NCBI GenBank assembly: GCA_001414345.1
Contig: LLCB01000124.1
Coordinates: 1 to 64,000 of the forward strand
Source of the DNA: Hymenoscyphus infarciens
Taxonomy: Eukaryota; Ascomycota; Leotiomycetes; Helotiales; Helotiaceae
Length of the DNA stretch: 64,000 nucleotides
Reading direction: 5' to 3'
Under the pieces are notes generated by a model. That model had not been told where the DNA came from, ran no database searches, and was given only the letters and a program-made list of their open reading frames with translations. Below are positions 1 through 64,000 of this stretch, in pieces (position 1 is the first letter of the stretch; each line of letters opens with the position of its first letter). Both the position numbers and the translations under genes were made by a program.

Positions 1-3000
1 TTACCTAGTATTATTATTACTAGTAAGATAATCGATAAATAAATCGATTACCTAGTATTATTACCTAGTATTATTACTACTAAGGTAATTAATAAATAAA
101 TCGATTACCTAGTATTATTATTACTAGCTAGGTAATAGATAAATAAATCGATTACTATTATTATTATTACTAGTAAGATAATCGATAAATAAATCGATTA
201 CCTAGTATTATTATCTAGTATTATTACTACTAAGATAATCGATAAATAAATCGATTACCTAGTATTATTTCTAGTAAAGTAATCGATAAATAAATCGATT
301 ACTATTATTATTATTACTAGTAAAGTAATCGATAAATAAATCGATTATCTAGTATTATTATTACTAAGGTAATCGATAAATAAATCGATTACCTAGTATT
401 ATTATTACTAGTAAAGTAATAGATAAATAAATCGATTACTTAGTATTATTTCTAATAAGATAATTAATAAATAAATCAATTACTATTATTATTATTACTA
501 GTAAGATAATCGATAAATAAATCGATTACCTAGTAGTATTTCTAGTAAGATAATCGATAAATAAATCGATTACCTAGTATTATTATTACTAAGGTAATTA
601 ATAAATAAATCGATTACTATTATTATTATTACTAGTAAGGTAATCGATAAATTAATCGATTACCTAGTATTATTATTTCTAGTAAGATAATTAATAAATA
701 AATCGATTACCTAGTATTATTACTAGTAAGATAATCGATAAATAAATCGATTACCTAGTATTATTACTAATAAGATAATTAATAAATAAATCGATTATCT
801 AGTATTATTATTACTAAGGTAATTAATAAATAAATCGATTACCTAGTATTATTTCTAGTAAGGTAATCGATAAATAAATCGATTATCTAGTATTATTATT
901 ACTAAGATAATTAATAAATAAATCGATTACTATTATTATTATTACTAGTAAGATAATTAATAAATAAATCGATTATCTAGTATTATTATTACTAAGATAA
1001 TTAATAAATAAATCAATTATCTAGTATTATTACCTAGTATTATTACTAGTAAGATAATCGATAAATAAATCAATTACCTAATATTATTATTACTAAGGTA
1101 ATTAATAAATAAATCGATTATCTAGTATTATTATTATTACTAAGATAATCGATAAATAAATCGATTACTATTATTATTATTACTAATAAAATAATAGATA
1201 AATAAATCGATTACCTAGTATTATTATTACTAGTAAGATAATAGATAAATAAATCGATTACCTAGTATTATTATTACTAGTAAAGTAATTAATAAATAAA
1301 TCGATTATCTAATATTATTATTACTAAGATAATCGATAAATAAATCGATTACTATTATTATTATTACTAGTAAGGTAATTAATAAATTAATTAATTACTT
1401 AGTATTATTATTTCTAGTAAAGTAAGTAATAAATTAATTAATTACATAGTATTATTATTACTAAGATAATTAATAAATAAATCGATTACTTAGTATTATT
1501 ATTACTAGTAAGATAATTGATAAATAAATCGATTACCTAGTATTATTACTAGTAAGGTAATTGATAAATAAATCGATTATATAGTATTATTATTACTAAG
1601 GTAATCGATAAATAACTCGATTACTATTATTATTATTACTAATAAGGTAATTAATAAATTAATCGATTACTTAGTATTATTATTTCTAGTAAAGTAATTA
1701 ATAAATTAATCGATTATATAGTATTATTATTACTAAGGTAATTAATAAATAAATCGATTACTTAGTATTATTATTACTAGTAAGGTAATTGATAAATAAA
1801 TCGATTACCTAGTATTATTACTAGTAAGGTAATTGATAAATAAATCGATTATATAGTATTATTATTACTAAGGTAATCGATAAATAAATCGATTATCTAG
1901 TATTATTATCTAGTATTATTACTATTAAGATAATCGATAAATAAATCGATTACTTAGTATTATTATTCCTAGTAAAGTAATCGATAAATTAATTAATTAT
2001 ATAGTATTATTATTACTAAGGTAATTAATAAATAAATCGATTACTTAGTATTATTATTACTAGTAAGGTAATTAATAAATAAATCGATTATCTAGTATTA
2101 TTACTAGTAAGGTAATTAATAAATAAATCGATTACGTAGTATTATTATTACTAAGGTAATCGATAAATAAATCGATTACCTAGTATTATTACCTAGTATT
2201 ATTACTATTAAGATAATTAATAAATAAATCGATTACTTAGTATTATTATTCTTAGTAAGGTAATTAATAAATTAATTAATTACTTAGTAGTATTATTTCT
2301 AGTAAAGTAATTAATAAATAAATCAATTATCTAGTAGTATTATTTCTAGTAAGATAATTAATAAATTAATCGATTACCTAGTAGTATTATTTATAGTAAG
2401 GTAATTAATAAATAAATTAATTACCTAGTATTATTATTTCTAGTAAAGTAATTAATAAATAAATTAATTACCTAGTATTATTATTTTTAGTAAGATAATT
2501 AATAAATAAATCGATTACCTAGTATTATTTCTAGTAAAGTAATTAATAAATAAATCGATTACCTAGTATTATTACTAATAAGATAATCGATAAATAAATC
2601 GATTATCTAGTATTATTATTACTAGTAAAGTAATCGATAAATAAATCGATTATCTAATATTATTATTACTAAGATAATTGATAAATAAATCGATTATCTA
2701 GTATTATTATTATTACTAAGATAATCGATAAATAAATCGATTACTATTATTATTATTACTAGTAAAGTAATCGATAAATAAATCGATTACCTAGTATTAT
2801 TACCTAGTATTATTACTATTAAGATAATTGATAAATAAATCGATTACTTAGTATTATTATTCTTAGTAAAGTAATTAATAAATTAATTAATTACTTAGTA
2901 GTATTATTTCTAGTAAAGTAATTAATAAATAAATCAATTACCTAGTAGTATTATTTCTAGTAAGATAATTAATAAATTAATCGATTACCTAGTAGTATTA

Positions 3001-6000
3001 TTTATAGTAAGGTAATTAATAAATAAATTAATTACCTAGTATTATTATTTCTAGTAAAGTAATTAATAAATAAATTAATTACCTAGTATTATTATTTTTA
3101 GTAAGATAATTAATAAATAAATCGATTACCTAGTATTATTTCTAGTAAAGTAATTAATAAATAAATCGATTACCTAGTATTATTACTAATAAGATAATCG
3201 ATAAATAAATCGATTATCTAGTATTATTATTACTAGTAAAGTAATCGATAAATAAATCGATTATCTAATATTATTATTACTAAGATAATTGATAAATAAA
3301 TCGATTATCTAGTATTATTATTATTACTAAGATAATCGATAAATAAATCGATTACTATTATTATTATTACTAGTAAAGTAATCGATAAATAAATCGATTA
3401 TCTAGTATTATTATTACTAAGGTAATCGATAAATAAATCAATTACCTAGTATTATTATTACTAGTAAAGTAATAGATAAATAAATCGATTACCTAGTATT
3501 ATTTCTAATAAGATAATTAATAAATAAATTAATTACTATTATTATTATTACTAGTAAGATAATCGATAAATAAATCAATTACCTAGTATTATTTCTAGTA
3601 AGGTAATCGATAAATAAATCGATTACCTAGTATTATTATTACTAAGGTAATTAATAAATAAATCGATTACTATTATTATTATTACTAGTAAAGTAATTAA
3701 TAAATTAATCGATTATCTAATATTATTATTTCTAGTAAGGTAATTAATAAATAAATCGATTACCTAGTATTATTACTAGTAAGGTAATTAATAAATAAAT
3801 CGATTATCTAGTATTATTACTAATAAGATAATTAATAAATAAATCGATTACCTAGTATTATTATTACTAAGGTAATCGATAAATAAATCGATTACCTAGT
3901 ATTATTTCTAGTAAGATAATCGATAAATAAATCGATTACCTAGTATTATTATTACTAAGATAATTAATAAATAAATCAATTACTATTATTATTATTACTA
4001 GTAAGATAATTAATAAATAAATCAATTACCTAGTATTATTATTACTAAGATAATTAATAAATAAATCAATTACCTAGTATTATTACCTAGTATTATTACT
4101 AGTAAGATAATCGATAAATAAATTGATTACCTAATATTATTATTACTAAGGTAATTAATAAATAAATCGATTCTCTAGTATTATTATTATTACTAAGATA
4201 ATTAATAAATAAATTAATTACTATTATTATTATTACTAATAAGATAATAGATAAATAAATCAATTACCTAGTATTATTATTACTAGTAAGATAATAGATA
4301 AATAAATTGATTACCTAGTATTATTATTACTAGTAAAGTAATCGATAAATAAATCGATTATCTAATATTATTATTACTAAGATAATTAATAAATAAATCG
4401 ATTATCTAGTATTATTATTATTACTAAAGTAATCGATAAATAAATCGATTACTATTATTATTATTACTAGTAAGGTAATTAATAAATTAATCGATTACTT
4501 AGTATTATTATTTCTAGTAAAGTAATTAATAAATTAATCGATTATATAGTATTATTATTACTAAGGTAATTAATAAATAAATCGATTATTTAGTATTATT
4601 ATTACTAGTAAAGTAATCGATAAATTAATCGATTACTTAGTATTATTATTACTAATAAGGTAATTAATAAATAAATCGATTACTTAGTATTATTATTCCT
4701 AGTAAAGTAATTAATAAATTAATTAATTACGTAGTATTATTATTACTAAGATAATTAATAAATAAATCGATTACTTAGTATTATTATTACTAGTAAGGTA
4801 ATTAATAAATAAATCGATTACCTAGTATTATTACTAGTAAGGTAATTAATAAATAAATCGATTATATAGTATTATTATTACTAAGGTAATTAATAAATAA
4901 ATCGATTACCTAGTATTATTACCTAGTATTATTACTATTAAGATAATCGATAAATAAATCAATTACTTAGTATTATTATTCCTAGTAAGATAATTAATAA
5001 ATTAATCGATTACTTAGTAGTATTATTTCTAGTAAAGTAATTAATAAATAAATCGATTACCTAGTAGTATTATTTCTAGTAAGATAATTAATAAATTAAT
5101 CGATTATCTAGTAATATTATTTCTAGTAAGATAATTAATAAATAAATCGATTACCTAGTATTATTATTTCTAGTAAAGTAATTAATAAATAAATCGATTA
5201 CCTAGTATTATTATTTTTAGTAAGATAATTAATAAATAAATCGATTATCTAGTATTATTTCTAGTAAGGTAATCGATAAATAAATCGATTACCTAGTAGT
5301 ATTACTATTAAGATAATCGATAAATAAATCGATTACTTAGTATTATTATTACTAAAGTAATCGATAAATAAATCGATTATCTAGTATTATTTCTAGTAAA
5401 GTAATTGATAAATAAATCGATTATCTAGTATTATTATTACTAAGGTAATCGATAAATAAATCGATTACCTAGTATTATTTCTAGTAAGATAATCGATAAA
5501 TAAATCGATTACTATTATTATTATTACTAGTAAGGTAATTAATAAATAAATCGATTACCTAGTATTATTACTAGTAAAGTAATCGATAAATAAATCAATT
5601 ACCTAGTATTATTATTTCTAGTAAGATAATCGATAAATAAATCGATTACCTAGTATTATTATTACTAAGGTAATTAATAAATAAATCGATTACCTAGTAT
5701 TATTTCTAGTAAGATAATCGATAAATAAATCAATTACCTAGTATTATTATTTTTAGTAAGATAATCGATAAATTAATCGATTACCTAGTATTATTATTAC
5801 TAGTAAAGTAATTAATAAATTAATCGATTACTTAGTATTATTATTTCTAGTAAGGTAATTAATAAATAAATTAATTACCTAGTATTATTTTTACTAGCGT
5901 AATTGATAAATAAATCGATTACCTACTTCTATTTCTCTTAAATTTATTATAAGGTAATTAATAAATAAATCTATTACCTTATACTTTTTTTATATAAGTA

Positions 6001-6020
6001 ATCGATAAATTAATCGAGTA
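1..6020. repeat. AT-rich satellite array with short dyad-symmetric units
   Basis: The whole stretch is built from two alternating modules: a TAATCGAT-AAATAA-ATCGATTA module and a CTAGTATTATTATTACTAG module. Together they give a unit of roughly 38-62 bp, most often near 47 bp. Each module is an inverted repeat, so the array reads almost the same on both strands. Units differ mainly by C/T and G/A changes (CGAT, TGAT, CAAT, TAAT; ACCTAG, ATCTAG, ACTTAG) and by insertion of an extra TATTATTACC block. No open reading frame is supported. Units decay over the last 100 bp, and unique sequence begins near 6020. The left edge lies outside the window, so the array may be longer. Its chromosomal role (centromeric, subtelomeric or neither) cannot be told from sequence. 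Confidence 0.95.
2170..3391. repeat. Tandem 611-bp higher-order repeat within the satellite
   Basis: The order of unit variants from about 2170 to 2780 repeats at about 2781-3391. Anchor points such as CTATTAAGATAA at 2205 and 2816, and TTATAGTAAG at 2391 and 3002, are both exactly 611 bp apart. A third, more diverged copy of the first part runs from about 4905 to 5290. Confidence 0.8.
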
Positions 6021-6493
6021 CGTAAAAACCGGTTCTTATAAACTTATAGTTAGATATACACGTAAGATCCAACCCTTGGCAGGGTGTCTGTGCATGCCTA
6101 AGGTGTTCATAAGAAGTGTTGTGTAGATGAAATGGCGATAGGATCTCCCCCCCCCCCCCCCCCCCCCCTGCGGATATGATCCATTCCTCCTTTGTTTCTC
6201 TAGTATATACAGAATCTATCTTCTATGTACAGAAGTCCCAATCTTGTCGAACCAGGAGGCTTTGCAAGTCTTCTATAGCTACATGACATTTATGTACAGC
6301 GTTGTGGTTTCCAACTGCACTGCGCTAGATGGGCCCGTTAGGAACTTGAATTGTTATCGCTGATGGCTAGTCGAACTCACCAGTGCTATCGACCTATGTG
6401 CCTTGCAAGGTTGTTGGTTGGAAGGAAATTGTTGTGAGTTAATGAAACACTTGGTTTTGCACCGTGTGCATTCGGTAAAGCGACTTGCCCCCT
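6021..6493. other. Intergenic stretch with 22-nt poly-C tract
   Basis: Unique sequence between the satellite and the 3' end of the Zn2Cys6 gene. Its only conspicuous feature is an uninterrupted run of 22 C at 6147-6168. The rest probably includes the 3' UTR of the minus-strand gene. No coding evidence is seen. Confidence 0.6.
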
Positions 6494-7927
6494 TCAATCC
6501 CCGTTCCTCGAATTCCATTCTCGTTTTACGACTCCGACTTGCTCCCCGAGGAAAGAAAACAGCTTATCGGAGACCACAGATTGCATGTCCTTGACACTTG
6601 ATCGCGAAACCACTTCGCGGCAGCACAGCACCAACAATTCCGCTTTCTTTATCTGGATTCCGAGCATCTCCTCCTTCAATCGCCTTTCGTCCTCCTTGGC
6701 TATCTGGTACATCCCCAAAGAAAATCGATTCCCGTCAAAACTCATTTGGTCTTGTGCTGGGGTCGCAGATTCATCCTGTATGGCTTGACGACAAAGACGC
6801 TCTAGCACAGACACGATTCGAGCGGCGAGGAGTGAAAGCGATATTGGGATTGATGGATCGGTGTTGCTGCATGAGCAACCTAAGACGTCGGAGCCCAGTT
6901 TGAGGGTTTCCTGAAGTTGGGCAAGTGACATGTCGTATGAGTTGTTCGGGCTTTGCGATTTGAGACTTTGAGAAAGATGACATATGATATTCTCATTGCA
7001 ATGGCATAAACGCTTTGAGCTTGAGTCGGAGGCGGCTTGATTGAGATGAGTGGTACATGACTTGCAGTTCGAACTGTCGCTCTTGTTTTGTTTTGGTTGT
7101 CGCTGTGGTTGTGGATGATCAAAATAATTCTTGTTTTCGATAGAAGGCACAAGGCTGTCAGTCTCGCGTCGGCAAGTGCTGAAGGCTGCAAAATCTGGCT
7201 CCGACACCGGACTTTGAGAGTATATGGAGCTAGGCTTGAAGCATTGGGGTGTATCATCCTCCGGGAAGGCATACTCATGATCGATATTCAGGTCCGGATT
7301 CTCGAGATCGAACATGGACGGGCAGCTTGAGGTTTTTGGTGAAACTTCAGGAGTTGGCAACATTCTTTGCATGAACATATTGTCGAATGCCCAATCTTTC
7401 AGTTGTTGTTTGAGATAATCTGGGAGGTCAGGACAAGAATCTGGTGATGATGGGTATTGATCTTGGGCCGATTCTAAGGATTCTGAGCAAGGCGACTCTG
7501 GGAAATCCAAAGACGCGGGAGAGTCGAGGAAGTCTATTGACATTGCCATTGGTGGTGTTGGAAGGCCCGTGGTGACGTTCGAGGGGGAGTTGAGAAGTTC
7601 CATGTTTATGACTGAACTAGATTGTGCATCATGTCCTTTCGAGTGAGGGGTTGATTTCGTGTCTAGAAAGTCCCTCTCGCCTTCCACCGGCGAGTTTGCC
7701 ATTTCCATCTCAGCATTCTTTCTCATTGCCTGATAGCTCTCTGCGCTTCTCTTTCCAGATCTTCTCGAGATACCATAAATACATGGCACATCGTGTTTAG
7801 TGCATCTCGCGCAAGAAGGTTTCGTCTGTGTGCAACGGACTTTGGCCGAACTGCAAGCGTCACACGAAGCTCTTAGCTTTGGCGCTTTCCGCAAATGATT
7901 GCGGCTCCGACTAACTGGTTCTGACAT
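6494..7927 (-). CDS. Zn2Cys6 transcription factor, AflR-like
   Basis: Single-exon gene of 477 residues. The N-terminus carries a complete fungal binuclear zinc cluster: Cys22, 25, 32, 39, 42 and 49 with spacing CX2CX6CX6CX2CX6C, followed by a basic linker (SRRSGKR). This arrangement directly after a short basic N-terminal tail, with no fungal-specific middle domain, resembles AflR-type regulators of secondary metabolism. The central 80-300 region is rich in Ser, Pro and acidic residues. The C-terminal 120 residues hold a helical segment (LAARIVSVLERLCRQA and following), as in AflR-family C-terminal domains. The ATG at 7927 is the first in frame and leaves nine residues before the basic run. 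No biosynthetic cluster lies in the window, so its target is unknown. Nuclear location and DNA binding are inferred from the family. Confidence 0.85.
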   Translation of the reverse strand: MSEPVSRSRNHLRKAPKLRASCDACSSAKVRCTQTKPSCARCTKHDVPCIYGISRRSGKRSAESYQAMRKNAEMEMANSPVEGERDFLDTKSTPHSKGHDAQSSSVINMELLNSPSNVTTGLPTPPMAMSIDFLDSPASLDFPESPCSESLESAQDQYPSSPDSCPDLPDYLKQQLKDWAFDNMFMQRMLPTPEVSPKTSSCPSMFDLENPDLNIDHEYAFPEDDTPQCFKPSSIYSQSPVSEPDFAAFSTCRRETDSLVPSIENKNYFDHPQPQRQPKQNKSDSSNCKSCTTHLNQAASDSSSKRLCHCNENIICHLSQSLKSQSPNNSYDMSLAQLQETLKLGSDVLGCSCSNTDPSIPISLSLLAARIVSVLERLCRQAIQDESATPAQDQMSFDGNRFSLGMYQIAKEDERRLKEEMLGIQIKKAELLVLCCREVVSRSSVKDMQSVVSDKLFSFLGEQVGVVKREWNSRNGD

Positions 7928-10590
7928 GACGGAGGTGTAAGAAGAGAGCGTTATCTTCTATACTGTGTTCTGACGGAGCAGCGCGACAAATTTCACATTC
8001 CAGTGCTGTTATAGAATTATTTTCCCGACGACCCAGAAAAACACATGCGATTGCAGGACAGGAAATATTTATTCAAAAAAGCCGAAAAACCTCGGACGGA
8101 TATAGCTCAGCTCGCGTGGTGGGCCTGACGTGCAGATAGCATCATGACGAGCGACCGACGGCATTGTCATCCCTGTCATGGGCGCCCGCTCGGGAGGTGG
8201 TAGCGGGTTGATCTCTTGCGGATCTCTTGCGGATCTCCGTACCCAGAACGGGATTGTTATATGTGTGAGGTGTGTATGAATTGCTGGGCGAAGAGAAGTT
8301 GGGGAAGACCGTAAGCTGATGGCTCAGCCATTAGGTCCGTACCTACTTGGTGGCCCGCTGGTTGGCCTGCGCCGCTGGAGGGCGGATTCTCCACATCAAG
8401 TACAAGCTGCCCATTTTGGCAGGTAACGACATGTAAGGGTCTAATTTGAAAGTTATCAATCTGATAAAAGCATCCCAAGTGAGTTGATCCTTCTTGGAAA
8501 GATGGCTTTTTTAAAAATAAAAATATAGATATATATGTTTTTTTGGGATGAAAGCACGTGGGCGACAATTTCCACTTTCTCCGACCAGATGCCTTTTTAC
8601 AAAGTAGTGACCATGAGTGACAACTCACATCGCAAGGCACATAAGCATTATGCATGTCTCTCACTACATTTTAAGACGAAGACTGATCGCTAATCATGAT
8701 GGACACAAGACATTTCTGCAGCGGGACGACACCATTTTATCAATTCTCTTCCCATCTTCTCTACGAGCTCCTGCCCGTACTCGAATATACCGACTCACGC
8801 CGACTGCATTGTTCGGGATAGATCAACTCAAGATTCGGGTAAATCTCCCGGTCCGTTACATGTTCTCAATCTCACTACACCGTGGAGTGATCCCTACAAG
8901 ATCTGCATTCACGAGAGAAATGTACAAATGTACTTGTTTGGTACATTTCATGTATTATTGACCTAAAGGCTACAATAACAGTGACAAATTGCGATGAGAA
9001 ACTTCCACCTCCTACTCGAATCTTTCTGGGAGTTTTCCACGTTATCCAATTGTAGAATTGGGTAGGACAGACTTGATTTGGGTTTGGGGGACTTATTTGG
9101 TGCTATCTGTTTAGATCCCGGTACGATATCTTTCTCATTTTGGTAATCAGGAGGAAGCTTATGAGGCTACTGCCATGCTGTCATGTTTTCTTACAGTACA
9201 CTATCCATACGGAGTCGTATATCGTGTCTACTTCCGATTTTGCTTGATCTATCAAGCTGGTTATCAAACCACACAATTCGGTACGGCGGTATTTCGTCTT
9301 CAAAGTAATTCTCGTTCTTTTCTTCCTGATTTCTACTCCCCGGAAACACCATATGTCCTCTTTCCAATAACACCAAAGTCAATGTAAAGCACAAAACGCA
9401 AGTATTCAACACTTCTATGCATTTCCTTCCATCAACAAACCACACGGAAAGATGATTTCTTAAATCCGTGACGGAGCTGATGAGAAGGCGGTGTGAAATA
9501 TCGGAGTTCCTGAGATTTTTTTCGAAATCCTGAGGTTGAAGTAAGCAGCAAAGTTACGGAGTAAGCCTTGTACCACATTGGATCTTCTACCCGAGAAAGA
9601 TTTCTCAGCCTCTTACTTTATTTCTTGTCCGACCTATACTCCCGAAATGAGTTAAAGTGCTTCTGGAGGAGTTTTGTTTGGCTTTGCATTTATTTCATAG
9701 GGAGAGTTTAGTTCTATATAGTTCTGAGCTTGCACGAATTTAACTTGTAAGATTTTTAGAGAAGAAGCATATCAAAGTAATACGTGATAGTCGGAAAGAC
9801 AAGCAACTGAGAGTTCCATCCGTCGACTCCGAATGACTTTCTAGAAGCTACACTTATGTGAGAATCCGCCTCTGACGTAAGATGGCAGTTTTCCACCAAA
9901 TGGCATTCAGATGAAAGAGGTACTAAGCGGGAGCCGGACGTTTAAGAATCTTTCAGAACCAGAAGATCTCCTCCGCATCTTTCGGTTGGCAATATATAAA
10001 GGGCTGAGAGAGATCGCCAAGACTGGGAAGGTACCCAGATCTATTTTTAGACAAGTGTTTTCCTACAAGCATCTCGTTATAATTTTGTCCGAGTAACTTC
10101 ACTCCTTTGTTTTCCTTCTCTCAACGTTGATGGAGGAATTAAATTAATGAATGAACTTCCGCCTATCTAAACCTCAAAATAATAGTCCTAACCTTGGTCG
10201 TTGATCTTAATTCTGTTACTCTGGTCAAGTAATTGAGGCTAGCAAATGAAGTTCGGCGCATAAGTCAGCCATCACAATTTTTGTCAACGGAGAGGTTTTG
10301 AACTATTTGAAGTGGTTTTAGAAATCCAAGTTTCGTGTTGCTACATCTTATTTCTTCTTTCGTTCTCTCAAGTTTGAGAATGCAATAACAAGTCATCTTA
10401 AACAACCGAAAGACCCATACGTAATCGCCAACACCTGGACCAAATTGAACAACCACTCGGCATTTGTTTCAACCCCGTTTTCTAAGATGGGAAGCTCACA
10501 AGCTGTCACATGTCAATTTTTTGAATGCTCACCAGCCACACACACATGCGCCACAGGATAGCAAACTTCCGCTTTCAAAATGTTTCAACA
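7928..10590. other. Long intergenic region, no supported gene
   Basis: Contains the upstream region of the Zn2Cys6 gene. Several ORFs of 60-135 codons occur on both strands, but none shows protein-like composition, a convincing start or splice structure. A small ORF at 9911-10096 (+) is the most protein-like but is unsupported. I see no RNA gene or transposon ends here. Confidence 0.5.
10577..10590 (+). repeat. Left target-site duplication of LINE
   Basis: The 14-mer AAAATGTTTCAACA occurs here and again at 17151-17164, directly after the poly(A) tail. The two copies are identical, which is the signature of target-primed reverse transcription. Confidence 0.85.
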
Positions 10591-13500
10591 GAAAAAACAA
10601 CTCCGCGCGACTAAATCGACTTTTTAGAAATAACACCACAACCACACACCACAGCGATAAGCAGATACGTGCAATTGTCTTTTAAGGGCCTATTCCCCTA
10701 ATAGCGAATCGTATAGCATTAGGCTAGCCTTTAGTTAGGAAGAAAGATACTAATAGACGTGTTTATAGCTCTTATCTCCTAGTCAAAGCTTAATAGCTTA
10801 AGGTATATAGTAACTATAGTCTCTCGAGGAAGAAGAGAGTATTACTAAACAGTACTATGATCTCTTTCCTTAATTTAATTATCGAATACCTCTTCGTACT
10901 AGAAGTATAAGGTAATTAGAGTTAGCTTTAGTAGGCTATTTAGTAACTCTAAATAGACTTCAAAGCCTATAGTATATACTAAAACGCGTTAATCTAGAAG
11001 CTTCTAGGCAAAGGCAAAAGAGCTTAAAAGCAATAGTAGAGCTAGAGTATATCTACTAATATACTAACCTATACTTCTATTACTAGAAGTACTAGTAATA
11101 GTGTTAGTCTTATTATCTACGTATTCTCTTCTACTATAAGAGCCTTTACTCTCGATAGCCTTACTATAAAAGAGATATATATACTTATTAACTATAATAT
11201 TACTAAGAAGCGCTTATAAGCTCTTCTAAAGCTATCTAAAAAGCTTCTATAGTAGGCAAATAAAGTTATTACTATAGTACTCGGCGTATGCTCTAGCTAT
11301 AATAATAATAGCGTATACTCTACTGCGAAGACACTAGCTATACTAAAGTGGATAGAGGCTGCTAGGCTAATAAATAGCGGAGACGTCTTTCTCTATATTA
11401 GTAACTCTATAATAGTAGAGAAGATAGTATACTATAGAGAAGAATAGGTAGGCTTTCTAGAAGAGAAGGCTATAGTCCTAGTACTAACGTAGGGAGTAGT
11501 TATATCTTTGATATCGATTAAATCAGTAGATATAAGAGACTAGGAGGCTATAGCTAAGAAGCTATATGTCGCTAATCTAACTCTTATCTAGAGCTTAGAA
11601 GAGATCTCAGATATTAGATAGCTTTCTAGATAGAAGCTAGGAAAGAACACTAACGCTATTATAGTAGAATTCTATAATATAGAAATCGTTAATATCTATA
11701 TTAAGGTATATAAAGTAGTATAGGAAAGAGCTTCTAAGTCTATATAATAGTATAGCTAAAAGGCCTAAGTTATCTAATACTTCTACTACTATAGATACGA
11801 CTATATAGTACGTATATATAAAGCTAAACGAAAGTATAGCTTCTATACTATAGACTATAACACTAAGGACTACGTAAGAGACAAAACCATCTATAAGTAT
11901 ACTAACTATAAACTCTTATATATAGTATTCTTAAAAGACTATAAATTCTACGACTAGGCTATAGAGAGAGTTAAGAATAAGAGAAAGCGCTTATAGCTAT
12001 AACTACTGTTCTTAGTAAGACTAGTCTTTATACTATTAGTCTCTTAGTAGAGGAGTAGAGCTACTACGTTAGATAAAGAAGCTCTAGAGAAAGAAAGTAA
12101 TCTATTTGTAGGACTCCTTACTCTCTTCTTCTAGGCCGAATCTACTACCTAGAACGCTTATAAGAATGTTTAGATAGAAGGAGGAGTAGTAGAGGTAGAT
12201 AAGGCATCTCTAGTAGTAGTAGAGAGAATCGTAGAGAGATTAAGAAAGAAGAGAGTAGAAGCGAAGGTTGCTTTATAAAAGCCTATCTTACCTAAACCCT
12301 CTATCTTTACTACCTCTACTAATCCACCTACTACTTAACAACTATTTATAGTACTAACTAACCTAAGCAATATCTTTAGTTAAAATAGCTAGTCCTTTAA
12401 GACTCTAAATATACTAACCTAGTAACAACTTAAGCCTTAATATAGAAAATTCAATAGCTCTTCTATAAAGCCTAAAGAGAACAGAAACGTTAGCGACGAG
12501 TATACTATAGTAACGAAAAGTAGTAAGAGAGCTACGAAGAGAATATACTTCGCCTCTATATCTAAAGTTAAATAGACTAGGCTTACTAGTAATAGAAGAT
12601 ATAATAGCTTAGTATAAGAGTATAACGAAATCGCTAAGAGCTATACTATGAAAAGAGCTACTAACTACACTAGTATAGAATTAACTCTAGAGTTAGAGAA
12701 TAACCTTATTAATGTCTTCTTTAGTATTCTATTAAGTTTAGAGATATTATTAAATACTCTATCTATAGACGTCTTAAGTACTAAGGCTATAAAGCGTCGA
12801 ACCTCTCTCTAAACTAATTAATAAGTATACGCTAGTACTCTACTCTCTCTATCTTATAGTATAACGTTAAAAAATTATATAATATAATAAACCTACTACT
12901 ACGAAATAAGATAGTATAGAAGTATAATATTATAGTAATTTAAGAGCTATAGTTAAATAGCTACGATAAAAAACTCATTTATAACCTCTTTTAAAGAAGA
13001 TTTAAAGCTTTTATAGGTAGACAGAGTAGGCTACTTATATGCTTTCTTATAAATAGAAAAATTAATTCTACTTTAGTAAGAGTTACTAGTAAAGGCGATT
13101 ATTTATACTCTTTTTATATTACGCTAAAAACAGGTAATAGCGACGAAGTTATTACTATTTATAATATCTACAATCTCTAATAGTAAGGTTAGCTAAGTAA
13201 GACATATACAAAAGGGAAATAAAAAGATATTCTAATCTAATCTATTCTACTAGAACTTAACATAGTACTTAAAAAGTATAGAAATAACAAATAGGTAGTA
13301 GTAGAAGACTTTAACTTATATTATAAAGAATAGTTCAAAGACTTACTATTATCTATATATAGCTAAAAGAGGAAAGCTTAAGCTATAGCTTTACTAAGTA
13401 TAGTAGGAGAAAGACATCTAGAGCTAGTATTACTAAAAGGCTTAGTTACTAGACCCTAATCTAATATTTAATCTTACTTAATCAAGACTACTATTGACTT

Positions 13501-16500
13501 AAGTTAGTATAATTCTAGACTTATAAACTCTATCTAGTTATATAGAGTCTAAAAAGACTTAGACATAGCTACTAACCACGTCCTAGTTAAAACAGTTCTT
13601 CTTATTAACTATACATCTACATCAGTTATAGTAAACAAGGACTTTAAGAGGACGGATATAGAGCTTCTTAATATAACACTTCTACTACTTCTTCTAAAGA
13701 CTAAAATCTATACTATAGCTGATCTAGATATAGTAGTTAATCTTATAATTTAAGTAGTCTAAGTAGCTATATAAGCCTCGATACTAGACTACGTTCTCAC
13801 TCTTAAATTAATACCTAGCTTTATATAAGAGTATAGAGAGGCTATTTAAGAAGTTAAGCATATATAAAGAAGGTAGAATAGATTAGATAGTATAGAGTAT
13901 AACTTAAGAGCTTTCTAAAAAGCTAAAAAGATAAGAAAGAAGCTAATTACAATCGCTTAAAAAGACATTTATAAAGACAAGATATTAAACGTAAGAGACG
14001 AGAAAGGGCTATAAGCTTTAATAAGATAGATAAGATTAAGAGGGTTCTAAGCCTCTACTTTTACTCCTAATCTAAAAAGAGGAGATAGTATAATAGTAAA
14101 GGATTTATAAGCGAAAGCTAATATACTATAACGAATCTTCTTCCTATTCTCTCTTAAACCTAACCTCTTAGACATCTACTTTTACTTATATCACTCTCTT
14201 AAAAAGCTCTAGACCTCTATTTAAGAGTATAAAGTAAGAGCAGTAATATAAGAGACGTTATTAGATAAAGCTTTAGAAGAAGATAGAATACTAAATAGAG
14301 TTATCTAGATAATAGCTAGTATTCTTACCTTATATCTTACTAATATCTTTAACAAGTCTATAAAACTTTAGCACTACCTAAAAGGGTTTAAGAAGTCTAT
14401 TATAGTCGCTCTACGTAAGCCTAGAAAGAAGATATATACTAAGCTTAAATTATATTATTCTATTACTCTTATAAATACGATAAGTAAGGTTATAGACTTA
14501 ATACTTACTAAAAGGATCTAGTACTATATAGAGAAACACTTTATACTATTAATAACTTATATAGAAGGCTATAAACAATTATTATACAAGTATAGTATAT
14601 ACCTTCTACTTGAAAAGATATACTTAGCTTAGAGGAAAAGAAAGGTAATAAGCTTACTTATACTTAACATCTTAGAGGCCTTTAACTATATATTATATAA
14701 GAGGCTAATCTATAATATAAAGAAAAGAGGCCTACTTTTAGAAGTTATTTATTAGATATCTAGTTATCTTATAGAGAAGACTATCTAGATTAAGCTATTT
14801 AAAGGCATAAGTAATATATACGACGTAATAACTAGCATCCTCTAAGGCTCTCCTCTCTTCTCTATTCTCTATCTCTTTTATAATATAGATCTTATTAATA
14901 TTAGTAAAGACTATAATCTATCTACAAGGTATATTAACAATATATACTTCTTTATAAAAGGCTATATTATAAAGACTATAATCTAAAAGCTAGAGATTAT
15001 ATATTATAAAGCTAACGACTAGGCTTGAAAGTACGCCTTAGTATTCGCTCTTACTAAGTACGAGCTTATCTACTTTATCTATAAAAGAGATAAAAAGTAT
15101 ATCTACGATAAATTCTAACTTATTAATCTAGGATAGAGTAGAATCGTCGAAGCTACTTCTTATACCTAATACCTAAGAGTTATCTTAGACTCTAAACTAA
15201 ATAGTATAAAGTATATAGAATACGTTAAAGTTAAGATTAAGAAGTTGATTTAGGTACTAAGTAGTATAGTAGAGTTAACTTAAAGTACCTTAATAAGTAA
15301 TATAATTACTCTTATAAAAGCGATTATTATACCCTAGATCTTATTCACTAGCTCAACTTAGTAGATATCTAACCTAATAGTATAAGGTTAAAAGACTTAT
15401 TAGAAGAAAATAATTTAAATACTAAATACCTTCTAAAAGAAGGTACTATATATAGTAACTAGAGCCTTCTAAACTATAGTAGTAGTAGTTATTAAAGCTA
15501 AAACAGATTTCCTTCTAATTAACATTCAGCTAGACTATACTAGTATAATTTCTATAAACTAAATTAAAATATTACCTATATATATATATATTATAATACT
15601 ATAAGAGAGAGGAACTATTAGTAATAACTTAGCTCGCTTCTTCTCTCTTTAAGAACTTAAGCGTAAAGTATAAATAACTATTAGATAACGATAATAAGAA
15701 AGAATTAAAAGAAAGATCTTAATTATCGTCGAGCTATAGTAGTTGTTATTTAATATATAAATCGTTTTAGACGCTAAGACAGTTATTAGAGAATATAATA
15801 AGATCTAAAAACAGTCTTACTTTATATATATATAAGTCTTTATAGATAGAAGCGACATTAACAACTAAGTTAGTATAGCTATATAGAAACTATATAAAGA
15901 GTAGATATATAAAGCAGATATTAAACTAAGTAATTAGTTTATAGTCTATAAAGCTAAGCTTATCAGTATATAGACAGCTCTTAGTATAGCGAATAGAGAA
16001 GGCGATATAGTAAAAAAGCTTACTATCTTTATTAATAACTAAGCTGCTATTATATCATCTATAAGACCTAGAAACTAGTCTAGATAATTTATTCTAAGAA
16101 AGATATATTAGCTATATAGTATCTTAAAAAAGAAGAACATAGAGGTAACGATTTAATAGATCCTAGTATATATAGGTATTCTAGGTAATAAAAAAGCTAA
16201 TAAGCTTACGAAGTAAGCTACTAGTTAACAGTTAAAAGAGAATAAGAAGAAGGGGTTATCTAAAGCGCTAAGATAGTATATAACGTAGCTTCTATAGCTC
16301 TTATCCTCTTATAAAAGACTAATTAATATAGTAGCTAGGTCTTTTTAGTATTGAAAGTAGGACTTTAGTAATACTAGTATACTATATAAGAAAAGATAAA
16401 TAAAAGAGAGGATCTTATTATTTTACTATACTTAATAACTATACTAAAACCTTATAAAAGCTAAATCTTTAGTACTAATCTAGATAAGGACTAAGAAGAT

Positions 16501-17061
16501 TAGCTTAAATAAATACTTATATAAGATTAATAGAATAGATAACCTATAGTATAAATATAACTAATTATACTAAACTATTAAATATATATTTAAAGACTAT
16601 AAAGACTTTAAAGATTTATAACTAGAGTATATAGGAGTAGAGTATACTAGTAATATTAGAGTCTTTCTTTTAAATAGTAAACTTATATTTAAAACTATCT
16701 CTTTTATACTTATAAGTGGTTTTTTAGACTAATTTATAGTATATGCTAAAACATATTCACTTCTATAAATAAGAGATACTATAAAAGGGACGGCTAGAGT
16801 AGTATTACGACGATTATTATCTATACTAACTAAGCCTTTAAAGAGGCTGTTATATTATAATATAACATATACTAGATCAGAAGACGAGGTCGGGATAGAG
16901 GTTACACTTAGAGTTTAGATTATTTAATTTATTTTAAGTCTCTTTTATCTTTCTTTTATTAGCCTTAGATACAGAGCCGATGGCTCGTAACTATATTTAT
17001 AGACTAGACCTAAATAGTGCGTCTGTATATCTGCTAAAGCGGATAAATAGACTATTAATTA

Positions 17062-17100
<39 letters not shown>

Positions 17101-17119
17101 AAAAAAATAAAAAATAAAA

Positions 17120-17150
<31 letters not shown>
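10591..17150 (+). mobile_element. Full-length non-LTR retrotransposon (LINE), RIP-degraded
   Basis: About 6.56 kb between 14-bp direct repeats, ending in an A-rich tail (17063-17150). Every frame is full of TAG/TAA stops, and CA and TG dinucleotides are nearly absent from about 10690 on, as expected after RIP. Despite this, domains can be traced in order on the plus strand. Gag-like zinc knuckles lie at 11780-11875, with Cys/His now Tyr. An apurinic endonuclease motif VVVEDFNL lies near 13295-13320. Reverse transcriptase includes NTISKVIDLIL near 14475-14510, a GSPL box near 14846-14857, and a degenerate DD box (A-N-D-stop-A, from ADDWA) at 15011-15027. An RNase H start (IDRSDINN, resembling TDGSGIN) lies near 15841-15870. 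The layout gag, endonuclease, RT, RNase H fits the Tad1/I group of fungal LINEs. It is non-functional. Confidence 0.9.
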
Positions 17151-17156
<6 letters not shown>

Positions 17157-17164
17157 TTTCAACA
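17151..17164 (+). repeat. Right target-site duplication of LINE
   Basis: AAAATGTTTCAACA, identical to 10577-10590. It abuts the poly(A) tail of the element. Confidence 0.85.
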
Positions 17165-18504
17165 ACACCACAAGGTTAAAATCGCAAGCATCACGATAAG
17201 AACCCCACGACGCTCGTTCAAAGTCTACAATCATGGATCCCTAAATCAAACCATCCCTATCTATCTTTATCTATAAATTTCCTTATCGAAGAAGAAATAT
17301 CCCGCTTCCAAATTGGATAAATACAACGACTCACCCAGATTTCTCCGTGGCAGCTTGGTGTTGACTTTCAAGCAAAAAGAAGACTGACTACACATGATTG
17401 ACCAGCCCAGCAAGGCTGCATTTGCGCTGGTCCATAATGCAGATACCTCACGGTATGTACGTTTCTGCTCCCCTTATCTCGGTCGTTATCTTTTCGCCTC
17501 CTTTGTTTCTTGATAAGAACATGACGATGTTTTCTCCGCTTTCTCCGCAATCTTTTCAGAGCGGCAACATGGGGATACAATAAAGCCAAGAGATCCCCAG
17601 TGAGACTGCCGCCTCCGATGAAGCGTTGTGAGACCTTTGGGCTTCATCGCCTCTTCGCCATTGTTTTCGAGTACTTGGTCTGGCCGCTGTTTTGTTGGCT
17701 GTGTGTGGCCCTGGCTCTTATCAGTTATCCGGCGCGTGGGGTGGGACGAATTTGGACGAATGAAAGTTCTTCAATCCATCCCGGATGCTGGTGTTTGGCT
17801 GGGGAATGTTCATGATGTTGCCGTACCACCCTGACGAGTAGTACTGCTTCTTAGACAATACACTCCAGGATTTGACCAATTTGGTGTTTGCTGTCGAGTT
17901 TCTGGCTGGCTATACAAACTTTCGCCGTCTTTTTTCGTTGCATTATCATATCAAGCTCTCTTCACGTTGCGAACTTGCCCTGGAATTGCTACTATTCTTG
18001 TCCTGCCCTTTCAGCTGGGACGTCCAGGACGCCAAATGAATGGGCCTTTTGCTTTTTCTTTGAGTTTTTCATTTGCCAATTCAAACTCCTTTGGACCCTC
18101 TCCAACGACCATCAGATCTCCGTGGAAGAGGGAGTGGCTTTATACTTGAACGCAAAATATCCATCTCCCAATTTGCCGGGATTGGTGTAGGGTCTGTGGT
18201 GCCCGGCACTGACCCTTGAGGCTTGCATGAGACATTTCGAATCTGGGGCCGTGGAGAAGTAAATCTCACGCCTTCCAAGAGATAAGGATGTTAATCAATG
18301 GCTTCCAAGGAGATCTTCAACATCCCTACCAGTACTTCTTTCAAAGCTGCCAATACTGATGTTATATATGAGGTAGGAACTTCGGCATCTGGTATCTTCT
18401 CGACAACCCAGGTTCATCTCGACATTCGACACTTGATCTCATCTCGACTCGAACTTAATTGGCTCTGACAACGCTGCGCGCAAACACTTCACGATCACTC
18501 AAAA
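17165..18504 (+). promoter_or_regulatory. Upstream region of nitrate transporter
   Basis: This 1.3-kb stretch has no supported gene. It holds two exact copies of CTCCGTGG, at 17343-17350 and 18118-18125, matching the NirA/NIT4 consensus CTCCGHGG known from Aspergillus nitrate genes. GATA-type sites that an AreA/NIT2 factor could bind lie at 17473-17478 and 17716-17721 (CTTATC) and at 18281-18286 (GATAAG). A TATA-like TTATATAT lies at 18362-18369, 136 bp before the ATG. The combination is what nitrate induction plus nitrogen-catabolite control would need. Binding itself is inferred. Confidence 0.6.
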
Positions 18505-20013
18505 ATGCCTTTCAAACCTTCCCACTTGTGGACGGCACCTGAGGTAAACCCTTTGAATCTCAAAGCTCGGTCGATTCCGATTCTCAACCCTCTCAACAAA
18601 TATGGTCGAACCTTCTTCTACTCATGGAGTGGTTTTCTCGTGGCGTTCCTCTCTTGGTACGCGTTTCCACCACTATTGACGCTCACGATCCGAAAAGATC
18701 TTAAGATGACCCAAAACGACTATGCCAATTCCAATATTGTGGCTCTCCTGGGTACACTGGTAGTCCGAGCGATGGCTGGTCCACTATGTGATAGATTTGG
18801 TCCAAGATATGTATTTGTTGGTTGTTTACTCGCAGGTGCCATACCCACTGCCATGGCTGGTCTTGTGACTACGCCTGCAGGATTGATCGCATTGAGATTC
18901 TTCATTGGTGTTCTTGGTGCTTCTTTCGTTCCTTGCCAAGTTTGGTGTACGGGTTTCTTTGACAAGAATGTTGTTGGGACTGCGAACGCGCTTGCCGGTG
19001 GTTGGGGAAATTCAGGAGGAGGAATCACTTACTTCGTCATGCCATCAATTTTCGACTCCCTCGTTCGAAACCAACACCTTACTCCCCACGTTGCCTGGAG
19101 AGTCACCTTCATCGTGCCATTCATCATCATCACTGCTATTGCCCTTGGGCTTCTCTTCACGGCAGAAGATACCCCCACCGGAAAATGGTCCCAACGTCAC
19201 CAAGTGCTCAGCACCCTCGTCGCTCAAAACGTAGGACACTCAACCAACCCATCTCGAGCACCATCCCTCAAAGGTTCCGATGACAAATACCCCGTCGATG
19301 AAAAGTCCAGTGCCACAAAACTCGATGCCGAACGACAAATTGCCGAGCCCTCCGCGGTAGACGCTGCCGCGGGAGAAGTAGTTGTTGCACCAACATTCAA
19401 GGAAGCGATGTCCGTCGTCTTCTCTCTTCAAACATGGGCTCTCGCTGCACCATATGCATGCTCCTTTGGTGGAGAACTAGCCATCAACAGTATCATCGGC
19501 TCCTATTACCTCAAGAACTTCCCCAGACTGGGACAAACCGGCTCTGGTCGATGGGCTGCCATGTTTGGACTCCTAAACGTTGTTTTCCGTCCCATGGGAG
19601 GGGTTGTTGCAGACGTTATCTACAAATACACCAACTCCGTTTGGGCCAAGAAACTTTGGATCGTATTCTGTGGTGTAACAATGGGTTGTTTCGAACTCGC
19701 CATCGGACTCACAAACTCTCACCACGAACCTACTATGTTTGGACTAGTAGCAAGTCTGGCTATCTTTATGGATGCTAGCAACGGTGCAAACTTCGCCGTC
19801 GTTCCTCACGTCCATCCTTTCGCCAATGGAATTCTCAGTGGTATAGTTGGTGCTACCGGCAATTTTGGTGGTATCGTCTTCGCCATTATTTTCAGATACA
19901 ATGGGGCTCATTATAACAGAGTGATCTGGATCATTGGAGCTATCAGTATCGTTGTTAACCTTAGTGTCTCTTGGATTAGACCTGTTCCTAAGGGTCAAAC
20001 TGGTGGAAAGTAG
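18505..20013 (+). CDS. nrtA: High-affinity nitrate transporter (NNP family, MFS)
   Basis: Single-exon gene of 502 residues, close to the roughly 507 of Aspergillus CrnA/NrtA. Twelve membrane segments are visible with a long hydrophilic loop between the sixth and seventh (about residues 222-300), typical of fungal nitrate/nitrite porters. Both nitrate signatures are present: [10 protein letters not shown] at 164-173 and [11 protein letters not shown] at about 449-459. The MFS motif [10 protein letters not shown] is at 92-101. Arg88 and Arg362 (FRPMGG) sit where the two substrate-binding arginines of NrtA lie. It should import nitrate at the plasma membrane by proton symport. Upstream NirA-like and GATA sites suggest nitrate induction. 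No nitrate or nitrite reductase gene is adjacent, so it is not in a nitrate cluster within this window. crnA is an equally good name. Confidence 0.93.
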
Positions 20014-20435
20014 ATACTTTAAATTTTAATTGCTTTTATTTGTCTGTTTCTCTCTTGCTTTGTCTAGTGGACTTTGGAGCGAGAGGAAGTTGGTGTGTTG
20101 CTTATAAGCAATTGGAGTTGAATTTGAGGGCTAAAGAAAAGACCTGGGGTCAAGGGGGGCTTGCTGTTGTGTCCGGGTATGGGGATACCGCGCTCGCTTG
20201 TGTATAGATCAATTGTTTATTATTAGATATAAAGTAATACCCCACGCTTACTCCTTATATATCTTCTTAGGTTATTTTAAATCCTTGGCTCCAATCATAC
20301 TTCTGTTTCATTTCGCAGATCGTGTAATTCCATTCACATCCCACGGAATTCATCCCCCCATCGCTAAACTCTCGCTAATACTTCAGCCGGTTTATTCCAT
20401 AACCATTCCTTCTTCACCTCCCATTCTCGATTTCA
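20014..20435. other. Convergent 3' intergenic region
   Basis: Sequence between the nitrate transporter stop and the stop of the convergent hypothetical gene. It is probably the two 3' UTRs. No further structure noted. Confidence 0.5.
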
Positions 20436-21044
20436 TTAAATCCTATCGCCGTACTTCTCCATAACCGCATCTTGCATCGCCTTTCCATCCCCTTCACTCC
20501 AATACCCCCTCCCCACAACCTCCTCCTCATCACTAGAATACCTCCCCCACGCATCCTCCTTCTCAACACCCAAAAACAAAATCCCACCTCTCGGATCTCC
20601 TTCCCCTTTCACCTTTTGAAACCGAGAAGAAGCTAACTTCTTCACACGGTCAAGAACCTTTTTTGTTAACCCTTTTTTCTCTCCTGTTGATGCTCCCGGA
20701 GTTGTATCGTGCTTTTGGGGACGAAGAGGAGAGAGTGGTGGTTGTGGGAAAGGGAGATTACATTTTTGACAGTGCGTTAATGGAGATCTTGGTGTGAGGA
20801 ACGGGGTATGGTGGTGGTGAGTGTGTGATTGTGAGGGTTCGTGTAGATGGGTTTCTGGGTTGTGGTGGTGCTGGGATTCCTTTGTGTGTTTGCAAAGACA
20901 GAAGAGTTTTGGATGGCACTTCTCGGAACAGGGTTGGATACAGAATTTTTGGTAAGTGAAAAGTGGTCGGGAGGAAGTGGTGTTCGTATTAAGGGTTTGT
21001 GATGAGGCGTTGGAGACGCTAGATGTATTGGACGAGGTGTTCAT
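20436..21044 (-). CDS. Hypothetical Cys/His-rich protein
   Basis: An uninterrupted 202-codon frame, not recognised as a known family. The N-terminus is Ser/Thr/Asn-rich (1-26). Residues about 33-50 hold four Cys (CIQPCSEKCHPKLFCLC), and a further CQKC lies near 93-96. A His-rich run (HTHHHHT) lies between them, so metal binding is possible. The second half has a Lys-rich basic helix (KKGLTKKVLDRVKKLASSRF), then an acidic, Gly-rich C-terminus with SSDEEEV. No signal peptide or membrane segment is visible. Protein-like composition and the lack of a better frame support it as real, but it has no neighbour on the same strand and could be a lineage-restricted gene. Confidence 0.6.
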   Translation of the reverse strand: MNTSSNTSSVSNASSQTLNTNTTSSRPLFTYQKFCIQPCSEKCHPKLFCLCKHTKESQHHHNPETHLHEPSQSHTHHHHTPFLTPRSPLTHCQKCNLPFPQPPLSPLRPQKHDTTPGASTGEKKGLTKKVLDRVKKLASSRFQKVKGEGDPRGGILFLGVEKEDAWGRYSSDEEEVVGRGYWSEGDGKAMQDAVMEKYGDRI

Positions 21045-24000
21045 TTAATTTTTGGGTAGCTGATCTCAGTGGCTTGGCAGTTTTCTGTCGATAATGTTGG
21101 GATTTACCACCTCTTCCTATTCGATGTCCGGGAATGCTGCTCGTGGTTGATGATGATATATACTCGGTGTTCCTTTCGCGTTCTAATTTGTTCTTCTTTC
21201 TCCTTCGCCAGACGGGCTTGAAGTGAGCTGCTTCTTAACTGGATAGAAGAAGCGAGCGGAAGAATTTTTAAACAATATCTCGAGTGATACCAAAAAACGA
21301 AATGAATAATCCTCTCCTCTTGCTGGGACAAGATGCATACAACCATTAAAAGAGGGTAAAAATAATGCCCAGTCAACCCAAAAACGGAACCCGAATCACT
21401 GACCCCCCTTATTTTTTTAAAAAATCCAAACAGAAGAAACAATCACATCCTGGTTACCCCATTCCCGACAATGTAAACATTTCCCATGTCCACAGGTGTT
21501 GCATGTTTTCTTCCCATAACTTGTGTGTACCTGACACTAAAATCTTCTTGTTAGCCCCCCGTAAAGTGCCAAAATGACCGAGATCGCTAGAATAAAAGGG
21601 GAAACAAAAATAGGGGAAAAGAATAACATACATCACAACAGCCCCAGGGCTTTTCCTGTGGAGCTACTGGCTTCAACGCCTTTTGACCTTCGGGGGCCTC
21701 TCCTAGCCTCATCATCCCCTTATCCCTCCTCATTCTCGTCCGTCCGACGAATCGTAGCAAAAACCGCATAATCGGATTTTATTCAAGCTTCGGGCCCACC
21801 AAGAATTGACCAATAGAGTGACCACAGGCTCTCTCGCTTTGCTTGAACTGAGCACGTGTTAGTTACATCTCCTAACTCTCCGCCACCAATACACAGACCT
21901 GGGAATATCACATACACATACCCGACCCTTTTCTTCACCCGAAATCACGACAGTTGAACAGAAGAAAGCCGGAATCCGAGGTTGTGATCCTAGGACCGAA
22001 TTTGGTGGGTGGAACTGTCTGTATTTGTGTTGGATTTCGGGGGTCCGGTCTGATACCGCCACAAGAGTCCGGGGAGGTTGTGGAACGGTATATATAGTAC
22101 TCTGACACTCTCTACTTTGGGGTTGTATGCTGATTGAGAAATGGAATAATGTGATTCATTAGACGTGAGAAAAGCCCATGGCATTGAATGGTTTATAGCT
22201 TGTTAAATAGTAGTACCTTTGATAGGATGAATTTCAAGTGGTTCGGATGTCCATGTCCTGCGCATGGACTTTTTCCGTTTGTATAAAGCTGTCTGCAAGA
22301 AGTTTCCTCTACTTTTGCACTCGTTTAGTAGAATTGGGTCTTCCTCTCGTCATTGGTAGCATCGCAAACCCTTTGTAAAAAAGCTTTCTACCTTAGAAGA
22401 CGGAAAAAAGATATAAGTAAACCTCACTTTTTTTGAGTGTTGAGCATTCATACGCCTAAGTATTCACCTATGATTGAGTCCTTTTGGTAAGGGCAGGGTG
22501 TACGCAGAGCAAAGCCCGGGATCGCTACAAATGACTGCAGCGGCTTGCTTGTCTGACGAATAAGGAAACGAGGAAGGTAGAGGAAGAGCCGAACATTGTT
22601 CCAGCTTGAAAAATTAAAGAAACAATTAGACAAAAACAAAGGAAAATTCGACAACTTGATATCCTCGCGCGCAAGAGGACATATATGCAGATTCATATTT
22701 TGTACTCAAGCGAGCAAGGGATGGCAGGATTTAATCTATTTCTGATGCTGTTCTTGGGGTAACATACCAACAACCCCATGAGAATCCCGGAAAATCCCTT
22801 TGTTCGCGACGATGTACGTACATCGTTTTGATAGGCGCAGAAGGTCTAGACATACTAAACTCTGGGCACAATGTACATCTTACAGGTGATATTGAGCTGG
22901 GAAATTAAGGGCGCTGCGGTCCGAATATACCGAGAAGTGTGCTTAAGATAGTTCTGAGGTTGACGTGAAGGAAGGAATCGGCCCATTATTTATCTGCACG
23001 TGATATAAGTCTCTGTCTAAAACATCTGCTTTCTAGTCATGAAAGTCACCTTATCTCTTGAGTTTATAACGCCTCTTTTGTTGATCTGTGTTTGAAGGAG
23101 ATTCAAACCAGATTCCGGAAATAAGTATCACGTGGTGGCCTGTGTTGGCAAATCTCTCCTGTTCCTCCTGAAATTCCTTCCCAGCCTCCTCATGATTATT
23201 TTCAACCAAAAAGCTCTGCACTGTCAATTCTCCCGAGAAAGGTCCGAATCTTCATATCTAAGACGGATCTCGCATCAATTCATACGTTTGCCCCAATAAT
23301 GACGCGACAACGGGCGACAAAATACGCAGATACGACTTCCCCTATTGGGATGCCGAAGAAGGATGCATGCTTTATGCATATGCCCTGACATAATGATACT
23401 GCCTATAGTACCGCCGACGACCTTGATAACTTTATCACCAACTTTACGATATCACCACTCCTACAACAGCGTTTAAAAGAGACCATCGCCACCGTTTCAG
23501 CTCGAGTTCCTGAGGGTTTGGCATTCTCCAAAATCCGACTTCCATTCAGAAGTAGAGCTTTTCCAAGTGGATATCCATAGCTTCTCAGAAAATTCCGCTT
23601 TTTAAAGTCTGGATACGAACTCTGGGTCTGTAGCGGGGTACCTATCCTATCAGTATGCCAAGTCTAAACTCGCCGAGTTGACAGGGTTTCACGACCGGAT
23701 TGATACTCCTTCTCTGTGAAGTGGCAGCTCCATTCGACATTTGTGTAGCAAATGGCAAATATGCTGCCATGCCAAAGCTCGTGTAGCTCCTTGGGGTTGT
23801 GTACCTGCATGTACAATGGCCAAGACTACCACCGTTTATGGTTGGGTAATTTCCAGCGATGTTTCGATTCGCCAAAGAATCTACCATTAATACGAAATTC
23901 TGCAAGTCTTAATTATATTGGTTTTGATCAGGCAGGTGAAAGTAGTCCATCTTCAAGAATTCAGTTGGTGTTAACTACTAATTGTTGAGAAATAGGGACC

Positions 24001-24158
24001 TGTAACGTAACTAATTGTGCTGTACGGTGTCTGCAGAAAAGACCCAAGTTTCGTATATAGCCTGCGCATAAACTCCTCCAGAAACTCTGTTTTCGGTTCT
24101 GAGAGCCTATTTTCAATTATCCAGAATATTTTTGGCTTCAGCTATAGGGTTTTTCAAC
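21045..24158. other. Long intergenic region upstream of protease
   Basis: About 3.1 kb without a supportable gene. Small ORFs on both strands lack coding character. It contains the presumptive promoters of the minus-strand hypothetical gene and of the plus-strand protease. Confidence 0.5.
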
Positions 24159-26647
24159 ATGGTTGGCAAGAGCTTGTTTCTTATTGCGGCACTTCTTACA
24201 GGGAATGTCCTCAGTAACCCTTCCTTCTCGACTGGTCCGATACCCCAAAGCCCAGATAACTTCGCACCACCTACCCCGGAAAGCAAGAAAGCAGCGGGAA
24301 AACCCCAGCCGAGATTCGTCCCAAATGGTTACATTGTTCAACTGCGAAACGAAGGACCTTTGACGAAGCGCGCCTTGGATCTGCAAGAAGACTTTCACTT
24401 GATGGCCAAGCGAGTTGACGGCATTGATTATTCTGTTCGAGAAACGTTTTCCGAGGACAACATATTTGTCGGCCTTTCCCTGACACTGAAGGCTGGCGAT
24501 GTTCAAGCCCTCAAGTCTCTGGAGAATGTTGCAAATGTATGGCCCATCAAAACAGTACCGGCTCCTTCAGCGGTGGTCCGTCGTGCGCCATTGACGGCAG
24601 GATATGAAAAGATCCCCGTTGCTGGGACAAACTATTCCCTACCCTTTATTACCGGGGATTTGGATGTAAATAGGCCACATGAAATGACCAGTGTCAACAA
24701 AGCACACGATGCTGGAATCAAAGGAAAAGGAATCAAAATTGCTATTTTGGACACAGGCGTGGATTATCGACATCCTTCGTTGGGAGGTTGTTTCGGGCCA
24801 GGCTGCAAGATCGCTTTTGGTTATGATTTTGTTGGAGATGCTTACGATCCTGGCAATGGAGTACCTGCAGTTGAAGATCCTGACCCGCTAGTTACATGCA
24901 CTGAGGGTGGGCACGGAACTCATGTTTCTGGTCGGTTCATTCCATTTGTCGTTGGTTCATGAAGGCTAATGAACTTATTCTAGGGATAATTGGGATGGTC
25001 GACCAACTAGGGACTGGATATGGTCTACTCGGCGTCGCTCCTGAAGCAACCCTCGGTTAGTTAAATCGATGCCTAAATCTGTCAGCGCTACTAACATATT
25101 TTGAAGGCATGTACCGTATCTTTGGTTGTTTAGGGGGGGCTGATGACGATGTTATTATGAAAGCACTTTTACGAGCCGCATCCGATGGGGCCAATGTTAT
25201 TAGCATGTCATTTGGTCAGCTTTGGGCTGATGAGGCAACAAATCCTTACCAGGCGATATCGACAAGTCTGGTTGAGCAGGGGATTGCCTTGTTCGCGGCT
25301 GCTGGAAATGCAGGCTCGTACGGCGTATTCGGTCCCTCCAGTCCAGGACTTAGCTCTGATGTTTTTGCTGTTGGTTCCGTCGACAACGAGAAATATCCCC
25401 TCACCTATGAACTCAAGGACTCCGATGGACGTTCTCTCCGATACTCGGCGCATCTCCCACAGGACTCTCCACCAGGAGGTCTAATAGTACAGGTTATGAA
25501 CTATGGAAAAGACGATTTCTATACAACTGGAGCCTTCATCGATTTCTACGAAGAAGCAGCACAGAATTTAACTGCAGCAGGTCTCGATCCGGCGAATGTC
25601 ATTCTTGCAACTAAATATGGTGATCTTGCCCCGGAAACGAAAGCTCAGGTTGCAGCTGAATACGGATACAAGTACTTTCTGAGTTATGCAACAGAGGATG
25701 TCGACCCATTCTACGGCAAGGAATACTATGTCGCTAGCCCGGAGGGAGTTTGGCCAATCGAACCGATCACCCTTACTGTCCAAGATTCCACAACACTCTT
25801 GGGAAGTTACGGAAAGTACCCTTTGGGATACAAGCTTTTTTTGAGTTCTACGGATTATGTTGCAAAAAGCACAGTTGCCTCAACAGGTGGTTTCATGAGT
25901 AACTATTCTTCCTTCGGGCCAACACTTCAATATACCATTGAACCACAACTTTCAGCACCCGGGGGGAACATTCTGTCTACCTGGCCTCTTGGATACGACG
26001 GCTACACAATCCTCTCCGGGACATCAATGAGTACACCATATATGTCAGCCTCCTACGCCCTCATAAAATCGCAACGTCCTGACTTCAAGGTCCATGAAAT
26101 CTACGCGCTCATGCAAAATTCTGGTAAAACTTTACCATGGTTCTACAATCAAAACGTCAAATCAGCAGCCATCCACCAAGGAGCGGGTCTTCTAAACGTT
26201 CATAACGCTCTAACGTGGGAATCCAACATCACCCCAGCACAACTCAATGCCGGGCTTCAGAAAGATTACGTGAATTGGGATAATGTGGTAGCCCTCAATT
26301 TCACAATCACAAATCGCTCTACCCGATCGAAAACTTATACTTTCTCGCATAATCCTGCGGGATTGATGGAGAATAAATGGTGGGACGAGGAGAGTTGTAA
26401 TAGGATGTATCCATACTATGCATCTGTGAAGTTTCATGAGGAGTCGGTCTTGGTGAAAGGTGGAGAGAAGGGTGTTGTTACTGTGGAAATTGTTGCGCCT
26501 GTTCCTGACCAAGCGACTTGGGGAGACGATGCGATTAATCTTTTGAATCCGCTGTTTGGTGGGTTTGTTGTTGTCAGTAACAACTTCGAGACTCTTACTA
26601 TTCCTTATGCTGGGGGTCTTTGGGATAGTTGTAGGTTTGGGTGCTAG
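24159..26647 (+). CDS. Secreted subtilisin-like serine protease (S8), C-terminus lost
   Basis: Spliced gene of 794 residues; exons 24159-24930, 24984-25055 and 25107-26647. The ATG at 24159 starts a clear signal peptide (MVGKSLFLIAALLTGNVLS). An inhibitor-I9-like propeptide spans about 50-135. The catalytic triad is complete: Asp198 (ILDTGVD), His252 (GGHGTHVSG) and Ser588 (SGTSMSTP); the oxyanion Asn is near 349 (AAGNAG). The insert of about 235 residues between Asn and Ser is a PA-type domain, as in Vpr-like 'minor extracellular protease' subtilases. After Ser588 an Fn3-like region begins but stops at TIPYAGGLWDSCRFGC. Family members usually continue past the equivalent PYAG point for roughly another hundred residues. 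A run of five G at 26612-26616 could be a frameshift: one G fewer gives PYAGVFGIVVGLGAS. It probably degrades extracellular protein. Activity of this shortened form is uncertain. Confidence 0.85.
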
Positions 26648-27212
26648 TTGGCTGAAGAAATCATTCGGAGAAGGCTGTGAAAAGGGGTGGTTTATGTGCG
26701 ATTTTGGCGTTGTCTTGGTTGGTGTGCCATATCTTCATAATTTCATCGGCTTATCACTATTTCTCGATCTATCGCGTTATTCGTGAAGAGAGAGGGGCAG
26801 TGTTATCAAGAGTGGCTCGAGTGACAAATCCCCGTTCCTCAAACAAGACGTGGGGGTGAAAGTCCGGTCGTGGTGGCAGTAAATAGGCCCCCCTAGAAAC
26901 AGCCTGTAATGCGTACCGCGAACGGAACAAAAACACTACGCACTTATCCGCATCTACTTGAATCTTTCTTATATTTTTGCGGTTTTTCTACGCCGAGTAA
27001 TTCCAGCTTGCGGGTTTTCGTAGAGTCAAACACCATCTCGCGGCACAGCTCTCAACTACAGCCTCTGGTAGTAATAGGCAGGAAGTACATTTATGCACTC
27101 CTGTTTGACCTAGATGGTTTGACCCCCCCCCCCTGTAACAATCAAACCAACCACCACGGAGTGGCCCTCGGAGAAGGGAGCCAGCGGAGCGTCACTCGCT
27201 CGCTGTTCTACC
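26648..27212. other. Intergenic stretch after protease
   Basis: No supported coding. The first 120 bp stay open in the +1 frame relative to the protease and could be its decayed C-terminus. A short C-run lies near 27121-27132. Confidence 0.4.
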
Positions 27213-27635
27213 TGATCTCAGTTCCTCAGAACCCACGAAAGAGCAATTACTGCCGTAGAAGATGTTGATGAAAGGTATCCTGGTAGGAAACCGATCGATA
27301 TAAGAGAGCAGAAGATTGTTGCTTTGGGAATGCAGAGGGGCGAGGATGAGAGCTTGAGGATTAAGAGGATTGAGGTTTTGGATGTGGTTCCGAGGAGGGA
27401 GAAGATTGGGATGCAGACTCCTGTCGAGGTAAAACCTGTTCATGCTTGGTGCGGGAGTGATAAGGCTCAGAAGGAGGTGAACAGGATGGAGCAGAACAGG
27501 TTCTTGGTGTTTTTGGGTGGTTGTATTTTGGTTTTGGCGGTGTTGGTGAGAAGGTATCGGTTTGTGTTTGGAGTAAGGGGAAGTGTTAGTTTGAAAGAGA
27601 GAAAGGAGGGGGGGTTTCTGATTGAGAAGGCGTAA
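27213..27635 (+). pseudogene. Orphan 3' exon of an unidentified membrane-anchored protein
   Basis: A frame that opens just after a splice-acceptor-like TGATCTCAG (27212-27220) and runs about 138 codons to the stop at 27633-27635. It begins FLRTHERAITAVEDVDERYP, is rich in charged residues, then has a strong membrane segment near its end (FLVFLGGCILVLAVLV) flanked by basic residues and a short tail ending FLIEKA. The sequence is convincingly protein-coding, but there is no upstream exon with a start, and I do not recognise the family. It may be the 3' remnant of a gene broken by rearrangement next to the truncated protease. Confidence 0.45.
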
Positions 27636-29558
27636 GGATCTCGCTTGATCTTGCTATGATTTGCAAGGGAGTTGGATTCATCTTGGGAGTTTAATATTTT
27701 GGGAACTATATGAGGGCGAAAGCCTTCCGGTGTGTTTTGTTCCACGAAAATAACAATGGGTTGCACCCACAATTCCCTGGGTAGGTAGCGGTAGTTCTGC
27801 TCACTATTTTTTTTGGTGGCAGCTTTACCTTTGGGTGAGAAAAAACCACAACTTTCCGAACACAAACTGGACCTTCTCGAGATCAAGTTCGGGCCTATTC
27901 TTGGTCGTTCCTTCCCTGACATTAAAACCCTTGACTGCGAGACGAGTCAAAGCCGCTCCTTCCCTCTCCCCTCTTAGTCGAAGATAGCGAAAAACCTGAG
28001 CAAGTCTTGCCGTAGGTGTGTGAGGAGGGAAGGAACGACCAAACCCAACGAGCTTCCCTCTTCCCAACACGACACCAACGAGGCAATTCTTGCCGCAAGC
28101 GCGAGCCTATTTCACATGAAAGGAAGGAACGACCAAGCCCAATGACCCAGCTCAAATTTTAAAACCCGGGCGGTCTTCTTCCCTGAGTGGTCTCTCCCTC
28201 ACTTCTTTCCTTCTTTTTTTACATACAACCCTTCCGCCTCCATCATCGACACAATTTACCGACTCTTCTGTAGCTCATAGGTAGGCAAGTTCACTGTGAC
28301 TTTGATTAGTTCTTTTATAGTACTGAACACGCTACCTTGACGGGAGCAGGAAGCGAAATGGCTTCATCTAAATCGAACTTTGGTCTTGAGAGAAAACGTT
28401 CAAAGGCAAGTGGAAAATCCAACCTCCACAAGGTCCGAACTGCTGGGTATTTTCTGAGTTATTTTTTCCTCTTTCGGGTTGTTTCGAGAGGATTGAGACA
28501 CCGTTTCCTCCTCTATTTCCTCAAACATCTAGAAAGGGCAATACTGACTCCGAGATCGCCCTCAGGACGTGTCGTCAAGACAACACTGTGCACGATGAGA
28601 AATTTGAAGAACGTAAGCAATGACAAAGCGTTCTTGACGGTGTTGGTGTTCCGAATCTAGTTATGGTCTCAAAGAAAAGTAAGCCTTCTTTTAGTAAATC
28701 TTGAGATCCAACGCTGATGTATTCAGCGTCTGGTCCTCATTACACAGCTTCCGATCACGGTCTCGATGGACACCACAGAGGAGCTCTTCGTGGAGGTACC
28801 AAACAACAAAAGGAACGATGATAGTGTCGAAAGCCACCTGCCACCTTCTCTCGCTCCGTGGTATCTTGCACACCTGCCTCGCAAATTCTTGAGTTTCCAA
28901 GTAGGTGTGCATTTGAACGTATATAAATGAATATTCTAATATGTAACAGCCACGACCGCTTGAACTCTTGAATGCTTGAACAGAGAGGTTCTTTCACTTC
29001 TGCTGCCTGCTGCGTAGATTTCATTTTAAACTCGCGAGAGCGAGTTGGAATATTATCCCATGGATATATCACACGAAAGGGCTTGGCTAAAATTGTTCAT
29101 CGCGGGCTAGGGCAGGTGAGGGTTTGAATATCACTGTCACAGCGGGGCTAAGTTTCTTTCTCCACCTCCTCCCCCCAAATCATACTTACACTACAAAAAC
29201 CGCAATGTTTTCACTTTTAAGCGAAGGCCAATTGAGTGTGTCCCGTATTGCTAGCCTCCTTTTCATCACCCTGCCGGAAGTGGCAGTGAATATGGAATAC
29301 ATATTCAACCTCACCTTTGAAGCTGATTTTTTTTCGTCTCACCGAGTGCTGTCGAGTGAATTTGATATTCTCTCACATGGTACTAGCTTACCCATTACTA
29401 CGTAGATGGGTAGCAACCTTCTCTCCAAAAAAATATTCTCTCACCAATTCTAAGAACCATTCTCCTTATCATCTCCCAAAGTCTGTCCATCATCTCATAA
29501 TTACCTCTTACATCACACTCCTCCAGTGAAGCGCTGCGTAACCCCATTACTCCCAACA
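27636..29558. other. Intergenic region with short repeats and cryptic exon-like islands
   Basis: No complete gene could be built. A short motif GGAAGGAACGACCAA is present in direct orientation at about 28027 and 28122 and inverted near 27900. Exon-like islands occur: 28358-28432 (MASSKSNFGLERKR...), about 28534-28612 (KGNTDSEIALRTC...) and about 28730-28830 (SGPHYTASDHGLDG...), ending at GTAAG-type donors or stops. Their phases do not join cleanly. Confidence 0.35.
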
Positions 29559-30218
29559 ATGGCTCCCACCAAGAATACAAGCGTGAAGAAAGTGCTTCCC
29601 GCCAAGTCCAAGTCAGCTCGATGCAGCATCAAGAAGGAAAAGGGTAAGCCCAGGCAATCCAGTATGTGGGATCTCCCGATTGAAAAGCAAAAAGAACGCT
29701 AATTGATGTAGCTGTCGCCCGCGGAACCAGATGTTCATTTCGACTTTCCAAGAGAGGGTGTGCTGTCAAAACTGAAGACGAGCGCGAGCACCCGACAGTG
29801 AAGCAAGAAGACACCACGAATGCCGAGCAGAAGTTGAGCACCCAGGAAGTGAGCACCCAGGAAGTGAAGGAAGAGGACACCAAGACAGAACTTACGAAGC
29901 CCGTGTTGAAGGAACCCAAGTACAAGGTTTCCAAGCCAACAACCAAAGTGTCAACCAAACAAACCCGCACCGAAAAACCCAAAGGTTCAGTAAAGTTCAA
30001 GAGTCTGGAAATCGAAGAAGCAATGCAGGACTTCGCTAATCGATCGCTCAAGGGTGATCTCAATTGTAAGTAATTTGCGTTTCCATAAGAACCACTGATT
30101 GATTGGGTGTTAACTTGTCACAGTGGCAGTGGAGGCGGCCCTCATGGTTGCTCGACATGCTGGTCGGAAGACAATTCAACTTGGAGATGTGCATTTAGCG
30201 CGACTTTTTAGGGGATGA
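29559..30218 (+). CDS. Divergent histone H3-like protein with long charged insert
   Basis: Spliced gene of 177 residues; exons 29559-29643, 29712-30065 and 30124-30218, with GTAAG donors and CTAAT/TTAAC branch sites. Residues 1-7 read MAPTKNT, close to the MARTKQT start of histone H3, and the tail that follows is Lys/Ser-rich. The end, HAGRKTIQLGDVHLARLFRG (158-177), aligns with the last part of the H3 fold (HAKRVTI..KDIQLARRIRG), and FKSLEIEEAMQDF (124-136) matches the H3 segment FQRLVREIAQDF. Between tail and fold lies an acidic/basic linker (about 48-120) containing a 15-nt direct duplication (STQEV twice). About 13 residues of the usual helix-2 region seem missing. It is neither canonical H3 nor an obvious CENP-A. 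It could be an H3 variant or a retired copy, though the frame is intact across three exons. Confidence 0.7.
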
Positions 30219-30824
30219 ATTTGTGTTTAGGAGTTGAAAGGTTGGCTGGTGGTTTGGTTTCATTTAGGATTTAAAGAAGAAAAAAAGATGCTTTCATTTG
30301 GGAGGGGAGGAAGGATTGAATGAAAGTTTTGCTGGGCCCGATGTGGGAATTTTGCTTCAAAGCAAGTTTATCCCCTAGCATCGAAAAGAAATTAGCATGG
30401 GAAATGGAAAAATATCTTATCTGCATTGAATATTGTTTCGCGCCGAGAATGACCTAGATCACGAGAGCTTCTAGTCAAACGTGAACTACACATGCGTTCA
30501 TTCAATATTGGATGTCGTTCTCGAGTTTGGAATAAATATGAAACTATAAAGAATTTATGCTGTATACTATGTCGCTAATATATTGTACATGCCTGCTACC
30601 TGTTCCGTTGACCAGTTCTTAATTACAACCAGTGGTGGGTTGTTTCGAGCGTAATATGTCCCATTGGTCCCCATATATATACAAAAATAATATACCTCCA
30701 ACTCCTCCGTTACGCCAGATTAATTTGTCTATCTATATCTTATGTTTCCCTGGCTCTATCCTGGTAATCCATATATCTCTCGACTCCTCATAACAAATAA
30801 AAATATATGGGAAAAGATCGTCGT
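30219..30824. other. Convergent 3' intergenic region
   Basis: Between the stops of the H3-like gene and the acyltransferase gene. AT-rich, probably 3' UTRs. Nothing else seen. Confidence 0.5.
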
Positions 30825-32264
30825 CTACTTTGGCAACTCCGGTCCGCCAAGACGCATAAGCGGCTTCTCTTCATCCCTGTTCTTCTGTTCATCCACAGTG
30901 ACATAGTGTACCAGGCTCTCCGTCATTCTTGCACACCAAGGATCCACATGTTTCGTCCAGAGATTGGCAACCGAGTATAAAATGACAAACCAAATTGGCA
31001 GAAAGAACCAGAACCGGACTCTTCCGGGGATCGGTAGATTTGTTGCTCGTTCGACGGCTCCGTCCTCGTGGATGATGTCTGCGGGAACTTTGAATCCAAA
31101 ATACATCCATACTAGGACTGTACGTAGCATGTTTCCATGAAGCAAGTAAACTGCAAAGGAGTTTTTTCCAAACCAGAGAAGGTATTTGTTGGAAAGGAGG
31201 GCTTTAAAGCCAGGGGAGAAATGAATTCCGAGGGCAATAAATTCGAGTCCGAGTCCCGAGTAAAAGCGTGGCGTTTCGCAGTCTTTTGGGAAAATATACA
31301 GGCTCGCCTGAAGCATGGAGTTGGACCATGGCATCCATTCAGGGTTATATTCGGGATACGAGGCAAGCAATAGTCCGATAAGAACAAGGACCGGCGAAAG
31401 GACCCGGGAGGTCCATTTTCGAGCTGCACACCATGCCGTGTGGCCTGGTGCTTGTGCGAGTTCTGAGAGGAAGGCACCGAAGAAGACTTGCATACCGAAT
31501 GCAGCTGAAAAGTATTAGCGAGTTTTCCTCTCTCCAAGGGGCGAAAGGTCTTACAATCATTGCTTAGATAGAAAAAAACGAATAAAGCGAGCTCCACCAT
31601 CATTCGATATCTCGCTTTGATATATGCAGTTGCAAACAACATCATATAAACCATCATGCTACCATTTAACAACGAGACTAGAGTCCATTGATTGGTGTCG
31701 TAACCGTCCCATTGTTTCGTCCATGTCGTAACGAGGTTCACAATCAAATCTTTGAGTGCTTGTCCGATCCAAGGTGTCATATTTGGAGACGTGTAATTGA
31801 GCCACCAGCCTCCTGCTCTATTCCCAACTTCGTAAACACCGAATTGACAGATGAACCAGGAAATTGTCGTCGCAATCGTGGCTGGCAACACAAGCCTCGG
31901 CACACGTCGAAAGGCGCTCCTCGAGATACCAAGAAATGCAGCTTCTTGTTGCCCAGCTCGGAATTGTCGGATTGGTTTGAGAGCACACACATATCCCGTC
32001 ACAAGAGAGAAGACGGTGACTCCTATTCGACCTTGAAATAGAACTCGGATGATTGGGTATTGTGCTATCCGGGGTTTCATGCCCTCCTCTGAGGTCGGCT
32101 TGAATAAATCTTCGTCGAAGGCTCGGGCTAGGTGAGTGAAAACGACGAGTAGGGATGCAAAGCCACGGAGGCCCTAAAATATTGTAAGTTGACTGTATGG
32201 GAGTGCTTGACTTCGTTCAAATACATACGTCCACCCACTTGACATTTTCGTGCCTGACGCTCAT
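30825..32264 (-). CDS. Acyltransferase-3 family integral membrane protein
   Basis: Spliced gene of 444 residues; exons 32229-32264, 31555-32173 and 30825-31504 on the minus strand. The introns (GTATGT...TTTAG and GTAAGA...TTCAG) keep phase. The first residues read MSVRHENVKWVDGLRGF, followed by ASLLVVFTHLARAF, the classic opening of the Acyl_transf_3/OafA family with the conserved Asp12 and His26 in the first membrane helix. About ten membrane segments follow, with a late one starting KYLLWFGKNSFAVYLLHG. The C-terminus is a short hydrophilic tail. Fungal members transfer acyl groups to carbohydrate or secondary-metabolite acceptors in the endomembrane system, but the substrate cannot be told here. 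The 12-residue first exon explains why the start is easily missed. Confidence 0.85.
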
Positions 32265-34690
32265 CCTCTTTCCCTTTTGCTGCGACAGAAGTTTAACCCG
32301 AATGCGTCCCCCAATATGTTCCTGCTGTCTTTCGTCTCGGCCGAGTTCGGATGTCGTCCAGCGCTTTCTATAGATCCTATTTCATACGATATCGAAATGC
32401 AAAGCTCGGTACAATGAACGAATGGAAGTCGAACCAACGAATGTGAGAATAGACTGCAAAGAAAGCGGGAGCGGACTGAAAGTTTGTAACTAGAAAGACA
32501 AATGGAAGAATAAGTAGAAGAGTGAAAGGGGAGTGGGGCTCCTAGCATTGTCCGACCATTGCATTGGTCGAGTGCCACAAAAGGGCAACCCCCTCGCTCG
32601 AGGGTCTACCTGGTATCAAAGATCTTGACAGGCCGCGTTACGGTGAAATGAACTGACGAATGTCAAGCATGAACTCAATAATTTCTTGGGGGTACCAAAG
32701 CCGGTAGCTTGCGTCGCCTTTGGAAGGGTCTCCGCCATCGAATCCTTGAGGAACCCACTCCCCAGGTAACATTTTTTGCGGGGATGGGAGATTTGAAGAC
32801 GTGGCTTTGAGGCTTCGAAACCTTGGCCTGGTCAAGTAAAAAGCTCATGGCTGCAAGAATGACAGCGGTCGTTCGCATTTAGATGACGTCTCCTGAGTCC
32901 TGGGAGCATCTAGAATCCTAGATGCTGGGAAACCGCTAGTCAGGAAACCGGAATTATTTTAGCGCTGAATACGGAAGGTCATGGGCATGCAAGCCCACGC
33001 ATATGAAGTGTCGAACATTTCTTCACCTGCTGCACTTGAACACGAAGTGGTATCGCTAAGATTGCGAAACCGCACCGCAGCACCGTAGCCAGTATCTAAT
33101 CCGTGGGGTACACATGCATATGTGGCGCAACAAGGTCTGGTTGGTTGTGAAGAAGAAATCAGCCATACGGCGGCTGACGCATTTGTAACGGACCGCATCG
33201 TTGCTCGTGAAGGATGAATAACCTCTGTTGGGTTAAAGTTGCAAGGTGGTGTGCTCGAATTCCGAGAGAACCGGTCAATCTGCAGTCTGAGAGGCCCTTG
33301 TGGTTCGCTTCCTACTTACTTAAGTAGGTACCCCTGAAATTCAACCGAGTGTCCAGCCACCCGGGAAGCCACTGGAATCTGGATACGGCATAGGTAGCTT
33401 ATCAAGGAACAAAGCGGGGAACCCCCACTACCCCTGACTAAGTCTTTACTCATCTACTAGTACTACGGACGGAGGCATAGATTCGGAGGGGAGAGGAGAG
33501 GAGGTTCAACAATGACAACGTTTCATTGAAAACCAACAATTTCCTTCTCGCGACGTTCTAATTTCACTCGAGTAGACAACGATGTGGAGAACTTAAACGG
33601 CTGATATCAAAACCAAATTCACAAAATGTACAGGGGTTTCAGCTATGAGATCGCCGCTTGGCTTAATCAGAGATACGAAGTACTAGTACGCACCGCACCG
33701 CACCGCACCGTTGACGAAACCGGACGCTAACCCATTTGATCTTCCGTAGACTGAACATCACATCATTCCAACGGGGTGATGCAGTTACAGTTACCAACCA
33801 CCTTTTGGAACTGGCGGTCACAAGTTCTTGGGGTTTCCTAGGTTGTACATACTTCTTGTTGATCGTTCAAGGGGGACACAAACGGTTACCGGCTGAAAAC
33901 AGGTGGCGTTGAATTTAGCGCCGCCAAGAAATTGGCAGTGGTTGGCATACATCAACAAGTCCGTCTTATCCGTCTACATGGCTTGGTACCGAAAATTGGA
34001 GTCGAATCCGAATCCGAATGATGAATAACAATTCATCTTACGCTTTCGCGAGACTCCTTAAATTAGCAGATAATGCAACTACTAATCATACTCCGTAACT
34101 TAGGGACGTCACCTAATTCTGAACCCGAAGGTCTACACTTCTCAGCGGCTATTCAAGCGACACAAAGCGAGAACTGTACTTAGGCAAGTCGGGGTGAGAT
34201 GCATCGAACGAAGGGCCGAACATTTGTTGTAAAATCCCTTAGCAAATACTTCCAAGTAGGTGCTTGCAATTTGGAGTCTTCTCCAATCGCAGGCTTGTTA
34301 ATTCCAAGTAATTATGACTGACTGATGTGCTTCAATTTTCTTCAATCGTAAATTACTTACGCATACAAAAGAGACTGCGCTTTGATATATACTCCTCCAG
34401 GCAACTGGACCGCAGAGAAATCTCAATATGCAAAATTATTTTTAGCTTACAAGGACGATGTAATCAAGTGCCAAAACAACTCAAAACTCGTACGTTTCGT
34501 GGGAAACGTGAAGCGCCATGTAATTGCATTCCTCATACAAAGAATAGCCACCGCCACGGCCAAATCCAATTTTGCTTCCTACTTACTACACCGACTCATT
34601 CTCATGTCCTCACAGTATCGATAAAGGAAAGAATCACGTGCCCCCAATAATTAAACCTCCTGCTTATCCATTTTCTTTGGGTCTAATTTA
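32265..34690. other. Intergenic region upstream of acyltransferase
   Basis: No firm gene. Two short minus-strand frames are somewhat protein-like: 32959-33198 (79 codons, Cys-containing) and the 32638-32878 region (separate entry). A (CGCAC)n microsatellite lies at about 33689-33710. Confidence 0.4.
32638..32878 (-). CDS. Possible small secreted protein or relic
   Basis: An ATG at 32878 opens MRTTAVILAAMSFLLDQAK, which resembles a signal peptide. A second, overlapping frame (32638-32835) gives a protein-like tail, GEWVPQGFDGG...RLWYPQEIIEFMLDI. The two could be joined by a short intron or reflect a frameshift. I could not fix splice sites, so both existence and structure are uncertain. Confidence 0.25.
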
Positions 34691-35065
34691 CTCTCCCCCC
34701 ACCCCCTGAATAAAAAAGTACACCGCCGCTGTGACCAAATGTCTACATTTTATAGAGAGGGGAGGCTTCAGCTAAATCCGCTGACTCTTTTGACTAAATC
34801 GCCTGACTCTAACCCGATTAGGGGCACTCTTATTACGCGCGTACAATAAATTCTCTATTCCGAGGGATAGTGACCTGTTTTTTGAGGTTAGGGTTAGTGG
34901 CTAGAGGTTGGGGCTAGTTAGGGATCGGGCGTGGGTTAGGGCTAGGGATAAGGGTTAGTGATATGTACTTTGGTGGTGTTCGCGACCGGAAGACGTCCTA
35001 ATTTGGTTAGATCAGGCGATTTAGTCAAAAGGGTCAGGGGATTTCGCAAAACTCAGGGGGGAGAG
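34691..35065. mobile_element. MITE with TA target duplication, family 1 copy A
   Basis: A 375-bp non-coding element bounded by TA (34689-34690 and 35066-35067) and by inverted CTCTCCCCCC/GGGGGGAGAG ends. A longer inverted match follows inside: left AAATCCGCTGACTCTTTTGA with GACTAAATCGCCTGA (about 34775-34812) pairs with right TCAGGCGATTTAGTC (about 35010-35025) and the bases after it. The left arm carries an apparent insertion of about 70 bp. The centre holds degenerate TTAGGG-like repeats (34885-34960). TA duplication fits Tc1/mariner-type mobilisation. Confidence 0.65.
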
Positions 35066-35306
35066 TAAGTACGACCCCGAGCCCCAAAAAATACTCCATG
35101 TTTCGAATGCTGAGACCAGACACTGGTAGCATGGAACTTCTAGAATTGCTGAAAACCCTTTCGATTTGGTATATCATCCATGTTCACTTGATAGATCTCC
35201 GTCACTGGAGTTTCTCCGTGTTGGGTTCTTGCGAACATCAAGTATTTCGGGGGGATCCTTGCACGTGGACGTTTTGAGACAGGTTTGACCTTTGGATTCC
35301 ATCTAA

Positions 35307-36127
35307 AGGGTAAGTGGAGCACGCGCGGTCTACAGGCATTGGCTCAACAACTTGAGCCGCTTAGAAACTCCTATCATCATCTTCGATTCCACTTGCAAAG
35401 CTCATGCTCGCTTAGCACGTTTATCGCGATTGAATAACTTCAACAACATCCTAGTAAAGCCGAGACATTACTTTAGGGTGCATAGATTGCGCCATGGTGA
35501 GATTCATACAGCCACTGCTGCTGCGTCATTCGGAATTCTTAAGTGACAAGAAAAGACCGATACGTGGGGCCATTCAACCAGGAGACTATCTTCGCAAACG
35601 CGATTTTCAAGTAATAGAAGTAACCCTGTCTAGGTACAAGACGAAGAAGTAGTGTACGACTTTCACGAGTCTTACAACATCGATGGCGCAAAACGGCTTC
35701 GTGTCCCAGGCTACCATCATTTGAGTGGTGAGCGTGTGGATATGGAGATGTCAGCTTCGGGTATGAAGCGGACTCTCTCTCGTAAAACTTCCGATTTGTT
35801 TGTTTTGTCTGTTATCTGCTTACTCTCATGCATTGTATCGTTTGATTGGGAGAATTGAGATTTAAGAATGCTTTTACAGCGAAGATCTATCTTAAATCTT
35901 TATCTTTATTATTCATTTAGGTAGGATAGAGAAAACCTTTTGTTGAACTTACGAGGATTCTTCTCTCTCTTCTCTATTCACCTAAGGCATTCGATGGGGA
36001 GTTTGATGAGAGAATATTTAATAGAGTGTATCGACGCACACGCAAGCAAATTTATAATGAGATATTATCTGAATTTTGTGAGACATTCAAAATGTATGAC
36101 TCAAAACACTTGAAGCCAACTTTGTAA
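35307..36127 (+). pseudogene. Decayed multi-exon gene fragments, unidentified
   Basis: Three coding-like islands lie on the plus strand. The first (about 35307-35495, RHWLNNLSRLETPIIIFDST and on) ends at a GTGAGA donor. The second (about 35644-35727) reads DEEVVYDFHESYNIDGAKRL and ends ...YHHLSG at GTGAGC. The third (35930-36127) reads through PKAFDGEFDERIFNRVYRR to a stop. Residue composition is typical of real protein, but no ATG is present in the first island and the third does not join the second in phase. I do not recognise the family. A degenerate gene or a degraded transposon gene are both possible. Confidence 0.35.
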
Positions 36128-39100
36128 TATGCGTAATTATGTTTAACTTAATTATTATTAATTTCCTAGTGCAATTTTTCTCAGGGACAGTTATTCGGGC
36201 TTAGCTCTTACTTGAAAATCATATTATTAACCTCCCTAACTATCTATCTATACAGTGAAGCTGCGAAGCAGAATTTGTTTTACTTGGTCTCTTTGTAGGC
36301 CGAAAGTGAATATGTCTTAAATCTGTCTTACTTCAATAGACCTTCTCGCTCAGCGCACTAAATACCCAACCTTGCCCCACTTAATTTGTCTACTTCAAGA
36401 TTTACGAGATTCCCAATAGGCTTCGATGGGTTTTCTAGAGTGTTGTTTAACGGCAGCTTGCTCGTAGCAAACATAGAAAGATATAGGTTTGGAAACTTTT
36501 TGTAGCAATATTATTGAACCTCTTTCCTAGAACCGAACTAGCATCTGAACTTTGATTGTTCAACTCTAGTTCAACTATCACCAGTTCAGTGCTACTGTTA
36601 AATGAGGTCTCCCCTCGGAATGAAGCCTTACTTTCTTGAGTACGTAAGGTAATTGCTTCACTTGCAGCAGTCAACCGTAGAGCGTGTGTGTGGCTTACTA
36701 CTGCTGGAAATATACACTGCTAGCTTGTTTTCTAGTGGAAAGTTCTACGACAAATGGTTTCCGCACCTAGTAGAAACTCTATTAACGGCGGGAAAACGTA
36801 GCAGACCCCTAGTTCTAAGTTTTAAGAGCCTTTTCAAAGGTAACGTCAGTACAATTTATCTCAACTGATTTTGCTTTGGTTGTATTTTAGAAGCTGTTCT
36901 AAGATTCAATTATATGTCACTTAAAGTCTATGCTGCATTTGAAGATTAAGATAATACTACTAAACTGAACCTACAATCGCCTCCTAGAACGCTGTTTGTC
37001 GTCTTATAAAGGGAAATTCTAGATGAATCCAAAGATGCGACTACTGATTTCTCTTAATTATTCGTATTACCACCTAGAATCTATTATATCCTCAAGTAGT
37101 TAGGTCTTATCTATGTAGGTCTTTCGGGCTATATTCATCTATATAAAACTTGTAACTTTGTCTTTGAGAAGATGTGCCACCTCTTTAATATCTAAAGCTA
37201 AGATTTCCAGAAAGAGAGCGTGAAGAAAGACTAAGAGGAGACCCGAACTTGTCTACTATGTCTTACCCTTTACTTTCGAATCTACTTCTATTACCGAAAC
37301 TTTGTCAGACATACAAGTCAAGATTTCTCCCTGAGCTCAAGTGCTTCTTCTAACTTAAATCAGTTTAGAGCCAATTTCGAAGAACTATTAGACTTACCGC
37401 GAGAGATACGTGCCTTTCTAATCGTGATGTTGTCCGGGTTTGAGGCGAACGCGACACTGCTGGTAAACTAGACGTAGCACCACCCCTTGCTAAGTAATAA
37501 TGCCTAGAAAGGTTTTCCAAGCAACTAGTAAAAACCAAGGGTCAACTTCCTACCACTTTCTTATGCTGTGCCTTTCGTAAAATAGTATTAACTCTGTAGT
37601 AAGTATTTATATTTAGATAGTAAGTATTTATATTTAGACTAAGCAATGAAAACTTTGTGCTTAGGTTACTATAGTGAGTTACGAGTTAATCTTCCCTTTT
37701 AACGCTATTTTATAAACTATGCGTTTTTAGAAAATTTCTTAACTTTGAGACACCCTTTCCCTGTTTACTTAATAACACTATATGTTTTTATATCTTAGAG
37801 AATAGCTAATAAGAGCTCTATCCTCCTTTCTTCCTCTATAAACTTTTTAGGAAGAAAACAGACACTTATATATATATCTAAATTTTCATAAAGTGTTAGT
37901 AGAATTATAAGAGTATAAAAATCTTTCTTCTAAAAAGGAGGTTATCTAAGAATGAAGTTTATTCTCATTATACTTACTTAGAAATAGTAGTAATAATTAG
38001 AGAGGATATAGAAGAAGAGATAGCAGTTCTTTCTAGCTAAGTCTCATATCTTAAAGAGTACTTTAGTTTTCTGCTTTCCAGAATAAATAGAGAGAAAAAA
38101 ACCTAGGAAGAAAAAAAGCAGGGTTTGTAAAATATTCTTCAAAGAGAAGCTTAACTTGTAACTCACTGTAAGGTTAGCAGATTTACTAGCTTCAAATGAA
38201 AGTCTTTTGTCTTTAGACCCTTTGTATTCCAGTCAAACCTGCAGATCAAAATATACCAGACAATCTCCCCCCTTTCCAAAGAACACCCTATGACCAGAGA
38301 TTCTGCCGTAGCGAGAGAGCGTCATTCTAAAGAGGTTTCCCCGGCCGCACGTAAACAAGGACTTGACCTGACTTGGATCTTTGCTGAAGAGGACAGAAAT
38401 TGTCGAGCCGATGAGAATATATATATATATATATATATACCCCAGAACCAAGTCAAACAATTCACTTCACGCCTATTAGTGAATCCATCCCCCCTCACGC
38501 CCTTCCGAGCCTTCTGAGTCTAAACCTGCTCCTCCTCCCCCAATTATGATGAAAAATCCGAAGGCAACCACAAACGGGAGGAAGCCACGAGAGCAGACAA
38601 CCCCCACCACCTCACACCCCAACCACACACACACACCCAAAATACACTTACTCTCTCATTTCACCATCACATCTCAACCCCAATTCATCTCACTCAACAC
38701 CCAAGAACTGGCAAGGAAGAAAAAAGTAAAATAAGTTTCCCTATTCATGATATTACATTTAAATAACCCCCGATACCCCTTTCCCCTCCCTACCATGCAA
38801 ATTCCCACCCTCCATTCCAAAGTCCATAGAAACCACCCGTCCATCTCTTACTCCATCAAAAGTCCCTATATTCATACCACAAAACATCCACATTCTATAC
38901 CCCCCTTCATCCCCCCCTCATCTCTCTATATCAACCCTTCAATCCCGCAGGACCTTGCTCTTCTAGCAACCCCCACAAGCCCCCGGACTAGCCAGCCAGT
39001 CAGACGACTACCGCTCTCCTCGCCCTCAAAACTCAACAGCAAAATAGAAACAACACAGCGACCAGACACATTAAAACAAAATTAATCTTCCAAAGAGAAA

Positions 39101-39353
39101 CAAGATCAAAAAAGAGGTATAAGGCCCATAACAAGCAAAAAAAGCAAAAGAAGTGTAGAGCCAAAAAAAATCAGCCAAGCAAGATATTCCACAATCCACT
39201 TTTGACGCCAGGTATCAAATTCGCCTCGAGACTCCAACAACCCCATCCATCCCCTCCCCAACGAACCCAAATTCTTGAATGCATCCCAGCAGTTTAAACA
39301 ACGTGTTGTGAAAAAAATGATAAAAAAGGATGGTTTGAATGTTGCAGCAGATT
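36128..39353. other. AT-rich, partly RIP-like intergenic region
   Basis: No intact gene. From about 36900 to 38200 the sequence is AT-rich with many stops, resembling decayed repeats. A perfect 21-bp tandem duplication lies at 37597-37638, and a (TA)n microsatellite at about 38418-38440. The C-rich stretch 38520-39080 is probably 3' UTR or downstream of the Ras-GAP gene. Confidence 0.45.
37597..37638 (+). repeat. 21-bp perfect tandem duplication
   Basis: TAGTAAGTATTTATATTTAG plus A, present twice head to tail. It probably arose by slippage in AT-rich DNA. Confidence 0.85.
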
Positions 39354-41882
39354 TTACCACCCCTTCTTTCGTGCGAAGCGTTTGTTCAAAAGGGCGAGCA
39401 CCTTTGGTACATTGAATTGGACGTATTCGAGATCCAAATCCTCCTGGTTATCCTTTTGCATTTCGAGTAAATCGTCCAATTTGAGATCGAGTTCGAGAAG
39501 TCCGCGGTTACGGCCTGAGGGCCAATTAGTATATATATCTGAAAAAGGAAAAATGAACACACCCTTGTAATGCAAGGAAATAACGAAAGTACCAGGAAGC
39601 GGACTAGTAAAGTTGAAATAGATGTTTGCCCTTCTGTTGTCCGGCACATTGCTCTTTTGAATGACACCTTCCTTCTCCAGTGCTTGGTGGGTGAACTTGT
39701 ATGGCCCTAGGACTTGATGTTTTTGTTGCTTTCGTCGAGTACCCTCACTTTGGCTTCGAACGTTGTGTAAATAACTCTTATATGTTTCGAGTTGTCCAAC
39801 CAAGTATGAATTGTGATCTCGAATCGTCTTGAAAACTTCGTCCAGCTTTTGAGTTTCGACAATAACACCGTCTTTGAGCGAACCGAGATGTTGCAATTCT
39901 TGCTCAACCTCATCCCTAAGGAGACTAAATTGATCAGATTTGTCGATAACCTGCAACTCCTGTAATTGGCTGAGCAACTCCATTGCTCGGATACCCTTCC
40001 GCACCATCACGGCATCATTGCGAGATGTTGCAGCAGCATCGGCAACACGTTCTAAACGAAGCGGTCTTCGAGCGACTGCGCTATTGGTGGGTATTGATCG
40101 CATAATTTGAACAAAGGTGGATTTAGCTTCCATAAAGTAAACTTCCTCCTGTGTGATGTCCAAGGCCGCTGTCAAGTCGTCGATGGCGGTTTCCCACTTA
40201 CTAAAAAGTGGAAGATTGATAGCCCTGTTTTCTTTCCGGGGTAGCTGAGCAGGAGCGGCCCCAAGATCTGCCAAGATCACAGCCAGATGGGAGTTTTCGT
40301 CCTTGTTGAGCTCAGCGCTGTGCTTCTCCAACAACGCGTGGGTGGCATAAACTTCGTTCAAAGTGATTGAGAGCTCCAAATCCTTCTTCGATAGCGCAAC
40401 ATAGTTGTCCATTTCTAAGCTTTCGTAGAAATCCTGCACTTCGCATAAATCGAGCATAAATTTGTTCACTCTCTCCTTGTTGTGTTGAATAAAAGGTTGT
40501 AGTTTGGCCATGTAGGGTTCCTTGGCGTATGATGGTTTATTGGCCAGGTTTTGAAGCATCTTTGCAATCAACGTCAAAGTCCGCCTTGGCTTTTCGGCTG
40601 GAGTTCCCTCGATGAGCATGTATGATTTCGGAGTAACGATTGCGGGGTTGATGAAACGGAGGAAGAAGAACCCTCCGATAAGAGTACAAATAACCTGGTC
40701 GTTTGCGTCTGGGTATTTGCGCTTCGTGAGACTTCGGATTTGCTTGCATATCCATCTGATTCCATATGGAGTTTCATCCAGGCCGTCAATAATTGTCTGC
40801 AAGAACCCGTTTGCGATTTCCATCAGCATCGTCAACCTGGGCTCGATGATAGCTTGAACTTGCGTATTTTCTGCAGCTTGTTCTGCAGTTACTCCCCTTG
40901 GCAAGGAAGCAGGTAAATTTCCAGTATCTTCTTCGATTTGTTCAATCATTCGTTCGTAGACTTTCAAGGGATTGATTTCAAGATCAAGATCCTTCAATTC
41001 AATCAACCCATTGATTCGATCAGCCAACACAGTTTTTAGATAACTTTGCCCAGGACCTCTTCGAGTATAGGTTGTCATCATTCGGGATACGGGTGTGTTC
41101 GCGCGGAGAAGGGAGGAATATTCGGGGGTGTTATCGAATTGAAAGGTTAGGACGGACTAGGAAAAAAAACGTTAGCGTCATGGGCGATCGGACGAAGAAA
41201 ATAAGTACCTGAAACATGGTCAACAACAGATGCTCTTCACGACTCTCATATTGGTTTCCGTAAATTGTGAACATGACTGTTTGTAGTAAAGAGTCAATCT
41301 CGGCCATGGTAACCAGCCGACAAAGATGTGCGATATGCCGTGGCTCGGATTGGAGGAGAAACAACAAGTTTCCATATTTCTGAGTCTTCTCGTCGTTTGG
41401 GAAGAAACCTTCCTGTAGATCTGATGCATCTTCCAGGTGGCTTGCAACCTCATTTTGCTATAAGAGTTAGAATGGACTTTCATCGTGCAGTTTCGTCCGT
41501 ACCTCTTCCAATGCCATCCGATTCTGAATCAACAATGCTATCCGAGAATCAAGATATCTCACATCTTTTTCCAACACGAAATTCTTCTTCGATTGTGAGG
41601 AGATCTTGGATTTGAGGTCGCGGAGGATTTTCTGGGCTTCAGGGAGTGTTAGCAGCTTATCAATGGTTGTTGCAACCCAAAATGCTTACCCTTTGCAAGG
41701 TCATCTTCAATTTCCAAATCCTTCTCATTCGCAGACATGGACAAGTATAGAGTTGTCATGGAATACCGCTTCGATTGGCGGACCGATCTGCCTCCATCTT
41801 GGGAAGACATGGTGTTTTGGCGTGAGACTGGTTGGAAAGAGGATGACGAGGCCGTCGATGCCCTGGATGGCGCTTGAAGCAT
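39354..41882 (-). CDS. gapA: Ras GTPase-activating protein (GapA/Smo1/Gap1 type)
   Basis: Five-exon gene of 776 residues: 41690-41882, 41503-41636, 41209-41457, 39563-41156 and 39354-39514. All four introns are 45-53 bp and phase-consistent. The N-terminal 60 residues are Ser-rich, then a coiled region, then the Ras-GAP domain (about 140-430). Arg210 ([11 protein letters not shown]) is placed as the arginine finger, and [11 protein letters not shown] (357-367) is the FLR signature. The second half carries coiled coils and the RasGAP_C domain ([20 protein letters not shown] near the end). This is the layout of S. pombe Gap1, A. nidulans GapA and Magnaporthe Smo1, which switch off Ras and control polarity and morphogenesis. 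The last intron (48 bp) is in frame and stop-free. The start could lie further upstream, since the frame stays open for some codons before the chosen ATG. Confidence 0.92.
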
Positions 41883-44580
41883 CGTGTCTATTATTTTGTT
41901 CTGGTTTTGCGTGGTCGCGAGGTTTAGAAGGTTGACCTCCCGATGCGATTTGAGCCGACCGCCTCAGGTTTCGGTGATGTGGTGTCGATGTCTCGAGAAC
42001 AAAGAAGACGTGTTCGTCGCGAAAACAAACCAACAGCCGCCCTCGAGTGTGAGTAGAGAGGAAAAATTTGGATGGTCTGGGGTGAATCTAGCTCGAAGAT
42101 TGCGAATGGTTCGTTGGGGTGGGTTTTTCGCAGGCGGATCGGTGAATAGCGGGGACGTGAGTCCTTGCGACCAAGAGTTGTGATTCGATGCCGACCAGCG
42201 AGCGACTCGATTACGGGTATGTATGGCGACAATGGGATGGCGCTTCCTGTCTGATACTACGAATGCGCTGGTTCTCGAATTGTTGAGTGGTTGATCGCGA
42301 AGTGTTCTTGGTTGACTGGCCTTGGGATGGATTTCGGCGCGGGATGGAGCTAGCGAAAAGCGATAACAGGTGAGGTGGAACGCAGACAGATTTTACGCAA
42401 AGGAACGACTTGATATCGGATGACGAAGGACTCGAGGTGGATGGGATAGCTTTTGGGGAACTGCGTGGTGGTGGTGGTGGTGGTGGTAGTTGTGATAGTT
42501 GAGGAGTGGTGGAGTTGGAGTTATCTAGAAGGAGTGACTGTGTCGAGGTTAGGTGAGGTGAGGTGAGGTGAGGGTTCAAGGCGGTGTTGCGGTGCAGGTG
42601 GTGCTGAAACACGGCACAAGGAAGCGACGAAGTACGGAGTGGAGTACACCTAGTGGTCGTAGCCGCCTTTTAATACGGAGGTACGAGCCTGTTAAAGAAG
42701 AGGAAGAGGGCAATTAGCAGTTGCATGAAGAAGTGATACGATTTCCAGGTTTGCCGGCACTCTGTTTCCTATTGTTTTTCTTCTATTTTCTATTTTCTAT
42801 TTTCTATTTTCTCTTCGGCAACTCCAGTTTCCAGCGCATTTGTTCGGTTCGGCGGGTAGGTAGGCACATCAAGCGTAGCATGGCCTGGCATGGCATGGCA
42901 TGGCAACAGCTGCAGGTTGCCCCCAACCAATTTCAATTTCAATTGATCTTTCTATTTCAACTCTCGGATGTTCATCTATTCATTGCTGCTGCAGAAACTC
43001 AATAACTCAATACTTGGTCGGCGCCAGGACTATGCACTGCACTCTACTCTTCCCGCCAGTAGTGAGTGGTTGACAGGCGCGAGAACCAATCTACTGACAA
43101 GAAGGCAAAGTAGTAAGAAGGCAAAGTAGTAAGAAGGCAAAGTAGTGGGGGATCACATCCATAACCTCGTACTTCGTACTTCGTACACCCATTCCAGGCC
43201 ACAGGTAGGCACACGCTACGGCGCAGTACAGAGTTGGCCACAATCAGAGAGTCCTGTCAGGCCTCAGTCTTCATTCCGAAAAAGCCTGCCGCGGATCAAC
43301 TGCTGAACGATATAAGATATATCCCATAACGAAGCTATTCACACCAAACCCGCAGTGATTCCACAACGTTTGAAGGGTCCAGACAGGCATAACCCTCACA
43401 CGCTATGCCATCGATGCCATCTGGTTTCCAGCAAAGCCATAGCTGCAACAGGTTCGCTTTAGCTTTACACACTTGAGATGTTTCTCCAACCCTCCAACCC
43501 TCCAACCTATTTCTATTTCCATTTCAGGGGCAGTACTCTATCCGGCAGACCAAAGTGCCGATGGTACCTGGAACCGGCTACCGGTGCTACCTACGCCATG
43601 CCAAACTCGTCAACCTTCATCTCTGCTTCTGGAAGTTGTTTGGAGGCTCAGATGCCAGAGAGTTCGTCCAAAACAAACACTGATGCCTCAATGACCAAAG
43701 AAACTCCACGCGGCAGATGTCGAAAAAAGGGGGAAGGAAGGAGGGTCTAAGGGTGACAGGCCTAGGGATAAGAGACGTCACTCTTCAAAGATTGAGGGGG
43801 ATCTTCAAAGGGGGTTCAGATCCTATCCAGATATCGATTACCCGCCAACCCCTTGTGGAAATTCGTACTGCACCCCTTTGCAGCTTCGAAATTGGATTTG
43901 GTTCGAGTTTGGTTTAATCATCAAGCATCACCACCATCATAGCGGCGGTAGTGACATCGGTGGTGACACTGGTGCTACGGCACAATCAAACCCACAGACG
44001 AATCTGGGATCATGTGCATATTGATCAACGAACGCATTCAGGGGGTAGATCCTCAATCAAATCGTTCACTTGAATCAATTCTCCACTGGCTCCCCATCAA
44101 CCCCACCAAAGGTCTGAAAATCCGCGTCTATTTCCCTCGGGGTCCTCAAAATTCATATACCTCAAACCCATCACCCGCCAAACCGCCAAACCGCCAAACC
44201 ACTCAAATTCTCAAACAGACCACCCTTTCGATGCCGCTGATGTCGAACGTTGGAAGGGAACCCCTGACAGCACCACAGATGTTCTGAAAATAGCCGAAGT
44301 AGGTGGGTACCTGCACAAGCACAGGATTGATGAACTCTCAATGAACTTGCGTCTGCGGTCTCCCGTCTGGCACTAGCCTTACCCCATATGCTTATGCGCC
44401 TGTGCCAAAGCCCAAGGGAAACGCGCGATAAGAAGGATAGGTGGCGTTGGTTTGTGGAGGGGCCGAGCGGTTCTATCGTGGGAAAAGAAGACGAGAGCGA
44501 GATGTGATGTTATTTATTTGATCGGTCCGTTGTTTTTTTTTTGTTTTTTGTTTTCGGTTCCTTGAAACATTTTCTGGTTA
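41883..44580. other. Region upstream of Ras-GAP with several simple repeats
   Basis: Contains the Ras-GAP promoter/5' UTR and no supported gene. Simple repeats are dense: (GGT)n about 42468-42489, (GGTGA)5 about 42551-42572, (TATTTTC)n 42781-42813, (ATGGC)n about 42880-42905, and a 16-bp unit three times at 43099-43147. A 90-codon frame at 43478-43750 (+) is weakly protein-like. Confidence 0.5.
43099..43147 (+). repeat. Three tandem copies of a 16-bp unit
   Basis: The unit AAGAAGGCAAAGTAGT is repeated three times without interruption. No function is apparent. Confidence 0.85.
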
Positions 44581-44582
44581 TA

Positions 44583-44707
44583 CTCTCCCCCCCCCCTAAT
44601 TAAAGGTTATTTCTGACAGCGGGGAACCTTAAAATCGTGCGTGTGTTGCACCAAGAGACGAAGGTTCAGGTTTAACGTTAACGTTAACGTTTATTTAGGG
44701 GGGAAAG
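44583..44707. mobile_element. Short MITE with TA duplication, family 1 copy B
   Basis: A 125-bp element flanked by TA (44581-44582 and 44708-44709), with CTCTCCCCCC at the left end and GGGGGGAAAG at the right. The ends match those of the element at 34691-35065, and the inverted match continues inward (CCTAATTAAA against TTTATTTAGG). The interior carries a TTAACG-type repeat (about 44670-44692) and no coding. Confidence 0.55.
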
Positions 44708-44709
44708 TA

Positions 44710-45223
44710 TATAACTGAGTTGGATTTTGGGGGGATGCCAAGTGACTTGGTAAAGTATAAGGACAGAGTTGTCATTGCGAGTGGCATGTTTTTAACTTTT
44801 CCTTTTTTTTTGATTCTGCTTCTTTTTCTGTTGCGATGTGAAATTCGGAATTTCGTTGTCGCCATATAAAGGGGCAGGCATGTTGTTTTTGGTTCGTAGT
44901 TAGTAGCAGAAGACAAGATTGGGTTCTCAGCATACTCCCGGAAGTTTCAAATTCAAGTAGCACTTCTTGGGATTCCGAGGTGAATATTATCTAATTGCTT
45001 AGAATAGAAGTGTTTCCTTTGGATAGCGAGGAGAAATTATGGGGGGAAAGTGAGAGACAAGGTTGGCATGGCAGGTCGTATAGACTTGCTGAGGAAGCTA
45101 TCGATCTACGCTTCAGTAGTTCCAAGGAAGAACCGGTAATACTTATAATATAGGAAAGCTAAGAGAAGGTTCTTTTATCAAGTGGATGTGGAAAGGATAC
45201 GAAGGGACGAAAGATCTCTGCCT

Positions 45224-45258
<35 letters not shown>

Positions 45259-46825
45259 ATACCACAGAAATTTCTGTTCATTTCCGGTAGTAAACAAATT
45301 TTCAGCCATTACTGTCGAAGTTTCTGTTGCCATCGCTTATTCCTAGACAGCTGCTCATCAAACTATCATACGCTGGCTGTACATATGGCTGCGATGCGAG
45401 TTTATGGATCAGGGTTGATGAGTTACGATTTAGGAGAAGGTTTCTATATGTGAGGGCGTTTCATCCTCGAGGAAGACACCAAGGATGTTTGACGTAGATG
45501 TGCTTTCTAGTCTTTCTGCATCTGTGAATCTGAGTCTATCAGAACTTTATATAGGTTCTTGTTTTTGGCTTGGTTGACGAGTGTCTGGTGAGCTTGAGTC
45601 TCCCTCGGGGGTGTTGAAAGTAAGATTGTGAGTGGTGTCTCTGATATAGAGTTTTTAGGAACTCTTTTAAGGATATCTAGAAAAGGAACGTTATTACGGT
45701 GGTGTATCTTCTCATGAATCGTAAATGTTCGGGGAAGTGAGAAAAGACAACAAACATCCTGGGAGAATCTGATTTGTATCAATAAGGTGTGAGGGTACGG
45801 AAAGTACCGGTTGGAGTCGTTTTCGGTGTCGTCCTGTCGGGCTTGCTCCTCTGGACTTCTTCCCGAGGTGTTTGATGAGAAGTACAAGACTCCCTTTTGA
45901 CAGAACCTTAGTTCGAAAATGGTACTAGCACGGAATGTCACATATCAGGCTTCTTTGGATATTCTAGAAGAATGCTGTCTTGAGCACAGGGGAGGGAGGT
46001 AGCATTCTTTTATTGTTTAGGTATATGTTTATGGCAGTGGTTTCTTGTTAATTTTGCTATCCCGCCAGGTTCGTTGTTGAAAATTTACTGTCGTAGTTCC
46101 TTATTGCTGTCGAATATTAACAGTGTGTTCCTACTTGGGTTCTCGTGGAGCGAAGTTAGAATGATAATAGATCTAGCACACTTTCTCTTTCGAAATCACG
46201 ATCCCCGCTCGTGGGAAGACATGTATTCTCTAGTTGGTTCTTCGAAAGCAGATATTAGTTGTACGAAGGAGTGGGTGCGAATCATTGTATAGCCGGTACT
46301 AAGGTCTCTTTTACTTCTAAGATGGCGCTTTGCTCTGTAAACAATTAAAAAGAGCCCTTCTTTTATCGACAACAAGTTTTGGGGGGCGAATATGTTAATT
46401 GTCCCCTCTGAGAAGAAGGGCTTACTTGGGGAGGTTATCTTGGAGTAGTGGAGTGGCTTCCAACGTGTCGAAGCGGAGTACGTCCTTTCTTCTACCTATA
46501 ATATTAAAAAATGCTGGTAAGGATGTCTCTCCGTAGTCAAAATTGTGGATATTAGACATGTTAAGAGGTAAGTGGTACTGAGAGGTAAGAAAATTTGCTT
46601 CCAGTGGTTTAGTTTGGGATTGCAAATTCTTTCTGGCTTTTTTTATCCCCGGTGGGAGGGAGTCGGGGCTCGATTTTCGAACTTTTGAGTGCAGAGAAAG
46701 CCTGTGGTTTGTTGATATACTATCCGTTAAGTAGATACCTTGGAGGAGATATAATCAGGAGAACATTTTTGCGTCTTGAAATTCTTGAGTTACCTTGAAG
46801 AGTTTGAAGAGGGGGTATAAGCGAT
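44710..46825. other. Intergenic region
   Basis: No firm gene. A minus-strand frame at 45507-45941 (144 codons) is the longest, but it has no recognisable domain and weak composition. A (TA)n microsatellite lies at about 45230-45256. Confidence 0.45.
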
Positions 46826-46828
46826 TTA

Positions 46829-47264
46829 GGGCCTGTTCGGCTCGCATATATTTTTTCAATATATGTATGGATATATGACTAGAACTCCTTAGAATCCACC
46901 TCGTGTAAGTTGGTGTATACCTCTACCTATTTCTTAATATTTTCGGTAACCGTTTAGCTTATAGGGTATATCTTAGTACACATATTTCAAGTTTATGACC
47001 TAGTAACGTGAAACTAGTAGGTAGGAAAAGATGTGTATCGAGATACAACGAATCACACCTCTAGAGATCTAAATCTTTTTTTAGTAGTGTATATCCTATT
47101 TCTATCTGTACTAAAATATACAAGGTTAAACGAGGGATTTACATTACTTTTAAATGTGCATACTAAACACTGGTGTATATATAGAATTGGTACATATATA
47201 TATATATTACCTTATGAGTTTTAGTGGTGCATATCCTAGATATGCACGATTGCCAAACAGGCCC
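46829..47264. mobile_element. MITE with TTA duplication (PIF/Harbinger-like)
   Basis: A 436-bp AT-rich non-coding element. The left end GGGCCTGTTCGGC and the right end GCCAAACAGGCCC are imperfect inverted repeats, and TTA flanks both sides (46826-46828 and 47265-47267). A 3-bp TTA/TAA duplication with GGGCCTGTT-type ends is characteristic of Tourist-like MITEs mobilised by PIF/Harbinger transposases. A palindrome GTGCATATC/GATATGCAC (47227-47247) lies near the right end. No transposase frame is present. Confidence 0.65.
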
Positions 47265-47267
47265 TTA

Positions 47268-50200
47268 GGTGAAAACTTAAGGAGAATTGTTTTCCTGTTG
47301 CCTCGGTCTGATGGTTGAGGCGAGAAAGTGTATAAAATTCAAGAATTAGCTTGACAAACTTTTCCAGAAACCATGAACTATGCAGGCCCTCTTGCAAACA
47401 GATGATTGTAAAGAAGAAAGCGACTTTACGGAAGTTCCATCGTTACATGGGATTTGCTGCAGTACACTACGCCTTTATATTTATCTTTTCGAGACAAAAG
47501 CAAACATAACACCAGCTAACTCTCCCTTACAGTGCCCAAGAACTTGGAGAACATATTAAATAAAACTGAAGACACTTAAAATCCTTCCCAGGCAGTAAAA
47601 ATGCAGTCGGATCGTTGCTTTTGCCACATCAAAGTGAAGTAAGAGTATTCAAAGGCATGAGCATAATACACTTTCCTGCCAGAACCTATTCCAATTAACA
47701 ACAGCCAAGCAAATTAAACAAAAAAAATTGCCTGAAACTAGTGGCTACTGTCAACTTAGCTAAAGCGTGTCGAAATTGTTGTCATGGTACTCATCCTTGG
47801 TTCTTTTCCGTGGCCATTTTTCAGGTCTATCTCAGAGTTCTTTGAGCTCGCTCCTTTCATATATGCCTTTCATCTATTCCGATTATAAGTTCCTAGGTCA
47901 CAAAGCGACATGAAATAACTCAAATCGTGTAGTTTATGTGACCAGTGAGAAGAGTAGACCCATTCTGATAGACGAGCGACGGAAATGGCGTGTCGTCAAC
48001 ACAAGTACAAGGGAGGAGCTTACAGTAACCTCTGAATAACGTAACACCCAGACGACGATGACGGTGGCTCCATGTACTTCAAAACCAGGAGAAACGAAAA
48101 GATTATAGAGATGCGCAAAATTTAGCTAGCAAGCTACTGGTAGTGGGAGTACCAAGGGGAAAAGGAGAAGGTGAAGGTTGGAGTGGTTTTAACAATTCGA
48201 CAACCTGACCTCAAACGACAGCAAAAGTTGTACCATATACTTCTAGCTTAGACCTTATAGTGGTTTCTGTAATTCTTGGTTCGTACGGAGTTCCTACGAG
48301 CACGGCGATACTTTTAATAGCAGTCTATATGAGGTTATTGTACTGTGACAACCCAGCGAACAACACACCTACAGACTTCCAGGCCCAAAACATTTTACAT
48401 CTACCAAAGACTGCTTCTATAGCCGCGAAGTGTTTTCGGAAATAGACTTCAATGGCATTATCCATCAAGTTGATGTTGAAAAAATAGTCAGCTGAGCAAA
48501 ATCCGAGGTTTCCAGTACAATTATTTATAGCTAGCCATTTTATCTAAACCTTTTCTTTGCCTCCTTCCAATCATATGCCAGAGATCTGAGGATAGTCAAC
48601 AACGGAATGATGGCTCTGGGGTGATCAAAATTCTCTACAAGTCATAACTTCGTTATCCATAGGTACGGATAGATGTCCTTGACCTCCACACAAAGCAACC
48701 CCTCCAAGTAACAATTTGTCCACAGGTAAAAGTAGCCCCTGTGAAACTAATCGATACCAAAACATCAATGGGTTGTGGCGCGAAGCGATGCCTGTCCCCC
48801 CTCGATAGGATAGTTGCTACCTGTACGCTACTTTGTCGCCATAGTATCAAAAACTTGGAGTATTCACATAGTGCCACACACGTTCTCGAGACTCGTTTTG
48901 ATTTCTCGGTGAAAATGAAGTGTCTTTATGTTTCGACAGTAGTGCAACGTCGGACAACAGAATATCCTGTGTTTTACAATTAGATTGGAATACTCTAACA
49001 TTGTTTCTTCCTAGACTTAAATAGCTGCTGATGGGCCTCTTAAAATTTGGAGTTCAACGTTGTCTTTGGCACTCTGTTTCATCTAGGTGCTCCAAATAGA
49101 GACCCTACGAGTCCATGGAAAATCCAAATCTGTGCGATGTGCTCAAAGTCGATAGATGCAGTTATATATAGGTTCTAGTACTGCTTCTTAATACTCAAAA
49201 GCCTACCTAGTTTCATGGCATTGATTCTCGAATGCCAAGTTTCCCGGATGGATTCTCGAATGAGCTAGAAGGTTAATTTCTGAATTGTAAAAGTAAGATT
49301 CACGCAGAGAACAGTAATCAAGAAAAATCCAGACTTGTCAACCTTAGGCTAATCATCACATTCGGCAATCTGACTCAGTAACTCTCCTCATAACATCAGC
49401 TACCAGCGCAAACTTTGCCATCAATTGCCTATCGCAATGATATCCCGGGAAGAAAAATAGAATTCTGAGTTTCTTGTGACAAAACTCTTAAAATAACCCA
49501 AGGAATCCAGGTAAACGGCAGCGGGAAAGTTGATCGAGAAGTGAAATGAAATACCAGCGGAGAAAAACCCCGGAGTTGCCGATTTTCAGCAATGTTGGAA
49601 AGCGGGAAAGAAAAGATGAAACGGAGAGAAAAAGAAGGGATGATCTAAATTCCATTCATAATGCTAGTTAGTTTTATATCGTGATTGTGATGTGCGATCG
49701 GACGGAGTGATTCGGTGCTGACCGACCCCCGCAAATAAGTATGAGAGGTAGCCAGTCCATTGAGGGTTGTTACTAAATATACTTTCTCATCTGTGCACAA
49801 GTCGACGCAAGAAGAGAAGTCGATGGAACAAATCAAGAATACACAAACCAAATTAGACATCCTCTAGAAAATCCCAATAAAAACCACGTTCTTCAAGAAC
49901 CAACACACAACATTAGCGCTCCCCCCATCTCCTCCCTTCCCAAATGAGAATCCACCCTGACCCCTTTGCCGTCCTTGCCGCCTTACCGACCAACCGCTGG
50001 GCATTCCTTGGCGCTAAGCGCTACATACACCTATCACCTCCTGGTATTTCCTCCAAAGACGGGGATTCTAAGACACATGTAGCATGCCAAGTGTGGCTTG
50101 TTCACTGAGCCTTACGTTTTAATTGTGGGGAAGTGGATTTGAAATGTTCCCAAGGGATGCTTTATTTAAGGAGGGGGACTTGCCTTGCCTTGTTGGTGAA

Positions 50201-50453
50201 CGTGTTTACCTCGACATTCACGAACTCTCATTTATTATTCTCTGTTATCTGTTACGAGGTGATTAAAGGAAAGGTTTACGTAACAGAAGACAGATTCCTG
50301 TCATACCGAATCCTTCATACCGATCGCACCGATCTTCATTCTATTTCTATTTTTACATACCTACCGACAACCAATATTCTCTTTACGAAAACTTCAATTC
50401 CGTCCTCCCTAGAATAAATCCGCAAGAATCAGAAGGGAAGGAGAGAAGGAAAG
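47268..50453. other. Long intergenic region
   Basis: About 3.2 kb with only short, unconvincing ORFs. The last few hundred bases are the presumptive promoter/5' UTR of the CYSTM gene. No transposon ends or RNA genes were recognised. Confidence 0.45.
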
Positions 50454-50857
50454 ATGTCTGGATATCCACAACAGCAACAATATGGTCCTCCCCAAGGTCA
50501 ATATGGTCCCCCGCAAGGCCAATATCCTCCACAACAGGGCTACGGAGGCGGATATCCTCCTCAACAACAAGTATGGCCCTAAACCAAGACCCGCGATCGA
50601 AAATGGAGAAACAAGTTCTAATGAGAATTGTAGATGTACCCCCAACAACAGCCCCAAGTCGTAGTAGTAAAAGAGAAGAAGGAAAGAGGATGTCTAACTG
50701 CTTGGTACGGTCTCCCTCCATTCCCTCCTCTCTCCCCTCAGATTATTTATTCTAACGATTCCTTGATAGTTTGGCCACCCTCTGTTGTTGTTGGCTCTGC
50801 GGAGAGACGTGCGAATGCTGCCTGGATTGTTGTGAATGTTGCGAGATATGCTGTTAG
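50454..50857 (+). CDS. CYSTM-type cysteine-rich membrane-module protein
   Basis: Three-exon gene of 91 residues: 50454-50570, 50634-50704 and 50770-50857. Both introns are phase-consistent and no exon exceeds 40 codons. The N-terminal half is a Gln/Pro/Tyr repeat (MSGYPQQQQYGPPQGQYG and on). After VVVVKEKKERGC comes a compact cysteine-rich tail: ACLATLCCCWLCGETCECC, then LDCCECCEICC to the stop. A Pro/Gln-rich head followed by a C-terminal Cys-rich hydrophobic segment is the layout of the CYSTM family. These are small tail-anchored membrane proteins linked to stress tolerance in fungi and plants. It lies 1.4 kb upstream of another gene with the same PPQGQY repeat. Confidence 0.82.
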
Positions 50858-52235
50858 TGGACATGTTATGTTGTAAGGAATGGACTGGACTGGTTAGAAA
50901 TTGCTTTTTCTCGCGCGAGAATGGCGCTGGATTGCGGGCGCGCGGGTTTTTTTCTTTAGAGATACCAGTTTGATCCGGCCTCCAGATTGGGAAGGGCGAG
51001 AGGGAATGGATAACGTTATTTTACAAGCTCACGATACTTGGGTACCATCATGTTGCAAGTTGTTCTTCTGGGCTGAAGGAACGACTAATACCGTGGCGCC
51101 GCGAGATTTTGCTTTCCCGACTCAATGCTGTCAATGGAATATTGTTTCCGGTATTCTGACATTTTGAAAACTGATTGTTGTTGTGAGATCACAAAATGGC
51201 ACTTCTACTTCGTACTCGTATTCTCCACGGGTTCTACGGAGGCGTTCTCCTGTCAAAGTTCTCCTGTCAAAGTTCTCCGGGGTTTCGGTTCCAATTTCAG
51301 AGTTCATCCCCAAAGATTTGGGGATCGTGCCACGATAATCGTACCACAAGATCCCGAAACTATGGAGAAGACAATCATCATCAAACAGCACATCTCTGAT
51401 CGACGTTGATAGCATTGTCATCGTCGTCCAAACCCGGATCCTGACAGCCCCCAAACAAACTTTGACGGAAGCCGGACCGTTTCGGATTTCGGACCGAGCC
51501 GAAAACCGCTCTCCGAAAAACCAGGCTCGCTTGATGGTTCATGAAGAAACTAGAGTCCTCGTGCAGCCACCTCACAGCAACTTCATGTATCAATTCCACC
51601 ACATCTCGATACATTCGTCCCACCACTACTTTACCCCCAGATGGAAATTGGATGCACAGAAAGGGATGGAAACATAATGAGGGTTTACCACACCCTACGT
51701 GAAACCAATGTAACCGGTTATGCACGTCAGCCCCAACCAACATCTCCAAAATACCTCACAATCTTGCCCAGAAGTTGACAGAAGAAACAACCACGCGCCT
51801 AAACCCGCCAAGGATTTCCCTCTTCATAATCATTCAAAACCAAGCTGTTCGAGGATCAGCTCGGCAGGGTTTAAATCCCTCTGAAGCCAGGGGCCAAGAT
51901 ATCTCAATTGTATCAGAACGCATCCAAGCCCCCAAAGGGTACGGAGTACAATTCCACGAACGGCACAGCCTCAAATCCCCAAACATGAGGGGCCAAGTGT
52001 GAGATGTGTGCAGTTCCACTAGTCTCCATTGTGATACCCACCACAGCACCAATCGAGGATGGATTGATGCGAGGGGCAGGCGCAGACAGGGTGAGGATAA
52101 GCTGTGTGGTGTAGGTACCCCACTCTGTACCACAGGTATCGTTATTAGAAGCCACTCACTCCCACGCACCTTCTTCCTTTTTGTGATTCTTGTGATCGAT
52201 TCCCGTTTTCCCAATTTACAACACAAGAGCACAAC
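50858..52235. other. Intergenic region between the two repeat-rich genes
   Basis: No supported gene. Several 80-160 codon frames on the minus strand are not protein-like. It includes the promoter of the downstream WW-like gene. Confidence 0.45.
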
Positions 52236-53684
52236 ATGTCGTTCTTTTCCAAGATGCAGAAGGAGGTGACGGGGTTGATGGATGGAGGAGGAAAGAAACC
52301 TGAAGCAGCACCAGCCCCGCCTCAACAGCAGAGAGGTACCTTTTACCCCTCTTCTTCAATTTCTCTCTTCGAAAAAAAGCCTCAGAGCTGACTGGACTTG
52401 TGCCACAGGATACGATGGCGGTTATCAGCAGCAGCAACAATACCCACCCCAACAGCAACAGTATGGAGGATATCAACAGCAGCAACAATATCCCCCTCAA
52501 GGGCAGAATCAGCAATACGGCCAACCTCCCCAAGGCCAGTACGGTCAACCTCCTCAAGGCCAATACAATCAACCTCCCCAAGGCCAATACGGTGCACCAT
52601 CGCCAGCACACAGTGCTCCACCAACCCAGCAACCTTACGGGGCTCCTCCTGGTCGTGAGTTTATAGCAATATAGGACCCCCGGTCGTTGCTCTCGGTCAC
52701 CCAATATATCGAACATCATTCGAGAAGGTTTAGGAAATTCAAAGACTCGATTTGTTTATTGACCTAAACCCTCTCGACTTATGGTTATGATGATTATCCA
52801 AAAATCTCTCGCACAATAAGATATTGGGTGCCGAAGAGCAATGACCAAACTTCTTACGATAACTGACAGCAAGAAATAGAATACCCTCCCCAAGGCCAAT
52901 ACGGACAGCCTCCGCCTCAACAATATGGCAGCCCAGCTCCTGCCTACGGACAACAACCCTACGTTCCTCCTCCCCACCAAAACATTCCTACTCCCCAAAC
53001 TCCACAATTACCTCCAGGATGGACCGCACTTTGGGACCCACAAGCAGGACGATGGGCATACATGGGAGGTGATCAAAAGGTGATCTGGACTCCTCCGCAA
53101 GGCCCATTTGTCGACCAAGGGGGTGCTGATGGAAGCCGTGGGGCATTCGGTGGCCCAGTCGCTGCCAGTGCTGGATTTGGAGCCGCTGCCGGTCCTGCTG
53201 GATACGGTGCTGCAACTGCCACCAAGGACGGAAAGGAGGCAAAGGCTGACAAGGCTGGAGGAGAGAAGAAGAAGGATGATGGAAATAAGAAGATGATGAT
53301 GGGTGCTGCTGGTGGTTTGGTTGCTGGTGGTATTGGAGGGGCTTTGATTGCCAATGCTTTGGGTGAGTTTGTCCTATTACTTTCTTTCCAATTTGCATAC
53401 TAGCATGTCGGGTCTTCTATACACTTGTATATGAATCTCTTGCTTTCTTCGGATATATGTATAGAAGAATGCTAACCCCGACAGATGACGATGATCACAA
53501 GGGCCACGGCGGCGGATATGGAGGAGGTGGTGGATACGGAGGAGGATACGCACCAGGCGGATATCCAACCCAACAAGCATACCCACCTCCTGCTGGCTCG
53601 ATGTCAAGTAGTGATCGTGAAAGTCTCGAGGAAGCGAGAGAAGAGTATGAGGAAGAACTGCAAGAGGCATATGGATCCGATTAA
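52236..53684 (+). CDS. Gln/Pro/Tyr-repeat protein with WW-like domain
   Basis: Four-exon gene of 342 residues: 52236-52335, 52409-52654, 52880-53362 and 53485-53684. The start MSFFSKMQKEVTGLMDGGG is followed by tandem PPQGQY-type repeats (about 35-150). A WW-like segment follows (LPPGWTALWDPQAGRWAYM, then VIWTPP), then an Ala/Gly-rich and Lys-rich stretch and a glycine-zipper-like segment (MMMGAAGGLVAGGIGGALI). The end is Gly/Tyr-rich with an acidic coil (ESLEEAREEYEEELQEAYGSD). I chose the acceptor at 52878-52879 because it continues the repeat (PPG-QYPPQGQY). WW domains bind proline-rich ligands, and the zipper segment could associate with membranes. The exact role is unknown. Confidence 0.78.
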
Positions 53685-54549
53685 CCCTAATCTATATACC
53701 TGTACCGTATTACTGGAGTGTACTTTGGCTTGAGATGGGAAGACAAATGAAATTATGACTAAATGAAAACAAGAAAGGTATATTAGTGCTGTCGTCATTT
53801 GCTGCTCTGGTGTGACCAAAGAAAGAACTGTACCTCGTGATGGACATCTAAAGCGGCAGTAAATACATCAGGTTTACACCTGCCCTGCCTACCTAGCACT
53901 CGTTGTTCCAGCTTTTTAGAGCAATTAAAATTACTCCAACCATTTGAAACAATTTAAAATATCGACCTAAGTGTTTTAGAACAATTGAAGTTGGAATTGA
54001 CTGCCACTGTTGATGTTCACCACGAGAGCACGTACCCCACGAAAACGACATGGAGACGGGACAGAGCCACTGGACACTGTAGGTATCATATTATAGCCTG
54101 CTTTCTAGAAGACATATATAATTCTAGAGGTGGATATCACACCATCACCGTCCTTTTCTAAATAGACAAAAAAAAGAAAGGAGGCGAGAGACAATTCGCC
54201 AACAACCCCGCCATCGGTCTTGGCTCCAGGCGGCCCGCCTGATGATGAAATCTCGACATTTTCTGGCATCATTCAACCAACCACCACAGAAAAAAACTCC
54301 ACACACAGAGCTTTCCAGGTTTCCTCTCAACACCCACTCTTTTACGTACCACAAAACGAACTAGTACCAACTTCTCGCGTGGGATAAGATAAGGAGGAAG
54401 CCACCAAAAAATGACGCCAACGAAAATGATATATATAAAAGCTAATCGCTTCCCAATCGAATTGCTGGGTTTTCGTATTTTCCGAAAGTACCTTGCCCTG
54501 AATACCAAAAGTCCGGGGGAGTGTAACCGCACTCGATAAGGCAACCGAG
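53685..54549. other. Intergenic region upstream of permease
   Basis: 3' UTR of the repeat-rich gene and promoter/5' UTR of the permease. No additional features seen. Confidence 0.5.
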
Positions 54550-56213
54550 ATGTCTGATATTGACAAAACTTCATATGGGGCTACGGATAGCTCTCTCCCA
54601 CACGATGGAATCCCTTCGACCTCGGAAATCGACCCGAACAGCGGCGTCAAACGCGCGCTCAAAACCCGACATCTTTCTATGATGGCTCTCGCAGGAATCA
54701 TCGGACCTGGTCTCCTCGTCGGCTCGGGTGGTGCTCTTTCCAATGGTGGACCTGCGGCTTTACTTATTGGATTCGGGGTTATTGGTCTGATAGCTTTTTC
54801 TATCATGCAATCTCTGGGAGAAATCACGACGCTTTATCCTACGAGTGGTGCGTTTACGAGTTTGGCGGATCGGTTTGTGGATAAGGCGTTTGGTGTTGCG
54901 GTGGGGTGGAACTATTTTGTGATTTGGGCGGCGGTTTTGGCGAATGAGTATAACGCTGTTAGTTCGATATTTGTCTTCTGGAGTGATAAGATTCCGCTCT
55001 GGGGGTATTTCTTGATATTTTGGTTTGTGTTCTTGGCTTTCCAGTTGCTTGGGGTGGAGGCTTTTGGGGAGGCGGAGTTTTGGCTTGCGTGAGTGGTTTC
55101 TGGTGGATGTGAGAGTTGGAGAGAACTGACTTTGACAGACTTCTTAAACTTGGAGGGTTGGTGGCATACTTTATTTTCGCCATCGTTTATGCAGCTGGAG
55201 GACTCAAAGGCCAGAAAGCGCCTCTCGGATTTCGATATTGGCATGATCCCGGAGCATTCGCCGACGGATTCCCAGGTGTCGCAAAAGTTTTTGTCTTCTG
55301 CTCAACGTTCTACGCGGGTTGCGAATCCGTAGCCGTAGCAGCGACCGAAACTCGAAATCCAAGGCATGCCGTCCCCCTCGCTATCCGACAGGTTTTCTGG
55401 CGTATCATTTTCATCTACATGGGCTCAGCATTCTTCTTTGGACTCACCTGTCCAGCGAACGCCGAGGGACTAGTAAATGGCGGAAGTCGAGCCCTCAAAT
55501 CGCCCATGACAATCGCCATTCAAACAGCCGGTTGGGAAGGTGGCGTTCATCTCGTTAACGCTTTTATCTTTGCGACTTGTTTATCTGCAGTAAATAGCAG
55601 TATCTACATCGGCTCCCGAACAATCCTCTTCATGGCCCAAGAAGGCAAAGCACCGAAATTCCTAGGCTACACAGATAAACGAGGAGTCCCCATCCCCGCA
55701 ATAATCTTCACAAACCTCTTCGGCGCCCTCTCAATGATGAACGTGTCAACTGGTGCTTCAGCAGCGTATGGCTACATCGTCAACCTCTCAGGTGTCTCGA
55801 CATTCTTAGTGTGGGGATCGATATCATTCATCCACATCCGCTTTCGCTCCGCCTGGGTTTCTCAAGGTCGTTCAATCGACTCCTTACCATTTAAGTCTTG
55901 GGCATATCCTTGGAATGCATATTTCGGACTCGCAGCGAATATATTCTTGGCTTTTGTTCAGGGATGGACTACTTTTGCGCCTTTTGACAAGGGCGCTTTT
56001 GTTGATGCTTATATTCTTCTTCCGCTGTTTCCAATTATTTATTTTGGGTACAAGTTCGCTTATAAGACTAGGTATTGGAGGTTGGAGGAGATTGATCTTG
56101 ATGAGGGACGACGGGTGGATTTGGATGCGGGGGTTGAGGAGGAGTATGAGGGGGATGATGTTGTGGGTGTGAAGAAGTTGGGATTTTGGAGGAGGATTGG
56201 GAGGAATTTTTAG
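54550..56213 (+). CDS. Amino-acid permease (AAT/APC family)
   Basis: Two-exon gene of 537 residues: 54550-55088 and 55139-56213. The 50-bp intron joins ...FWLA to LLKLGGLVAY. A hydrophilic N-terminus of about 40 residues precedes twelve membrane segments. The first carries the fungal amino-acid permease signature (LKTRHLSMMALAGIIGPGLL, then GSGGALSNGGPAALL), and SLGEITTLYPTSGAF follows in helix 2. TETRNPRHAVPLAIRQVFWR is the conserved cytoplasmic motif between helices 6 and 7. The C-terminus is hydrophilic and acidic. It should import amino acids with protons at the plasma membrane. Substrate range cannot be read from sequence. Confidence 0.92.
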
Positions 56214-59200
56214 GTGTGTGAGGGGTTTGGTTTTCGCTTGGAGTTTGGGGTATCCTTTGGGAATCAGTTTTCGAGGAGACGGCGTGTTTTTAATACCCAT
56301 TTAAAAAGCTGGCACGCTTTATTGACCATTTGCGGAAGTAGCCAATTACGTTTCAACTTTATAGTATCCGGTGGTGAGTCTAGTAAGTTAAGGTATTAAA
56401 TCCTATTGTTTGAGATATCTAGAGTATTGAGAATAATTAATTATAGTTTCGAATAGTATATAGGTGTAGTGTATTAGATACTTATCCAAGTAACATTTAT
56501 TTCACACAGATATCCGAGACATTTGAGAAGACTTAAGTTAATTCTACAAAGTAAATTTAGCGAATCTAGAATATGAATTGGTCACTTCTATCTTTTGGTG
56601 AATAAAGTTTGTTAGAGCAAGTAATAATTAGTTATTGAAAGGAAAAAATGATTGCATTGTTCGAATATATAGGTATAGAGCTTCTTGCAAGTTATAAACC
56701 TCCCTAGGTAATAACTAATAGAGAGGTACTTGGAAGTTTTGTCAGAGTTCAACACTAGCTCGTACAGTATGACTTTATGATTTTGAATAAGTATTGTGAC
56801 TGGGTACTTTTTCTATGGTTTGGACTTGGCACTTTGGAAATCTTTGGAAATGAGGAAATGCGGGTGTGTGGAGAGAGGATTGATTTCATAGTCTTGTTTA
56901 CGCTTTTATTTTTATGAAGGGTCGAGTGGTTTTGAAATCTGAAGGGACTTGGTATTCTTCAACTTGAATCATAACCCAGGGAAACGGGGAGTCATAAGAT
57001 ATACTATCGAACAACGGATTGTTGTCGATATAAAGTGAGCGAGTAGTTCTGCCTTGTTTTCTCGGGGGTTTTAAAAAACACCAGAGATTCGTTGGAGGTT
57101 GTCATGACGAGTTATTTCCTTGGTGTTGAGACTCGTGCTAAGATATCTTGGGTGGAGTTATGACAGGACACCTGCGATGCACTGGGTATCGAGCATACTA
57201 TTGGTATTTGATAATACTAAGGTATTCTCTAGTAGAGACGGTTTTTATTTCTACTATGAAAGAAAGTAAAGTGGGGTTGTAGGGAAGGAGTTGGGATTCT
57301 GGAGGAGGTTGAGAAAATAGGTAGGGAGCTAATGTAACTATTTCTAGGTATTATGGGGGTGTATTTAAACAGTGACCCGAAACAAAAAGAAATCACCACG
57401 AACCACAAAAAAACAACATACATCGACATTAGCAATAGTACGCAGAAGTACTTTAAAAGGAGGTAGCTCGTTCATCTTTTTCCTTTAACCCTCAAACCTT
57501 TAAAGTGACATTGATTGTATTTGTAGTTTTTGTATTCAGTTCAGAATAGAGTTTACAAGACCGCATACCGAATCAAACTACCTGGCAAATTCCATGCTAT
57601 ATTTATCTTGTCAATTGTTTACATTAGAGTACTAGAGCACTATCACCAACTCAAACCGCTCGATGCTGGCTGCCTCTATTTTTATAAACTGTTGAAGTTT
57701 GAAGAGAGATTTGTAAAGATTTATTGTCGAAAGAGGGGTTGTCTTCAAATTGTTGTAGTTGGCGATGTGGGAACTTGAACGCTAAGTGAGAATTAACAAA
57801 TAGGCGAACTTTTGGTGAGCTATTAGAGGATAACTAACTTCTCTTTGTGCGAGAAATACTGGCGGCCATACTACACAAAGTCCATGAGCGAGCGAGGGCC
57901 AACCGTGAATATAATCTGCCTAATGTCTTGTGTTTGGTTTTGCAATAGCTATTTCACTTTTTTATCAAAGGGATATTACCGACTGTGGTGGGTTGATAAT
58001 GAAGTTGCTTCAAGATTGTGGACTTGAAACCCTGGAGAAGTCCAAGAAGGAGAAGAGCGTACGTCCTAGAGCGCTTTCTTCGAAAATTGGGCCACTTCTT
58101 ATAAAATATCAAACAACTAATATCGAAATTTCACCCAAGATACAGGCCAAATATAAGATGGTACTCGAAATATAACATTGCCTAGTTATCGAAGAAGGAA
58201 AGAATAAGAGTTGACTTGCCGCTCTTGACGACAGCCTTAAAAAAAGCTTTGTTGCATTTCGACATTTTTCTTTGCTTTAGTCTTACTAGTACAGTTAAGG
58301 AGGGCGTCATTCTCATGTTCACACGTCTTGCAATGATGTGAAGTGTAGGGATTTACTGCCGAAATGAGGACCCTCGTCGAAAGGGTTAGCTAGACTCGCA
58401 TTGGTTGTGTTATGAAGATTATAGAAAAACTATAGGCCCGTGGGAGTCGAAATCGACAGAGTCTAATATAGATAGGAGGGTTTGGAGTTTATATTGGCTC
58501 TAGGCTGTTCCTCACAAAGCTGATATTTGGTTCACTCATTTAGCGGTATTTGCAAACCCTGAGAAAAACACACGAAGAAGCTAGTGAATTGCTTGTGGAA
58601 AGTGAATAGACAGGTGTTAAGTCTGTGAGATGTTAATTGTACCATTTATGGAAGTCAGGAGTAATGTGAATCATGTCTAAATCACAAGCTTCAAGGGAAA
58701 CGGTGATGTGCTTTCTGATGTAGGATCTGTTGAATGTCATAATATCTATTCAACAAACACCAAAGTAACGCACACGCGCTACATCTACAACTAAAACCTC
58801 GATATCTCCCAAGGCGCAACTCCCAAAGACACCCCTTGATATCCCTTCTTTTTTCGGGAAAAAGGAAGAGAAATGCCACGTATCTGGCTCCCATGCCATC
58901 TTCCAGGATGGAACGCCCGCCAACCAACAGCAAGCACTCCATCTGAAATTCCAAGTATGTGCCTATTTGTCGTCAAAGAAACTTGATAGCTGAAACTTGG
59001 AATCCATAGGCGACTGTATCACCAACCTTCCAAACGAAGTGATTTTTTTAATATTCTCAGCAATCTCCATCCAATTCCATCGTTGTGCTTTGGCATGACG
59101 TGCAAAAAGATTTACAACATCCACTGGTCATATTATGGAAAGGTTGATATTACTTGAAAGCTCATGGGAAATGGTTTGTTGAGAGCAGACAATGCGGAGC

Positions 59201-59699
59201 TAGCCTTTTCTTGCTGAAGGGTTTGTGATTTTGGTTGGTGGTATCATGGAAACTTTGGTATTGTTTGGCAGCCCATAAATGGAGATTTGACTTTGGTGCT
59301 CTGAGCTACGAGCGCTGTCACGTGTATGAATTCTGAAAGCGTGCTTATAGAGTTATGCGGTCGCGTTCCGTCGCGTTCCGCCGGATCGCATTTTGGATAT
59401 TGCTCGGATATCCCTGCTAAACCCCCAATGCGGTAAGGTTAATTATTTCTCGCTTCTTTGCCTCCTTTCAGACTGCCTCCTAAACGACGAAACTTCAAAT
59501 TCTGCAATAAACTACAACTTTAATTCCAAAAATTGCAACAACAGGTCACTCTCGTCAATCGATGAGAGGGGATGCAACTCCACAAGATGTGGGATACTAT
59601 TTGAGAATTGACACAGTCAAGGACAATTAGAGGTATAGAGTAGAATTGTTTGTATTATTAGTGTAGAGTCACAAGTTCAAGTCTGCTAACACGTGAAAC
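56214..59699. other. Long intergenic region
   Basis: About 3.5 kb without a supportable gene; all ORFs are below 90 codons. The first part is AT-rich 3' flank of the permease. It ends at the inverted repeat of a DNA transposon. Confidence 0.5.
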
Positions 59700-59701
59700 T
59701 A

Positions 59702-61035
59702 AGAGTTGGGGCCACAGCTAGTGGGCCCTCCTAAGCGAGATGACCCCCTACCTTAATTTCTAATACTCCCTTTTTAAAAACCTACTATAATTTAACCTTT
59801 TAACTAAAACTCTTTAAATTAAAGACGATAGACCGAATACTCTCTCCCTCTTATATATATAAGCCTAGCTAGAATTAGCCTATACCAAAGTATACTAGAG
59901 TATACTAAGCCTAAGTAGATAGAAAATCTTAGAGTACTATCTTTAAAGAATTAGAGGTACTTAAATCCACTATATAAAGGATCTATAAGGCTGATTTAAG
60001 TTAAATAACTTATAAAGAGAAGTAATATTAAAAGAGATTACTATCTAAACGATATATCTACTAAATTCTTTGGTTTATATCTTAAAATTATACTACTTAT
60101 TAGATATCTTTTTTATAAGTTAAAAACACTTTTAACTTACCTACTTCTTCTTATATTATTTACTAAGAACTTCGCTATACTAGCTACTAATAATATATTA
60201 TATATCTTTAACCCTTTATTAGCTGAATATAAGTAAAGAAACATCTTACTTTTATATTATTATACTACTAGTAGGGGATATTAGATTAGGTAGCTACTTA
60301 TAGGTAAAAGGGGGACTAGAGGAAGGTTATATAGTTAGATAAGTATATATTTAAGCTTAGAAAGAGTAATAGGGTTTAGGTAATATAGTATATAGATGAA
60401 AAGAGGTATCTAGACTATATTTAGTTAATATATTACTTAGAGAGGGTATTAGTTATAATTTAGGGTATAATTAGCTAGGATTATAAGTCTCTTCTTATCT
60501 TTCTAGAAAAGGAATAAGGCTGTAAAAGAGTGAATTCTTAAGTATATAGGGATTAAGTTCTTAAACTAGTTATCTTTCTACTATTTAATAAGCTTAGTAC
60601 TACTTATATCTTTATAGAGAATAGTTTAAAGGTATATAAAGGATATACTTATTTAGCTAAGCTCGAATATAATATTTATAGCTTTAATTAGCCTCCTTCT
60701 TTATCTAATTTAAACGTAATAGAGAAGGTCTAGTAGTAGATAAAAGAAGAGTTAAAGAAGTTACCTTTTATACCGACTTCTAAGGAGGGATTAATTAGAG
60801 AGATTTAAAGGCTCTAGGATTTAGTAGATCTATGTAATTATAGGCGATATACTAAGTAATTAACTTATAAGTTAGAAGATGTTATTAAAGTAAAAGGATT
60901 AGCTACTATTTATTAATAATATATATAAGTTTTAAAGTAAAAGACTTAAAGTTAGATTTATAATAGATTTTTAAGTAATAAGTGTCAATTTAGTAGGGTT
61001 CGCTTAGGGGGCCCACTAGCTGTGGCCCCAACTCT
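59702..61035. mobile_element. Tc1/mariner-like DNA transposon remnant, interior RIP-degraded
   Basis: A 1334-bp element flanked by TA (59700-59701 and 61036-61037). The terminal inverted repeats of about 38 bp begin AGAGTTGGGGCCACAGCTAG and continue TGGGCCC..CCTAAGCGA, differing between ends by about one base. The interior is extremely AT-rich, with stops in all frames and almost no CA/TG, so no transposase can be read. Size, TA duplication and inverted ends fit Tc1/mariner or pogo/Fot elements. The class is inferred, since no DDE motif is visible. Confidence 0.7.
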
Positions 61036-61037
61036 TA

Positions 61038-61855
61038 CAAAGCGAAAACTTATAAGCGATAATCTCAATGTTACGAGGCTACTTTTACAAGAGGCAAAGG
61101 ATCATCTTGCCGTTCTGAGAGACTCCAAGAAGGCTGATAAATTTACACAGTCAATTAAGAAAGTCATTTACTTTGCAAGTCCTTGAAAGCTGAGCGAAAA
61201 ATCGACAACAACTCCTACTCCGACAGTAAAACGACCCTCTCTCAAAAAAAAAAAAAGATGTGAGGAAACATACAAGCAAATACGATTATTTTAAGGTAAA
61301 TCTAGCAATCCCCACACTTCTTGACAAGATTGAATCAAATGGTTGATATTGGCGTTGGCCGGCATTTAGAGTTAGAATTGATCAGTAAGTGCGTTATAAG
61401 CAAACAGATCAGCCTAGCGGTAGAGATTGATCAATCTTTATATCGCAAGACTCGAAAATATCGGTTCCTCACCCCACTTGGAATTTACTTCAGGGACCGG
61501 ATTCTTCTCGCAAAAGTCGAGAGTAAAGCAGAGAACTCCCAAGTAACAGGAAATAAATCGGGTTCATGTAGAGAATCGTGAATTGATCTATCTCAAATAA
61601 TGGTCACCTCCAACCATACATCTATGTAGAAGACTCATCAACAAACATATCACAGATGCTCAATCCGTGTTCATGTGAACAGCTGCCACATCAAAAAAAG
61701 CCTCGAATAATTTTTGCTTGCAGCCCCACCCAAACGCCAGCCATGCAAACCCACTCGTCCATCCATCCATTCATCCACACATGAAGTTCTTCTTTATATC
61801 ATCCCCACGCTCCAAATCGCATTCAACAGATACACGTTTATCGAGGAGCCGTACT
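61038..61855. other. Intergenic region downstream of eIF3e
   Basis: No supported gene. An 86-codon plus-strand frame (61321-61581) lacks recognisable features. The right part is the 3' UTR of eIF3e. Confidence 0.5.
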
Positions 61856-63219
61856 TCACTTAGCAACAGCCGCGCTCAAAACCTGCGTCCTGAAGAATCC
61901 TCCCTTGGTTCGCTCAATCACCTGCTGGTATACACTGCTTGGTGGGTGATTCATCACAACCGTTCCCTCCTTGTAATCGATCTTGGCATCAACTCTGGTA
62001 TCTCTGATCAAGTTGACGATCCATTTCTCACCCTCATCCTGGTTCAATCCCAATCTTGCGCTCAAATCTTTGATATCGATACGTTGGTGGATCTTGCAGT
62101 AGCTCTCTGAGATGAGATGACGTGCGGCCTCAACGAAAGAGTCGGATGCGGCTACGAGGAAGAAATCGGAACGGAGAACCTCCTCAGCCTCGGAAAGCTT
62201 CTTCTGTGCCTCCTCGAAATCGAAATCGATGTAGAGAGCCTTGATGAAATCCGTGACTGGGTCGCTATATTCATAGTTCTCCTGTCGTACAAACTTGATA
62301 ATCTCCTTCAATTGCTTCTGGTATTGTCCAGTATTGCGTGTTCGGCTCCGGTTAGTGATGACAGCTGCGGTAAGATATCTAAGGATCCAAGGGCAGGCGG
62401 TTTGGATGGTGTTGATGAATGGGGCGGAGAAGAAGAGCTCGCAGATGGTGTCGCGGGCTGGTTCGTAGTTGAAGAATGGGAAAAGAGCCCAGTGGATGAG
62501 CCATGTGCGGTGAGTAAGTTGTGCGAGAGGGTTGTTGAAGAGTTTTGTGTCGATTGATTCCTTGACCTTGGTCACCTCCTCCATTGCTGCCTCCCAATTG
62601 GTGGTGAGAATCTCGGATGCCAACTTTCCCCATGTTGCTGCTGAAACCTTGTCGTTATCGGTGGAGAGGACTCGGAATTGGTAGAGGAGTTCGGATGCGG
62701 CAGCATAGTTTCCGCAGCTGTATTGGAAGTTTCCAAAGTCGTAGAGAACGTTGACCTCGTCAATAGTGACCTTGCTCCGTATTAGCGCCCTGCCACCACC
62801 CCTCAATACAAACAACTCACATCGTGTTCCTTTTTCAAGAATTCCAAATTTGCCACCTTGTCACTTCGGAGTCCAGTAACAACGTCTTCTCTCCCAAGCA
62901 AGTCGGTAATCTTCTCACTCTCATCCTGGTATTTCTCCAAACGATCCAAAACTTCCTGTCTCTTGGTCGCATATTCCTTTGGTGCTTCCGGGATACCCTC
63001 CATTTCACAATAAAGCGTCGCAACGTAATCCGTCATGTTTGTCTTCTTGAGGAGTTCGAATTTTGCCTTCGTGATGGTTGGAGAGCTCTCCTCATCTTGT
63101 TCATGTTCGACGAATTGCAAGAGGGGATATATTAAATGGCGATCGAGGTGGGTGACGAGTTTGGGGAGGAGGTCGTACTCTTTGGCGACATCTTCGGGGG
63201 TTCTGCTTGCGTCCGCCAT
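61856..63219 (-). CDS. int6: Translation initiation factor eIF3 subunit e (INT6)
   Basis: Two-exon gene of 437 residues: 62821-63219 and 61856-62770, joined ...FLKKEHD to [13 protein letters not shown] across a 50-bp intron. The N-terminus [20 protein letters not shown] is the eIF3e N-terminal domain, and the helical repeats [20 protein letters not shown] follow. The C-terminal PCI domain includes [20 protein letters not shown] and ends VLSAAVAK. Length matches fungal eIF3e (about 440). It is a core part of the cytoplasmic eIF3 complex that loads mRNA onto the 40S subunit. It is transcribed divergently from the mL49 gene, 409 bp away. Confidence 0.95.
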
Positions 63220-63628
63220 GATTGCGAGTTGCGCAAGTTGTATGTCGGAGACTTGAAGAAGCTTGAAGACCTCGTCGTCGCGGGGGTTCTCTCCAAAATC
63301 TTTGTGTGCGGGCCAAAAAGCGGAAGTGGGGCTATATCTATTTTAGGTTAGCGCCCTTTTCTTGGATTTTGGCAGCCTCGCGAGGTCAAGAGAAAGTTCA
63401 AGGGTCAGATTACACCACACCAAGGAAGAGTCCATTGTGCTTGCTACAGGTTAGTTTTTTCCTGATCAATTCCAATCCTTCTTCTTACTTAACATATTGA
63501 CTGAGTTGAACCTTCCCCTAACTCGATTTTCTCTCCTTCCTCCTCTACGCCTCATCCTCCCCAAACCTTTCCACTAACCTCCTCACCAGAACAACCCACC
63601 CATTCTAAACCCTCATTCGATCCTCAAA
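63220..63628. promoter_or_regulatory. Shared divergent promoter of eIF3e and mL49
   Basis: 409 bp between two head-to-head start codons, one for a cytosolic translation factor and one for a mitochondrial ribosomal protein. It is C/T-rich just before the mL49 start. No specific factor site was identified. Confidence 0.6.
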
Positions 63629-64000
63629 ATGTCCCTCCACTTCCTCCAACCCCGAGCTCTCCCCCGCGCCTCAACAATCCGTCAATTCCTCCGCTACTCC
63701 TCCACCAGCGCCCCAAAACCATACCAAGTCCTCCTCAGTCCTTCAAATCAACTCCCTGTCTACCAACAAACAAAACGAGGAGGAAACAAGCTACAAACCA
63801 AGATTAAGAACATCACAGGCGATATCCAGAAATTGAGGACGGATTTGCAGAAGTTGTTGGAGGTGGAGGACGAAAAGGAGGTGCAGATTAAGGCGGTGGT
63901 TGAGGGGCAGATTATTGTGAAGGTATGTTTAGGATTTTCTTTTCTTTTTAGGGGGTTTGAAGGAAGAGGAAGTGGTTGGAGTAGTTGGATTGGAAGGAAG
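63629..64000 (+). CDS. IMG2: Mitochondrial large-subunit ribosomal protein mL49 (IMG2), partial
   Basis: The first exon (63629-63922, 98 codons) ends at a GTATGT donor. The following exon is not certain inside the window, so the gene is cut by the right edge. The N-terminus is an Arg/Ser-rich mitochondrial presequence (MSLHFLQPRALPRASTIRQF). The mature part has LPVYQQTKRGGNKLQTKIKN, the hallmark of IMG2/mL49, then a coiled DIQKLRTDLQKLLEVEDEKE. It is a structural protein of the mitochondrial ribosome. Confidence 0.88.
   Translation, partial: MSLHFLQPRALPRASTIRQFLRYSSTSAPKPYQVLLSPSNQLPVYQQTKRGGNKLQTKIKNITGDIQKLRTDLQKLLEVEDEKEVQIKAVVEGQIIVKVCLGFSFLFRGFEGRGSGWSSWIGRK

Follow-up and report, generated by a model that had tools for sequence, protein, structure and literature searches.

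A gene of Hymenoscyphus infarciens probably encoding a basic protein with a partial histone fold

At positions 29559-30218 of the analyzed window, a stretch of 64,000 nucleotides, there is probably a genuine gene with an open frame, whose basic product would have part of a histone fold. The explanation which we prefer, and to which we give about even chances, is a basic, apparently single-copy, fast-evolving and lineage-restricted histone-fold protein. In such a protein a Lys-rich, mostly disordered arm of approximately 120 residues would be joined to a C-terminal degenerate histone fold, which would keep L1-like, alpha2, L2 and alpha3 elements and lack a recognizable alpha1. The gene would be spliced as modelled and expressed, its product would be nuclear, and its occurrence would be confined to one lineage. 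The alpha2/alpha3 surface would pair with another histone-fold protein, and the Lys-rich arm together with the L2 loop would touch DNA or nucleosomes. In a fold lacking alpha1 dimerization may fail. Its ancestor may have been H3/CENP-A or another histone-fold gene. An orphan which evolves fast and has only part of a histone fold would add one more case of innovation among chromatin proteins and would provide a test of the degree of loss the fold can sustain. A more specific version holds that a eukaryotic, lineage-specific histone-fold protein of H3/CENP-A-type or archaeal-like origin lost alpha1, grew a long charged arm and now serves either as one side of a partial handshake or as a monomeric fold. 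We regard this version as rather improbable; if it were true, the chromatin of the fungus would contain a component for which no counterpart is known in fungi.

The gene lies on the forward strand and consists of three exons with 177 codons. Exon 1 (29559-29643) encodes residues 1-28, starting with MAPTKNTSVKK, and contributes the first base of codon 29. Intron 1 (29644-29711), as read from the sequence, extends from GTAAGC to TAG and contains the branch-point-like sequence CTAAT. Exon 2 (29712-30065) runs from the rest of codon 29 to the first base of codon 147 and encodes a Lys/Glu-rich low-complexity linker, followed by one predicted helix. Its end (29987-30065; SVKFKSLEIEEAMQDFANRSLKGDLN) would form the N-terminal part of the putative degenerate histone fold and corresponds to alpha1-L1 or to L1-alpha2N, depending on the alignment chosen. 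Intron 2 (30066-30123; GTAAGT...CAG) is in phase 1 and splits the putative alpha2. Exon 3 (30124-30218) encodes the putative C-terminal part of alpha2, L2 and alpha3 (LAVEAALMVARHAGRKTIQLGDVHLARLFRG) and the stop codon. Both introns contain a sequence resembling CTRAY, the branch-point consensus by which they were judged. Splicing as modelled resulted in a clean frame of 177 amino acids with no internal stop and a protein of 19.8 kDa with a pI of 9.9. The in-frame codon score of the gene was 0.089 bits/codon, which lies inside the range of -0.01 to 0.18 spanned by the training set itself, 10 long ORFs of the window. Random windows (n = 3000; mean -0.33, sd 0.12), drawn from five chosen intervals which may include genes, reached this value in 0.17% of cases. 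A synonymous-codon measure did not discriminate, as 13% of random windows reached the value of the gene. The intact three-exon gene proposed in the preliminary description is borne out at the sequence level by the open frame, the consensus splice sites and the codon score. The 15-nt internal duplication reported there is real as well: two tandem copies at 29837-29866 encode STQEV STQEV and were also called by TRF (29830-29867, period 15, 2.5 copies).

The alpha2-L2-alpha3 signature of the histone fold is found in the last 30 residues or so. In a search of NCBIfam with the whole protein the archaeal histone family NF043032 matched residues 150-172 with an E-value of 9.9e-5 and 22.7 bits at a curated cut-off of 50; two further families had E-values of 4 to 10. 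With the full-length protein no Pfam family exceeded its cut-off. CENP-S (E 0.028), DUF6976 (E 0.036), Histone (E 8.8) and Presenilin (E 9.7) were listed, the DUF6976 and Presenilin matches falling on the linker. The C-terminal 57 or 62 amino acids matched CENP-S, Histone, CBFD_NFYB_HMF, CENP-T_C and TFIID-31kDa with E-values of 0.0057 to 0.22, all below cut-off. Histone-fold families made up all five top families listed for the 57-residue piece and five of six for each of two other C-terminal pieces, the sixth being DUF7463 or TFIIF-alpha (E 0.13-0.18; DUF7463 E 0.13 for the 62-residue piece). Pfam Histone (PF00125, cut-off 26.4 bits) reached 7 bits with the full length, 16.2 with 57 residues, 16 with 62 residues and 20 with the alternative splice junction described below, while the H3 fold of the same genome, used as positive control, gave 107 bits.

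In a sequence search of the PDB with the full protein the best matches were archaeal HMfA/HMfB (E 0.046-0.067), and the eight chains at E<=10 comprised six archaeal histones and two of AN1-type zinc finger protein 5, the latter matched by the linker. The archaeal-histone profile was also run over the whole genome (65.6 Mb, 742 contigs). Eleven places were obtained at E<=10, none above the cut-off, and the gene described here ranked fifth (E 0.016). Of the ten further places, nine fall within genes which, by our own reading of the loci, encode H3, a HAP5-like protein, H4 (two genes), CENP-S, CENP-A, an NC2-like protein, CENP-T and a TAF13-like protein; at the remaining one (contig C259, E 1.26) no gene was recognized. 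The profile match over alpha2-L2-alpha3 is significant, though below the curated cut-off of the family, and partly supports a place of the protein in the histone-fold superfamily. Neither Pfam nor NCBIfam assigned the C-terminus to a non-histone fold. Of the two options in the preliminary description, a new H3 variant or a specialized histone-fold protein, the latter is supported by the histone-fold families heading the C-terminal matches, all below curated cut-offs, and is favoured. Against our preferred explanation speak the absence of any match above a curated cut-off and the weak linker matches to DUF6976, Presenilin and AN1-type zinc finger protein 5.

The H3-like end noted earlier was confirmed, since the C-terminal stretch resembles H3 and HMfB beyond chance. 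It carries HA.R.TIQ..D..LAR..RG with the spacing of H3, and the score against the genome's own H3 was 66, compared with a maximum of 55 in 20,000 shuffles of the full protein. The score against HMfB was 68 (maximum 58 in 20,000 shuffles), and that against CENP-A was 51, a value reached by shuffles (maximum 55; fitted p 1.3e-4). The significant histone-like part comprises about 25-30 residues only. Among the histone folds of the same genome H3 gave the best alignment Z over residues 116-177 (10.2), before CENP-A (7.2), CENP-T and CENP-S (6.1 each), H4 (5.3) and the TAF13-like protein (4.0). This ranking, the spacing of the end and the MAxTKxT start speak for a true, very divergent H3 variant, a duplicate of H3 or CENP-A whose tail was replaced by a linker and whose alpha1 was lost or altered. 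We nevertheless consider such a variant unlikely. HMfB scores as high as H3, has the higher Z over residues 146-177 (11.2 versus 10.2) and tops the PDB lists. Moreover, the introns do not lie, by eye, where the ORFs of the canonical H3 gene break. The H3-like start survived only in part. Five of the first seven residues agree (MAxTKxT), and the ungapped similarity over 12 residues has a p of 0.003, but it fades over 20 (p 0.043), 30 (p 0.044) and 38 residues (p 0.18), where the resemblance to the tail is lost. A gapped alignment of residues 1-45 with the H3 tail was not significant, as 30% of shuffles reached its score. The L2-alpha3 ending TI..D..LAR..RG is present, while neither an H3 globular domain above the family cut-off nor an H3 N-terminal tail beyond the first residues was found. 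The proposal of a new H3 variant was not upheld, with Pfam Histone below its cut-off, no recognizable alpha1, the tail gone past the first residues and an archaeal histone about equally similar. Since the claims on the start and on helix 2 turned out weak or ambiguous, the initial observation was graded as partly confirmed, and divergent H3 is, as far as the sequence goes, an only partly supported description of the protein.

In alignments to histone folds no alpha1 was recognizable. Residues 116-150 alone gave no convincing match among the 12 histone folds compared, the best being H4 with a p of 0.03, uncorrected for 12 comparisons. Whether helix 2 is shortened, as previously described, depends on the alignment. 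The local alignment to the H3 template skips 13 residues, of which 5 form a gap near L1 and 8 a second gap in alpha2. In contrast, when L1 is placed at SVKFKS and alpha2 begins with LEIEEAM..., a full-length alpha2 with approximately 4 extra residues and no alpha1 is obtained. The extra residues arise from GDLNL replacing one residue directly beside intron 2. They are dropped if the alternative donor GTGATC, 12 nt upstream, is used with an unchanged acceptor. Without them, the alignment of L1-alpha2-L2-alpha3 is free of gaps for CENP-A and has a single gap of one residue for H3, and this alignment counts in favour of the H3 variant. Pfam Histone improved from E 0.015 (62-residue piece) to E 0.00085 (58-residue piece). 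The archaeal histone family gave E 1.2e-5 with the 58-residue piece and 9.9e-5 with the whole protein, the lengths being different. In the PDB, HMfA reached E 0.003, and CENP-A/H3 chains, again in favour of the H3 variant, were among the matches. Because GTGATC is one of 9 splice combinations with an open frame and is by consensus a poorer donor than GTAAGT, this junction is retained only as a hint that about 4 codons may have been added beside intron 2. Such codons would have a possible parallel in the H4E genes of Eurotiomycetes, where additional codons are described in the histone core, in most cases immediately before an intron (PMC10878826). Single-sequence folding of an unspliced piece with a few intron-coded residues predicted one helix, at residues 127-140, in a model of mostly low confidence (mean pLDDT 62). 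Exon 3, folded without an alignment in a piece that likewise holds a few intron-coded residues, was predicted as one continuous helix which did not show the L2 break. This is weak evidence against a helix-loop-helix there.

The other histone-fold genes of the genome were located by profile search. H3 lies at C166:82707 on the forward strand and, with additional reading of the locus, H4 at C166:81013 on the reverse strand and a second H4 gene at C742:129353. A CENP-A-like gene was found at C727:49141-49491, and genes above cut-off were obtained for CENP-T (C525:6640-7016), CENP-S (C24:372752-373034), a TAF9-type protein (C714) and CENP-X (C721). The H4 and H3 genes form a divergent pair (C166:81013-82976). 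Read by eye, the two exons of the CENP-A-like gene are divided inside alpha1; exon 2 begins with REIAAFTRPAGEAMRWQSQ, which is longer than in H3. Identity of the gene at 29559-30218 with the H3, CENP-A, CENP-S/T/X or TAF9-type gene was ruled out, as each has its own locus elsewhere. Its own matches to CENP-S, CENP-T_C and TFIID-31kDa stayed below cut-off, and CENP-X was not among the matches listed.

Among the eight families searched in the genome, CENP-W (PF15510) alone remained without a match. The protein might be the subunit missing here, or a diverged form of it, as a CENP-W-like protein with a histone fold, or it might be a CENP-S-like one; it shares the RG end with human and chicken CENP-W. 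We consider this very unlikely. PF15510 was not among the Pfam matches of the protein or its C-terminal pieces. CENP-W is not known to carry an N-terminal arm of 120 residues, and its alpha3 is longer; both points count against the assignment. The missing match itself means little, because vertebrate-based profiles look insensitive: yeast Wip1 was not among the PDB matches of a profile built from human and chicken CENP-W, although the structure of Wip1 is deposited as 6YPC (PMC7641736). CENP-S was the best Pfam match of the 57- and 62-residue pieces (E 0.0057 and 0.0068), below cut-off. Intron 2 and an intron of the CENP-S gene, the latter placed by eye, are both in phase 1 and lie 11 and 12 residues before the H of the HAG motif, within one codon of each other. 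An intron of the H4 gene on C742 is in phase 2 and precedes the H by 15 residues. This coincidence, however, was picked from several compared positions, and a clear CENP-S gene exists elsewhere in the genome. If the protein were the CENP-W of this fungus, it would show the extent of drift in kinetochore histone folds.

The apparent single-copy state of our preferred histone-fold protein was derived from searches that scored the best candidates only. No paralog was found in the genome, and 28900-30750 (1851 bases) matched only itself. Homologs at E<=10 were found neither with the full protein (77 candidates) nor with residues 116-177 (3 candidates), in searches which score only proteins sharing 5-residue words with the query and having 0.55-1.75 times its length. 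An exon of the neighbouring, convergent acyltransferase-3-like gene (30825-32173, reverse strand) had 119 relatives at E<=1e-5, the best being 93% identical. The three matches carrying organism names (Biscogniauxia, Xylariaceae, Sporothrix) showed 43-47% identity and suggest a fungal genome, probably that of a Pezizomycotina ascomycete. Many records among these relatives seem to be gene calls from metagenomes, so that the database could simply lack the short exons of a spliced gene; the absence of homologs would be equally expected if the gene evolves fast. When viral contigs were scanned with exon 2, none of 37 pattern stretches was confirmed. Rfam gave no match in 28000-32000, and going by titles and the starts of abstracts no paper was recognized as describing the protein.

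The lack of homologs in both searches, the apparently incomplete fold and the low-complexity linker with its duplication would also suit a decaying or young de novo gene, whose histone-like end is a relic or a chance product without histone-fold function. Such an origin appears improbable to us: the frame is open, the coding score is gene-like, the similarity to two histones (H3, HMfB) exceeds that of all shuffles, and a RIP signature is absent from the gene (composite index -0.8, whereas three AT-rich blocks of the window have 1.2 to 1.6). These blocks (1-6000, 11500-17000 and 60001-61000; GC 17-27%), which have a strong RIP signature, sit between gene-bearing DNA of normal composition. No support was found for a transposon or transduplication origin: a search scoring the best candidates gave a single copy of 28900-30750, and no terminal inverted repeats were seen to flank the gene. 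In 28000-31500 one inverted repeat alone was reported, a local one with arms 9 nt apart. This imperfect repeat (28867-28911; 18 nt, spacer 9 nt) lies about 650 bp upstream of the gene.

Compared with known systems, the protein shares the HAGRKTI..D..LA signature of alpha2-L2-alpha3 with archaeal HMfA/HMfB (NF043032). Archaeal histones have a fold with alpha1 and no long arm. Unlike the protein described here, they comprise only about 68 amino acids, and its score stays below their family cut-off. With H3/CENP-A (PF00125) it has the HA.R.TI...D..LAR..RG end and the MAxTKxT start in common, but it is without a recognizable alpha1 or conserved tail and below the Pfam cut-off, and the genome has its own H3 and CENP-A. 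CENP-S/MHF1 and CENP-T share the HAG(R)xT....DV motif, and CENP-S in addition the phase and approximate place of the intron, whereas the protein stops at alpha3 and both families have their own genes in this genome. H3L of Pyrenophora tritici-repentis is a fungal H3-like protein distinct from both H3 and CenH3; its tail contains insertions, the helices of its fold vary, and it is carried by a multicopy hAT-type element (PMC3538342). By description only, both are H3-like fungal proteins, while here no second copy was found. Further lineage-restricted ascomycete histone variants are H4E of Pezizomycotina, which has an intron pattern of its own and longer tails (PMC10878826), and H3V-CTG of Candida albicans, termed a variant histone H3 by its authors (PMC6703697). 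Compared by description, the protein resembles both in its putative lineage restriction and differs from H4E, whose histone fold is quite conserved (PMC10878826), in having only a partial one.
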